DNA from: Pilaira anomala
Taxonomy: Eukaryota > Mucoromycota > Mucoromycetes > Mucorales > Mucoraceae
Direction of reading: 5' to 3'
Length of the DNA stretch: 64,000 nt
NCBI GenBank assembly: GCA_025716855.1
Contig: JAIXMQ010000016.1
Coordinates: 310,001-374,000, forward strand
The position numbers were made by a program, and so were the translations under genes. Shown here piece by piece: positions 1 to 64,000 of this stretch (its first letter is position 1; each line of letters starts with the position of its first letter). The notes beneath the pieces were generated by a model that was not told the DNA's origin, ran no database searches, and worked only from the letters and a program-made list of their open reading frames with translations.

Positions 1-307
1 TTTTTGTTTATTAGTCCTGCGGTGGTAGCTAATTTATGGGATGTAACAGATAGAAGTATTGATAAATTAACTAAACATATGTTGTATACATGGGGTATGT
101 TGAAGAAGAACAATACAGTCACTAAATCAAAATCACTTGTACAAGCAGTAACAGAATCAAGACCTCAAGGAAAACTGGCTTATTTAATTGGTAAAAAGTG
201 ATATAGAAATATACTATGAAAGTATTTTTTTTTTTTATTAAATATCTTTTTTTTTCATAGGTGCTGCTACAGTAGTTTATGGTATTCCTGTTTATATTGA
301 TCAATAA
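1..307 (+). CDS. Separase (C-terminal end only, 5' truncated by window edge)
   Basis: Cysteine protease that cleaves the cohesin kleisin at anaphase. Only the extreme C-terminus is here: one exon (1-190) and a last exon (261-307), split by a 70-nt GT-AG intron with phase 1. The joined protein reads SPAVVANLWDVTDRSIDK ... LAYLIG-AATVVYGIPVYIDQ-stop. The NLWDVTDRDID-type block and the terminal AAxVVYGIPVY block are hallmarks of the separase C-terminal peptidase fold. The catalytic His/Cys dyad lies upstream of the window, so activity cannot be judged. It converges tail-to-tail with the TFG-like gene, with about 60 bp between stops that is filled with a short TAA/ATA repeat. Confidence 0.9.
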
Positions 308-367
308 TAATGATAATAATAATAATAATAAAAAAAGAGCTTGATTATTATATACATATACATTTGT

Positions 368-802
368 TTACCAGCGAGCAGTAGAAGGATTATATGGTTG
401 AGGGGGTAACTGAGGTGTTTGTTGGTTCATGGAAGAAGGAGGAGGAGGTACATAATAACCTTGTTGTTGAGGTTGTCTGGGTGGTTGTTGTTGTTGTTGT
501 TGAGATAATCTTGGGTCCATGGAGTTATTATTTCCTGGATAGTTAGGAGTAGTACCGTATGAAGAATGTTGTTGGATTTGAGGAGGGGGAGGGTAAGGAG
601 GTGTGTTTTGAGATGAGGGCTGTTGTTGAATAGAGACGGGTCTTCTCTTTTGTTGTGGTGGAGGTGGTGCAGCAGAGAGACTATTAGCAGATAGTGGTGG
701 GGGACCAGTAGCAGTTTGAATATACTGTTGAGGAGGTTGTTGATACTGTTGTTGAGGGGTTTGCTGTTGTTGTTGAGGATATTGTTGTTGAGGGGTTTGT
801 TG

Positions 803-833
<31 letters not shown>

Positions 834-1819
834 TGAGCAGGTGGTGGTTGTGTAGGAGTAGGTTGCTTCATTTGATGAGGCTGAGATTGAGGCTGAGAAG
901 GAGGAGGATAGTAAGGAATCTGACCGGACGATGATGATGAGATATTTGGGGATAATGTAGCTGTTAATTCTTTAATAGGTGAGGACTTGTTTTCATCAGC
1001 CTTTGGATTATCATCCACCAAAAATTGAGCTAAAAAATACAAAATGTTTTAAATAAAAGACTAGAATATGTATATATATATATATATTTTACCTAATTCA
1101 GCAGAAGTAAGTCGACGAGTAGTAGGTGCCTTATACGTTTCTTCCTTTGGTTTGATTACTTCTGTAGCAGTATCGAGTTTCTCAAACGATTTTATCAAGT
1201 CATTTAATTTATCACGAAGTTCAATGAAAGAAGTTTTGATTTCTGAAGTAGTCAATGGTTGATTTGTTGTTGTTGTTGTTGTTGTTGATGATGCTTTATC
1301 GTAAACAGTGACTTTTAATAAACTACTGATAGAGATGGCATGTGTAATATCAACATCATCTAAAAATACGTGTTTAATCAATGACAATGTTATTTTTTTT
1401 TTTTTTTTTTACATCTCCTTTTTACCTAATAAACTGATCATATCGCCCTCTGTTGATGGAGTTAATAATTATGCAAAAAAAAAAAAAGGGCTTTCTAATT
1501 ATTTTACCATTATCCATATATTTTAATATGATATTCTCAGGTTTGGATATTTCTGATTTAAATACACGATACATCATAAGACATAGTCTATTGGTTGACG
1601 TTAATTTTATGGGATATATGTACGTAAAACTTTAAATGTGGAGGGGGGGAACTTACTCGTCGTACGTGGGTACTTGGTTAATAGGAATACGTCGAATTTC
1701 GTTATGAATGCGACCTATTGACTTGAGCGTGAGTTTTATTTTGTGTTTATTACTCTTTTCTTACATTTAATAATAATGTCGCCAGTTACAATCTTGCGAA
1801 GATTAGTATAGTCAGTCAT
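368..1819 (-). CDS. TFG-like PB1 domain protein with P/Q-rich tail
   Basis: Homologue of TFG, which organises COPII at ER exit sites. Six exons (transcript order): 1819-1765, 1714-1657, 1587-1508, 1449-1426, 1359-1093, 1029-368; 381 aa. The first four small exons and the start of the fifth form a PB1 domain: the basic strand IIIKCRIHNEIRRIPI, then YDELCLMMYRVF, then the acidic OPCA part YMDNEGDMISLLDDVDITHAI. A coiled-coil-like stretch follows (about residues 105-150, FIELRDKLNDLIKSFEKL), as in TFG. The rest is low-complexity Pro/Gln/Ser with two poly-Q runs (CAG/CAA mixed) and many PP/QQP blocks, typical of the TFG C-terminus. The start at 1819 opens directly into the PB1 strand. Family assignment rests on domain order and the PB1 match; the tail alone would not be diagnostic. 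Confidence 0.8.
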
Positions 1820-3209
1820 ACTTGGAAAGAACAAAGGAAAAAAAAGAAGAGAAGAGAAGAGAAAAAAAAAAAGGATGTTATTTTATTTTTTTAAAAGTCA
1901 GTGTATGCAGTTTTCCATAAATCATAGTTTTTACTTATAAGTTGTAAGAGACGGTATTACCTAGGATTAGATAGCATCTTTTTTCTTGTCGAATAATGGG
2001 AAGAAAAGTAAATGTGCATTTCTTGTATATTTCACAACAACAGAAAAAGAGAGAAAAAGAGAGAAAAAGAGAGAAAAAATCTTAAAAAATAAAGTGTGTA
2101 CCCATAAATCGTAATATATTCCTGTCAATCATTCAAGTGCATCGATATGATAAGAGTTGCCAAAATGCAAATAAATTAAAACAATCCTGTTTGAATCAAT
2201 AACATCATCACATCCAAAAAAAAAAAAAAAACGCGTCTGAACACGTTGATAAACCATCCAGTGGCCCCATTCTTTGTTCCCAGAGAAGAAAAACACTTGT
2301 TGCAGGCGATCATCGTACAAGATCTTCAAAAGCCGATGGAATTGTTTGGAGTTTAAGAACAATTTAGAATCGTATAGAGAGACCTCTTCTGGTCCCTTTT
2401 TTCAAGAAGGAAGACAAAGTGAAAGCTGCCTTTGACAAGCATGTTCGACCTCTTGGCCATGTTGAAGGCCATTGTGGACACATATCCGGAGAGACACTCA
2501 AAAAAAAAAAAAAAAGCTCAAGCAGCCAAGCAGTAAAAGAAACATTGTTTTAAAATTCATGCTTCCCTTTTTGTACTCCCTAAATACTTTTGTACGATTA
2601 TGGCAGATACGGTAAGAAAGAAACGGCAAATACATCCATCTGTTCAAGGCAAGGAGTGAGTGATGAAGAAGAAAAAAAAAAAAAAAAAAAAAAAGGAGCC
2701 TTCATGCTGAAGATGAAACTCTTGGTTGATCTGTGTGTTATATTTAATCTTTAAGTACTCACTGATATAATAATCTGTCTGAAAATCTTTTAAAAGATGA
2801 TAGCACTTTAAAGAAAGTGAGATGCATATGCAATTATAAATTTTTTTTTAGGTAATACATAAAAACCAACTATTTTTCTTTTTTTTTTTTTTTAAGGCTG
2901 TGTATTATATGTAAATCAAACAAAAAAGCGTGTCTCTCCGTAATATTTGCAAATCATGAAAGAAAGAAAGAGTAAATATATTCTCAAACATAACGCATGA
3001 CGTTACAATTGTATTATGTAATTGGTTGAATCATTTATTTGTTATCTTTTTTTTTTTTTTTCTCTCTTTCTCTCCTTGAGAAAAAAAAAACAAACAAGTT
3101 TATATAAGAATCCCCTTTTATATATATATATATATACACACACATTTATTTCGTGCAAAAAAAAAAAATACATATTACTTCACTACTTTTTTTTTTTTTC
3201 TGCTTTTCA
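1820..3209. other. Intergenic region, divergent promoters of TFG-like and M13 genes
   Basis: About 1.4 kb with long A and T homopolymers and a GAGAAAAA short tandem run near 2050. No intact gene is visible. A short minus-strand open stretch (about 2129-2362) and a plus-strand stretch (about 2390-2510) each resemble parts of a WGR-like fold but are interrupted by homopolymers and stops; see findings. The last 200 bp upstream of the M13 gene are T/C-rich with a TA repeat near 3120-3135. Confidence 0.5.
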
Positions 3210-3550
3210 ATGTCGGACGTTCAGGCACCTTTATTAACAAGAAGAAGATTAGAAGATGAAAGTGGGACCTCGAGTCATAACTTGGTCGATCGTCATGGGA
3301 CGGAAGAAGAAGAATATGAACCAACGGAATATGGAAGTGGAGTCTATCGATACCCAGCTTACCTTCAACCGGGTCATTTCACCTCATTAGAAAAGTTAAT
3401 GTTCTTTTCGAGCTCGATATTATTGATATTGTTGTTTATCTTTGCTGGGTTATATGCAAGAAGTAGTCAACAAGATAATCATCCTCCTTCTTTACCAACT
3501 ACACCACCCGACTTGCCGAAAAATCATACAAAGAAGCAGGTACAATGAGC

Positions 3551-3582
<32 letters not shown>

Positions 3583-5756
3583 TTGCTGTTGTTTGTTGAA
3601 ATTAAAATATATATACATAGGCTACTTGCTTAGAACCAAGTTGTATTATCACTGCAGCCCATATATTACAGGTAAAAAAAAAAATTTACATCTATTTCGT
3701 GATAAAATACGTTTTTAAACTGTATCATTAGGACGTAGATCAGGAATTGGATCCATGTGAAGATTTTTATAGTTATACATGCGATAAATGGATGTCAAAT
3801 CATTTAATACCCGATGTGAAATCTAGAATTGATCGATTGACTGGTATGAGTGAAACGATTCGACGTCGTCTTGATCAAATCTTGAGTCGAGACTACCATG
3901 CGATGGAACACGACACGTCGTCACTACTACTACCAGATCCTAATACAGTATTGGATCGACAACTCTTCGGTAAAATCCAAGACTTTTATCGATCCTGCAT
4001 GAATCAAGATGAAATTGAGAAAAAGAGTATTCAACCGTTGTACCCAATTTTTCGACATATTCGAAAATTGATACCGATTGAAGGTAATGTAAATCAAGAT
4101 GGATTGAATGAAGCAATTCAGTATTTAGGAGATTTGAATATCTGGCCTCTGTTTGAGTTGGTCGTGACACCGGATATGATCAAGAACCCTACGTTACCTA
4201 CACTTTCTTTAGGTCAAGGACAAGTGGGGTTACCAGATTTAGAGTCCTATGATAATCCAGACCTAATGAAAGTGTATATGCAAGCCGTGACAGATATTTT
4301 AGGGTATATATTTAAATTAGATGATCAGAATGAATTTGGATGGAAATCATGGAGTACCATAGCAACCGCACGAAGAATTGTTGAATTTGAAAAAAAGATT
4401 GTACAGGCGTTAGCAGAACAACAAGATCATGCACCAGAAAGATGGAAGTTTGAGGAACTGGAAACTAAAGTGCCTCAGATTTATTGGCATGGATTTATTG
4501 AGCACCTTACCTCCGTGCCAACTCATGTGTTGATCCCGCATGCAACGTTTATTGAACATCTCAGTGACGAAGTCCTGAGTACAACAAATCCACGTACGTT
4601 ACAGATGTATTTTATTTGGAGAACGATTTGGAAATATTTGAATGGATTGAATGAAGCCTTGTTAGAGCCGAAACGTCGATTGGATGCAAAATTGATTGGA
4701 ATTGAAGCGAGAGCAAAACCGGAGCGATGGGAGACATGCATTGAATTGATAGATGCGAGTTCAATGGGGGTACTACTGGGTAGGTACTTTGTGAAGGATC
4801 AAGATGAAGCCATACTTGAATCAAAGAAACAGGTCGAATCGTTATCGAAATCAGTACTTGAGATCATTCGAGATCGTATCCCATCTCTTGGATGGGTACA
4901 TACAGAGGCAACACGTAAAGAAATCATGAATAAATTAAATTCAATTGAATTTCAAATCGGGTTCTCTACAAGTTCGAACCCCAACATTCAATCTGTAATT
5001 TCACTTTCGGAATACTTTCGTCAGGTCTCTATGGATCCAAATGATTTCTTTGGTAACTTGGTTCGGTCAAATCAACATCAAGTCAAACAACAAGTTTGGA
5101 ATGTACTTGAACAGTCCTCCAGGTTGGATAAAGAGGCATGGAAATTGAATGCACAGAGTGTTCAGGTAGTGTATCATAAGGAATTGAATAAGGTGATGAT
5201 ACCCGGTGGATTACTTCAGTTGCCTTTTATTGATTCCATTACGCCTGCTTATTTTTATTATGGTACCATGGGTTGGCTTATCGGACATGAAATTATGGTA
5301 ACTTTTTTTTTTTTTTTTGATTTTTTTAAACCAATCAGGTACATGTCGTCTGACACCACGTGTTTAATTATATATATGTAGCATGGATTTGATAGTATAG
5401 GAAGAAAGTACGATGGTCGTGGACTGTTTGGGCAGTGGTGGGATGATAGGACACAAGAAAATCTAGACTCAGAAAATGAATGCTTGGTCAGACACTATAA
5501 TGAATTTGAGGGAGTGGATGGTCATGCCACGTTAAATAATAATTTTGCGGATGGGGTTGGATTGAGTGTGGTAGAAAGTTTATTAAAGCAAGATGATCAA
5601 GAGGTAAAAAGAATTCCTGGGTTGAATGCGTGGACAAAAGATCAGTTGGGCTATATTCAGTTTGCTCGAATGAAATGTAGTAAGAGTACAAAAGAACACA
5701 AGGTAAAGAAAACTGGAAGAAAAAAAAAAAAAAAAGAGTGATTTTGTGTTACTTAC

Positions 5757-5789
<33 letters not shown>

Positions 5790-5930
5790 TAGTTGTTGGT
5801 GAAAGATTATGCTCCAGATAGGTATCGAGTGAATGGACCTTTAATGAATTCAAATCATTTTGCAAAGACTTTTGAGTGTAAATTAGGAAGTAAAATGAAT
5901 CCAGAAATAAAAAAGTGTCAACTTTGGTAA
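3210..5930 (+). CDS. M13 (neprilysin/ECE-like) metallopeptidase, possibly catalytically impaired
   Basis: Type II membrane zinc peptidase family. Exons 3210-3539, 3621-3671, 3732-5297, 5382-5702, 5793-5930; 801 aa. A 60-residue acidic cytosolic N-terminus precedes one TM helix (about 66-88, [20 protein letters not shown]). The Cys-containing ATCLEPSCI and [15 protein letters not shown] blocks open the ectodomain as in neprilysin. The zinc motif HEIMH (residues 646-650) is split by intron 3 and followed by [10 protein letters not shown]. The C-terminus ends KKCQLW, the family's usual Cys-x-x-Trp ending. The third zinc ligand is missing: the canonical GENIAD reads NNNFAD, so Glu is Asn at about residue 702. 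The substrate-binding Asn-Ala-Tyr also reads VVYH. An in-frame ATG exists at 3153, but the codons between it and 3210 are homopolymer-like, so 3210 is preferred. Confidence 0.88.
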
Positions 5931-5936
5931 AGTTTC

Positions 5937-5967
<31 letters not shown>

Positions 5968-6092
5968 CTCCGTGTATTACCGGGCAAAAATTCATATATA
6001 TATAAAAAAAAAAAAAAAAAAAAATATAAAACAACTTTTTTTCTTTTTTTCTTTTTCTTTTTTTCCTTGATGTTTCTTCTTTATATTCCTAC

Positions 6093-7804
6093 ATGAAATT
6101 TGCTAAACAACTCGAAACGGAAGCAGAAGATATACCTTCTGAATGGAGACCTTATCTGATTCAATACAAGGCTTTAAAGAAACTTATTGCCAAAGTAGCG
6201 GAAGAAATTGAAAGTCGAGGATTATCTACTTCTTTATTACATGAAGTCTTGGATGAAGAACCAGTTACGACGGTAGAAGAAGATGATTGTATACCCAAGA
6301 TTCGATATTATTTTACTGGTACAGCTTACAAAAAAAAAAATGGGGGGTTTTTTTTTTATTAATTTTTTGTTTGTTGTCTAGGTGAACCACCAAATGTCAA
6401 GCCAAATATTGAATTTACCTACGATTCCGAAGAACCTAAAGTACAACAAGTGTTATCAAATTTATTTAAATTGGATCAAAAGGTTGAAAACCCTAAACTA
6501 GAATTTCGAAAGAGTGTAAACAATAAAGATTTCTTTGCATTATCAACGAACGGACAAGACGATCAAGTGATTACAACACCTGCTATACGAAATCAAAGAA
6601 GAAATTCAACTGTAACACTTGTGAAAGGCTTATTAAATTTAACTTTAGAAGAACGTGAAAGATTAAAAGAAGAAGCTTCGGAACCAGCTGAAGAAGAACA
6701 AGTACATAAAAAACTAGAAGAAAAGAAACAGTTGAAATCACTTGTAATTGAACTGGAACAAGATGATGAGTTCTTCAAAATGTTGTTGGAAGAACTAAGT
6801 CAGGCTGCTATGTTACAAAATGTCACAACACAAAAATTTAAACATGATATATCTGATTTAGAAACCAGAATGACTAAAGTGGTAATTATAATTTCTCACG
6901 CACTTTTTTTTTTTTTTTAATGATAAATAATAATAAACAACAAATAGGCTTCACCGAATCAAAAGACAGACATGTATAATTGGAGACAAATCTTTTCACT
7001 TTATATGGACGCTCAAATCTTTCAAGGCCGAGCAGAAACAGATCGTAGTTTTCGTACGGTGGAAAGAGCCAAAGAACAATTAGAATGGTTTATTAAACAA
7101 CTCGATCAAACGCATATTCTAGATAAACTCAAGACAAAAGAAAGTAAATTTGCATTTAAACAATTTATGGCTTTGAACAATGAATTGATTACGATTAAAC
7201 ACTATCAAATGTTGAATCAGACAGCCATGCGAAAGATTTTGAAAAAGCATGATAAACGAAGTGGGTTGACTGCAAGTCAAAGTTTTCCTGAGATTGTGTG
7301 TACACATCATTTGTTTAGTCCTGAATTAGCTCATATCTTGTATTCTACCATTACGAATAAACTGACAACCATTATTCCACAACCTGAAGATTATGGTACG
7401 TTATTATGTATCATAATGAAAAAAAAAAAAAAAAAAAACTCATTTTTTTTTTCTTTCTTGTAGCTTGCCCGGTATGTATGAATGTTGCATGGAGACCCAT
7501 TCGATTATCTTGTCAACACGTATTTTGTGTACGATGTTTGATTAAAGCACAAAAGAACGGTATGCGTAGTTGTCCCATGTGTCGACACCCAACCGCGGTG
7601 AAAAATGCGACTGCATTAAATTTAGATGAAGGCTTACAGAATTTCTTGAAAATGTATTTCCCACAAGAGATTAAAGATAAAAAACGTGATAATGAACGAG
7701 AACAGGCGATTGAAGATGTACAGGCTATGACCGGTAAAAAGTATACGACGGAAGAATTAATGCGTATGAATCAACCATCCAATGGTAAATGTATTATAAT
7801 GTAA
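6093..7804 (+). CDS. SPX-RING E3 ubiquitin ligase with C-terminal CaaX box
   Basis: Exons 6093-6318, 6382-6881, 6948-7395, 7464-7804; 504 aa. The N-terminus MKFAKQLETEAEDIPSEWRP with YKALKKLIAKV is a clear SPX domain (inositol-pyrophosphate sensor). SPX helices continue as LSQAAMLQNVTTQKFKHDI and FKQFMALNNELITIKHYQMLNQTAMRKILKKHDK. The C-terminal part has a C3HC4 RING (CPVC ... CQHVFCVRC ... CPMC, about residues 391-440). This architecture matches the fungal RING-14/Pqr1-type ligases that control phosphate transporters. The last four residues are CIIM, a perfect CaaX prenylation signal, which would anchor the ligase to membranes; the prenylation is inferred. The start at 6093 gives the canonical SPX first residues. 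Confidence 0.88.
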
Positions 7805-7999
7805 ATAGTATGAAAAGAAAGTCCCCACTCTTTATTTTTTTTTTTTTTTTTTAAAGCAGTAATAATAAGTAATAAATAATGTACAAGGAATAATAAATAA
7901 AAGAAAAAAAAAAAGGGAGGGGGGGGGGATAAGAAATTAGATATGTTATGTGTGTGTGTGTGTGTGTATTTACAAAATAAAAATATGATTACAGTTGTT

Positions 8000-8470
8000 T
8001 CATGGTTGGTAAGGTGGGGGAGGTAAATGTTGAGAAGAATTCGAGGCAGCAGAAGAAGAAGAGGAAGCTCGATGATGAGTTGGAACTTGTAATAATTTTA
8101 ATTGTAATTGATACTGTTGCATCATTGGACTTAATTTTGCAGGTGGTGGTGGTGGTGTAGACATTGTTTGTCCTTCTAGAGATCGTAATGCAGTAACAGT
8201 CGGATCAAAGTCAGTAGCAAATTGATCAAATCGATCTACAAGCACAGGTGTTGTAGTGGGTATCCTTTCAATCATATTTCTTTCAATATCCGCCTTCATC
8301 TTTAAAGCTGTCTTACTCTTTCTTTTTCGACAGAACATGATGACCGTCACTGCTACAGCAATAGCACCTAGGACACCAATGACAGCAGCAATGATATGTA
8401 CAGTAGTAAATGCTGATGTATGTTCTGTATGAGTAGCAAATGTACCAGCTCTCTTTTCTAATGCCTCCAT
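8000..8470 (-). CDS. Single-pass membrane protein with C-terminal PPPY motif
   Basis: Single-exon protein of 156 aa. A short Thr/Ser-containing N-terminus (about 25 residues) is followed by one strong TM segment (about 25-46, IIAAVIGVLGAIAVAVTVIMF). A basic stop-transfer CRKRKSK comes next, predicting N-out/C-in topology. The cytosolic tail is Pro/Ser/Gln-rich and ends in PPPPYQP. PPxY motifs bind WW domains of Nedd4/Rsp5 ubiquitin ligases, so an adaptor or sorted-cargo role is plausible but inferred. No signal peptide is needed because the TM could act as a signal anchor. I recognise no named family. It is convergent with the SPX-RING gene and its ATG lies just downstream of a CA/GT microsatellite. 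Confidence 0.7.
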   Translation of the reverse strand: MEALEKRAGTFATHTEHTSAFTTVHIIAAVIGVLGAIAVAVTVIMFCRKRKSKTALKMKADIERNMIERIPTTTPVLVDRFDQFATDFDPTVTALRSLEGQTMSTPPPPPAKLSPMMQQYQLQLKLLQVPTHHRASSSSSAASNSSQHLPPPPYQP

Positions 8471-8749
8471 CCGTGTGTGTGTGTGTGTGTATATAATGAA
8501 AGAAAAAGAGAAGAAGAAAGTGGGAAAAAAAAAAAAAAAAGTTCTTTTTATCTCATATAATTCGGAATCTTAAAAAGGTAAAAGAAGGTAAGGAACGTCA
8601 GGAAGATACAACAAAAATTTATATTACCTTACCAAGAAATGAAGGAAAGATTTTATTATTTTTTGTCTCCTAACTGTTGGATATATAATATTGTTGTTTT
8701 CCTCCTTTGAAGAAATAGTGACAAAATCTCCTTTTAATTATTCGACATT

Positions 8750-8780
<31 letters not shown>

Positions 8781-8845
8781 TATAAATATCAACTTTTTTT
8801 TTTTTTTTCCTTTTCCCTCTTTTTCTCTTTTCTTATCATTCAATT
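8471..8845. promoter_or_regulatory. Divergent intergenic region between PPPY and Sel1 genes
   Basis: 375 bp with a GT run at the 5' end of the minus-strand gene, an A16 run near 8525-8540, a GA microsatellite at about 8756-8780 and a T/C-rich tract immediately before the Sel1 gene start. It must hold both promoters; no further gene is visible. Confidence 0.4.
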
Positions 8846-9694
8846 ATGTTAAAGAGGTTTCAATCATTGTTTTTAAAAGAAAACAAATTGTATTGCAGTC
8901 AAAATGAATCAGTACAAAGTTGGAGTTCATTTTCAAAGTAAAAAAAAAAAAAAAAAAAAATTAACAAATAAATCATAATATTGATTTACACAGAAACGCA
9001 AATCTTTTTTTAGGCCTCAATCTTCGTATTCTCAAGAATCTATGATCCAACAACAACAACAGGTAAAAAATATAAAAGAAAAAGTGGAAAAAGAAATTGT
9101 TTCTTTCTCTTCCTTTTTTTAAAATATAAACATTTAAAACTCCGATAGTTAGACGAACATGTACAAGCAGGTATTGAACATCATGAATTAGGTCAACTTG
9201 AGAAAGCCACGCATTATTTTCGATTAGCTGCTAAACAAGAATGTCCAATTGGTATGTTTCTGTATGGTATCTCATTAAGACATGGTTGGGGTTGTAAACC
9301 AAATACTGCCTTGGCATTTCAATACCTTCAGACAGCAGCAGAGTATGCAGTGCATGATATGTTGAATGGGTTAGCTTCCAATGGAGAATTAATTATAGCC
9401 ATTTATGAACTGGGTGTCTCCTTTCAACAGGGTTGGGGTGTGACGAAAAACAAAGAAACTGCCTTTTATTATTTTGAGATAGCTGCTAACTTAGGTGATT
9501 TGGATGCTATGAATGATTTAGCCTTTTGTTATACCCATGGACATGGTGTGAAGAAGAATATTTTCAAGGCCGCACAGTATTATCGTATGGCTTCTAAACA
9601 GGGCAATGTACAAATTGGCAATAGTTGGATATGGAAAGATAAATATAATATTGTCGATGAACCTGGTTGGGATAAAAAGCTTTGTGTGAAATAA
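8846..9694 (+). CDS. Sel1-repeat protein (Dsf2/Skt5-like)
   Basis: Exons 8846-8937, 9014-9062, 9149-9694; 228 aa. After a short Ser/Gln-rich N-terminus, Sel1-type helical repeats are visible: EHHELGQLEKATHYFRLAA, MFLYGISLRHGWGCKPN, IYELGVSFQQGWGVTKNKET and MNDLAFCYTHGHGVKKNIFK, each with the LG...GxGVxK...A signature. The last part contains GNSWIWKDKY. Sel1 repeats are protein-interaction scaffolds; in fungi this subgroup includes Dsf2 and the Skt5/Chs4 chitin-synthase activators. No CaaX box is present (ends LCVK), unlike Skt5. The precise partner is unknown. The start at 8846 is the only ATG that splices in frame into exon 2. Confidence 0.75.
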
Positions 9695-9771
9695 AAATAA
9701 AAATCCTGGTGGTTTTAGTATTTTTTTTTTTTTTTTTTTTTTTTTTTATCCTTTTTTTTCTTCATTAAAAC

Positions 9772-10505
9772 ATGTTTACATTTATACCATCTAAACATGA
9801 TGCTAAAAAAATACAAATTTTTCTTGAGTGTAAAGTAAATACAAAAGAAGCACCTGTCATTATTATTGCTCATCCTTATGGCCCATTAGGTATATCATAG
9901 TAGTTAATTTCTTTTTTTTTTTTTTTTTTGCTAATAAAAAAAAAAAAAAAGGCGGGAGTATGAACAATAACGTTGTCTCAGCGGTCCAACGACATTTTGT
10001 ATCCAAGGGATATTTGACATGTTGTATGAACTTTAGAGGAAGTGGATTATCCGAAGGAAGAACGAGTTGGACTGGAATAGCCGAAAAAGAAGATTATGAA
10101 TCTGTATTAGACTATTTAATAAATCAAGAAGATATCAATTACCCCAAACCAAATAAAGTGATCTTGTGTGGATATTCGTATGGAGCCATGATAGCCAATT
10201 CAGTCGAATGTAAGCGTTTGCCGTGTGCGTATTTACTCATTAGTATACCCTTAGGTGTGATCTGGGCCTTAGCGACCTTAAAGCAACATGTGTTCAAGCG
10301 AGCTCAGACGACCCAGATGACCTTATGTATCTATGGTGACCATGATCAATTTACAGGCACCGGTCGATTCTCAAATTGGTGTCAAGGACATGATAACATC
10401 AGTAATCAATGCATTGAAGGTGCTGATCATTTTTGGTTTGATTATGAATCTCAACTGGTTCAGCATATAGAAGATTGGAGGAGGAGGAGACTTAATTCGT
10501 TTTAA
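9772..10505 (+). CDS. Alpha/beta hydrolase (serine-aminopeptidase-like)
   Basis: Exons 9772-9889 and 9952-10505; 223 aa. An alpha/beta-hydrolase fold is visible: strand VIIIAHPYGPLGGS (oxyanion-hole HPxGxxGG), then NFRGSGLSEG, nucleophile elbow GYSYG (Ser nucleophile), acid in YGDHDQF and catalytic His in GADHFWF. The order Ser-Asp-His is complete, so it should be an active hydrolase; substrate unknown. It resembles the small cytosolic hydrolases annotated as serine aminopeptidase S33 in fungi. The intron (9890-9951) is unusual because its 3' splice site follows about fifteen A residues. The next gene starts only 110 bp downstream on the same strand. Confidence 0.85.
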
Positions 10506-10558
10506 CTTGTTAGTTTTCCCACGACTTTTTTTAAATATAAATTTTTTTTTTTTCTTTT

Positions 10559-10597
<39 letters not shown>

Positions 10598-10615
10598 ATC
10601 TTTATTATTACTATT

Positions 10616-11274
10616 ATGCCACCTATTACATACATTACGAGAACAGAAACTTTCTCGGCTGCACATAGATTACATTCAACTCAATTATCGGCAGAAGAAA
10701 ATAAAGTATTGTATGGTAAATGCAATCACCCTCATTTTCACGGACACAACTATAAAGGTACATATATGTAAATTCTTTCTCTCTTTCTCTCTCTCCTCAA
10801 CTCTGCAGTTGACTCATATAACACAAATCAGTCGAGATCACACTAAAAGGAGAAGTGAATCCGATTACAGGCATGGTTATGAACTTGGTTGATTTAAAGC
10901 AATGTATTCAACTTGCAGTGATGGATCCCCTGGATCACAGAAACTTGGTAAAAAAAAAACACAATAAAAAAAAAAGGGGGGGGGGAGGAGAAGGGAGAAA
11001 AACTTATTTGATGTTTTTTTTTATATAGGATTTAGATGTACCCTATTTCAGTAAAAAGCCAAGCACAACCGAGAATTTAGCGATATATATATGGTGGAAT
11101 TTTCAACATCATTTCTTACAGAATGAAGCATGGAGATCGAGTTCAGCTAGGTTATATAAAGTCAAGGTACATGAGACAGAACGTAATATTGTAGAGTATA
11201 TGGGGGAAGGAGATTTAGATGCTTCGGATCTTACGTTTACAGAGGCATTACTGTGTTTAAATGAATCGGTTTAA
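10616..11274 (+). CDS. 6-pyruvoyl-tetrahydropterin synthase
   Basis: Converts 7,8-dihydroneopterin triphosphate to 6-pyruvoyl-tetrahydropterin in tetrahydrobiopterin synthesis. Exons 10616-10757, 10832-10947, 11029-11274; 167 aa, near the family's usual 140-170. Zinc-binding histidines are in FSAAHRL and HFHGHNY, the catalytic Cys in LYGKCNHP, followed by [29 protein letters not shown] (catalytic Asp/His) and the substrate-binding Glu in [10 protein letters not shown]. All key residues are present. Intron 1 uses the second of two candidate acceptors (10830-10831); the upstream CAG at 10807 would shift the frame. Its promoter is short and contains a CT microsatellite (10561-10591). Confidence 0.93.
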
Positions 11275-11689
11275 ATAAAATAAAAAAACTTGTGTATACT
11301 TTTATGAGAAATAGATGCATACTGGAAGGGAAAAAAAAAATATATCCTTGATTCAGTTCTTTAATTATTATATATTGATATATAACTGTTGGCTAATTTA
11401 TGCTTTTAGAACCCAAGAGTCAATAACTGTTGTTATCAGCTTTTTTGTAATACGTACGTGCTGTGTTAGGTTATCTCCTTGATTTTTTTTTTTTTTTTTT
11501 TTTTTACCATTTATGATTATTTTACCACAACACGAACAAGATATTGGACGCGCGTGGCAAAAAAAAAAAAAAAAAAAAAAAGATTATCCCATTTCTATTT
11601 CAATATATATATATATATATATAAAACTTACTTTCGTCGTTACTATCTGTCACTTGCGGTTAAGAAAAAAGCCCAAGCTCAATAAAAAA
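11275..11689. other. 3' flank of PTPS gene
   Basis: AT-rich spacer with T and A homopolymers (near 11484-11505 and 11560-11580) and a TA repeat near 11602-11620. No gene is seen. Confidence 0.4.
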
Positions 11690-12350
11690 CACCGTCAATA
11701 TCTGGCGATCTAAACCTAGCATCGGCAATAAGCGTTCTTCCAGAGGAGGTCCAAGGCTTCACTAATCTTTTGACCGTAGCCAAAGGATGATGCATACCAG
11801 GCTTATTATCACACTCTTTAGTACATGGACCACTAAATAGTATCTAAACGAAGGAAACACTTGATTTGATAATCCGTGAGAGACTTAAATTCTTGTGCAA
11901 TTGAATGAGGTTTGCGTGAAGTCTCTCTCTCTCTCTCTCTCTAAGGTTTAGGAATACCCCTAAAACCTAGCCCACTGTGGTTCATCCGTTTCATCAATCA
12001 CCAAATATTTACTAGCTGTTAAACAGGTTACAGTGTATGTTCGTTGAATGTATCGAGTTGTCACTCTTATTCGATACAAAATGGATTCACTATCACGCTT
12101 CTTCAATTGACTTTAATTCAAAAGTATGCATACTACGCATGATATCATTAAATCTTTTTCCTGAGTGACATGTTGTACAATTTACTGAAAATCGATCGTA
12201 AGCCTATTTCCAGCATGTCGCCCCATACGTATTCTTTTATATCATCATGTTTTACAACTGTCATCACTGTAAGGAGAGAATTCCACATCAAATACTCAGG
12301 AAATGTTAAATTCGTCCATGAACTTAACGCGTTTTTAGCATTTTAAACAT
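11690..12350 (-). mobile_element. Decayed piggyBac-like transposase fragment
   Basis: On the minus strand, broken reading frames give protein pieces in order: a stretch near 12300-12150 (MMI.KNTYGATCWK.AYDRF-like), TRYIQRTYTVTCLTASKYLV with IDETDEPQWARF (about 12070-11960), and KPGMHHPLATVKRLVKPW followed by SGRTLIADARF (about 11800-11700). The last two resemble the catalytic part of piggyBac-type (DDE_Tnp_1_7) transposases, where a tPSKYlvIDE block precedes a LVxPWxxSGRtviADsxF block. Stops and frame changes separate them and a CT microsatellite (11923-11941) interrupts the region, so it is not functional. Family assignment is from remembered motif shape only. Confidence 0.45.
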
Positions 12351-12402
12351 TGATACTATTGATAATAATAACGTGAAGATGTGTTCCAAAGGTAAAAAAA
12401 AA

Positions 12403-14136
12403 AAACATAAAGTAATCCACAGGAGAACAATAGTTTGCATTCACTAAATGTAGCTTGGATTTTTCGGATTTATAACCTTCCTCTTCTTGAAGACCGTTAT
12501 CTACCAAGACAGGAGCCACCTTCACCATTGATTTCAACTCGATTGACAGTTTCTCCTTTGAAGCTAAGACGACGAGTAAATCTTAAGTCGTACTACTTCT
12601 GCTTCAATACCTCTCTTACCTCCCTTGTCCTTTATGAAACGTAAACTTACATAAACACGAACATTGACGTCGAGGTTGGGATTAACACGTAGCATTTTTT
12701 TAAATAAGATTAAAGATCAATGGGGAATAGACAGAACTGTATACACATATATCCATAAATAAATAACACCTGCCTACATGGATACGCTTAAGAGGACGTC
12801 CGTTTTTTTCTACATGAGTTTTTAAATAAACAATTACTTTCAGAACAAGATATGTAAAAAGCTTTAAGAATAAGACAAAAAAAGACACAAGTTTTATAGT
12901 TTAAAAATATATTTTTATTTAATATTAAGTATGTCAATTTTGGCTTCAAAGTAATATACTTTTACTGACAGGAGTAACCACGAGAAGGTAAAGACATATC
13001 TACTCCCAAAAAAAAAGCCCCCAGACCCCGAATGATACATCATTAAAATGTACCATATTGTTCTCCCACTCAACTCTCAAGCAACATAATAAAAGAAATA
13101 ATGACCTCTACTGACCAGGAAGTTCTAACGTTTTTTTTCCCAAGATACATAATTACACTTTCAGCCAAACATCCCGATTCAACCCCCCGGGAAGTATCAT
13201 CAGTAGATTGGAAAGAGACGCAGAGGACACAACCACCAATTAATAATTACCCTCAGACCCCAAGATGAGAAGCATCTGTACGACCCACAGAAGATGTATT
13301 AGAATGCATCACCCACTCATATCCCAAGCTACTACCCTACACTCGTAAGAATGTAAGATGCGTACTCTCACGTTAGGCTTCCCTTCAGTCCCACATCTCA
13401 AAAAAAAAGATACGTAACTACAACAACAACTGAACTACACTGAAAGAAGAGTTTCGTCAGCAAAATGTATTAAAATGCATCTTTTTTTTTTTTTTACTTA
13501 CGGCAGAATTCAAGATATTATAATATAAAAAGTATCAATTTTTTTAAAATGTGAACAGAGGTAAAGAAAGAGTAAGTGGTGGGAACCTATCGTTTTATAT
13601 TTTTTTTTTTAGCTCCATAAATTAAGCCAATAAGAAAGCATAGAAACCCGTAGAAGAAAATGAGTCATCCAATCATATCTTAACATTGCCTAAAAAGGTG
13701 TTTTATTTGCATTTAACAAGTATTGGGAAAATATAGACATGAATTTATGTTTAATCAACAGGTGTAAAATAAGAAACACAAGACAATATAAAAACTTTTG
13801 AAAAAAACATACCTTTAAAATTAGATATAAGTTTTAGTTGTTTTGTTTGGAAAAAGTAAAAAAAAAGTAGATATTGTTTATATTTATGATGCAATCCAAT
13901 AAAAAAAATGTGGTCACTACATACTATCTTGACGATGAAAATGTCATGATATAGTTTTCTATGTAAAAGTACATCATTATTGTAAGTAATTTGTAATGGG
14001 AAAATACATAGGTACATCTTCCTATGTATGCATTTTTTTTTTTTATTTGAAAAAGAATCCAACATGATTTCCTGTGTACAATAAAACTTTTTTTTTTTTA
14101 AAATTATTCTGGCAAAAAGAGCTTTAATATTGCTGT
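12403..14136 (+). repeat. Copy 1 of a 1.75-kb dispersed repeat (inverted partner at 59575-61352)
   Basis: This stretch reappears, inverted, 45 kb away. Shared landmarks include the block around 12430-12620, the block around 12760-12880, a G/C-richer internal part (13010-13400) and the block 13750-14136. Similarity starts at AAACATAAAGTAATCCAC and ends at AATATTGCTGT; the flanks then diverge abruptly. The copies differ by scattered substitutions and homopolymer length. No long conserved gene is present: the 132-residue open stretch at 13751-14149 (minus) differs between copies without regard to codon position. I see no terminal inverted repeats or LTRs, so it is best called a non-autonomous dispersed element. 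Confidence 0.8.
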
Positions 14137-15080
14137 TCCAGACAGACATTTTAGCCGATTATCTGTATATGTATATTCTATAACAGGAGACAAACGCATA
14201 TATCCTTTGAAGAAACAATGGTTTTATTAAAAGTTATAGGCCAAAATTTCTTCATGAATAACACATTTTTTACCAAATTTCATAAATTTTTTAACGAAAA
14301 AAAAAAAAAAAAAGAAGTCAACGATTGCGAGTACCGTGGTATATTTGTTTAAACACTATGTATTGTGCTATGATAACCCGTTGATAATAGATATAGTAAT
14401 GGACAAAATATGACAAAGAGAAAAAAAAAAATACCTATTCCAGTTGAAAGATACAAAAGTAGGAATATGTACTATGAATATTTAAATATTGCAATGATAG
14501 AGATATACTATAAGTATAGTAGTATATGTTGGCGTAGAACTCATCAATATTGTTTAAAAATCCCATATAGTAGCTAACTTAATTTTTGAATCGCATATGA
14601 GTAGCATATGTAGCTCATTACATATACTGGTAAGTACAAATAAAAAAGGAGAGTGTTATTAATATAAATCTTTATTAGACATTAAATACAAAGATGACAC
14701 TATGGTTCAAACTTCCATGATGTGAAAAATAAACTGTCGAACTTATCAAATTTTATTTGTTTATATTAAAAGATATTATAGTCATTACTCTTTACATTTT
14801 CAATGTATGAGCCAGATCTTCGGGCCCTTTCCTCATTTTCTCAAAACAAATGAAAAGACAGTCTATCAAAAGTAAACAGAATTATAATAAGATACATTTA
14901 ATAAGATGAATTTAATAAGAGATACATTCAATAAGAGTTGAGTACTTAATAATATATTTGCATTAATATACTTGCATTAGGTGACGAGAATAAAAATAAA
15001 GGAGCTACCTATATAATTAGCCATTCTTTTTTATTATTATTATTATTATTATTAACTCTTTTTGTTTCTTTATCAGAATA
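14137..15080. other. Intergenic, upstream of secreted Cys-rich gene
   Basis: AT-rich, with an A15-class run near 14297-14313. The proximal promoter of the next gene carries a TATATAATTAG stretch and an ATT trinucleotide run (about 15010-15055). No gene is visible. Confidence 0.4.
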
Positions 15081-15380
15081 ATGAAAGGATACTATTTAAT
15101 TGCAGCTTCATTTTGCTTATTACAAGCTATCTATGCAGATCTCTTACCGGGTCCTTTCGAATGTGAAAAGGATGTCAAAAACTTATGCCAACAGTTTTTG
15201 GATAATGGCGGATTAACATGTCATTACAATGAACAAATTATTTGCTACCACGAGAATCAAGAAGCAAATGATAAAGATTACTGCGATCCAAAAGCTACAT
15301 ACAGCTGCAGAACATTTATCTCAACTTATGGTTATCTTTGTGATGCTCAAAATTGTGTTATGTCTCACTATAAAAAATAA
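15081..15380 (+). CDS. Small secreted cysteine-rich protein
   Basis: Single-exon, 99 aa. An N-terminal signal peptide is clear (MKGYYLIAASFCLLQAIYA, cleavage likely after Ala19). The mature ~80 residues hold eight cysteines in FECEKD, LCQQF, LTCHY, IICYH, DYCDP, SCRTF, LCDAQ and NCVMS, an even number compatible with four disulfides. I do not recognise a family; size and Cys content are those of fungal secreted effector-like or antimicrobial-like proteins, but no function can be assigned. It sits alone in a 7-kb gene-poor stretch, a common setting for such genes. Confidence 0.75.
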   Translation: MKGYYLIAASFCLLQAIYADLLPGPFECEKDVKNLCQQFLDNGGLTCHYNEQIICYHENQEANDKDYCDPKATYSCRTFISTYGYLCDAQNCVMSHYKK

Positions 15381-17664
15381 ATGTTTCATTATTATTTATT
15401 ATTAAACTACTTTTTAAAAATATTTTAAAATAAACTAAAGGTATATACATTTATTTATATCATAAAATTAAATTTTTTTTACAAATAAGAAAAGGGGTAG
15501 AGTCTACTGAAGCGAAACGAAAATGAACGTGATTAATACAGACCAATTAATACAAAAAGTTATATATTCTTCTCGAAAACCAGTTCTTGATTAAATTCGA
15601 TTGACATATTATATAATCTCTGTAATAAAAAATAATTAAATTCACATTTGCAAAGATATATAACTATACAAAATTCTTTTAAAATCTCCCTTGTTACTTA
15701 AATCAAAGAGTATATTAATATGTTCTCTCATGTGTCTTTTCTCACAACAATTTTCTCTTCTCACATGAATTTGTAAGATTAATGTAATGCTAAAGATTAA
15801 TTGATCTTATCTTCTCTGCACCTGATATATATTCAAGAACTAGCAAGCTTCATAAAAAAATCGCATGCTCAGTTTATAATAAATATTATCGCTTAATATA
15901 AGTCATAAGATCTACTGAATTTGTTTATACTTAATTACCTTTTTTATGTTCCATGATTGTAGAAGCCTCCTCTAATTTAAAAAAGCTAATTTCAAAAAAT
16001 ATACTAACCATTAATTGTCTCAGCTTTTATTGAATGTATCATAAAAAAAAGAGAGAATGTGAAAACGGTAATTAGTTGGTATGACGGTATATGGTATACA
16101 AATGTTTCTTTAAGGAGGCTGTGTTTGCGTAAAACACCAAACAGGAAATTAGTTTTATATTGCTTGCATGAAGTTGTATGAGCACTGAAATATTTAAAAT
16201 CATACCTTTGAGCTACCAAAAACTTTATAATCATTTGAATGATGTAATTTATATCCATATAGAATGAACAATATAGCTATACACAATATATTGTTTCTTT
16301 GCCACTTCACATATATACGTTGCTGTGATTAGTATTACCTAAAATACTGTTAACAGTTTATAATGCATTTATAAAAAAAAATATTTAAACGCATTGTTTG
16401 CATGCATGTTTAACCCAGATACACAGTAACGCGTCTTGGGAAGACTGTGCATATGTGTACTTGATCAAAAATTTGTGCTACGTGATGGAAAATTTTAAAA
16501 AGGCTCAATTTTCACCCTGAAAATATATTCTCTCATCTAGGCACCAACTACAGTCTTTAAAATAATGTAGCTTCATAAAAGAGAGCCTCAAGTAAAGTCG
16601 AATACATCTATAAAAAAAAAAGATAACATCAGACACTACGAATAGTGCTAAACTTTTCAAACTATGGGAAATGGGGCATGGAAAACTATGTAAGCAGTAG
16701 CATAAACACTTGCAATATCCGTGTGAAGCTTATAGGTTGCACACAATTCTCAATTTGTTTTTCTAGAGAGAAAATCAAATGTCCCTGATTTTACACTTCC
16801 TTGTATTATGGGCCGAGATCCGAAAAAGTAACCAACAAACTACTACGATTCATGTGGTTTTGACTCTATTGCCTTTTATTTATTTACTGGTTCTATTTAC
16901 CTAACTAAACTCTCATATTTCTTGATAAAAAATAATAAAAAATAAACAGATTAAAATGCTCCAAAGTTTTTTCTGAAATACGATAATTAGTATAAACAGT
17001 AACGGCAGCCGGATTATAATTTAAGATTTTCCATGGTTACACGTATCCTGCAACAATACATATTAAGTTACATTTTTGCCTTTGAATGGCATTATGTAGT
17101 GTAATAGTACTGTCTTACACTGTTATAAACACATTTGTTATATGATCGTTACAGTTGGTAGTCTTATGACTATATTACTTTTTCTGCCCAAATTATGGGT
17201 TATTATTTCCCAAGCTTGTCTTTGAGTGTTTATACTTCATAAGAAGAGAAAAATAGAATTATGCGTCTCGTGCCAATCGATTGGTTTTTGATACATACCA
17301 TCTTAAATTTGTAATACATTAAATACATCTCTCAAATTAGATATTATCTACGAATAAATTTCCACAGAAAAGATCTGTACCAATCGAAGACATTGATGTA
17401 TGTAATTGTCTTTGGTTGTGATCGATGTTACACTAAATCCTTAAATATACACGCGCATAAGTTGGTTCACTTGTCTATGTACGTGTAGCTTTACAATTTC
17501 TGTATGATTTAACTCAAAATAAACCATAATGTGTGTGTAAAAGCAAAAGCAACGAAATATATAATAGTTTAATCATAAAAGCTTATGCTTTATTGTTATT
17601 TTACCCAAAAAAATATCGAGATTTAGATATAAAGCCAAAAGTAGCAAAATATAACAGAGTAAAT

Positions 17665-17705
<41 letters not shown>

Positions 17706-18229
17706 ATCTATTTAGGAACTCTTGTAATTTACATACAAAAAAATGTCTCAAGGAACGTAATTGTATCTCCAAGTGTGAGAATGTCAGTGCATGTTACATT
17801 TCGATCACAGTCTATATTTGCAAGGTTCGTCTACAGACCGTCTTTATTGACGGCCCTTTTTGTAAGAGGTTTTTGTTTTTATAAGCATTTACCAAAATAG
17901 ACTGACATAAAAAAAAAAAAAAAAAAGGAGGAACTGTATGACTACATATTTTGAGTGTCTGTGTCATGATCCATTTTATCAAATGATTCCACTAAACACA
18001 AGTATTCCATGTATTCAATGAATGTAATACACATGTCGTTGGGAAAAACAAATAAACTTCATATTTCAGATACTTACTACTACTCACAACAAGGCTTCTT
18101 TGAATTTGTGGGTAAAAGTAATGGTCGTTTTTCTAGGTGAAACAAGCAAGAAAAATTAATATAAATATCAGATCAAAGAGTCCAGTTTTCAAATCTTTAT
18201 CTAACAATCTTCAGATAACAACTACTAAT
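15381..18229. other. Gene-poor intergenic region
   Basis: About 2.8 kb, AT-rich, with a T32-class homopolymer at about 17670-17702 and an A18 run near 17910-17928. I see no gene or repeat with a partner elsewhere in the window. A TATA-like element (AATATAAATATC, about 18155) lies some 75 bp before the HsbA-like start. Confidence 0.4.
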
Positions 18230-18915
18230 ATGCGTGCCTTCTCTACTCTCTTCATTGCTGCTGCCTTTGCTCTCTCTGGTAAGTAAAAAGCTTTAAATGC
18301 TTTACATGTAACTGAATGTTCATAAAAATTCTTAATAGCCAACGCTGCCACTATCCAAAAGCGTGATATTTCCAGTACTGTTCAACTTTGTATCGATGAT
18401 ATCAACGCTGTTGGTGTTAAGCTCGATATTGTTTCTACTGCTGTAAGTTTTTTTTTATGACTTGTGTTGGCCTGTATTAATATTTTATATAAACATAGGT
18501 TAATAGTTTCACCTCCGCTGCTGGTTACAATGGTGCCACTGCCATTCACAACTTAGAACAAGATCTCGAGAAAGCACTCAAGAAAGCCGGTGTTGACTGT
18601 TGTGTTGATACTCACGCTGTTACTCTTGAAGAAGCTGATGGCGTTCTCTCTACTGTTGGTGGTCTTATCCCTCGAATCACTGGCACTTTAACTGCTATCA
18701 CAACCAAGAAGCCTCAATTTGATGCCATTCTCTTAGCCACTACCATTGTTAAGAACGATGTCAAGAACTTGGATACTCAAACTCGTGCCTTGAATACTTG
18801 TTTGATTAACAAGACTCCTACTAGTCCCCCCGCTTACTTGGAAGCTGCTAATGCCGCTGCTGCTCAAATCAATGCCGCTTTTGCTTCTGCCAAGGCTGCC
18901 TATGGCATTGCTTAA
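18230..18915 (+). CDS. HsbA-like secreted surface-binding protein
   Basis: Exons 18230-18278, 18339-18442, 18499-18915; 189 aa. Signal peptide MRAFSTLFIAAAFALSANA is followed by a KR site. The rest is the helical HsbA / cell-wall galactomannoprotein domain: VQLCIDDINAVGVKLDIVST, YNGATAIHNLEQDLEKALKK, GVDCCVDTHAVTLEEADGVL and a C-terminal Ala-rich helix. HsbA of Aspergillus binds hydrophobic surfaces and recruits cutinase-like enzymes; in other fungi the family is cell-wall associated. Codon use is strongly biased to C-ending codons, as in the eL19 and PGI genes, suggesting high expression. All introns are short and cleanly GT-AG. Confidence 0.9.
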
Positions 18916-19546
18916 ATACTTTTGTCAAACAGTCTCTAATTGACTTTTTTTTTTTTTTAAATCAAAAAAAAGATACACATCTAAATTATTAACTATCGAA
19001 TAAATAAATTATTTTATTATTTTATAACACCACATATTTTAGTATATAATTTTTGTAATAGGTAGTATCTAATTAAAGCACGTCTTTCTTTTTGTTAAAT
19101 GGAACAGTCTACATGGCTTTATGAATAAAATAAAGGTGTTATCTAGTTTAAAGTAAAAAAAAAAAAAATTGATACCTTTGTTTTTGAAAGATAATTTAAT
19201 AATAATAAAAAAAATGTTAATAATAAAAGTGTGAAAGGGAGGAGCGAGAGAAAGAAAATATGTATTTGTACAGAAAATCGAGAAAAGAAAAACCGCGAAA
19301 CTAAAAAGGACTAGAAACATGGGAGCCTAATAAATGAGCAGAGTTTGATATGTGTGTGTGTGTGTCTATATATATATAAAAAGATGGATTTCTTTTTTGG
19401 TTTGAGGGATATTGCATATAGTGAGTTAATAATTCAAGATAAGTTAAAATAAGTTAGAATAAGTTATAGGGGGCATAAGAGTTTTTTTTTTGTTTTGTTT
19501 TGTTCTTTTTTGTTTTCTAGTGATTTAGTTTAAAGTATAGTTTTTG
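18916..19546. other. Intergenic region between convergent HsbA-like and Myb genes
   Basis: About 630 bp of 3' flanks with T12 and A13 runs and a GT/TA microsatellite (about 19350-19376). No gene is seen. Confidence 0.4.
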
Positions 19547-21104
19547 TTAATTGAAATCATAATTATGCTGTTGTTGGTAATCATTTAGCGACCAATCTGT
19601 CGATAAAAAAAAATCTTCTTCCTTCAAAAAGTCTACTACCGGAGCAGGTGGAGGAGGCGGAGGAGCAGCATTCGATTGATGAAGCTGGGTATCAAAATCA
19701 TCTACAATAAAGAATGAAGGCACTTGTTGCTGATGCGCTTTTTTCAGTTGTTGTTGCTGTTGTTGTTGTCGTTGCTGATGATGTTGCTGTATTTCTACTT
19801 CATCTACATCATCTTCATCGGATGAAATATAGCTTTGTGAAGACGCATCGTCTGCTGCATCATTCATTTTTCGCTTTTGTTCTGATCTTTGCTGACGGTC
19901 TTCCTTGTATTTTATTTGCATCCAACGTGTACGGCATTGCCTCTAAATTGATAAAATTTGAGTAAGAAAAGACGCAGAGATTTCAAATAACTGCTTGTTT
20001 CTACCTGAGTTCTACCAGGAATCGTTTCGGCAATTCGTATCCAGCAACGACCGAAATCGTTGACACCCATCCTTAATAAAGCATCTTCTTCTAAGCCCCA
20101 TTTTCCTTTACGTACGTAAGGGTCTAGTGCTTCTGTCCATCTTGCTTGACATTGAATACCTGTTCTATTAGGTATTCTTTCGGCAATCTTATTCCAAGGA
20201 ATAGGTTGAATTCGTCCTTCGGGATCAGTGACATTTGCATATTCTAATACAGAATAACGTAATATAGCATCTTCATTTTCTGTCCATCGCCCTTTATGAA
20301 TATTCGGACTATACATAAAAAAAAATTTAGTTACATAATTTATATGTTTTTATATTCATATATTTACTTTAATGCACCCAACCATCTTGTAGAACACTGC
20401 ATCGGGGTTCTGTTTGGTACATGTGAAGCGATTAAAGACCATTTATGTGGCCCATGCACTTGAACAGCTTGACGTAATAGCTCATCCTCTTCCAGTGTCC
20501 AACGGGAGTAAGTAGAGGGTCTTTTATTACGTTTAACAGAATGACTTCTAGTAGTTGTCACAATAGGTGACATAAAAGGAGTATAAGGTGCCCATCGAGG
20601 TACATCATAACCTCCGAGTGAATAACGTCGTTTACTAGGTGACATCTATAAGCGGTATTAGCTTTGACATTATTTTGTTTTGATTTTTCATTGACATATT
20701 TACCATATAAGGAGAGGGACATGCAGATAACCCACCACAATAATCTGACAGAGGTGTCTAAACATACAAACATTATTCGAATTTTTTTTTTCGGAAGATA
20801 AATTTTTTTGCTATTTACTGTGAAAGTACCTGAACAACACCTTCTACTTTAAGAACAGGCTGTACAAGTCCTGCCATCATTTCTTGATTTGTGTATGCCT
20901 ATGGATATATGTGTTAGTCCCGTTTATAGATATATCTAGATTTGATCTCGAGAGTATTGAAGGTATAAATTAGGTACCTGTTGCATATTCATTTCATGTT
21001 GATAGTTCTTTTACAAAAAAAAAGGGGGGTGGTTAGTTTTTTGATATAAAACGAGATTGTTATATTACTTCTGTATTATCCCAACAATCGTCAAACAGAT
21101 CCAT
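19547..21104 (-). CDS. R1R2R3 Myb-type DNA-binding protein with poly-Q
   Basis: Seven exons (transcript order): 21104-21069, 21007-20978, 20898-20830, 20757-20704, 20645-20368, 20308-20005, 19942-19547; 388 aa. Three tandem SANT/Myb repeats occupy about residues 110-265: RWTLEEDELLRQAVQVHG..KWSLIASHVPNRTPMQCSTRW, GRWTENEDAILRYSV...WNKIAERIPNRTGIQCQARW and GKWGLEEDALLRMGV...WIRIAETIPGRTQRQCRTRW, each with the three spaced aromatic residues. The second repeat has a 12-residue insertion. A basic RSEQKRK stretch and an acidic SDEDDVDEVE stretch follow, then poly-Q and poly-P, typical of an activation region. It is probably a transcription factor; the target is unknown. The short 5' exons carry no recognised domain and are the least certain part. 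Confidence 0.82.
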
Positions 21105-22560
21105 TATATGTGTTTTTTTTTTAAAAAAAAAGAGAGAGAGAGAAAAAATAGAAGTGGAAAGAAAAAGTAGTCGTTAAGAGAAGAAGAGAAGATAGTGAGA
21201 AATGAAGGAATAAAAAAAAAACACATTGTTATGTACAAATTTGTTTTATTTCCGTGACAGAAATATGCATTTCTCGATCTCGAAACGCTGAACGGATATA
21301 ATTTCATCCTTACTGTTATTGAGGCTAAAGACATATAAAAACGTTTTTTCTAAATCAAAAAGTCAATTCAGAGAAACATAACGTTGTTTTAAAGCATATC
21401 TAACAAATATCGTGCAATATCTGCACGGAATAATGATTATCAGAGTCATACCATAAGGTTATTTTCAATGAATCTAAACAGGAGAATTTTAACCTGTATG
21501 ATGATGACATTATTTTGGTAATAGTTAATCGATTGAGTACATTTTTAGACCTTTAAAGTGAAATAGGTCTTTCAAAACTATACTACGGTAAAAGCTTGTT
21601 TTTATTTTATGCTTTTTCATACAGAAAGGAAACTAATACCTACTATGTCTCCATTGCCTTGAATATCAGTGGTCTTACTTCTCGAGGAATTTACAACCAA
21701 TTTCTTGAGTGCATAAACTAAAAAACAGATTTTTAATACTAAACACAAGTGGAGAAACGAAGCGGCTTTTAAGCAAGGTTACAGATAAGGTCTTACGAGA
21801 ACAATAATCGAAGAAGATTTCCCTAGAGACTATTATAAAAGTGATATCAGGAGAACACACTAAGCATAAGATACATAGAATTAAATCAGTTCAGCCATTC
21901 CAGAAAGAAAACATTCACAGGCTTTCTGATTTTACACTTATCAACAGAAGAACTTGACTTCCAAAACTTTGCTTTTACTTAAATTTAGGCGGGCCGGGGG
22001 TACATAGTAGAATTGGCGTCAATCCTCGGACCACGGTCCCCAAAACATAACCCTATAGTCCCTGAAGAAACTCGTTTTATAAATTCACCATCTGTTCTCG
22101 TCAACACTATATATTGTGTTTTTGATTCATCAAAACCGTTCTTGCCTTGTAATTAACAAAAAGGGAAAATGTCTACAAAAGGCCTATCTTGATCTATTTA
22201 TGAAGATAACAGCTGAGGATTTTGAAACGAACTTTAGTTTGTTAATGATATTGACGTTTCCATATTACAAGTTCGTGTTTAATGAACAATAACCATATTA
22301 TAGGTGATGTCGAACAGATTCATGTTTAATAACATGTATTTGCCATGATGAAAAATAGAGGTCCTGAAACATTACTCTTATAGAGTAACATGTTGACACA
22401 ACTTGATCTTATCTGATTTCAAATACATTTTAATAATTAGAAAAAAGGAATTAATGAGGGTGGCGAGAATAGTAATAGAGTGAGGGGAAGAAGAAGGAAG
22501 AATATTAGGAATTAGAATTTAAATAGTTTACAAAACACCCTGTATGCAATAAAATATTAG
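21105..22560. other. Intergenic region between Myb and PI4K genes
   Basis: About 1.45 kb, AT-rich except a more GC-rich patch at about 21988-22050. No gene or repeat partner recognised. Confidence 0.4.
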
Positions 22561-25500
22561 TTACATTTTATCTCTTTTTGCTTTTTGCTTTTTTGTTTTT
22601 ACCTGTGAATAATATTGATACGTATCGTACAATCTTGTGAATACATTACAACAACTACTCATAATTAATTTATCTACAAACGCCTCTACTTGAGGGTCAG
22701 TCAATTGCAATTGGAATCTATCTCGAAGTTGAGCAAGTGCATGTTGACCGTTGGCAAAGCAAGGCAACTTTGAATCTTTTGACATCATTTCTGTTAACAG
22801 CAAAATATTATCACTATGTTTTCTGACAGCTATGAATGCGGATTTCATCAATGCCCTATATTCAGCAAACTTCTCACTATGAATACCACCTAAAATATCA
22901 ATGTATTCTTGTGATAACTTGAAAGGAGCCATTTCAAATCCAACAGAGCCAGGCGAGTTGGATAAGATGAAACCAAAATCGATATGAATGATATGTCCAG
23001 CATCATCAATTAAAATGTTTCCGTTATGTCTATCTTTGATTTGCAATACATAAGAAGCGATAGAATAACCTACTAAACTTCTCATAAATGCGTCTTGAGC
23101 CTTTTTATAACTGGCTGTGCCTGGAAGCCCCCAACGTCTTTGGTAATAGTCTTGTAAAGAGAATACCTGACCTTCCTGGTTCCACTTTCTAATATAAGCC
23201 TCTTTTTTAATGGAATGGATCGAAATGGCATTTTTAATCGTTTCGATTAACCCAGAATCATCCGAAGTTACTAAAATACGAACACTTACAAGTAAAGAAA
23301 TTTATTAGTTTCCTAATATGTAGTGCGTTCTAAATATTGCATATCACTTACTATTGAATCCAGACATCTAATTTAGTATCTTGCCAAATCTTTTGCATTT
23401 CTCGAATCAATTGTACCGCAAATTGTTCTTGACGAAGATCTGCTCCATTCTTTACAATCACAGAAATAAGTCGCCAGTTAGGTAAATGGCCATAAGGCGA
23501 AGCAGCACGAATACGTTCTTTTTTGGTCTCCCAATTTTCAGAAAATACAGCAGCTACAAAAATAGGAATAGATTGTTTTAGCTCTATTCACTTTAAAATA
23601 GTCTCTATTATATTTACCACTAGGATCTTCTTTATTTACTACCATAGCCACTCGACTTTCATCATCCAATTCATGCCCCATTTCTTCTCCAATACCACTA
23701 TCAACACCATGAGCTGCCATCTTTTCCATACGGTCATCCTCTAAAGCCATCATTTCCGCAATAATCTTTTGTCGAATACCATCAGTACTTGCACGTATTG
23801 TTGTATTTTCCTGTTGTGGATTATCCAACTGGAGTTGTGCTAATAGAATAGCTGCAGTCTTCATCTTCTCTGCAAATCCCTCTGCATCGAATAAATGATC
23901 TGAATTATCCGAACCTGAAGGTTCTACTGGTACATTACTCATAATAGAGGATGCACTAGGACTTGGGATATCAAAACTGCGTGTGCTGGTGGGTGACCCC
24001 AAATCACCTAAATCATCATCGTCTTCATTATCATCTATATATTTCTTTTTTAAAATAATAGATCCGCTGGAATGTCGATGTCCATGTTTTTTAATTTTAC
24101 TAAGTGATGATTTAAACCCATTTTCTAAACTGAGTTCATCATCTAATACTTCAATCATCAATAGATATGGAGCCTATTATTTTATAATAATTAAATATAT
24201 ATATATATATGTATATGTAACAAAATATATTTCATAAATTAAAATGTTTCATACCCGTTCAGCTGAATTCAATACAACAGCGTCAGTTGGACTGATTCTA
24301 ACAATACGATGATGATAAGGTCTATCAACTGTTGCAGGACACCACAAGGGCATACAAATCTCGGCAGGTAAATTATGATTTAATAAAGTCAATTCAGCAT
24401 GTAACGCACTTAATCTAGCACGTTTAGGCACAATCACCAAACGAGTAGCAATATCCACCAACGCCAACAAAAACTGCATTTCGGAACGAAAATAGTTGGA
24501 TCGGAGTAAGTGACGACGGTCATCCAAGCTCAACTTGGATAATGCGTATACTTCATCATCATCCGATTCACTATTATTTGCAATATCATCCTCTAAATAA
24601 TCTAAAGAATGTGATCTTTGTGTGGGTGGACTTTGTCCCAAGACTTCATCTAACGGTACGGACGATTGGGCCATCGCCTTCATACTCACAGGATTCATGC
24701 CACCACCATTTAACAGTTGTGAAGGTGCATCTGCATCATGCGATACTAAAGTAGACCTTACCGTGTGATTGAGTTTCTGCTGCGCTTGCTTTAAATAACG
24801 TGATACCGAGAACGCTTTACCTCGATGTAAATCTTCTAAAGATACCGTAAAATGTCTTTCTCTTAAAGTACGGGTCGCCACTTGTGAGTCGGATTGGAAT
24901 GAAACTTTCGATAGATCTTCTCGCTTTTCGTCGGTTGTATTACGTCGTACAATATCAGGTAGAAATGTAAATGGACTTGGCTTTCTTCCTTGTGCAAGCG
25001 CTACACTGCCTACAGGTTTTGTCACAAGGGGTTGTCCAATACCTGCTAACAAAGCTCCCATGCCAACTAACGTAGGAAATGTGTTCTCTCGTACCTGTTG
25101 ACTAGCATAGATTTGCTCGTCTTCTGAAAACACAATACTTTGACATCTATTAAATACTCGTTTACATAATTGAAACGAGGGATGATTGGGTGTACTGCTC
25201 AAATCCGATAAGTAGGCTTGTAAATACCATAACGACTAGTGTAATAAAGATATAAAGTCAGCATTAATTTTTTTTTTTTTTTTCAATATCTTCTCAAGTT
25301 ACCATGACAGCAATATGTGTGGATTTTTCACATGCATCAATAATATAACATTCAAGAGCTACAGATTCTGTGGGCCGGGTAATTAAAAGGTGCCTATGAT
25401 ATAATAAGTTTGAAATTAATAACTTTATTTTTTGACCGAGTCTTTTCAAATTTTTTTTTTTACATAAGTTGAGGCAAGAAAAATTCTATTTCTGCAATGG

Positions 25501-25633
25501 GAAACTTTCGAAGTTGAGTACAAAGGTAATGCTGAATGCCTACATTATCAGGGTACCGAAAAATATAAGAAATAGCAATCCATGCGTTAAAATATTCAGA
25601 AGTGAAAAGTCTTAATAATAAGGCATTTGACAT
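22561..25633 (-). CDS. Phosphatidylinositol 4-kinase beta (Pik1-type)
   Basis: Makes PI4P at the Golgi for secretion. Six exons (transcript order): 25633-25464, 25393-25303, 25235-24255, 24173-23618, 23553-23352, 23284-22561; 907 aa. The N-terminal lipid-kinase-unique helical region is clear: SNALLLRLFTSEYFNAWIAI, IQHYLCTQLRKFPIAEIEFF, HLLITRPTESVALE and WYLQAYLSD. A long Ser-rich linker follows, then the kinase: KAPYLL-type strand (APYLLMIEVLDDEL), NGADLRQEQFAVQLI, catalytic DRHNGNILID, and activation-loop HIDFGFILSNSPGSVGFE. All catalytic motifs are intact. The start at 25633 (MSNALLLRLF) matches the family's N-terminus; the longer open frame upstream is T-rich and unlikely. Confidence 0.93.
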
Positions 25634-29432
<3,799 letters not shown>

Positions 29433-29751
29433 AATGCTACATAATTAACTATTATACTCCTTTACTCTCCCTCTCTCACACACACACACACAAACAAACA
29501 AACCCATTTTCATTTTGAACTCATTTTTTTTTTTTTTTTTTTGCACATAACTATACTATTAAACAATTTATCAGTTTAAAAACCATATTACATTTTTTTT
29601 TTCTTTGTCATTTGTGTTACATGTATTACAATTGCTTTGTCCATGATTATAAATCTCATTGTTTTTTTTTTTTATTTTGAAGGAAAGAAGGAAAAAAAAA
29701 AAAAAAAAAAAAAGGCGAATCTACTATAGGTTGTCATGTAATTTCTGCTTT
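29433..29751. other. 3' intergenic spacer between PGI and uL22m genes
   Basis: Convergent 3' flanks containing a CA repeat (29477-29492), T20-class runs and an A21-class run (29692-29713). Nothing else is seen. Confidence 0.4.
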
Positions 29752-30686
29752 TTACCAGTTGTAAAAGGCCTTTGCATTATAAATAGGCTTATTTTCCTTT
29801 AATGAAGTCCAAGTCTTACTAGGATCAGTCCAACCTCGAATGTTTCTTCTATCTGTCTTTTCAGTTGATTTTTCAGTTGCTTCCTTGAAAAGGAACTTGA
29901 TATGTGCTTCCTTATGATGCATAACACCAAATTGACCACGACCATGAAATCTAACACGTCGATTATATCTACCCTTACCAACCCATGCTTGTGCTATCAT
30001 AAAAAAAAAATTAACCTTGTTATACATTCACATGTTGCAATATGTAAAACTTACAAACAACCATATTTTCCATTCCCTTTTGGTCAGCTGCATTCTTTCT
30101 AGCAAATGCTAAATTATGTAAAATCTTTTTAGCAGATCGCTTATCAGAAAATTCCATTTGACGAATAGCTTCTTCAACAGGAAGGTTACGAATTTGACGT
30201 GCAAGCATATTTAATTTACGAGGACTGGTCTTGAAATTTGCAGAAGAAAATTGATACTATTATACACAATAAAAAGTGTCAATCTTTTTTTTTTCCCCCA
30301 TCACTTTATTTCTCTCGAATTCGTTATACAACTCACTTCTTTCTCAACGATCTTGTGATCCTTTTCTGCTAACTTTTCTTCAGCTTCCACTTGAACATTC
30401 TCGAAAAGTGAAGAAGCTCCAATTTGTGGTCTAGCAGGTTCTTCTGCACGTTTTAAAGTTGAAGTAGAAAAGCTAAATTGGGAGTTTTTCTTTATTTTTT
30501 AATCCTTTCTGTCATTTCTTTCTCATTTTTTTTTTTTTTTTTTTTTTTTTTTACCTCAACACACGAACAGTGTTGACTTGTTTAAAAGGTTGTAAAGCCT
30601 TGAGTGCTGAAGCTAATCATGTAAATGTTAGTTTCTTCTTCTTCTTCTTCTTCTATTTCAAACATACTTAAAGATAAAACAGACAT
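29752..30686 (-). CDS. MRPL22: Mitochondrial large-subunit ribosomal protein uL22m
   Basis: Five exons (transcript order): 30686-30668, 30612-30555, 30472-30337, 30256-30055, 29993-29752; 218 aa. The N-terminus MSVLSLTSALKALQPFKQ is basic/amphipathic, fitting a mitochondrial targeting peptide ending near SFSTSTLKR. The uL22 core follows: TSPRKLNMLARQIRNLPVEE, AIRQMEFSDKRSAKKILHNL, AQAWVGKGRYNRRVRFHGRG and VMHHKEAHIKFLFKEA, including the extended hairpin that lines the exit tunnel. The tiny first exon (19 nt) was chosen because it provides an ATG in phase with exon 2 and gives a sensible targeting peptide; without it no start is available. Confidence 0.85.
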
Positions 30687-31609
30687 GACTTCACAAGGGG
30701 TTTTTTTTTAAAAGAGAATACAAGGAGGGGGGTTGTCATTTTTGGCTTCTTTTTGTTTTCCCCGCCCCCGCCAGAAAAAAAAAAAAAAAAAAATAGGGTT
30801 TTATCAAGTCACACCTATAATCCGTTTGTCTTAAGCCAAGATACATCTCGTATCGCTTGACAGTGGGTGTAAAGTGCGCTGAATCTTGGTAGGAGAGATA
30901 TAATAAGAAAGAAAAGAGTCTAGAATAACTAATGCCAATGATCTTATCCTTCTCTCTCTCTCTCTCTCTCTCTCTCTTTTGTAAAAGCGTCTACAAATTA
31001 TCTTCTAAAGTATAATTCTATCTGTGCACACACCCTCAAAGCGATCCCTTCTAATAATTCTTACAGAAGAAATTGAAACTTTATACGCATCACATAATAC
31101 AAACAGGTTTAATTAAACACGTTTTTTTTTTATTATTATTTCTTATTTTTCTTCTCCAAATAAATCAAATGAATATTCTCACTACGTTTACTTTAATTTC
31201 TTGTTTAATAACATATATGAAATTATATCAAAGGATGGACAACTTTAAAACGTGTACAATATATGCTGTTAATGGTAAGATATATCAATAATCTCTTGTT
31301 ACAAAGAAGTAATTCTTTGTTTAATCAATCTTATTTTCATAATAAAATAGACGTTCTTTTCTACATTGACTGTCAAGCACCAGAAAAAAATCGTCAGCTA
31401 TAAAGACTGTTTGGGGACGGAAAAATCTGGTTACTTAAAAAGGTTTATTAGACAATCGCAATTACGCCAATATCATTAAATAAAGCAAGTGTAAATGTAG
31501 ATGTTATATTAGAGCGTAAGTTTTTAATTTAATATGTAAATTATATCTACATAATTAGTTTACAGTGCTGACATATTTTTTTGATAGCCAATACACTAAA
31601 AAAAAGAAA
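30687..31609. other. Intergenic region
   Basis: About 0.9 kb with C-rich and A-rich homopolymers near 30760-30795 and a CT microsatellite (30950-30977). No gene is recognised. Confidence 0.4.
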
Positions 31610-32129
31610 TAGTTAGCGATGATGCTGATGCTGGTGAAGTTGATGAAGATAAAGTGGAGGAGGCGGAGTCCTTGGTATAAAGACACCTCCTTCCAAGAAG
31701 AGAAAAGTAATGCACAAGAAGCTCAAACTTAATGGTATGTATTCTTACCTTTTTTTATTATTTGGATTGTGTTATTATAAGATTTAATCATTAACTTTTA
31801 TATGTACAATTGAAAGATGACGATGAAGAATTCATTGCAATTGCTGCAACTATGGTGTAAGTGCACTTGTTGGTCCACTGCATCATTACAACTACCTTTG
31901 ATGAAACCTACTACGGCATCTAAAGGTAAATGCATTGACCAATAAACCTTCCAATTTCAAGAGATCCATCCAGAACCTTGAAGAAAAAGACTTTGCTATA
32001 ATCGGCTTACGTAAGAAAGTCGAAAAGAAAAGTATGAAACAAGGATCCGTTCTATTGAGTACAATGTCCAATAAATTGAGAGAAAGATCCTCGGTAGAAG
32101 TAGCGGTGTATACTTCTATCATCAAATAA
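31610..32129 (+). pseudogene. Coding remnant(s) of unknown family
   Basis: Several protein-like stretches occur in order without a continuous frame: SDDADAGEVDEDKVEEAESL (about 31617-31676), a basic KTPPSKKRKVMHKKLKLN (about 31679-31733) followed by a plausible 80-nt intron, DDDEEFIAIAATMV (about 31817-31858), and a 64-residue open stretch at 31935-32129 (contains DFAIIGLRKKVEKKSMKQGS). The acidic/basic alternation with an NLS-like KKRK resembles the N-terminus of a nuclear or transposon protein. Frames do not join cleanly, so I treat it as a decayed gene; the family is not recognised. Confidence 0.3.
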
Positions 32130-32514
32130 CACAACCGCCACGAACGATAGAGATCAAATCTTAAATAGTCCGGAAGTTATGGATAGCTGTCAATATTACG
32201 AGCAGCCCATCACACTGGTATAAAAGCAGATCAACCCAAGCAACTGGTCATCCTCTCTCTTGTTTTTTTTTTCCATAAGAGTTTCCAATTAATAAAGTTT
32301 ATAAGAAGCTTCATCATGCATTGAAGTCTTTTTTGTTATAATTAATTCCAAAGACAAAATATCAATAATAGTACAAATGTATAGAAGCGGCATTCAAAAC
32401 TGAGGTCAAAAGTATTTATAAGATAAAATGATGTAAGCCATAAAAATGACGAGTTTGGTTTTTTTTTTTTTCTTTCTAATAATATCTACTTTTTTTTTTA
32501 ATACACTCACACAT

Positions 32515-32549
<35 letters not shown>

Positions 32550-32571
32550 CCTTTACTTTACTTTAAAAAAA

Positions 32572-33651
32572 ATGGAGGACCAACTCACAGTCCAAAATAA
32601 TGATATTGAGGAACAAAACAATCAAGAACACCAAATTATAGAAACTGTTGAAAACAATGATAAAGGGAAAGTAGTTTCTTCAAGACCAAACAGAAGTAAA
32701 TATGTTGTTTGGAATAAAAATGATGGTGGATCTGACAATTTGACACCTATCGAACGCCTGATATATTTCCTTCTTATGAATGGTGGTGATAATTTAGATT
32801 TGTACATTGGTAATCAAGAAGAAAACAAAGTGGTCGGTAGGACAAGGGCTGTCGTGATTCAAAATTGTGTTGAATATTTTAAAGAAAGGGGAATTAAAGT
32901 TACTGCATCTTCTGTACGGTCAAAAATAAACATAATTTTAGAAACTGGCGCTGAAGATAGCAATACTTCCGATACAAAGAACACTGGAAAACGTACTAAA
33001 GAGGAGTGCGAAGGTAAAAAAAAAAAAAAAAAAAAAGACGATTTTACATTAAATCTGAAATATTCCTAATTACATATCGTATCTATAGAAAAATTAAGTC
33101 GAGTATGTCCTCGATTCTCTGTGATAAAAGAAATGTTGAACTCACATCAAGCAAATACGCCTTTTTATATAAATAATAACCTACCCACCATGAGCGTCAT
33201 AAACCCTCAGGATTTAATTACCAACGAAGAAGAGACTATCGACGATACAAAAAGCACGGATTATTATACTACAGACGAAGACAATAACTTTGGTCATAAC
33301 AGATCAAGCGAAATCGTTGGAAACAGAAATTTATTACCAAAAACAACATCTTCTCTCAATCATAATAAAAAAAGATCCTTTTCAAATATTGGAGAGGCCA
33401 TTCGATCAGAAGCAAAAAAGAACGACAAGAAGTTCATGACTATCATGAGTATGATGGATTCCTTTAAAGAAGAATTGAAATACAAGAAGGATTTGACAGA
33501 GAGGGAATTTCAGCACAAAAAGAAACTCGATCTTTGTAAAATGCAAGTGGACGCATATCTGAACTTTGTTGAAAAATGGGAAGTACCTAATGAAGAACGT
33601 ATTGCAAAGATAAAAGAAATTCAAGACATGTATTTTAAAGATGGAGATTGA
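32572..33651 (+). CDS. Unrecognised protein with trihelix/Myb-like N-terminal domain and charged coiled-coil tail
   Basis: Exons 32572-33013 and 33089-33651; 334 aa. After an acidic, Gln-rich lead comes a compact basic region YVVWNKNDGGSDNLTPIERL ... FKERGIKVTASSVRSKINII, then, across the intron, a VCPRF element. This resembles the short trihelix/SANT-like DNA-binding modules of many Mucoromycota proteins, some transposon-linked. The second half is polar, ending in a predicted coiled coil (about residues 255-330, KKFMTIMSMMDSFKEELKYK). No catalytic motifs are visible. A transcription-factor or domesticated transposon role is a guess. The frame would extend upstream of 32572 through low-complexity sequence, so the start was put at the ATG before EDQLTVQNND. 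Confidence 0.6.
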
Positions 33652-34422
33652 TAATCTTCAAAAAGAGATTAAATTACTTTAAAATATTTGTCATGAGTAT
33701 TTTGTAGGACTCAATTTATTAAATTTGTACAAATAATACTATATACATATCCATAGTAACGACTTGCTGTCAAAATCCCCTGAATAGTCAAAGCAACATT
33801 AATAAAAAAAAAACAAAGTAAATAATCTCTTATCAGTTGACTATGTATATAGCTTAAATACATTTCTTAAAAGCTCTTTCCGACCATCATTACCTAAACT
33901 TTGATATATATAATAGTGTGTGGTACCTGAACCGCATAAGATAAAGAAGGGCCACCACAGCCTGGGCCAGAACTCATTATATTATGATCCTCGCTTTTGA
34001 AATAAGTCTTTTTTTTTTTTCAGACTCCAATCAACAAAATGTACCTGTAGAGCTCCCACTCTGCTATTCGTCTTTAGTAACCTTTAAAGCCCTCGAATTG
34101 TATTGGCTTCTTTATTACAAATGAACTAAAAATAAAAGTGTAAATACTAAATAATCTTGTGAAACTTGTGCGAGGTTCAACAAGCATTGTAATTCATACA
34201 TCGAATAAAGAAATGATAATACAAAAGTGAAGAAAAAAAGAAGAAGAGGAAAACAAAGTGAAAGGGAGTTGGTTTTGATGATGATAATGACTGCTTTCTT
34301 TTCAAATGAGAAAAGAGTACAAGTCACATAGGATTTTAAGGAAATTTTTTTTTTTTAATTGTAATCATTTGGTTGGGCACACGAGAGAAAGAACCCTCTT
34401 TTTTCATCTATAGACATTTATA
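33652..34422. promoter_or_regulatory. Intergenic region upstream of eL19
   Basis: About 770 bp including the eL19 promoter and 5' UTR. AT-rich; a T12 run near 34010 and another near 34346. No gene recognised. Confidence 0.4.
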
Positions 34423-35048
34423 ATGTAAGAAAATTCGACAAAGTGGATCTACTCGAAAACTAAACAATTTTTTTTTTTTATAAAATTTACAGGGTTAGTC
34501 TTCTTGTCCAAAAGCGTCTTGCTGCCTCTGTTCTCAAGTGTGGTGAACGTAAGATCTGGCTCGATCCCAATGAGGTCAACGAGATTGCTAACGCTAACTC
34601 TCGTGCCAACATTCGTAAGCTCGTCAAGGACGGACTTATTATCCGTAAGCCCGAGGTCTCTCAATCTCGTTTCCGTGTTCTTGTCCGTGCTGCTGCCAAG
34701 CGTAACGGTCGTCATATGGGTCACGGTAAGAGAAAGGGTACTGCCGATGCTCGTATGTCCAGCCAAGTTATCTGGATGCGTCGTATGCGTGTCCTCCGTC
34801 GTCTCTTAGCCAAGTACAGAGAAGCTGGTAAGATCGATAAGCATCTTTATCACTCTCTTTACCTCAAGTCCAAGGGTAACGGTTTCAAGAACAAGCGTGT
34901 TCTCATTGAACACATTCATCGTGCTAAGGCTGAGAAGGTTCGTGCCAAGACCCTCGCTGAACAAGCTGATGTTCTCCGTGCCAAGAACAAGGCTGTTCGT
35001 GAACGTCGTGCTAACAAGAAGATTGAGAAGCTCGAAGCTCGTCAATAA
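34423..35048 (+). CDS. RPL19: 60S ribosomal protein eL19 (start codon split by intron)
   Basis: Exons 34423-34424 and 34493-35048; 185 aa. The body [40 protein letters not shown] and [20 protein letters not shown] is unmistakable eL19. No ATG precedes VSLLVQ in the second exon; instead AT at 34423-34424 is followed by a GTAAGA donor, a CTAAAC branch-like site and a TTTACAG acceptor, and the next exon begins with G, completing the ATG. This gives the family's universal MVSL N-terminus. Codon use is extremely biased (CGT, AAG, CTC), as expected for a ribosomal protein. The structure is inferred but strongly constrained. Confidence 0.92.
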
Positions 35049-35519
35049 GTTATTTTCCCTTTTTTTTTTCTAAAAAAAAAAAAATAAATAAAAAATTAAA
35101 ATATTCTACTTGTTGTTTGTATAACCCCCTCCTCTTTATTATTGACTTTTTTTTTTTGAATTTTTATGAAAGCAGTAATAATGCAAAACATGTAATATGT
35201 TAACACCCAATTTGTAAAACATAACAATAAGCTCATGAAAATTAAGTTCAGGGGCATTTTTAGAAGTAACACGAAATAAAGCGGGTATAAAAAGTCCGGA
35301 AATAGCCCATTGTTTTCACAAGGTTTTTTTTTTTTTTTTCTTTTTTCTCTCTTTTTCTTCTTCTTCTTTTGAGTGTACAAAACCTTCTCTTTTTCTTTCC
35401 CTTTTTTTTTTTTTTTCTTTTTTTCTTCTTTTTTTTTTTTTTGTGTGTGTGTTTGTGTGTTTGTGAGTGTTGTGTTTTTTTGGATATAAGTATATAAAAA
35501 AAAAAAAATTAAAAATTGA
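35049..35519. other. Low-complexity spacer between eL19 and RhoGEF
   Basis: Almost entirely T/C homopolymer and GT-rich low-complexity sequence (35320-35515). It likely supplies the eL19 3' end and the RhoGEF promoter/5' UTR. Confidence 0.4.
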
Positions 35520-38500
35520 ATGGCCAGGAGAAAAGAGAGTTTATTACAACAACCATGGGATTTTTTAAATTCGAGTAAAAAGAAAAAAAGTTCGAGTCGA
35601 AATACAAAAAGTAATAATAATAATAATGATAAAAATATTTGGGAAAATGTGATAACACATTTTTTTTTTTATTACATGATTAGATTCACCAACACCACCA
35701 GTGATTATTACACAAGACATAATGGCACAGCGATCTCAAAGTTTCGCTTATGGTACAAAAAATGAAAGTAAATTAGGATCACCTTCTACTTCAACACCAA
35801 AACCCATTGTTTATTCAGCTTTATTGTCTCGTATTGCAATTGAATTAAGACAGCGTATTACATTATCAGACCATATTAAAGATGATATTGAGTATAAGAA
35901 TACTTTTGATGGTAAACAAATGGTTGTATGTATATCAAAAAAAAAAAAAAAAAAAATATTTAAATATATATACATATATATAATAAATATAAATATATAT
36001 ATTATATATAGGATAAAATTGGCTTGATTATTCAAAAATCAGATCGAAAACTAGCTTTACGCATCGGTAGATTACTAAGTGCACAAAGATTCTTTCATGA
36101 TGTCAGTTATGAAACCCAGCTTATGGATTCTTCTATCCACCTTTACGAATTCACAAATCGTACATTATATACCCTTACTTCACCAAGATCACTACAAGAA
36201 GTTGGTGGTGGTGGTGGTGGTGGTGGCAGTGATTGTTGGAGTGAAAGTGAATCTGGTGGTGATGTAAATGCAATTGAATTAGCTTATAATCAACATATGC
36301 CGAATGGTATCATAACAGATTTGACTCATTGTTATGTACCTACTTGTTGGGGTGTTAAACCTTGTTATAGCCCAATTTGTCCTAAAAGATTATTACAGGT
36401 ATTTATTGTTTGTTTATATATGCACAATTGTTATTTATTACTATTATAATACATAGATTCAACGAGAAGATAGTATTGATTCATTAACTAATTTCTTGAC
36501 AAATACATCTACTGTCTTACCAAAATCAACTACACTTGCAACAACATCTTTACATCATGACTATTGGGCAGATAATGTAGATAAAATAATATATGATGGC
36601 TTAACTAAGATGGAACGTAAAAGACAAGAAAATTTATATGAACTGATTTATACCGAGAAAGATTATGTTCAAAGCTTAGAATACTTGCAAACTGTAAAAT
36701 TTTATATATATACTGTATATACATGTAGTATTTTACTAAAAAAAAAATATATACCAATAATTGTTAGATGTGGATTAAACCATTAACCGAAAGACCGATT
36801 ATTCCAACTTCTAGAAGAGAATCATTTATACGTAAAGTATTTGGTGGAATTGAATCAATTTACAAGATAAATATTCAACTTTTACAAGCATTACAAACAC
36901 GTCAAAACGAGCATTCAATTATATATCAAGTTGGGGACATCTTATTAAATTATGTCACAGATTTTGAACCTTATATTCGATATGGATCCAAACAATACGA
37001 AGCAAAATTCGCGTTAGAAAATGAACGATATATTAATTCAAATTTTGATGCATTTGTAAATGCAACCGAAAGACATCCAAGCTCATTAAAGTTAGAAGTA
37101 AATGGTTTCTTGACGAAACCAACTACGCGTCTAGGAAGATATACATTGTTATTTAATGAAATTTTAAAACATACACCACCTGACCACCCAGATTTAGAAG
37201 ATTTGCCAAAAGCAGTAACTATCATTAAAAGGTTTTTATCCCGTGTCAACATCGAAACTGGGCAAGCCAAGAATAGATTTGATCTGGAGCGTATTCATTA
37301 TAACTTGTCATTTAAATACAAAGCAGATGAAATGGTAATTTTTGTTAATGAAATCTTTTTTTTTTACACTACTAAAACCCCCCTTTTTTTTTTGCTCATA
37401 TAGAACCTTGATTTACTTAATAAGAACAGGTCTATCATTAAACAAGGAACTTTAAAAAAATCACTTCAACCAGACTCTGTAGAATATCAAGTCATTTTGT
37501 TTGATCATTATTTAATTGTAGCCAAACTAAAAATAGCGAATGGTACAGAACGTTATGTAATTCAAAAGAGAGTAAGTAACACAAACACGAAAAGAAAAAA
37601 AACAAAACAAAAAAGATTTACACAACTATTTTTACTTTTTGTAAATTAGCCTATTCCAATTGAATTATTATCAGTTTATTTACCAGATACTTCACTTAAT
37701 GGTACAAAAAGATCAAGTACACTCATGTTACCGTACCTATCCCCATCTACTAGTCCTATAATGCAAGGTAGATCCTCTACAGATCTTGGGCCTTACAAGG
37801 ATATGACGTCTGTACCCAATACCAAATTAAATCAGTACCCTATCGCATTTCAACACTTGGGTCGTAACTCAACTACTCATTTCACTCTCTACGCAACCTC
37901 TCCTGCTACACGAAAACCTTGGTTAGAGAAAATTCGGTTACAACAAGAGGAAAAGAACAAAAAGAGTCCAATCTTTGAGATTGTACCTGTTGTTTCTCAA
38001 TATGAATTTGTTGATACAAACAAAATTAATCATTTCATTACATTTAGTAAGTTTTTTTTTTTTTTGTTATGCCTATCATGCTTATGCTGTTATGACTTAC
38101 TTTTTAATTTTGTAGATAGTGGGCAGCAATATTTATTGGCAGCAGATGATGGTGTCTATGTAGGACATCATAACTATAAATATGCAGATACAACACCTCA
38201 TAAAGTACTCGCATTGGAAAAAGTGACGCAACTGTTTGCCATTGAATCTACCGAGACATTATTAGTACTAGCTGATAAAACGTTATGGGAGTATCCATTA
38301 GATGTAGTCAACGGTAAACCCGAAACACAGCCAGCAGGTAGATTGGTACAGACACATGTACCCTTTTTCTTTGTAGGTAATTGCTTAAAACGTACAGTGT
38401 TATGTGTCCCCAAGATATCTACATTAAAATCGGTCATTTCAACATATGAAGCAGTAAGAAGCATCGATACGTTAGTAGCTGCATCACCTGTCAACGCAAA

Positions 38501-39399
38501 ACGATCTTCAGGATTTATTGATCGTTTGTTAACAATGCGTTCATTGACTTTACCATCTGATGAATTGCATTTGAAAAAGATCAAGGATTGTTATGTGCCT
38601 TGTGAAGCTTATGCGGTTGAATTGTCTACGTCTATGATGTTGATTACATCTTCAAGAGGTATGATTATGGTGGATATGAGAACAGATAAACCACAACGTA
38701 AGTAATTTATAAAAAAAAATAATATCATAGTATTATATAATTGATTTCTTTTTCTTTTTCTGTTAGAATTGTTGAATCCAAACGATCGAAATTTAGCGTT
38801 TATATTAGAAAGAGAGAAAGAAGTATCTTCCTCTTTAAATTTACGTCAACCCATCAAACGAATTTCTATTTTCAGAACACCTCGAAATCATTATTTTATT
38901 TGTTATGATGGTAAGTTGATATGAAGAAAAAGATTTGCTTTTTTTTTTAAAAAAAAAAAAAAATTTAACACTTCTCTATGTAGAATATGCGTTTTATATT
39001 GATAGTAAAGGAAATCGATTATTCAATAAATTCTTGATTGAATGGGAAGGCACACCAGAATCTTTTGCATTTTCTTATCCTTTTGTAATGGCGTTTGATT
39101 CCTCCTTTATTGAAATTCGTAACGTGATTACAGTAAGTTTTACCATATTAACAATTGTGATTATGATACATAATAACTTTTTTTTTTTTTTTCTGTAGGG
39201 AGCAATTGAACAAATTATTCGTGGCAAGAACATGAAATGTATAAATACAGGACATAAAACCGAACTTCCACTCATATTTGGATGCATGTTGGATCCTGTC
39301 AAACCCAATTATCAATATGTATTCAAAATTCAATTATGTGCTAATAACTTAATTGAACAAGATACCTCAATTGAACCATCTACTTTACGTCGTTCATGA
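35520..39399 (+). CDS. Rho guanine nucleotide exchange factor (Rom1/Rom2-like: DEP-DH-PH-CNH)
   Basis: Activates Rho1 in cell-wall integrity signalling. Eleven exons: 35520-35610, 35684-35925, 36012-36398, 36457-36693, 36768-37334, 37404-37571, 37650-38046, 38116-38697, 38767-38910, 38984-39132, 39199-39399; 1054 aa. Visible in order: DEP-like region (GLIIQKSDRKLALRIGRLL ... YETQLMDSSIHLYEF), poly-Gly linker, DH domain (RQENLYELIYTEKDYVQSLE ... GFLTKPTTRLGRYTLLFNEI), PH domain (IIKQGTLKKS ... YQVILFDHYLIVAKLK) and a C-terminal citron-homology domain (YLLAADDGVYVG ... AFSYPFVMAFDSSFIEIRN). Intron 1 was placed with a GTAATA donor because the alternative leaves no frame; it is the weakest junction. 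Intron 7 is 69 nt and stop-free in frame. Confidence 0.9.
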
Positions 39400-39581
39400 A
39401 AAAAAAAAAGCATACTTACATATTTTTTTTTTTTTGATACTTTCTATTTTTTAATTAATATATTGTTTTATATAACAACAAAAAATCTTAACTTTTGTAA
39501 TAATCATAATCATCTTACATAATAATAATAATAATAATAATAAAACTATTATTTATTTTAATTCATTTTAAAAAAAAAAAA

Positions 39582-42011
39582 TCACTTGAAATCTTCTTTT
39601 AACCATTCAGCAGCCTTACGAATGCTTTGTGAAACACGATCTTCAGCTTGACGCGCTTTTTCATAATTCTTTTCATTAATACTATCCACAATAGCAGGAA
39701 ATACTTGTGGAGCATAACCAGTCCAAAGCCCAGGAGCATACACTACGTGTTTAAACCATTCACGTCCTTCAATTCCATCTGGATCAATAAACCCGCGTTC
39801 AAAATGAGTCAAACGAAGGTTAAGCTTATTCAACCGCTTCACTAAGTTATGTGGTGCTTGACTCAAGGATTCATATTCAGATAAACGTGATTCAAGACGC
39901 TGTCTACGACGTTCAAATCTTCTTGTAGTCTTTTCAAGCTTTTCAAGGGCTTGGCTTAATTGAGGGAAAGTATGTGGGGTTGCTAAAGTGGATAAGGACT
40001 TAAAGTATTTTGAAAGCTCTACTGTATAATCAGATGGATATAGAGGTAAGGCAGGTGAATCGCTGAGACGTAAAGTAAGAATACCCCAGAGCCGAACTAA
40101 TGTTTGATGGTAGAGGAAATCAGGATCACCGTATGTTACCATCCAATGGTAACTATCATAATTACTATGATATACACCGTAATCACCTGAAAAAGAAAAA
40201 TCGATACATGGAATACCAACATGATCTAAAAAGGGAACAAAATCAGAGCCAGAGCCCAAGATACCTATAGGTGGTTGTTCTTCTTCTTCATCATCAGAGC
40301 TAAGTTCATGATCGTTAGCCCAAGCATCAAATACGGTGCCACCAGTACGAGGATCTTTTATGAGAGAAGTTACAGAGTATAATAAACGGTTTAAAGAGGG
40401 AGACGCCTTTGCGTTAAAATGAGGACCAGAGACAGCCATATCGACATTGATATATACAGTGCCTTCTTTATCTAGCCAGTCTTTATTATCCTCAACCCAT
40501 TCAGTAGAACCTACAAGGCCGTACTCTTCTGCATCCCAAGAAGCCAGAATAATTGTACGTCTTGGACGCCAGCCCGTCTTTAAAATCTCACCAAGGACAC
40601 GAGCTAATTCCAAAAATGAAGCAGTTCCTGAAGAAGGATCTACAGCACCATAAACCCAAGCATCTCGATGATTACCCAAGATAATTGCTTTATCCGGTTC
40701 TTCAATACCTTCAATACGAGAAATAACGTTCCAGATAGGTGTCACTTTATTTTCGATATGATTGACCAAGATGACTTTGCCTTCCGTTGGACCACTAAAA
40801 TAATCTACTTCTTCTAATCCGCCTGCCCAGCCTGCTTCACAACAAATACCAAACCCCTGTGTTGCTTTTAAAAGAGGTAAAGCATCTTCCCAAGATAAAG
40901 GTAAAGAAGGTATTTTGGGTAGACCAGGAGAATCTTCTAGTTTAATTCGTGTGGCGTTTTCAGTTGCAGCATATCCAGGGGTTAAAGGGTCACCCGTTAT
41001 AATTGAAAAATATTGAACAGAGCCTCTTTGAACAGAGCTCTTGGATCGCCAAGGACCCTTTGGATAGGATTTATCAGGGTTTGTTGTATTGTCTTTATTC
41101 AATGGACCATCCTCTATAGGATCAGAATAAATCAAAGCGCCTATGCAACCAAAGTCTTCTGCAGCCTTCACTTTCAGCCCACGAAACGATTCACCGTACC
41201 GTACTAAAGCGATTGTACCTTCTAATTCTATACCTCGATCTTTTAAGAGTTGGAAATCTTCTGGACGACCATAATTAGCATAAACAACACGACCAATGAC
41301 GGTGCCGTTTTTAGAATAGCCGTGAAATGTTGGTACGACGTTTGGATCTTTACTGGTTTTGTCTTCATCTAAACTTTCTTCAGTTAATTTTGCTTCAAAT
41401 CTTAGGTGTTTTGGGCCGGAAAATAAGGCTAGACGATGAGAGATTGGGTAATTTAAAAGAGGCCAATAGGTCTCAATTTTTGTGTCTAAACCAAAACTTT
41501 CTAAAAGATCACGAGTCCATTCTGCTTGCATTTTATCGGTTTCGGTACCGGCGAGATGGGGTACAGAGGTCAAAGTCTTTAAATAATGTTGTAAGTTGTG
41601 CTTAGAGGGTAATGTTAGCATAAGGTCTTCAGCGTCTGTCAAGTTGGAAGGATTATTTGGAACATGAGGCGGATCACGCTCTTAAAAAAAAAAAAGAGAT
41701 AGGTTAAGATTTTTTTTTTTTTTGGATCTTTTCATATATTGATTTAATGATTTTTTTTTTTTTTTTTTACCTTTTTTCTTTTCACGATCGTTAACCCAAA
41801 ATCCAATAGTAATTCCCAAGACAATTAATGCAATAACCAAGGCAATAATAGTAGTAACAATACGAAAAGTGGTTTTTTTTGGTGGACCTATTGTTCCTGT
41901 TTCACGGTTTAACAATGGTGCAGTTTCTCCTTGATCTCCATACCATTTCTTATGGAACCAATCACGCGCTTGATCCAAGTTGCTTTTTATACCTCCTCCT
42001 TCAACCGACAT
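39582..42011 (-). CDS. M28 glutamate-carboxypeptidase-like membrane protein (Vps70/Tre1/TfR family)
   Basis: Two exons (transcript order): 42011-41771 and 41680-39582; 779 aa. Type II topology: an Arg/Lys-rich cytosolic tail of about 48 residues with TAPLL, then a TM helix (about 49-71, FRIVTTIIALVIALIVLGIT). The ectodomain has a PA domain (VIGRVVYANYGRPEDFQLLK) and an M28 core with the two-zinc site complete: NHRDAW, GAVDPSSG, WDAEEYG, NVDMAVSG and YHSNYDS. A C-terminal helical dimerisation domain follows. In yeast this family includes Vps70 and Tre1/2, which handle vacuolar sorting of cargo; plant and animal members are carboxypeptidases. All metal ligands are present, so it is likely an active peptidase. 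Confidence 0.92.
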
Positions 42012-42560
42012 ATTTAAATAGTGATATGAAAAGTAAAAGAAAAGAAAAACATAGCATAAAAAAAAAAGATAACAGTTATAAATAGCTTCCTTATCGGATG
42101 TTGAACAGCATTGTTTCCGGATTTAATGCAGAAAATGCTACGTCATGAGTTAATTCACGACCAAAGAATACGCCCAAGGATTTTTTTTTTTTGTAATTCA
42201 GCAGTCTTTTTACGTTTGTCCCTTCACACACAGAGACTTTTTATCTCTTTTAGGAAAGAATTTCAGATGATGTATCTGTTTTAAGTAATAATATGGCAGT
42301 ATGCCAATAGCTTTTTTTTTTTTAAAAAAAATCAATGAAAAAAGATCGATTTTTAAACAAAATCAAAATATAAAAAGCTATTTAAAGAGGTATATTATAC
42401 CAATAGCAATAGCGCCTTTATTATGAACGTCATTTTGAAATAAGATAAAGACCAATGATATGAAGCAATATACAATTGAAAAGCCAATAGCTACTGAGAT
42501 CTAGCAGATTTGCAGGTAAAACTAGGACCGATAAAGTACAGATTTTGCGGGTAAAACCAG
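42012..42560. other. Intergenic region upstream of the M28 gene
   Basis: Contains the M28 promoter and AT-rich spacer; the last 100 bp carry a degenerate duplicated block (GCAGGTAAAACTAGGAC at 42513-42529, GCGGGTAAAACCAGGAC at 42547-42563) leading into the tandem array. No gene. Confidence 0.4.
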
Positions 42561-43690
42561 GACTTGGGGCTAATTCCAAGAATATTACTATCAAGACGCG
42601 ATGCAATCCCAATAGAATCCCTCAAGGTATTCAGATTTCAAACAAGTAGTAGAGCATAACAATCTTGATGAAAAAACCAGCGCTAATAATGAAGGTCCAT
42701 ACGAGTGCAATGCAACTCATACTTTCCAGCACATTCACTTGGGACGGATTCCAGGAATCTTACTATCAAGGTGCGATGCAATCCCAATAGAATCCCTCAA
42801 GGTATTCAGATTTCAAACAAGTAGTAGAGCATCATAATCTTGATGAAAAACCAGCGCTAATAATGAAGGTCCATACGAGTGCGATGCAACTCATACTTTC
42901 CAACACTTTCACTTGGGACAGATTCCAGGAATCTTACTATCAAGACGCGATGCAATCCCAATAGAATCCCTCAAGGTATTCAGATTTCAAACAAGTAGTA
43001 GAGCATCATATTCTTGATGAAAAACCAGCGCTAATAATGAAGGTCCATACGAGTGCAATGCAACTCATACTTTCCAGCACATTCACTTGGGACGGATTCC
43101 AGGAATCTTACTATCAAGGTGCGATGCAATCCCAATAGAATCCCTCAAGGTATTCAGATTTCAAACAAGTAGTAGAGCATCATATTCTTGATGAAAAACC
43201 AGCGCTAATAATGAAGGTCCATACGAGTGCAATGCAACTCATACTTTCCAGCACATTCACTTGGGACGGATTCCAGGAATCTTACTATCAAGGTGCGATG
43301 CAATCCCAATAGAATCCCTCAAGGTATTCAGATTTCAAACAAGTAATAGAGCATCATAATCTTGATGAAAAAACCAGCGCTAATAATGAAGGTCCATACG
43401 AGTGCAATGCAACTCATACTTTCCAACACTTTCACTTGGGACAGATTCCAGGAATCTTACTATCAAGATGCGATGCAATCCCAATAGAATCCCTCAAGGT
43501 ATTCAGATTTCAAACAAGTAGTAGAGCATCATATTCTTGATAAAAAACCAGCGCTAATAATGAAGGTCCATACGAGTGCAATGCAATTCATACTTTCCAA
43601 CACTTTCACTTGGGACAGATTCCAGGAATCTTACTATCAAGGTGCGAAGCAATCCCAACATCAGATTCTCTCAAGGTATTCAGAGTACTT
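42561..43690 (+). repeat. 174-bp tandem satellite array, about six units
   Basis: Units begin with ATGCAATCCCAATAG at 42601, 42776, 42950, 43124, 43298 and 43473, with a truncated, diverged unit from 43647. Spacing is 174-175 bp. Each contains CCTCAAGGTATTCAG, AACCAGCGCTAATAATG, GGTCCATACGAGTGC and CTTGGGAC..ATTCCAGGAATC. Two subtypes are interleaved (cagcacattcac/gacgg versus caacactttcac/gacag), indicating conversion or unequal exchange rather than one burst. Units carry no shared open reading frame. The first 40 bp (42561-42600) match a unit end imperfectly. Confidence 0.95.
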
Positions 43691-44340
43691 CTAAACAAAA
43701 CTGATTAGTTATAGTGCTGACATTTTGTGCTCTGATCTTATTTGCATACCTTATTGCTTGTAAATATAGTTGCTGAACAACCTATGTTGTTAAAAAAAAG
43801 GCATCATAAGAAAAAAGGATCATTTTCTATTTGAGATTTATTAGACAAAATAAATCATTTATTTTTTGATAAAATTATTAGACTTACCATTGATAACAAT
43901 ATGTTTTATGCAGGTCTGTTTTTCCTTGGAACATTGTCTTCTCTAGGCAAGGAGTGTGGCAAAAGAAGAGATTAAAAACTGTAGCGGTAAGGAAGGAAGA
44001 TTCATTTTGGAATATATATAAAAAGAAAGTGAAAGAAAAGAACAAAAAAAAAAAAAAAAAAAGGATTATTTATAATGAAATCCCCCCCCCCTGTTTGTCT
44101 GGCGTATGAGAAAAAAAACCCCCCTGTTTGTCTGGCGTATGAGAAAAAAAACCTGCCTGTATGCCATGTTGATGTAATAGTGCATTTCATGCAAAAGTTA
44201 TAAAAAACCTTGTTCACGTGACAATGTGCCTTGTTATACTTTTTATAAATCCGGATAAAAGTCATCGGTGATTTTACTACTCTTTTCCCCGACTTCGTAC
44301 GCGCGTATGCAAAAAAAAAGCAGTTTGTGTGCTTTTGACG
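43691..44340. other. Spacer with short tandem repeat
   Basis: AT-rich. A 33-bp unit (CTGTTTGTCTGGCGTATGAG plus A8 and C-run) occurs about 2.5 times at 44088-44160, preceded by a C10 run. No gene. Confidence 0.5.
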
Positions 44341-44885
44341 CCCGATATTGGACGACTTCCAAAATTCGTGTTAAAAAAAAAAGTGTTTAGATCGGTTTTT
44401 TAAATAAATTTCAAATTTAAACTCAAAGGGGGGAGTGAGTAAACTACCCAAAATCTACTCACTTCCCAGCCAAATCTAACAACCCCCCTCCCCCCCCCTC
44501 GTTAGATTTTTAAAAAGTGAGTAAAAAAAAAAAAAAACTTTATTTTTGTCTTTGACGTTTGTGAGGCTCTCCCTCCACCTCAGAGTCCACCTCCGTATCC
44601 TTTTCTTGCTCTTGTCGACTTTCTGATGTTCGCAAGAACTACATGTAAGTTTAAAACAAGGTCATTAAGTGGTATGAACCAAATTAGAACAGTCTATTAT
44701 AATAAATGGCAGCAAACGAACAGCGATATGCTCTTCTAAACGTTTTTTTTATTCTAACAAATTATGAATTTTGGAAGTCATTTTTTTTACTCATGAGTAA
44801 ACGTCGGAGTGGTCACTTGGGGGGATCAGTGTAACTATGAGTAGATTTGGTTTAAACATGAATTTTGGAAGTCGTCCATTGTAGG
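44341..44885. mobile_element. MITE-like element with about 30-bp terminal inverted repeats
   Basis: The left end (44341-44372) contains TGGACGACTTCCAAAATTC and GTGTT; the right end (44855-44885) is its inverse (AACATGAATTTTGGAAGTC then GTCCA). The matched core is at least 19 bp with near-matches extending both ways. A third partial copy of the end lies inside at 44763-44780. An internal hairpin sits at about 44458-44522 (CTCACTT..AAATCTAAC against GTTAGATTT..AAGTGAG) around a C-rich loop. On the minus strand 44638-44540 holds an exon-like piece (TSESRQEQEKDTEVDSEVEG with a KRQRQK end and stop). Likely a deletion derivative of a cut-and-paste transposon. Confidence 0.6.
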
Positions 44886-46115
44886 ACAGCATAATAAATA
44901 CAAAAGTACCCAATTTGAATGCTTTTGTATTAAGTAAGAAGACAGATATAGTCGAATGGACAGAAAGTTCAGGATCAGCTTCTGCTAAGACTATGTATAC
45001 ACTTTGGGCTACAAAATTTTTAAAATTGGTCCGTCAAGCTCGTCCTGAACTAATAGTTGAGTATGTGGTTATATTCTGTTAAATAAAGTGTTTGAAATCA
45101 TTGCATTTAACCAAAATAACTTCTTTACTACTAGTAAATCTTATGATAAAGGCATTTGGAAGCCTCTTTTCTAAGAACTTTTGAAGCTGGTAAAAAAAAA
45201 AAAAAAAAAACTCACATGTAAATATACATTTCATCAATCTGAAGACTAATAATTACTTTCATCAAATAGCGAAAACTCCACCATAGTATGGAGCTGGCTA
45301 GTTTAATGCTCTTAAATTCTAAAGTTGAGAAAACCCGGACAAAGAATTACGTCCGACTTAAATAAAAGGAACCCCGGCGAGAGTTCTGAAAGCCCTTCTT
45401 TATCAAGTGTTCCTACTACTCCTGTACCTACTGCTCCCTTCCCTACTACTGTTTCCGTACCTACTTCAGAATTTGATTACAATGACTGTGATATATATCA
45501 ATACTTTCTTATGTTCTTTGTATTTTAAACATGTAAATTATAATAATGAAAGGCATTAGTTAACTTGCTTATCAACACAAATACTTACTATTCTCGTGCA
45601 GCAAAACGGGAATAAATTCTCAAATAATGATCAATTAGTATTAAAACAAATATCCGAATTAACCTCCTCCCGCGTCATCTATTCTTAAAAAAAAATCTTG
45701 GTGTACAGCGCAAATATAATGTATTAGGGTTAATCCTGCGGATCATTTGAACAAACTATTTTAAGGCAAGTACCAAGTTACAGTATAATACATTAAATCT
45801 AAAATTTATTCTTCCAGAATGATCTTGTCTTCAGTTATAAACTTGATAAATCCCAAAACTTTTATCAATTTCAAAAACATTCTCAATGAGCAAGATTTAA
45901 ATAATCTTGCTACAAATAATTTAGGCTTGTATAAAGGGTTTTCCATTGAAGAAAAATGTTTGTTTTATTCAATACTCAATACATATTAGCTAAGATTGCC
46001 ATTTTGCTCTTATTAATTTAGTTTGTACTTATATTTTTATTTATCTATTAGAAATAATAAGGATGATATGCTTGCTGAGGTATGTTTACAATTAGCAGCA
46101 TTAACTAAATAAAGC
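44886..46115 (+). pseudogene. Decayed multi-exon gene of unknown family
   Basis: Plus-strand coding-like pieces in order: about 44902-45062 (VPNLNAFVLSKKTDIVEWTE, then SGSASAKTMYTLWATKF), 45352-45495 (Ser/Thr/Pro-rich ESPSLSSVPTTPVPTAPFPT), about 45609-45686 (GNKFSNNDQLVLKQISELTS), 45819-45989 (56 residues, LINPKTFINFKNILNEQDLN ... GFSIEEKCLF), and about 46050-46112 (NNKDDMLAEVCLQLAALTK). They have coding-like composition and some sit next to plausible AG acceptors, but frames do not all connect and stops intervene. I recognise no family. It could be a lineage-specific gene that I failed to splice. Confidence 0.3.
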
Positions 46116-46190
46116 AAAAAAGAAACATTTGGATTCGTATCGCATGCTTAAATAATGGAGTCAGTGTTAGTGTTTGTCATAATACGCTTA

Positions 46191-46217
46191 AGCACCATCC
46201 ATTTTCAGGCTAGTTCA

Positions 46218-46248
<31 letters not shown>

Positions 46249-46322
46249 TGAATTCCGACTCCCATGGCCACTGTCCTGCTGTCTAGATGAACTAACACCT
46301 TTTGTGGTGTCTGATGATGATA
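46191..46322 (-). rRNA. Stray 28S rDNA fragment (degenerate, antisense to + strand)
   Basis: Forward sequence ACCATCCATTTTCAGGCTAG, GGCAGGTGAGTTGTTACACA, CTCCTTAGTGAATTCCGACT, CCATGGCCACTGTCCTGCTG and TCTAGATGAACTAACACCTT closely follows the reverse complement of the conserved eukaryotic large-subunit rRNA segment with only scattered differences. Surrounding DNA is not ribosomal. It is therefore an isolated ~130-bp rDNA fragment, not a functional rRNA gene. Confidence 0.75.
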
Positions 46323-46863
46323 TTTTAATGCCCCAACAAATGCTTCCACCTATACTCACGGAAGGAAGGTTGGCATGTTGATGATTACTTCTGTAGTAAA
46401 ATGAGCATAAAATCTCTTGTTTGGTTTATGGTTTAATCTTTGAAGTCTTTTTTTGAAGTAATCTTTAGTTGTATCATAAGATTCATGATGCCTATTATCA
46501 TGATAAATGAATAAAAGTACCTAATAAACAATAAACTTGTAACAAGCAAGATTTTTTAAATAAGAATAAAAATAATGTTTATTAAGTGAAATTATGTGGT
46601 AGATATTGACAGTATTAGGGGTTTCTAGTTATTACAGTATTACATTTTTTAAATAATTGTGTCCTCTATTGTACCCTCTGCTAAATTTGTTAGTTAACTT
46701 TCGCTACGAGATTAAATACGTGACGCCTTTTCACAGAAAAGTACAGCATTTAGAACTGTGGCTTTGCAAGAAATGGAGGTGTTTGAATGAATTATACACT
46801 TTGAAGCAATTTTTTTTTTCTTCTTCTTTTCATAACACACACACTTTATTATTACTATAAGCA
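46323..46863. other. Intergenic region upstream of DDX52/Rok1 gene
   Basis: AT-rich spacer with the helicase promoter; T/C-rich leader and a CACACA run immediately before the start codon. No gene. Confidence 0.4.
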
Positions 46864-48862
46864 ATGGATCTCTTTCACTTATTAGGCGGTGGAGCTCGTT
46901 TTGATAAGAACCGTTTCAAGGGAGATATCACTCTCTTTGAAGGAGAAAAAGAAGATAACAAAAAGCAAGCTCAAAAACAAAACGCTGCTGTAGTTGATCC
47001 TAACGTTCGTTCTCAGTTGCTTGACGAAATCGATTTCTTTAAAACCACACACACCATTGTAAACCAAACAAAGCAAAAGAACAACGACAGTAACGAAGAG
47101 AGCATCGATTCCGAGTCAGACGAGGACGACGACCAAGAGGAAAAAGTTAAGACCAAGAAAAAGTCCAAGAAGAGTTCTAAAACTACTATTTTCAATAGCG
47201 TCGAAGAAGCTAAACAATTTAGAAAACAACATAAAATTAAAGTCTATGGTACCGACGTACCCAACCCTTTTAGAAGCTTTGAGGATTTAGCTTCACCTGC
47301 ATATAATTTGAACCCTATCCTGTATAAAAACTTGATGACTATCAAATATAAGACACCTACACCTGTTCAAATGCAATCCATTCCTATCATGTTAAATGGA
47401 CGTGATTTGATGTCTTGTGCTCCCACTGGTTCTGGTAAGACCATGGCATTTTTGCTTCCCATCTTACAAGATTTACAAAAACCCGAGAAAAAGACCAGTT
47501 ATCGTGCCTTGATTATTGCCCCTACAAGAGAATTGGTTCAACAAATTGCTCGTGAAGTAAAGCATTTAAGTGAAGGAACAAAACTTCGTGTCAATGTATT
47601 AACAAAGGCAACTGCTGCTGATAAATCTCAAACTCCTGAATCTAGACAAAAGTTTGGTAAGTTTTAAAAAATAATTTATGGCCCCAAAGAAAGAAAAGAA
47701 AAAAAAAAACTAATTATATATTTATATAGATATTTTGATTACTACACCTTTAAGATTAGTTTACGCTATCAAGGAAAAAGAAGTCGATTTATCTGCAGTA
47801 AGACATCTCGTACTTGATGAAGCCGATAAATTATTAGATCAAGGATTTTTAGAACAAACTGATGAAATTTTTGCTGCTTGTTCAGGAAACAAGATCCAAA
47901 AATCTTTATTCAGTGCCACATTCTCATCTCACGTTGAAGAACTCGCAAAGACCGTTATGAATAATCCTATCCGTATTGTTATTGGTGCAAAGTAAGTTAT
48001 CAATTTCATAATGTCTTCAAAAAAAAAAAAAAGGATTAATATACTGATGCGTTACAATTTTTTTTTTTTAATATAGGAATGCTGCTACAGATACAATTAA
48101 GCAAGAATTATTATTTACTGGTACAGAAGCAGGAAAGATGATCGCCTTACGTCAATTAGTTCAAAAGGGCATTAAACCACCTGTCTTGATCTTTGTTCAA
48201 TCAATTGAACGTGCAAAGGAACTTTTCCATGAATTGGTCTTTGATGGTATCAATGTAGAAGTCATTCATTCAGATAGAACCAAAGCTCAACGTGATAACA
48301 TTATTGATCAGTTCCGTGTTGGTAAAATTTGGGTTTTAATCGCAACAGAGTTAATGGCTCGTGGTTTAGATTTCAAGGGTGTTAACTTGGTTATCAATTA
48401 TGATTTCCCTCAAACTGTTGCAAGTTATATTCATAGAATTGGTCGTACAGGTCGTGCTGGTCGACAAGGTGAAGCTGTTACTTATTATACTCAAGATGAT
48501 TTACAATATATGAAGGGTATTGTTAATGTCATGAAGGAGTCTGGTTGTGATGTGCCTGAATGGATGTTAAACTTGAAGAACTTGAACCACAACCAAAAAC
48601 AAAAGATGCGTCAAGGTATTGCTCGTGATCATATTGATAGCACAGCAAAGTTTGATAAATTCAATCAAAAGAAGAAGCAGTAAGTACTTTGTTCTTATCA
48701 CCTTAATATATAATATTCACACATTCTTTTTTTTTTTTTGTAATTATTAGGGAAATGATTGAAGCATCCAAGAAGCGTAAGAGAATCGCAGCTGAAAAGG
48801 AAAAGAAAGAGAAAAAAGAAAAGAAGGCAAAGAAGGATGAGGGAGATAAAAAAGAAGCTTAA
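46864..48862 (+). CDS. ROK1: DEAD-box RNA helicase Rok1/DDX52
   Basis: Nucleolar ATP-dependent helicase for 18S rRNA processing. Exons 46864-47656, 47730-47991, 48077-48679, 48751-48862; 589 aa. Motifs in order: Q motif (YKTPTPVQMQSIPIM), I (APTGSGKT), Ia (APTRELVQQ), Ib (TTPLRL), II (DEAD), III (SAT), IV (VLIFVQS), V (ARGLDF), VI (HRIGRTGRAGR). The N-terminus MDLFHLLGGGARFDKNRF and the SCAPTGSGKT context are specific to the Rok1/DDX52 subfamily. An acidic/Lys-rich segment (about 75-105) and a Lys-rich C-terminus (KKEKKEKKAKK) are nucleolar-type. All catalytic motifs are intact. Confidence 0.95.
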
Positions 48863-49319
48863 AAAAAAAAAATAAAAAAAAAAACCAAGATTCCACTTGC
48901 TATTGTAAATACATATCTCTTTTATCTTCAATCAAAACATAGAATAATAACCAGCATATTTTTAACTTACCCCACAATCACATCAAACTAATAAAATGAT
49001 TAATGGTTCATGATTGCATTCATCCACACTGTGTAGCGTTGATAATGACCTTATAATTGTACAGATTTTTTTTATTTTTTGATTGAAAACTCAAGAAATT
49101 TATGACTGGCCAAATTTGGGCCGTATACCCATATCAGGGGGTCTTTTTGAAAACCGAATTAATTCCAATCAAAATGGAATTAATTCTTTAAAAATTTGAC
49201 GCCCGGTAGGGCGTCAAATTTTTGGGAAATAAGTAATAAAGATTCGACTGTTAAGGATAAGATATGCTTTTATTATTTGTGTTTTTGAGGTTTTTAGGAT
49301 AACCGTAATTGTAACTAAG
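48863..49319. other. Spacer with three nested palindromes next to the exonuclease-transposase pseudogene
   Basis: Contains palindromes at 49108-49122 (GGCCAAATTTGGGCC), 49156-49166/49176-49186 (GAATTAATTCC with its inverse, 9-nt loop) and 49190-49204/49209-49223 (15-bp perfect arms, 4-nt loop GGTA). Their position just past the 3' end of the minus-strand gene suggests an element terminus or transcription-ending structure. Confidence 0.7.
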
Positions 49320-52300
49320 TTAGAGCCTACTATTTAATACATTAGTACAGGGAAAAGTGGCATGATTTCTATTAGTAGGATCATATTTTCCAGGACATGT
49401 GTCAATTTCACAACTTCCGCATTTGTTTACACAATAAATTCGTTTGCTTCTACCTCCACAGCTATCACTTTTACATAGGAAACATGTTTTCTTTTTCTTT
49501 TTTTGCTTTCCTGAATAATTAGGACTTTGTATTTCAAGGCTATGAGCAGGTGCGATGTAGCGAATGCGATAGATATTCGGTGACATTGTTAATACTGGAG
49601 GTAAAGGAGCTAGTGCTACAAAAGTATTGCGAGATGGCCCTGGATTTTCTATTCTCTCTTCCTCTCGAATTGTACTTGCATAAGAAAGATTCTGCGGCGT
49701 AGGTCTTGGAAGGCATTGTATGGTGCCTGCAGATTCAATTCTGGATTCGTTTTGAGTGAGATCTTTAATCCTTTGGATTTTTTGTATGTTCAACATGACA
49801 GAGTCTCCATATTTTTTCCTGTCCTCCATTACATTAAAATAAGATTCTAAATGTCTTGAAGTCTTATAGTAAATCTTCGATTGATCTTTACAAAATCTTG
49901 ACCATAGCTTGGCAAATTCAACGAAATCAGGCTTTTGTGCCTGTCCTCGAAATTTAATTAATGCCTTATGCACAGGATCAGTAATCAAAGTCTGATACAA
50001 GGCTACCTCTTCGTTTGTATGAACTGCAGTGACAGCAAGTTTAGTCTTTTGACACTGTGCTAAGTACTTGTATAAGTAGTCACCAACAGAATATCCCATA
50101 ATTGGAAGATTAGCTGAAGGCAGGGTACTTATTTGTAACAAGTTTTTGATTTCAAAATAGCTTTCTGTTGGCTCAACAGTAGATTCTGCTGGTTCGATAT
50201 CAAATTCCCTCATAACGGAAATTGGCAATGATACGATACCAAAAGTTTCTTTTGTCTGTTCGAATTCGAAAGCGTTTCCAACACGATTACAAAAATAGTT
50301 ATCAACAGGAGTATGACCAATTTTCATTTTCAAGGTATTTATGGACAGACTGAGCCATGGACTATAATGACCTTTGTGAATCTTACCAAATCTGTTTTTG
50401 GATCCAACCTATTTTTTTTTTATAATGGGATTGGTATAAAGTTTTTTTTTTTCTTTTTCTTTCTTTTTTTTTTTTTTTTTTTTTTTTTAAGAAAAAAATA
50501 TGTTATTATATAGAAACTTACATTAATATTATGGTATAATCGGTAATCTGATAGTACCATATTTGTAAGTCTAGGTCCAGCATTATAGGATGCAAACTTT
50601 TGTACTATGTTCATATGAACAGAGCCTTCTACTGAACTTGTTCCTCTGGCACATCTATACATTGTCAAGCCGTTTCTATCCGTACCAATCTCAGTATACA
50701 ATGGAGGTCCCCCTTTCAAGTCAGAGACATGACCCAGACGAATTTCTTCTAATACAGCAGCAGCATCTTTCCTAGCATCTTCATCGAAGAGGGGTCTTCC
50801 TGTTTTAATACAAATGGAGTCCCCGTAGCTTTTAAAAAGCTCATCGACTAAAGGATAGAGCTCTTCTGCAGGTGGGATGTATATTTTAACCCTTTTGAAG
50901 ACGTACTCAGGATCCGAAAGAAGCTTTGTGTTCCAATCTATACCCATAGAAACCAGATACTCTTCAACTTTCTTTTTGTCATCTGGATCCACCACAAACA
51001 GAGCATCTCTAAAACGTCTCATAAAATCTTTCGCCATACCATGCTTTAGCGAAATTTTGATCATTTGCATGACATGAAAAGCGTCTTTCAAGATACGAGA
51101 AGGAACAGTGGTTCTATCAGTAACCATATTGCTATTATTAGTGGGCTGATTGACCTCAGATTCTCTTGCAGAGGCTTCTTTGTCCTGAACATAAAAACTC
51201 TCAGAAGCTGTTTTCAAACATTTATTGTTTATCAGCGCAACAAAAGGGACTTCACCAAATGACTCAAGGGTTTTTGTCTCATCGACAGTGGCATAACAGT
51301 CCATCAACATACCTGGAATTCAAACATCGATGACTTTTACCGCACTCTTCTTTGATTTTATAGCATCTTCGGGATCAATATTTGGAAGTTTTGAAAAATC
51401 TTCAATGTAACCATAGGCCGAAGGCATCTGTCTGTTTGATGTTGATTTGGTAAATACTGCTACAAATGTACCAATATTTACTTTTCCATGAATAACGGCT
51501 TGATTGACGGTAGGAAGACAAATTACAGCATTCAAAATTTCAAGAGAAATCCAAGCATCTATTGCTGCATATTTTATTTGCTCGCTTGTCAAGAAAGGTG
51601 CTTCCCAATTACCGCATCTGATGATGGGTATTTTTGGAAGATATCTAGAAAGCACACGGCCGCAAATCTGGTCTAAACGAAGGCCACTTCTACTTATGAT
51701 GCCTTTTTGATAACAAATTGCACCAACGTCGAGCTTCCCAGATGTCTCAGGAACTTTAATACTAAAATGTCCTTTTAGTCTAGTAAAGTCGCCTGCAATG
51801 TTTTTACCGACTTTGACAATTTCTTCAGAACCAATGACATCAGCAAGATTTTCAGGGAAGGTAGAAACATCGAAAAAGTGAACTCTAAAAAGATAGATAT
51901 TTTTTTTATGACAGATTTGAATCAGGGATATACGGCTGGATGGTATCCATTCACAATCAAAACCAAGGTAAGTTTGATTAGTGGCTGCATCATCGAGAAT
52001 AATTTGACATACTCTGTTGATGTCATTAGCCACAGAATACACATCAACTTGTATGTCTTCTGGAAGCATAACTTCAGGTAACAAATTTAATTGCTGTTCT
52101 TGATCACTTTCTTTGCTTCTTCCACCCTTCCTTTTCTTTTCTACCTCTTTTACATCTTTACAAAGAGAAGGAATAACTTCTTTCAAAAAGGCTTGATCGC
52201 CAACGACATTATCCGTATAAAATAACTCAGGAGAAGGCATCCCTAATCTATGATAAGTATTCATCATTTCATTAAACTGAGGTGCCAAGTTTTCCATTTT

Positions 52301-53853
52301 TTTACAATGGGAAAGCACCATAAGTCTAATTTCCTCATATTCATTAAGCATTGTGTACAAGCAAGAGAAAGTACTGACACCGTTGATCTTGGCCATATGA
52401 TCTATGATCTTGAATGAATGGTCACCTTTAAGGATGATGCCATCCAGCATTGAAATAAGTTGATCAATTAATGGAGAAAGTTTGGAGATTATACAACTGT
52501 AAACATAGCTTAGATAGTTAGTCGAAGTACTAAACCCATTGTAAGTTGATCTATCATCGTACTTTGGAAATTCAGCAGGCGGACGTACGTTACATACTAC
52601 TATTACTGAAAAAAGAAAGAAGATTGGGGTTGGCTCTTCGGTTATCAAGAGCAATATAGTATTGAAGCTGCAGCTCATCGTATCTTTCAGTATGCATTAT
52701 ACGAAGAATCTTAGACATACGATGAGGACCGATTCCGTGTTGAAAGGCGGGTCTCATCAATTTTATCATACTTTCGATACACCAGATTTATGAGTGAGGA
52801 CTGCTGGGAATTCTGCCTGCAAGTCCAGATTGATCTGCTTCATGAAGCCATCATGATATCCATTGAAAAAATGCTTCTTGCTACCCTTACAGACGTAGCG
52901 CATTGTCATGAGATAAAACGAACTTAAATTCAAAAAAAAAAATGTGAAAAGATGCTTATAACTCAATAACACTAAAACTTACTCAAATAAATCAACAACC
53001 CTTCTAGCTCTTGGATTGTTACAATGTCCTTTCACTTCAATATCACTCTTACAATAAGGACACTTAAGATTACTTTGTAATTTATGAGGAATCCAAATAA
53101 ACACTCTAGGAATACACAAGGAGTTTGGGTTGATGGTACTCTCTTGCAAAACAAAATAAGCTGAAGTCGGATAAATCCAAAAGTTTTTTTTTTGAGGAAC
53201 TGGTCAGATATTTCCCCTTCTCTCATCTTTCTCTGAATCTCGGCAAGATATTTGTCTATTACACTGCCCTCGGGGACAGATCCAACCTCAGAGTCTATTT
53301 GTTGGAATTCATTTTCATTTAATTCAACACTCTCAGCTTCTTCAATGTCGTTATTCTCTATCTCTTCAACTTCATCACTCTCTAATTGCTGAGTCTCTTT
53401 ATCGTCCTGATGAATTGCGGATACGAAATTGTTTTCAGGTATAACAATGTCAGCTTCCTCAGACTGCTGCTCTAAAACATTTGCTTCTTCAATTATAGTA
53501 TTAGTAACAGTATTCAAGCTTAACACTTGTTCATTAGCAGTTTCTGTCAAAGTGTCCTGGCTTAAACGAATAAAATACTGTAACTGTTCATCAGTAAGAG
53601 GATCAGTTTGAGTTTCTACTGTACAGGTTTTAGCCTATTGTAACGTTAGTTCCAGTTTAAATGCACATGTATGGTCCTTTAGAATCTTACAGGTAAAACA
53701 GGTGAAGTATTAACGAGGAACGTATCTAAAAAAGACTGATTCTCGATCTGGTGTTTTTTTTCGGCCAGCTGAATGACCTTCTCGGTTTTTTGTTCCTTCG
53801 GGTCTTCCTCTCTTCCTGTTCCCATTAGGGTTTGTAGAGTTAGCACTGCTCAT
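49320..53853 (-). pseudogene. Degenerate AT-hook / DUF6729-like / DEDDy exonuclease / transposase-like fusion gene
   Basis: Minus-strand gene remnant. N-terminus: AT-hook peptide RKRGRPEGTKN (from 53853) overlaps another frame starting at 53825 that splices cleanly (53691|53634) into an acidic region. A Cys-containing DUF6729-like region follows (about 53185-52770: FWIYPTSAYFVLQ, LKCPYCKSDIEVKGHCNNPR, MRYVCKGSK). A WRN-type DEDDy exonuclease spans about 52000-51480: LGFDCEW, VGKNIAGDFTRL, YAAIDAW. A transposase-like domain spans 51319-50522: FHVMQMIKISLKHGMAKDFM, RGTSSVEGSVH. After an intron (50521-50409) it continues to 49320 (KNRFGKIHKGHYSPWL), ending in a Cys-rich tail (CFLCKSDSCGG, CVNKCGSCEIDTCPG). 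Lesions: frame breaks near 53190, 52768 and 52600 and an in-frame TGA at 51320-51322. The catalytic exonuclease residues are intact. Confidence 0.7.
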
Positions 53854-54156
53854 TTAAAGGTTTTTTTTTATATTATTGTTAAGAGCTGTCTAGGGAAAGT
53901 TGAGCCCGAACACGAATTAAAAAAAAAGGCTCGCAAGTGATCTAACCATTTTGGGTTATACAAAATGAGAGCTTTTGGTTGGCCTGTTATAGACTTTTAA
54001 AGCGATTTTATTGGATAAAGTCTCCCCTGCCACAGGCTCACCGTCCAAATTTGATTTATATTTTAGAAAACCTTAGTTTATTTGTTTCTGTATCTTTTTC
54101 TTTAATTTTTTTTTTTTACTCTTTTGATTCATTTCTATATACACGCAATAAGAAAT
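53854..54156. other. Intergenic region, divergent start of exonuclease-transposase remnant and CSN2
   Basis: About 300 bp with T-rich leaders. No gene. It shows no clear inverted match to the palindromes at 49.1-49.2 kb. Confidence 0.4.
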
Positions 54157-56103
54157 ATGAGTGACGACGACGACTTTATGCTTGAAGACGAGGAGGAGGT
54201 TTGTCTTTCAATTTTGTGTTGTTTGACACGTACTATTACTGATTAAAAAAAAAAAGGACTATGATTTTGACTATGAAGATGACGAAGAAGAAGAGCCAGA
54301 CGTAGACTTGGAAAACAAGTACTATAATGCTAAAGGTACGTCTGAGGTTGTTTTCTTTTCATTATTTACTTTATATTAATGATAAAATATAGCTAGAAAA
54401 GAAGAAGATCCCAAAGAAGCCTTATTAGAGTTTCAACGTGTAGTTGATACAGAAGAAACTAAAGGAGACTGGTAAAATAAAAAAGAGAAACTCCTCCCCT
54501 CCTCTTTTTTTTTTTCTTAACTTATATTATTATTTTGAAGGGGATTTAAGTCATTGAAACAAATGATCAAGATATCATTTCAACAAAACAACTTTGACGA
54601 CACATTAAAATACTACCGCGAATTATTAACGTACATCAAATCGGCCGTGACTCGAAACTATAGCGAAAAGAGTATTAATAATATATTGGATAATGTATCA
54701 TCAGCGGATAATATGGTGTTTATGGAAAAGTTTTATGAGATTACGATGGAGTCTTTAGCCGAGACAAAGAATGAAAGACTTTGGGTGAAGACAAATTTGA
54801 AATTAGCTAAGCTTTGGTTGGATAGAAAGGAATATGGTAGATTGAATAAGATCTTGAAGCAACTTCATGCAGCTTGTCAAAAGGATGATGGAACGGATGA
54901 TCAGAGAAAGGGTACACATTTGTTGGAAGTGCTTGCTTTAGAAATTCAAATGTATACGGAAACGAAAAACAATAAGAAATTAAAGGTAAACGAGTGCGTA
55001 CGAAGAAAAAAAAAAAAACTGTATTATTTCCTGTATTCATTGTTTTATTTTGCATAATAGGAACTATATCAACAATGTCTTTCTGTAAAATCAGCTATTC
55101 CTCATCCTCGTATTATGGGTGTGATTCGTGAATGTGGTGGCAAAATGCATATGAGTGAAAGTAAAGATTGAGTAATTTATCTTCGAATGAATCATCTTAT
55201 ATGTATCTTTTTTTACATTAGAACAATGGGACGATGCTCAAACTGATTTCTTTGAATCTTTCAAAAACTACGATGAAGCAGGTAGCCCTCAACGTATTCA
55301 AGTATTAAAGTAAAGTTTAGCATCTGAGGGTTATATCTATCAATTATTAACCTATATGTATACATTAGGTATCTTGTACTTGCCAACATGTTGACCGAAA
55401 GTCAAATTAACCCATTTGATTCTCAAGAAACCAAACCGTAAGTTAATTCTTTTTTTTTTTTATTAATAAGCATGTAAAGCTCATATTTTTTATGTAAAGG
55501 TACAAGAATGATAAGGAAATTGAGGCCATGACAAATTTAGTCAGTGCTTATCAAAAGAAAGAAATTAACGAATTCGAGCATATATTAAAAGGTAAAAATA
55601 AATCATAGTGTATCAAGTGAAGAATAATCATATATATTACTTTTTTTTTTTAGTCAATCAAAAATCGATTATGGGGGATCCTTTTATTCGAACTTACATT
55701 GATGATGTATTAAGAAATATTCGTACTCAAGTCTTGATCAAGTTGATTAAACCTTACACGAGTATAGAAATCTCATTTATTTCCAAAGTAAGTTTCTTTA
55801 TAAATTATACATGTTTTTCAATTCTTAACAATGATATAGCAATTAAATATACCTACTGAAGATGTGGAAGAACTTTTGGTGGGCTTAATTTTGGATGAAA
55901 GAATTTCAGGACAAATTGATCAAGTACATAATCGACTGGTATTAGAGAGAAGGTAAAAGGAGATAGATACAAACATATATAACAAACGCATTACTTAAAA
56001 CCTCGTTTATAGATCGACAGATGCATACAAATATGAAGCATTGGATGCTTGGTCTAACAATGTATCCAATTTATGTAAAACTGTGATTGGAAAAGCAACA
56101 TAA
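54157..56103 (+). CDS. CSN2: COP9 signalosome complex subunit 2
   Basis: PCI-domain subunit of the cullin deneddylase. Eleven exons: 54157-54198, 54257-54335, 54393-54471, 54541-54985, 55061-55160, 55222-55309, 55369-55437, 55500-55591, 55654-55787, 55840-55952, 56013-56103; 443 aa, the same length as animal CSN2. The acidic N-terminus [20 protein letters not shown] is followed by [60 protein letters not shown] and, in the PCI/winged-helix part, [40 protein letters not shown]. Every junction is in phase and matches family continuity. Intron 1 has an A-rich rather than pyrimidine-rich 3' end. Confidence 0.95.
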
Positions 56104-56118
56104 AATTTTATTTCTAAA

Positions 56119-56328
56119 TTAATATCCGAAGTTATTTTCTTGATTAAATCCAATATCGTTCAATGCTAATAATAACTGTTTACGAGCTGTTGCTATATCT
56201 TCATAATCTAAAGCGCTAATAGCCCATCTTGAGTTCTTTTGAGCAGATGCAATCTTTTCTTCACTGATTGCGTTAGAGGGTGCAGAGATTTGGGGAATAA
56301 TAGGGGCTACTTGAGGAGTAACAAAGGG

Positions 56329-56359
<31 letters not shown>

Positions 56360-57291
56360 GGAGCAGCGGGAGGAGGGGCATGCACAATGGGAGCAGGTGG
56401 AGGGGCAACAGGCGTAGTAGGTTGTGGAGTTACTGGGAATTGTGGAGGACTACTAGGTACATCTGATGTATAGTTGGGTTGCTGTGGTAACGGTGCAGTA
56501 AAGTTAGAAGGTGGGCTAGGGAATTCTGAGATAGAAGGAACATTTTCGTTAAGATCTTCTCCTGGTGCTCCCGGTGTAGGTGTACGTCCTTCACGCAATG
56601 CTTTCATGATATCAGCAGCCTTCCATTTAGAATATTTAATCTTGGCTTCAACCTGTAAAAAGTATACAACATGAATATTTTGTTTTTTTCTCTCGTTATT
56701 ATTTAAAGTATTACCTCGGGATCAAGTTCACCAAAGGTTTTTAAAAGCTCTAAAAAGATGGAAGCGGCTAAGAAGGTCTTGGCAGTTTTCCTATTCTAAC
56801 GCTTTAGTCTTTTTTTATTTATTTCTTTTATTTAACCCATACACAAAGCTTACTTGCTTGCTTTTCCTGAACGATCTTCGTTATCCGCGTTTAAAAATAC
56901 TTTTAAAGCAAAGTTTTCTACATGAGCATAACCAACCAAGTCATCTGTAATAGCTTCGTTTTCACCAATAGACTTCTTTTGCTAGATTGAAATAAAACAA
57001 AAAACATAAGTAAAAATAGTAAAAAAAAAAAAAAAGAAAAGTATATCATTACGTTCTCTAATGCGTCGAGTAAGTGGGTCAAATATTCGTTGGTTTCTTT
57101 GTTTCTGGGACCTTTGGCAATAGCCAATTTAGCCGCATAATATTGTGCTATATAACGATTAGAATATGTTTCTTTTTAGGAAGAAGTTAAAAGTATTTAC
57201 CATAGTAAGAAACAACAGGATCTCTTGACATCAGCTCTTGGCCACGTTGAACATAAGGCGTTATGTATTTTAAATCAGCTGGAATTTCCAT
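56119..57291 (-). CDS. VTA1: Vta1 / LIP5, ESCRT-III-Vps4 regulator
   Basis: Activates Vps4 in multivesicular-body sorting. Five exons (transcript order): 57291-57201, 57147-57053, 56981-56854, 56790-56715, 56652-56119; 307 aa. The N-terminal MIT-like domain is clear: MEIPADLKYITPYVQRGQEL, YYAAKLAIAKGPRNKETNEY, NEAITDDLVGYAHVENFALK, KTAKTFLAASIFLELLKTFG and KIKYSKWKAADIMKALREGR. A Pro/Gln-rich linker (with poly-Q) leads to the C-terminal VSL domain, SRWAISALDYEDIATARKQL. The order MIT-linker-VSL and length match the family. It converges with CSN2, with only 15 bp between stop codons. Confidence 0.93.
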
Positions 57292-57990
57292 TTTTTTTTT
57301 CTATGTATCGTTTTTAAGAGAAGAAAAGAATATACACACTTTTCTATTTTACTTCTTTTTGCAGGTCGAGATTATTTCGGTCTCCGAGAACAGCTGCTTT
57401 CGTATTTGTGTTCCATCTTTTATTGTTTGTATCTGCTATTTATGAGTGAGAAATGTATCCAGTAGTTCAAAAATACGTAGTTGATAATGTGTATTAATTA
57501 TCTATTTAACTGACAAGCAAGTTTAATTTCGTGATTATTTAAAGTCGCGTTTCTTTATGAAAAGTATCTTTTTTGTACCTGACGTAATTTATACTTATTT
57601 TGGAACTATTGGACGTGTACATATTATATACTACTCTTACAAGTATTTCACGTTTTAAGAACATTGGGGACAGATAAATATCTGGTACATTTTTATAATC
57701 TCTCGATAAATAGTTAAATAAAGCAAATGGTTCTGTAGTAAAATGATCTTTTTTGTCAAAGAGTCTTTGTCCCTTAATTTAAGTTTATTTTGACATCTAG
57801 TGAATTTAAAGTATGCTATATATGTAACCTCATTTTATATGGTTTATTATCAAACCCATGTTTTTTTTTTGAAAAGTTGGTAAATAAATTCATGAGCGCA
57901 TGCTGTCTTCGTTCATTTATCACATATAAGTAACGCATTTATTTTTCACAAAATATTTTATACATATCAAAAACAAAAATTTTGCTTAAA
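57292..57990. other. Intergenic region upstream of Vta1 and small gene
   Basis: About 700 bp, AT-rich, containing both divergent promoters. No gene is recognised. Confidence 0.4.
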
Positions 57991-58257
57991 ATGCCTCCTA
58001 TTCACTTTCAACAAGAAAATCTCAGAAAAATGAATCACGCCCATATGCATCAACTAGCCACTGGAAGATATGCTGAAGAAATCTTGAAACAATTTGCAGC
58101 TCGATGCACTGTTGAAGATCAGTAAGTGTTATTAATTACGGCTCTAAATAAAATATACTAATTTTTTTTCTTTTTAGTTAGTCCTGTTTGGTTGTTGGTT
58201 ATGGATGCAGATAATGAAGAGTATAAGGCTTACTTTTCAGAGGGAGAATTAGCATAA
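57991..58257 (+). CDS. Small two-exon protein of unknown function (68 aa)
   Basis: Exons 57991-58121 and 58182-58257. The protein runs MPPIHFQQENLRKMNHAHMH ... GRYAEEILKQFAARCTVEDH, then PVWLLVMDADNEEYKAYFSE and ends GELA. It has no signal peptide or TM and is predicted partly helical. Support: a GTAAGT donor, a pyrimidine tract and AG acceptor, phase-correct joining and protein-like composition. The acceptor is doubled, TTAGTTAG: using the first AG gives an immediate stop after His44, the second gives the 68-aa form. I recognise no family. It lies in a repeat-rich region, so it may be lineage-specific. Confidence 0.55.
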
Positions 58258-58720
58258 ATTAGAAGCTGGAGATTTGCGGATTAATACATCATTGATACAC
58301 CCCCATATATTTAATAATTAAACAGTGTGTGTTTATTGAATAAGATAATCTCTTTTTTTTTTCTGTAAGAATAACGATTTTTGTGGTAAATTCTCGTGAA
58401 ATCTATTACATAATAAACAAGTAGAAGAATATAACATAACTAAACCTGAAATAATCTACCACATATGATATTATTACAAATTTTCTTTCCTTCAAAATTA
58501 AGGTTTTTATTGCGTATTATTTCTTTTATGAACTATCGAACTTGTTATGTATGTAGAAGTGATGGATATTATGTCTTAGAGTCCATCTTGTTCTACTAGA
58601 TTTAAACAAGTTTTGTACGTCTTTATTTATATGTTTCTAAAAATGAATTCATGTCATAAATAGATAAACTAGTTTTACATAGGCAACTTTTTTTTTTATA
58701 TGTATATATTTTGTTTGATT
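58258..58720. other. Intergenic AT-rich spacer
   Basis: No gene or repeat recognised. Confidence 0.35.
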
Positions 58721-58774
58721 TTCTTAATTTTTCTTTTCAACTCTTTATCTTCTTTTGATATTGTTTATTTTTCA

Positions 58775-59278
58775 ATGAAACCGACTACTATACCTGCTTT
58801 ACTAAAGATGGAAAAAATTTCAGACTTCTGTGGCCTTAAATCGTGTCATAACACTACTGAAATATACGCACTTTTTTTATAGGTGCTGAAACAACCCAAA
58901 AAGCTGACGGGGGGATCCTGATAAAAGAAACGGACTCTCCGTTTCTTGTTATAGAAGCTAAAAAACCCGACGTTACTGAAGAATTAAAACGTCGGGATTT
59001 GTACAAACTTCCTGTTAGTTTAAAAAGAGCATGGACAAAAAAGAAGTATTGTTGCCGGTTAGTTAATTTTTTATAGAGATATAACTGTTCAATTGACTTT
59101 AAGTTTTCTAGGCACATATGTCGGCATATATATCTTTTATGAAACAACAGGAAGTAATTTTATCATCGCACAGTTATTTTCATTCACTGTGCCAGATAGT
59201 AATTGTGAATTTTCAAATCTCTCAAAAATTTATTCCATTTTGTCAAAAACTGAAGTAGTTAAGTCTTACGAAATATAA
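58775..59278 (+). pseudogene. Truncated gene remnant with PD-(D/E)XK-like segment
   Basis: The leader and first codons (58721-58800) closely match, inverted, the start of the remnant at 61714-63726. Then come an AATTTCAGACTTCTGTGG block shared with forward 63090-63117 on the other strand, and an exon 58883-59057 reading AETTQKADGGILIKETDSPF, then LVIEAKKPDVTEELKRRD. The spacing Asp-(about 12)-Glu-x-Lys (ADGG...VIEAKK) is that of restriction-endonuclease-fold nucleases. A last piece (59112-59278, GTYVGIYIFYETTGSNFIIA) ends with a stop, but its frame does not match the donor at 59058. Probably a deletion-bearing pseudogene; the nuclease assignment is tentative. Confidence 0.4.
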
Positions 59279-59280
59279 AC

Positions 59281-59574
59281 TTATATTATGTAGAATCTTA
59301 CAAATTTCAATTTCACAGGAAATCATCAAGGAAGTTCTGAAAGACATAATTCAGATTTAACTTATTTTTCTTCCGCCTTTTTCTTCTTCTCCTTTTATAT
59401 ATTTATATATATACTCGATGTGCTTCCCTTCTGTCTTTTTTTTTTCTTGTTTTTTTTTTCTTGTTTTTTTTTTCTTAGATGTATTTTTTCTCTTTTATGT
59501 AATAAATTTGTTATATAAAAATAAACCTTTAAGGTTCTATAAATGTTCGACATATTATATATAGAGAAATAATG
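59281..59574. other. Short AT-rich spacer before repeat copy 2
   Basis: T/C-rich low-complexity, with a TTTTTTTTTCTTG unit repeated around 59437-59476. No gene. Confidence 0.4.
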
Positions 59575-61352
59575 ACAGCAATATTAAGCTCTTTTGCCAG
59601 AATAATTTTAAAAAAAAAGTTTTATTGTAAACAGCGGAAATCATGTTGGATTCTTTTTCAAATAAAAAAAAATGCATAGCAAGATGTACCTATATATTTT
59701 TTCCTTACGAATTACTTACAATAATGATGTACTTTTACATAGAAAACTATATCATGAAATTTTCATCGTCAAGATAGTATGTAGTAACCACATTTTTTTT
59801 ATTGGATTGTATCATAAATATAAAGAATATCTACTTTTTTTTTTTTTTTTTTTTTACTTTTTCCAAACAAAACAACTAAAACTTATATCTAATTTTAAAG
59901 GTATGTTTTTTTCAAAAGTTTTTATATTGTCTTGTGTTTCTTTATTTTACACCTGTTGATTAAACATAAATTCATGCCTATATTTTCCCAATACTTGTTT
60001 ATGCAAATAAAACACCTTTTTAGGCAATGTTAATATATGATTGGATGACTCATTTTCTTCTACGGGCTTCTATGCTTTCTTATTGGCTTGATTTATGGAG
60101 CTAAAAAAAAATTATAAAACGATAGGTTCCCACCACTTACTCTTTCTTTACCTCTGTTCACATTTTAAAAAAATTGATACTTTTTATATTATAATATCTT
60201 GAATTCTGCCGTAAGTAAAAAAAAAGAAAAGATGCATTTTAATACATTTTGCTGATGAAACTCTTCTTTCAGTGTAGTTTGGTTGTTGTGAATGTAACGT
60301 GTGGCTACATATGTATCTTTTTTTTTGAGATGTGGGACTGAAGGGAAGCCTAACGTGAGAGTACGCATCTTACATTCTTACGAGTGTAGGGTAGTAGCTT
60401 GGGATATGAGTGGGTGATGCATTCTAATACATCTTCTGTGGGTCGTACAGATGCTTCTCATCTTGGGGTCTGAGGGTAATTATTAATGGTGGTTGTGTCC
60501 TCTGCGTCTCTTTCCAATCTACTGATGATACTTCCCGGGGGTTGAATCGGGATGTTTGGCTGAAAGTGTAATTATGTATCTTGGGAAAAAAACGTTAGAA
60601 CTTCCTGGTCAGTAGGGGTCATTATTATTTTATTATGTTGCTTGAGAGTTGAGTGGGAGAACAATATGGTACATTTTAATGATGTATCATTCGGGGTCTG
60701 GGGGCTTTTTTTTCATTTTTGGGAGTAGATATGTATGTCTTTACCTTCTCGTGGTTACTCCTGTCAGTAAAAGTATATTACTTTGAAGCCAAAATTGACA
60801 TACTTAATATTAAATAAAAATATATCTTTAAACTATAAAACTTGTGTCTTTTTTTGTCTTATTCTTAAAGCTTTTTACATATCTTGTTCTGAAAGTAATT
60901 GTTTATTTAAAAACTCATGTAGAAAAAACGAACGTTCTCTTAAGCGTATCCATGTAGGCAGGTGTTATTTATTTATGGAAATATGTGTGTATACAGTTCT
61001 ATCTTTTTTTTTTCTATTACCCATAGATGTTTAATCTTATTTAAAAGTTAAAACTAAAAATGTTACGTGTTAATCCCAACCTCGACGTCAATGTTCGTGT
61101 TTATGTAAGTTTACGTTTCATAAAGGACAAGGAGGTAAAAGAGGTATTGAAGCAGAAGTAGTACGACTTAAGATTTACTCGTCGTCTTAGCTTCAAAGGA
61201 GAAACTGTCAATCGAGCTGAAATCAATGGTGAAGGTGGCTCCTGTCTTGGTAGATAACGGCCTTCAAGAAGAGGAAGGTTATAAATCCGAAAAATCCAAG
61301 CTACATTTAGTGAATGCAAAATATTGTTATCTTGTGGATTACTTTATGTTTC
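59575..61352 (-). repeat. Copy 2 of the 1.75-kb dispersed repeat (inverted partner of 12403-14136)
   Basis: Inverted copy of the element at 12403-14136, about 45 kb away, with collinear landmarks: T/C-rich A/T part first, then the GC-richer block (60290-60700), then the block ending ATTACTTTATGTTT. Differences are substitutions and homopolymer lengths. An ATG-initiated stretch at 61062 (MLRVNPNLDVNVRVY) is immediately followed by GTAAGT, hinting at an ancestral exon, but downstream frames are broken. Flanks differ from copy 1. Confidence 0.8.
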
Positions 61353-61713
61353 AGAGCCTATATTAGTCTCGCTGCACTAATAGAATTTTTATGATGCCTT
61401 TATTTAATAATAGTAATATGTATACAAATAATGAGAAGCAATGTGAAAGGTATATCATTTTTTCTTTTAATTTAATACTATATTTCACTTCAGTCATCAT
61501 CAGAGTCATCACATTTATAATCACTAAACCATAATGGTTTTTGGGTGTGGGTTAATTTGGGGGGGGGGGGGGGTTTGATTTCGTTATTGCTTTCATTGAT
61601 ACTGTTTTTCTTAAATTATTCTTTATATCAAGGCAAAAATTCCATGTAGAGATGCATTCGTGATGAATAAAGATACTTTATATGTATATAGAAATTAAGT
61701 ACCTTAAAATAAT
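61353..61713. other. Spacer with G homopolymer
   Basis: AT-rich with a run of about 14-15 G at 61559-61573. No gene. Confidence 0.4.
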
Positions 61714-62747
61714 TTAATAAGTTGACATAATCCTTAATGGCACCATTTTTGATGGCTTGAGGACACTATTAAAGACTTCAGTATCCTCCACCTTGTCAAG
61801 TACACACCAATTGTTGTCCATTGGGTAATATAATAATAATTGATTTTCCAAGCGTTTTATAAGCATCGCTACTATTCTTTTGATGCTACTGTATTCCTTT
61901 TGGTACTTTTGATGGTAAATGGCGAAATAAAGTACTGTTTTGACTTTATCTTTATAATATTTCCTTGGTGATGATTTAGTTGCATATTCAACAACACTAC
62001 TGACACCAAGGGGCGGTTTTTTTTTGTTGGAATCGTTACTCTCATATCAATCCTACAATCGTAGCCTAACTTCTTACATATTGGAGGAATATGTAGTGTT
62101 CCCTCTTGAAATAAATGTGAGTCATTGTATATATCAATAAGGTGAATGGTACTTAATGAGATGTTCGAGCTATAAATGAGATAGAACAAACGAAAATAAA
62201 GTGCAATAAAAATATATAATAAAGATTAAATAATCAGACTGCAAAAATAAACTTCATTTTTATAGAAGATACAAAAAGCATCCTAGTATATATAGTAAAA
62301 TAGTAATCAAAGAGGCTTTGCATGAATAGTGAAACCTGACCTAGGTTTCGACCATCAGTTGCCCACGTTGCTTGTCATGGATAAACTAGTTCCTGAAGAT
62401 TAACCAAGTTAATGTAACTGGTTACTGTACTTGATAATTAATATAAAAGAGATTTATGTCAATAAATACGATGATGTGATTTATATAAAAGAACCAAATT
62501 AAGTGATCAGAGTAGATAAATTTGTTGTATAGAAAAATAGAAGGAAGTTGAGAGCATATGAGAATATCTCGTTCACCACACTTACCATCTTAGCCGAATT
62601 CCAGATTTATTGAAGCAGCTCTCCATAATTGGTGCATAAAGTTTATTCATGTAATCTTGTTCACTGTTGTATTCGTTTATGTCATATAGATAAGGGTGAT
62701 CGACCCACGATTCCAATCTAAAATAAAAAATATTTATAAGCGGCCAC

Positions 62748-62778
<31 letters not shown>

Positions 62779-63726
62779 TGAGAACAGCCTTATATTTACA
62801 TTTGCAAATATACTTTCTGTATATTCTTATTTCCATTTTTTGTGTCATCAATTTCTTTGATCGTTTTACTTAAAAACTCATCATCACTTTCGATATTTGA
62901 AAACTTGATAAAGATAAAAAAAAAAATGAATGGAGGTGATATAAAAACTAAGCATTAGATGTTGATTTTATATCTTTTCAATAATATTATCAAACATGGT
63001 AGCGTTTACTATCATTTTTATGAAGTTTTTTTATTGATAAAACTTTGACGATCTGCTCTTGGTGAATGTTGTTCAATAGGTCAAGATGAGACCACAGAAG
63101 TCTGAAATTTTTTGCAGCCTTAAATAGAGCGGGTACGGTATATCAATTACATTATTCATGGCAAGCCTATAAAACCTATTAATGAATTGTTTCTCATATT
63201 AGAGGGTAAATAAATAAATAAAAAAGCCTACGTTTTAAAGTAATTGGTTTTGAAATAAGTGATCACAGTCTTTTTAGCCTTGTTAACGATGACCGTTCCT
63301 ACACTCTCTTAACCCATCGAGATATAATAAATCACTGAAAATAGCCTAATAAACGTAAAAAAAAAAAACGCAAAAAAAGTTGTTAGTCCAGTGAGATAAA
63401 AGTAAACTACTTCATACAGCTCTTGGGACACTTACACAGTATTTGTTGCTTTTAATATTAGATGCACTTCACGATACGCTTTATCTTCACTGTTGCATGC
63501 TATATTAACGGAGTACTTATAGTCATCTTCAGCTATCTTTCGTAAATCGAAAAAGTATCCTCCTTGAAAGAAAAAAAAGCAGGGATGCCGTTATCGTTGG
63601 TATAGTTCTGTGAGAGCCAAGAGCATGAAATTCCAAACTTGATTGTTAGATTATACCCATTAGTGAATTAAAACGAAACATATATCATAGCGGCTTTCTT
63701 TTAGCGCTTCTGGTGGCCGGGGTCAT
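61714..63726 (-). pseudogene. Decayed multi-exon gene, paralogous at its 5' end to the 58775 remnant
   Basis: Start-like MTPATRSAKRKPL (ATG at 63726). Further exon-like pieces: 63562-63436 (GYFFDLRKIAEDDYKYSVNI ... REVHLILKATNT); about 63331-63269 (AIFSDLLYLDGLRECRNGHR); about 62903-62806 (IESDDEFLSKTIKEIDD); 62717-62586 (LESWVDHPYLYDINEYNSEQ, MNKLYAPIMESCFNKSGIRL); and 62169-61714 (LIDIYNDSHLFQEGTLHIPP, CKKLGYDCRIDMRV, then after a frame shift PLGVSSVVEYATKSSPRKYY to a stop). The shift falls in an A9 tract (62017-62025); one more A restores a continuous frame. Some junctions do not phase. Family unrecognised; possibly a nuclease-like repeated gene of Mucoromycota. Confidence 0.4.
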
Positions 63727-64000
63727 TGACAAATAAACAAGATCAAAAGAAGATAAAGGACTGAAAAGAAAAAATAAGAAAACCTAACTATATCAATTGA
63801 ACAGGTAAAACTGTGTCGTCCTTGCTTATCACGTCATAACGTTGTTCAAAACAATCACAACTTATATCTGAGTTGAACAAAAATAAAATAGGCTTTTTTT
63901 TTTTTCTTTTTCTATTATTTCTTTTAACAAATGGTAACTGCACTACAGTCAGAACCGAATAACGAAGACGCCAAAAGTACCAGCTCAACACTTGTCAACG
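63727..64000. other. Window end, upstream of the remnant gene
   Basis: T/C-rich promoter-like sequence on the minus strand (63727-63780) matching 58721-58774 inverted. A minus-strand open stretch at 63788-63991 has no recognisable domain and I do not call it a gene. Confidence 0.35.

Follow-up and report, generated by a model that had tools for sequence, protein, structure and literature searches.

The window, a stretch of 64,000 nucleotides from Pilaira anomala, is part of contig C68 in a genome of 34,252,262 bases and 225 contigs that we searched as a whole. It carries a transposon with a minus-strand gene in four exons (Table 1). Comparison with other copies makes the element larger than the 49320..53853 assigned by a first-pass annotation. 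Its parts nevertheless follow one another as annotated: an AT-hook, DUF6729, a DEDDy exonuclease, the FHVMQMI and RGTSSVEG motifs and a Cys-rich tail. One neighbour of the element is a DEAD-box helicase gene. The other is a plus-strand gene (ATG 54157-54159) that presumably encodes a protein resembling COP9 signalosome subunit 2; one piece of its product matched no Pfam family.

Table 1 Features of the transposon in the window.
Feature	Position	Strand	Remarks
Whole transposon	49119..54045	- (gene)	4,927 bp; edges are those common to other copies (DNA comparison)
Target-site duplication, left copy, CAAATTTG	49111..49118	.	Same 8 bases on both flanks
Target-site duplication, right copy, CAAATTTG	54046..54053	.	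Same 8 bases on both flanks
Left end, imperfect inverted repeat	49119..49140	+	CAGGGG at its positions 17-22
Right end, imperfect inverted repeat	54024..54045	-	
Exon 1, with AT-hook RKRGRP (53800-53817)	53691..53853	-	Splice site inferred
Exon 2: acidic linker and start of DUF6729, CPYC 53051-53062	52983..53634	-	Splice sites inferred; internal frame break
Exon 3: remaining DUF6729, D1, D2, exonuclease, DxxH, E	50522..52922	-	Splice sites inferred; internal frame break
Exon 4: C-terminal part, seven-Cys tail 49395-49484, stop	49320..50408	-	
D1, first catalytic Asp, in GDHSFK	52421..52423	-	Kept in 35/36 aligned homologues
D2, second catalytic Asp, in FYTDN	52211..52213	-	Kept in 36/37
WRN-type DEDDy 3'-5' exonuclease core	51527..51973	-	PF01612; PDB sequence matches; fold match of homologue P0002
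Exonuclease motifs	FDCEW 51947-51961; Asp 51788-51790; YAAIDA 51554-51571	-	
DxxH motif, DAFH	51074..51085	-	D and H each kept in 36/38
RGTSSVEG	50624..50647	-	Catalytic Glu 50627-50629, kept in 32/34

Just inside the left end lie two adjacent hairpins (49190-49223 and 49156-49186), one with a perfect 15-bp stem and one with a 12-bp stem. A hairpin scan of the window (stem of at least 13, loop of 3-10, at least 4 G/C) returned two places, the 15-bp hairpin and a T/A run. The pair is a candidate enzyme-binding or regulatory site. A short segment elsewhere (G000:C224:2083-2146, L037) matches this hairpin region in both orientations, with no further part of the element reported on that contig.

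Searching the protein by segments with HMMs, as the annotation had proposed, identifies two Pfam domains. The read-through piece, with X at frame breaks, scores 70.5 bits against DUF6729 (PF20499, cut-off 27), and the exonuclease domain matches PF01612 with an E-value of 4.8e-13. PDB sequences matched by the exonuclease are those of EXD2 and WRN; Nibbler, RNase D and RRP6 also occur among its matches. Of the matches listed, the DNA exonuclease WRN comes nearest to it, by fold as well as by sequence. The N-terminal cysteines of the window protein are spaced C-x2-C-x33-C; the fourth is absent at its expected place, a His following soon after, and is kept in other homologues, for example P0016, P0019 and P0031. 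The seven-Cys tail recurs in 9 of 42 homologues and a CCHC tail in one, P0041, many of the 42 being fragments without that end.

No Pfam transposase family was matched by pieces of the window protein or by P0041, a search that covered hAT, P, MULE and KDZ through Pfam only, and a profile search of the PDB matched no transposase. In the structure searches with the whole model of P0002, the best 50 rows of each were exonuclease-type chains, and for this reason the core was examined with the exonuclease-free homologue P0017. The top structural match of P0017 is the IS256-family transposase ISCth4, with 11-12% identity in structural alignments. The predicted structure thus points to an RNase-H-fold transposase in the TSSVEG domain, as annotated, and the Glu of TSSVEG is by position the third catalytic acid. 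The domain had been taken for the late part of a transposase; it is indeed there, but D1 and D2 are found upstream of the exonuclease. In the read-through protein, D2 is residue 511, FDCEW lies at about 593, DxxH at 887 and E at 1039; D1 and D2 are 70 residues apart, DxxH and E 152. From this observed order of motifs and the predicted fold, the exonuclease would interrupt the RNase-H-fold core after strand 4 and before strand 5. Both partners of the proposed exonuclease-transposase fusion are therefore present, the one inside the other and not beside it.

Homologous proteins number 42 at E <= 0.001, the closest coming from Mucor and other Mucorales. A strict pattern scan finds D2, exonuclease motif I, DxxH and E in that order in 17 of the 42, and precomputed Pfam assignments place PF01612 in 34 and PF20499 in 29, many of the proteins being fragments. 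In an alignment of 38 homologues (P0024, P0038, P0041 and P0042 left out, gapped sequences uncounted per site), the exonuclease acids are kept in 33/35 to 35/36 and its Tyr in 34/35. Proteins of Mucor saturninus, Helicostylum pulchrum, Phascolomyces, Heliocybe and others have the same domains and are at most 53-55% identical to the query region; they are listed as 'hypothetical protein' or '3'-5' exonuclease', and 'transposase' is in none of the names shown.

Two homologues carry further domains. P0024 (Apophysomyces sp. BC1021, 1,437 aa) joins a transposase-like part to SH3-domain matches (PF14604, PF00018, PF07653), either through a fused gene model or through insertion beside a host gene. 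P0038 (2,367 aa) combines DUF6729, the exonuclease and PF02338, which we take to be an OTU-type protease, as if the element had acquired a protease.

The exonuclease is absent from P0017, P0024, P0026 and P0041. The first three, all from Apophysomyces, lack it either by nature or because gene prediction read it as an intron. That relatives can dispense with it, and that its family includes RNA-trimming enzymes, would suit an exonuclease acting on RNA or DNA of the host silencing or repair machinery (small-RNA trimming of the MUT-7/Nibbler type, for example), which would protect the transposon and take no part in cutting. We consider this improbable: the nearest match is WRN, a DNA exonuclease, and the domain adjoins the catalytic strands, between D2 and DxxH.

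A genome search with a 299-aa piece of the protein gave 17 matches at 11 loci, window included; the two weakest of the 10 other loci have E-values of 4.7e-4 and 9.9e-4. No DNA match at four of the 10 fetched loci (L024-L027) survived the filter, and these four are left out of the copy descriptions. The copy on contig C191 is 99.7% identical in DNA to that of the window over its full length, and that on C171 is 99.9% identical over 2.3 kb, up to the contig end. The C121 copy (96.5-97.4%) is rearranged, while those on C204 and C80 (82-89%) are internally deleted, with 3,839 and 3,868 bp between their ends. An older copy lies further along C171 (68-72%), and single-end fragments occur on C198, C112 and C189. 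The window and C191 copies differ by one plain substitution and by a single base in the length of a GG; all other differences concern the length of A or T runs and of one A-rich intron stretch. Since the two barely differ, the spread is recent.

At L055 (G000:C101:335800-343300, matches at about 1654-5066) lies another family with this architecture; it has diverged and is 58-59% identical in its best pieces to the Parasitella protein P0019. Its end-like sequences have GGC and CATATC-N-GGGGG in common with the window element, and its flanks are A runs, which mask any duplication. Near base 100 of L056, L057 (reversed) and L058, about 290 bp are 74-77% similar to the 5' part of L055; the end of L055 is not shared by these three, and the comparison yielded no boundary.

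The left-end and right-end patterns of the window element each occur at five places in the genome, and at none in reversed controls. Both ends are present in four copies: window, C80, C191 and C204. Flanks of 8 bp are identical in the window (CAAATTTG) and at C80 (GTATTTTT) and differ between left and right at C191 and C204. The left flank of C171 and the right flank of C191 are one and the same 8-mer, AGAACAAT, which suggests either one insertion split by the assembly or an exchange between copies. In inverted orientation the two ends of the window element match at 13 of 22 positions, CAGGGG being common to both; this was reached in 11 of 10,000 shuffles of the 22-mers that kept composition but not neighbours. 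Altogether, the mobile element that the annotation had proposed is borne out by its several copies, its target-site duplications and its imperfect inverted ends; neither single-copy nor syntenic, and with a predicted RNase-H fold, its gene keeps the reading as a transposase.

No two bases at either edge are common to all three 8-mers. A tRNA scan of the window, of 8 loci and of 6 flanks, joined or single, detected no gene, and no Rfam match in the window reached the gathering score. Three unrelated Rfam matches in the 8 loci, all below gathering scores, were dismissed. The choice of target is apparently free.

Besides three inferred GT-AG introns, the gene of the window copy is, by our reading, interrupted at five places, in one case by an in-frame TGA (51320-51322). 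At three of these five the C191 copy agrees with the window and the C121 copy differs: either broken copies were moved by the enzyme of another copy, or one set of assembly errors recurs. No copy open across the whole gene was read, the C171 copy being cut by the contig end and the C121 copy rearranged. Though its frame is broken, the window copy is young. Frame breaks common to near-identical copies, and the existence of internally deleted copies that retain both ends, suggest that such copies are moved by an enzyme that another copy supplies.

Between the window and the C80/C204 subfamily, dN/dS is 0.10-0.11 in the part with D1, D2 and exonuclease (191 codons), 0.17 from DxxH to E (264 codons) and 0.17-0.18 in the C-terminal part (346-357 codons); compared with the close C121 copy, where changes are few, the ratio is 0.45-0.75. 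Judged from these codon comparisons, both enzymes were under amino-acid-conserving selection while the subfamilies diverged. Selection of this kind would be expected of a host gene domesticated for genome defence, as the annotation had envisaged, but an active transposon would show the same. Several copies at unrelated places with common ends and duplications, one of them near-identical and full-length and others internally deleted, and the broken frame of the window copy make domestication at this locus highly improbable.

The closest described design is that of Dada. In the accessible part of Kojima and Jurka 2013 (PMC3706591), three families, Dada-1_LB and Dada-2_LB of Laccaria bicolor and Dada-1_ES of Ectocarpus siliculosus, encode a DDE transposase whose second D and DxxH are separated by an exonuclease, and 3'-end processing is suggested for the exonuclease. 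The window element agrees, by description, in having a DEDDy exonuclease at this place, a DDE core with DxxH, and introns; its 4,927 bp compare with a printed range of 4,666-10,979 bp. Its D1-D2 distance of 70 residues and the DxxH after D2 likewise fit the triad printed there (about 68 residues), and its CAGGGG is set back from the end much as the inverted repeats of Dada-U6 are sub-terminal and not terminal (PMC3706591). The system is therefore not undescribed, as had been supposed.

A bridge to Dada is offered by the cichlid protein P0041 (Archocentrus centrarchus), which matches the query with an E-value of 9.6e-12 and DUF6729 with 296.6 bits. Set against Dada-U6_DR, as computed from printed positions, P0041 has CCCC gaps of 4/31/2 versus 4/34/2, a D1-D2 distance of 71 versus 68, a D2-E distance of 191 versus 176, and tail gaps of 2/9/8 in both; its DxxH-E distance is 166, versus 152 in the window. 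The window transposase thus appears to be kin to P0041, which in turn fits the landmarks of Dada-U6_DR, Dada being compared here by landmarks. With these fish proteins it has in common DUF6729, the D1-D2 distance, DxxH, an S/T-x-x-E motif and, as a candidate shared feature, a zinc finger region of CCCC type. It differs from them in its exonuclease and in its seven-Cys tail, where they have a CCHC tail. Over 120 fish Dada families have been characterised, and the word 'exonuclease' does not occur in the available text (PMC8869645); the available part of PMC12477816 lists one Dada family in Ectocarpus.

We regard the element as very probably a Dada-related DDE transposon with a nested exonuclease, in a fungus. 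Plain membership of Dada is weakened by three differences from the families as printed in the accessible text (PMC3706591): duplications of 8 bp in the window and C80 copies and across C171/C191, against 6-7 bp; no small RNA gene found at the sites examined, against small RNA genes as the location of Dada with definable termini; and a seven-Cys tail, against a C-terminal CCHC zinc finger with gaps 2/9/8. In its way of working the element resembles Dada, to which it is most likely related, either from within that superfamily or from just outside it. KolobokD, another eukaryotic DDE transposon with a 3'-5' exonuclease, differs in the parts available (PMC9587614), with a DEDDh type and TTAA 4-bp duplications against DEDDy and 8-bp duplications, none of them TTAA.

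In this Dada-related transposon, the AT-hook, DUF6729 and Cys-rich tail would bind the ends of the element. The RNase-H-fold core, whose two Asp precede the exonuclease and whose Glu follows it, would cut at the 3' ends of the element and join these to target DNA with an 8-bp stagger; we infer this chemistry from the DDE family, the resulting duplication itself being observed. Strand transfer leaves 5' overhangs, which a 3'-5' exonuclease would not clear; its possible substrates are 3' ends, either those of the cut donor flanks or misplaced ones of the element. Most likely, it would trim exposed 3' ends in excision and repair, those of the cut flanking donor DNA first, and the donor site would then not be simply resealed. 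We assign trimming of donor flanks as its task only tentatively, with less than even confidence. For broken copies, the enzyme would come in trans from another copy.

It is also possible, though doubtful, that the same element moves by copy-out/paste-in like ISCth4, in which attack of one end on the other yields a circle while the donor remains filled; 3' ends at the junction of that circle would then be edited by the exonuclease. Neither such a junction nor a tandem copy was seen. Cut-and-paste is the class of hAT, P and MuDR, which counts against such a pathway here, and these are the eukaryotic relatives named in the accessible text of PMC3706591. ISCth4 (PDB 6xg8, 6xgw, 6xgx) is the top structural match, with an acid order including C/DxxH, a helical insertion before Glu, and, according to the available text, this very mode of movement with 8-bp A/T-rich duplications (PMC7780238); CAAATTTG, GTATTTTT and AGAACAAT are likewise 8-bp and A/T-rich. 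ISCth4 is bacterial, has about 400 aa and neither exonuclease nor DUF6729 (PMC7780238). For the transposase the match to IS256 is one of fold, and fold similarity does not fix the pathway. Less probable still is a broader proposal: a sister lineage to Dada that left small RNA genes for free insertion with IS256-like 8-bp duplications, whose nested exonuclease performs a donor-end step elsewhere left to the host, and in which copy-out/paste-in may operate in a eukaryote.

Our literature search found no paper besides PMC3706591 on the exonuclease-carrying Dada type, and none on DUF6729, a Pfam domain of unknown function. The nested-exonuclease design has been known since 2013; in the accessible text, ends, duplications and targets are described only for families in small RNA genes (PMC3706591). 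New details, given here for a transposon of the exonuclease-carrying Dada type, are its ends, an insertion mark of 8 bases and a choice of target that is apparently free. Tying DUF6729 to Dada-type transposases makes it possible to name proteins that at present are called hypothetical or '3'-5' exonuclease'. With a nuclease built into the transposase fold, the fate of the donor ends becomes testable with one protein.
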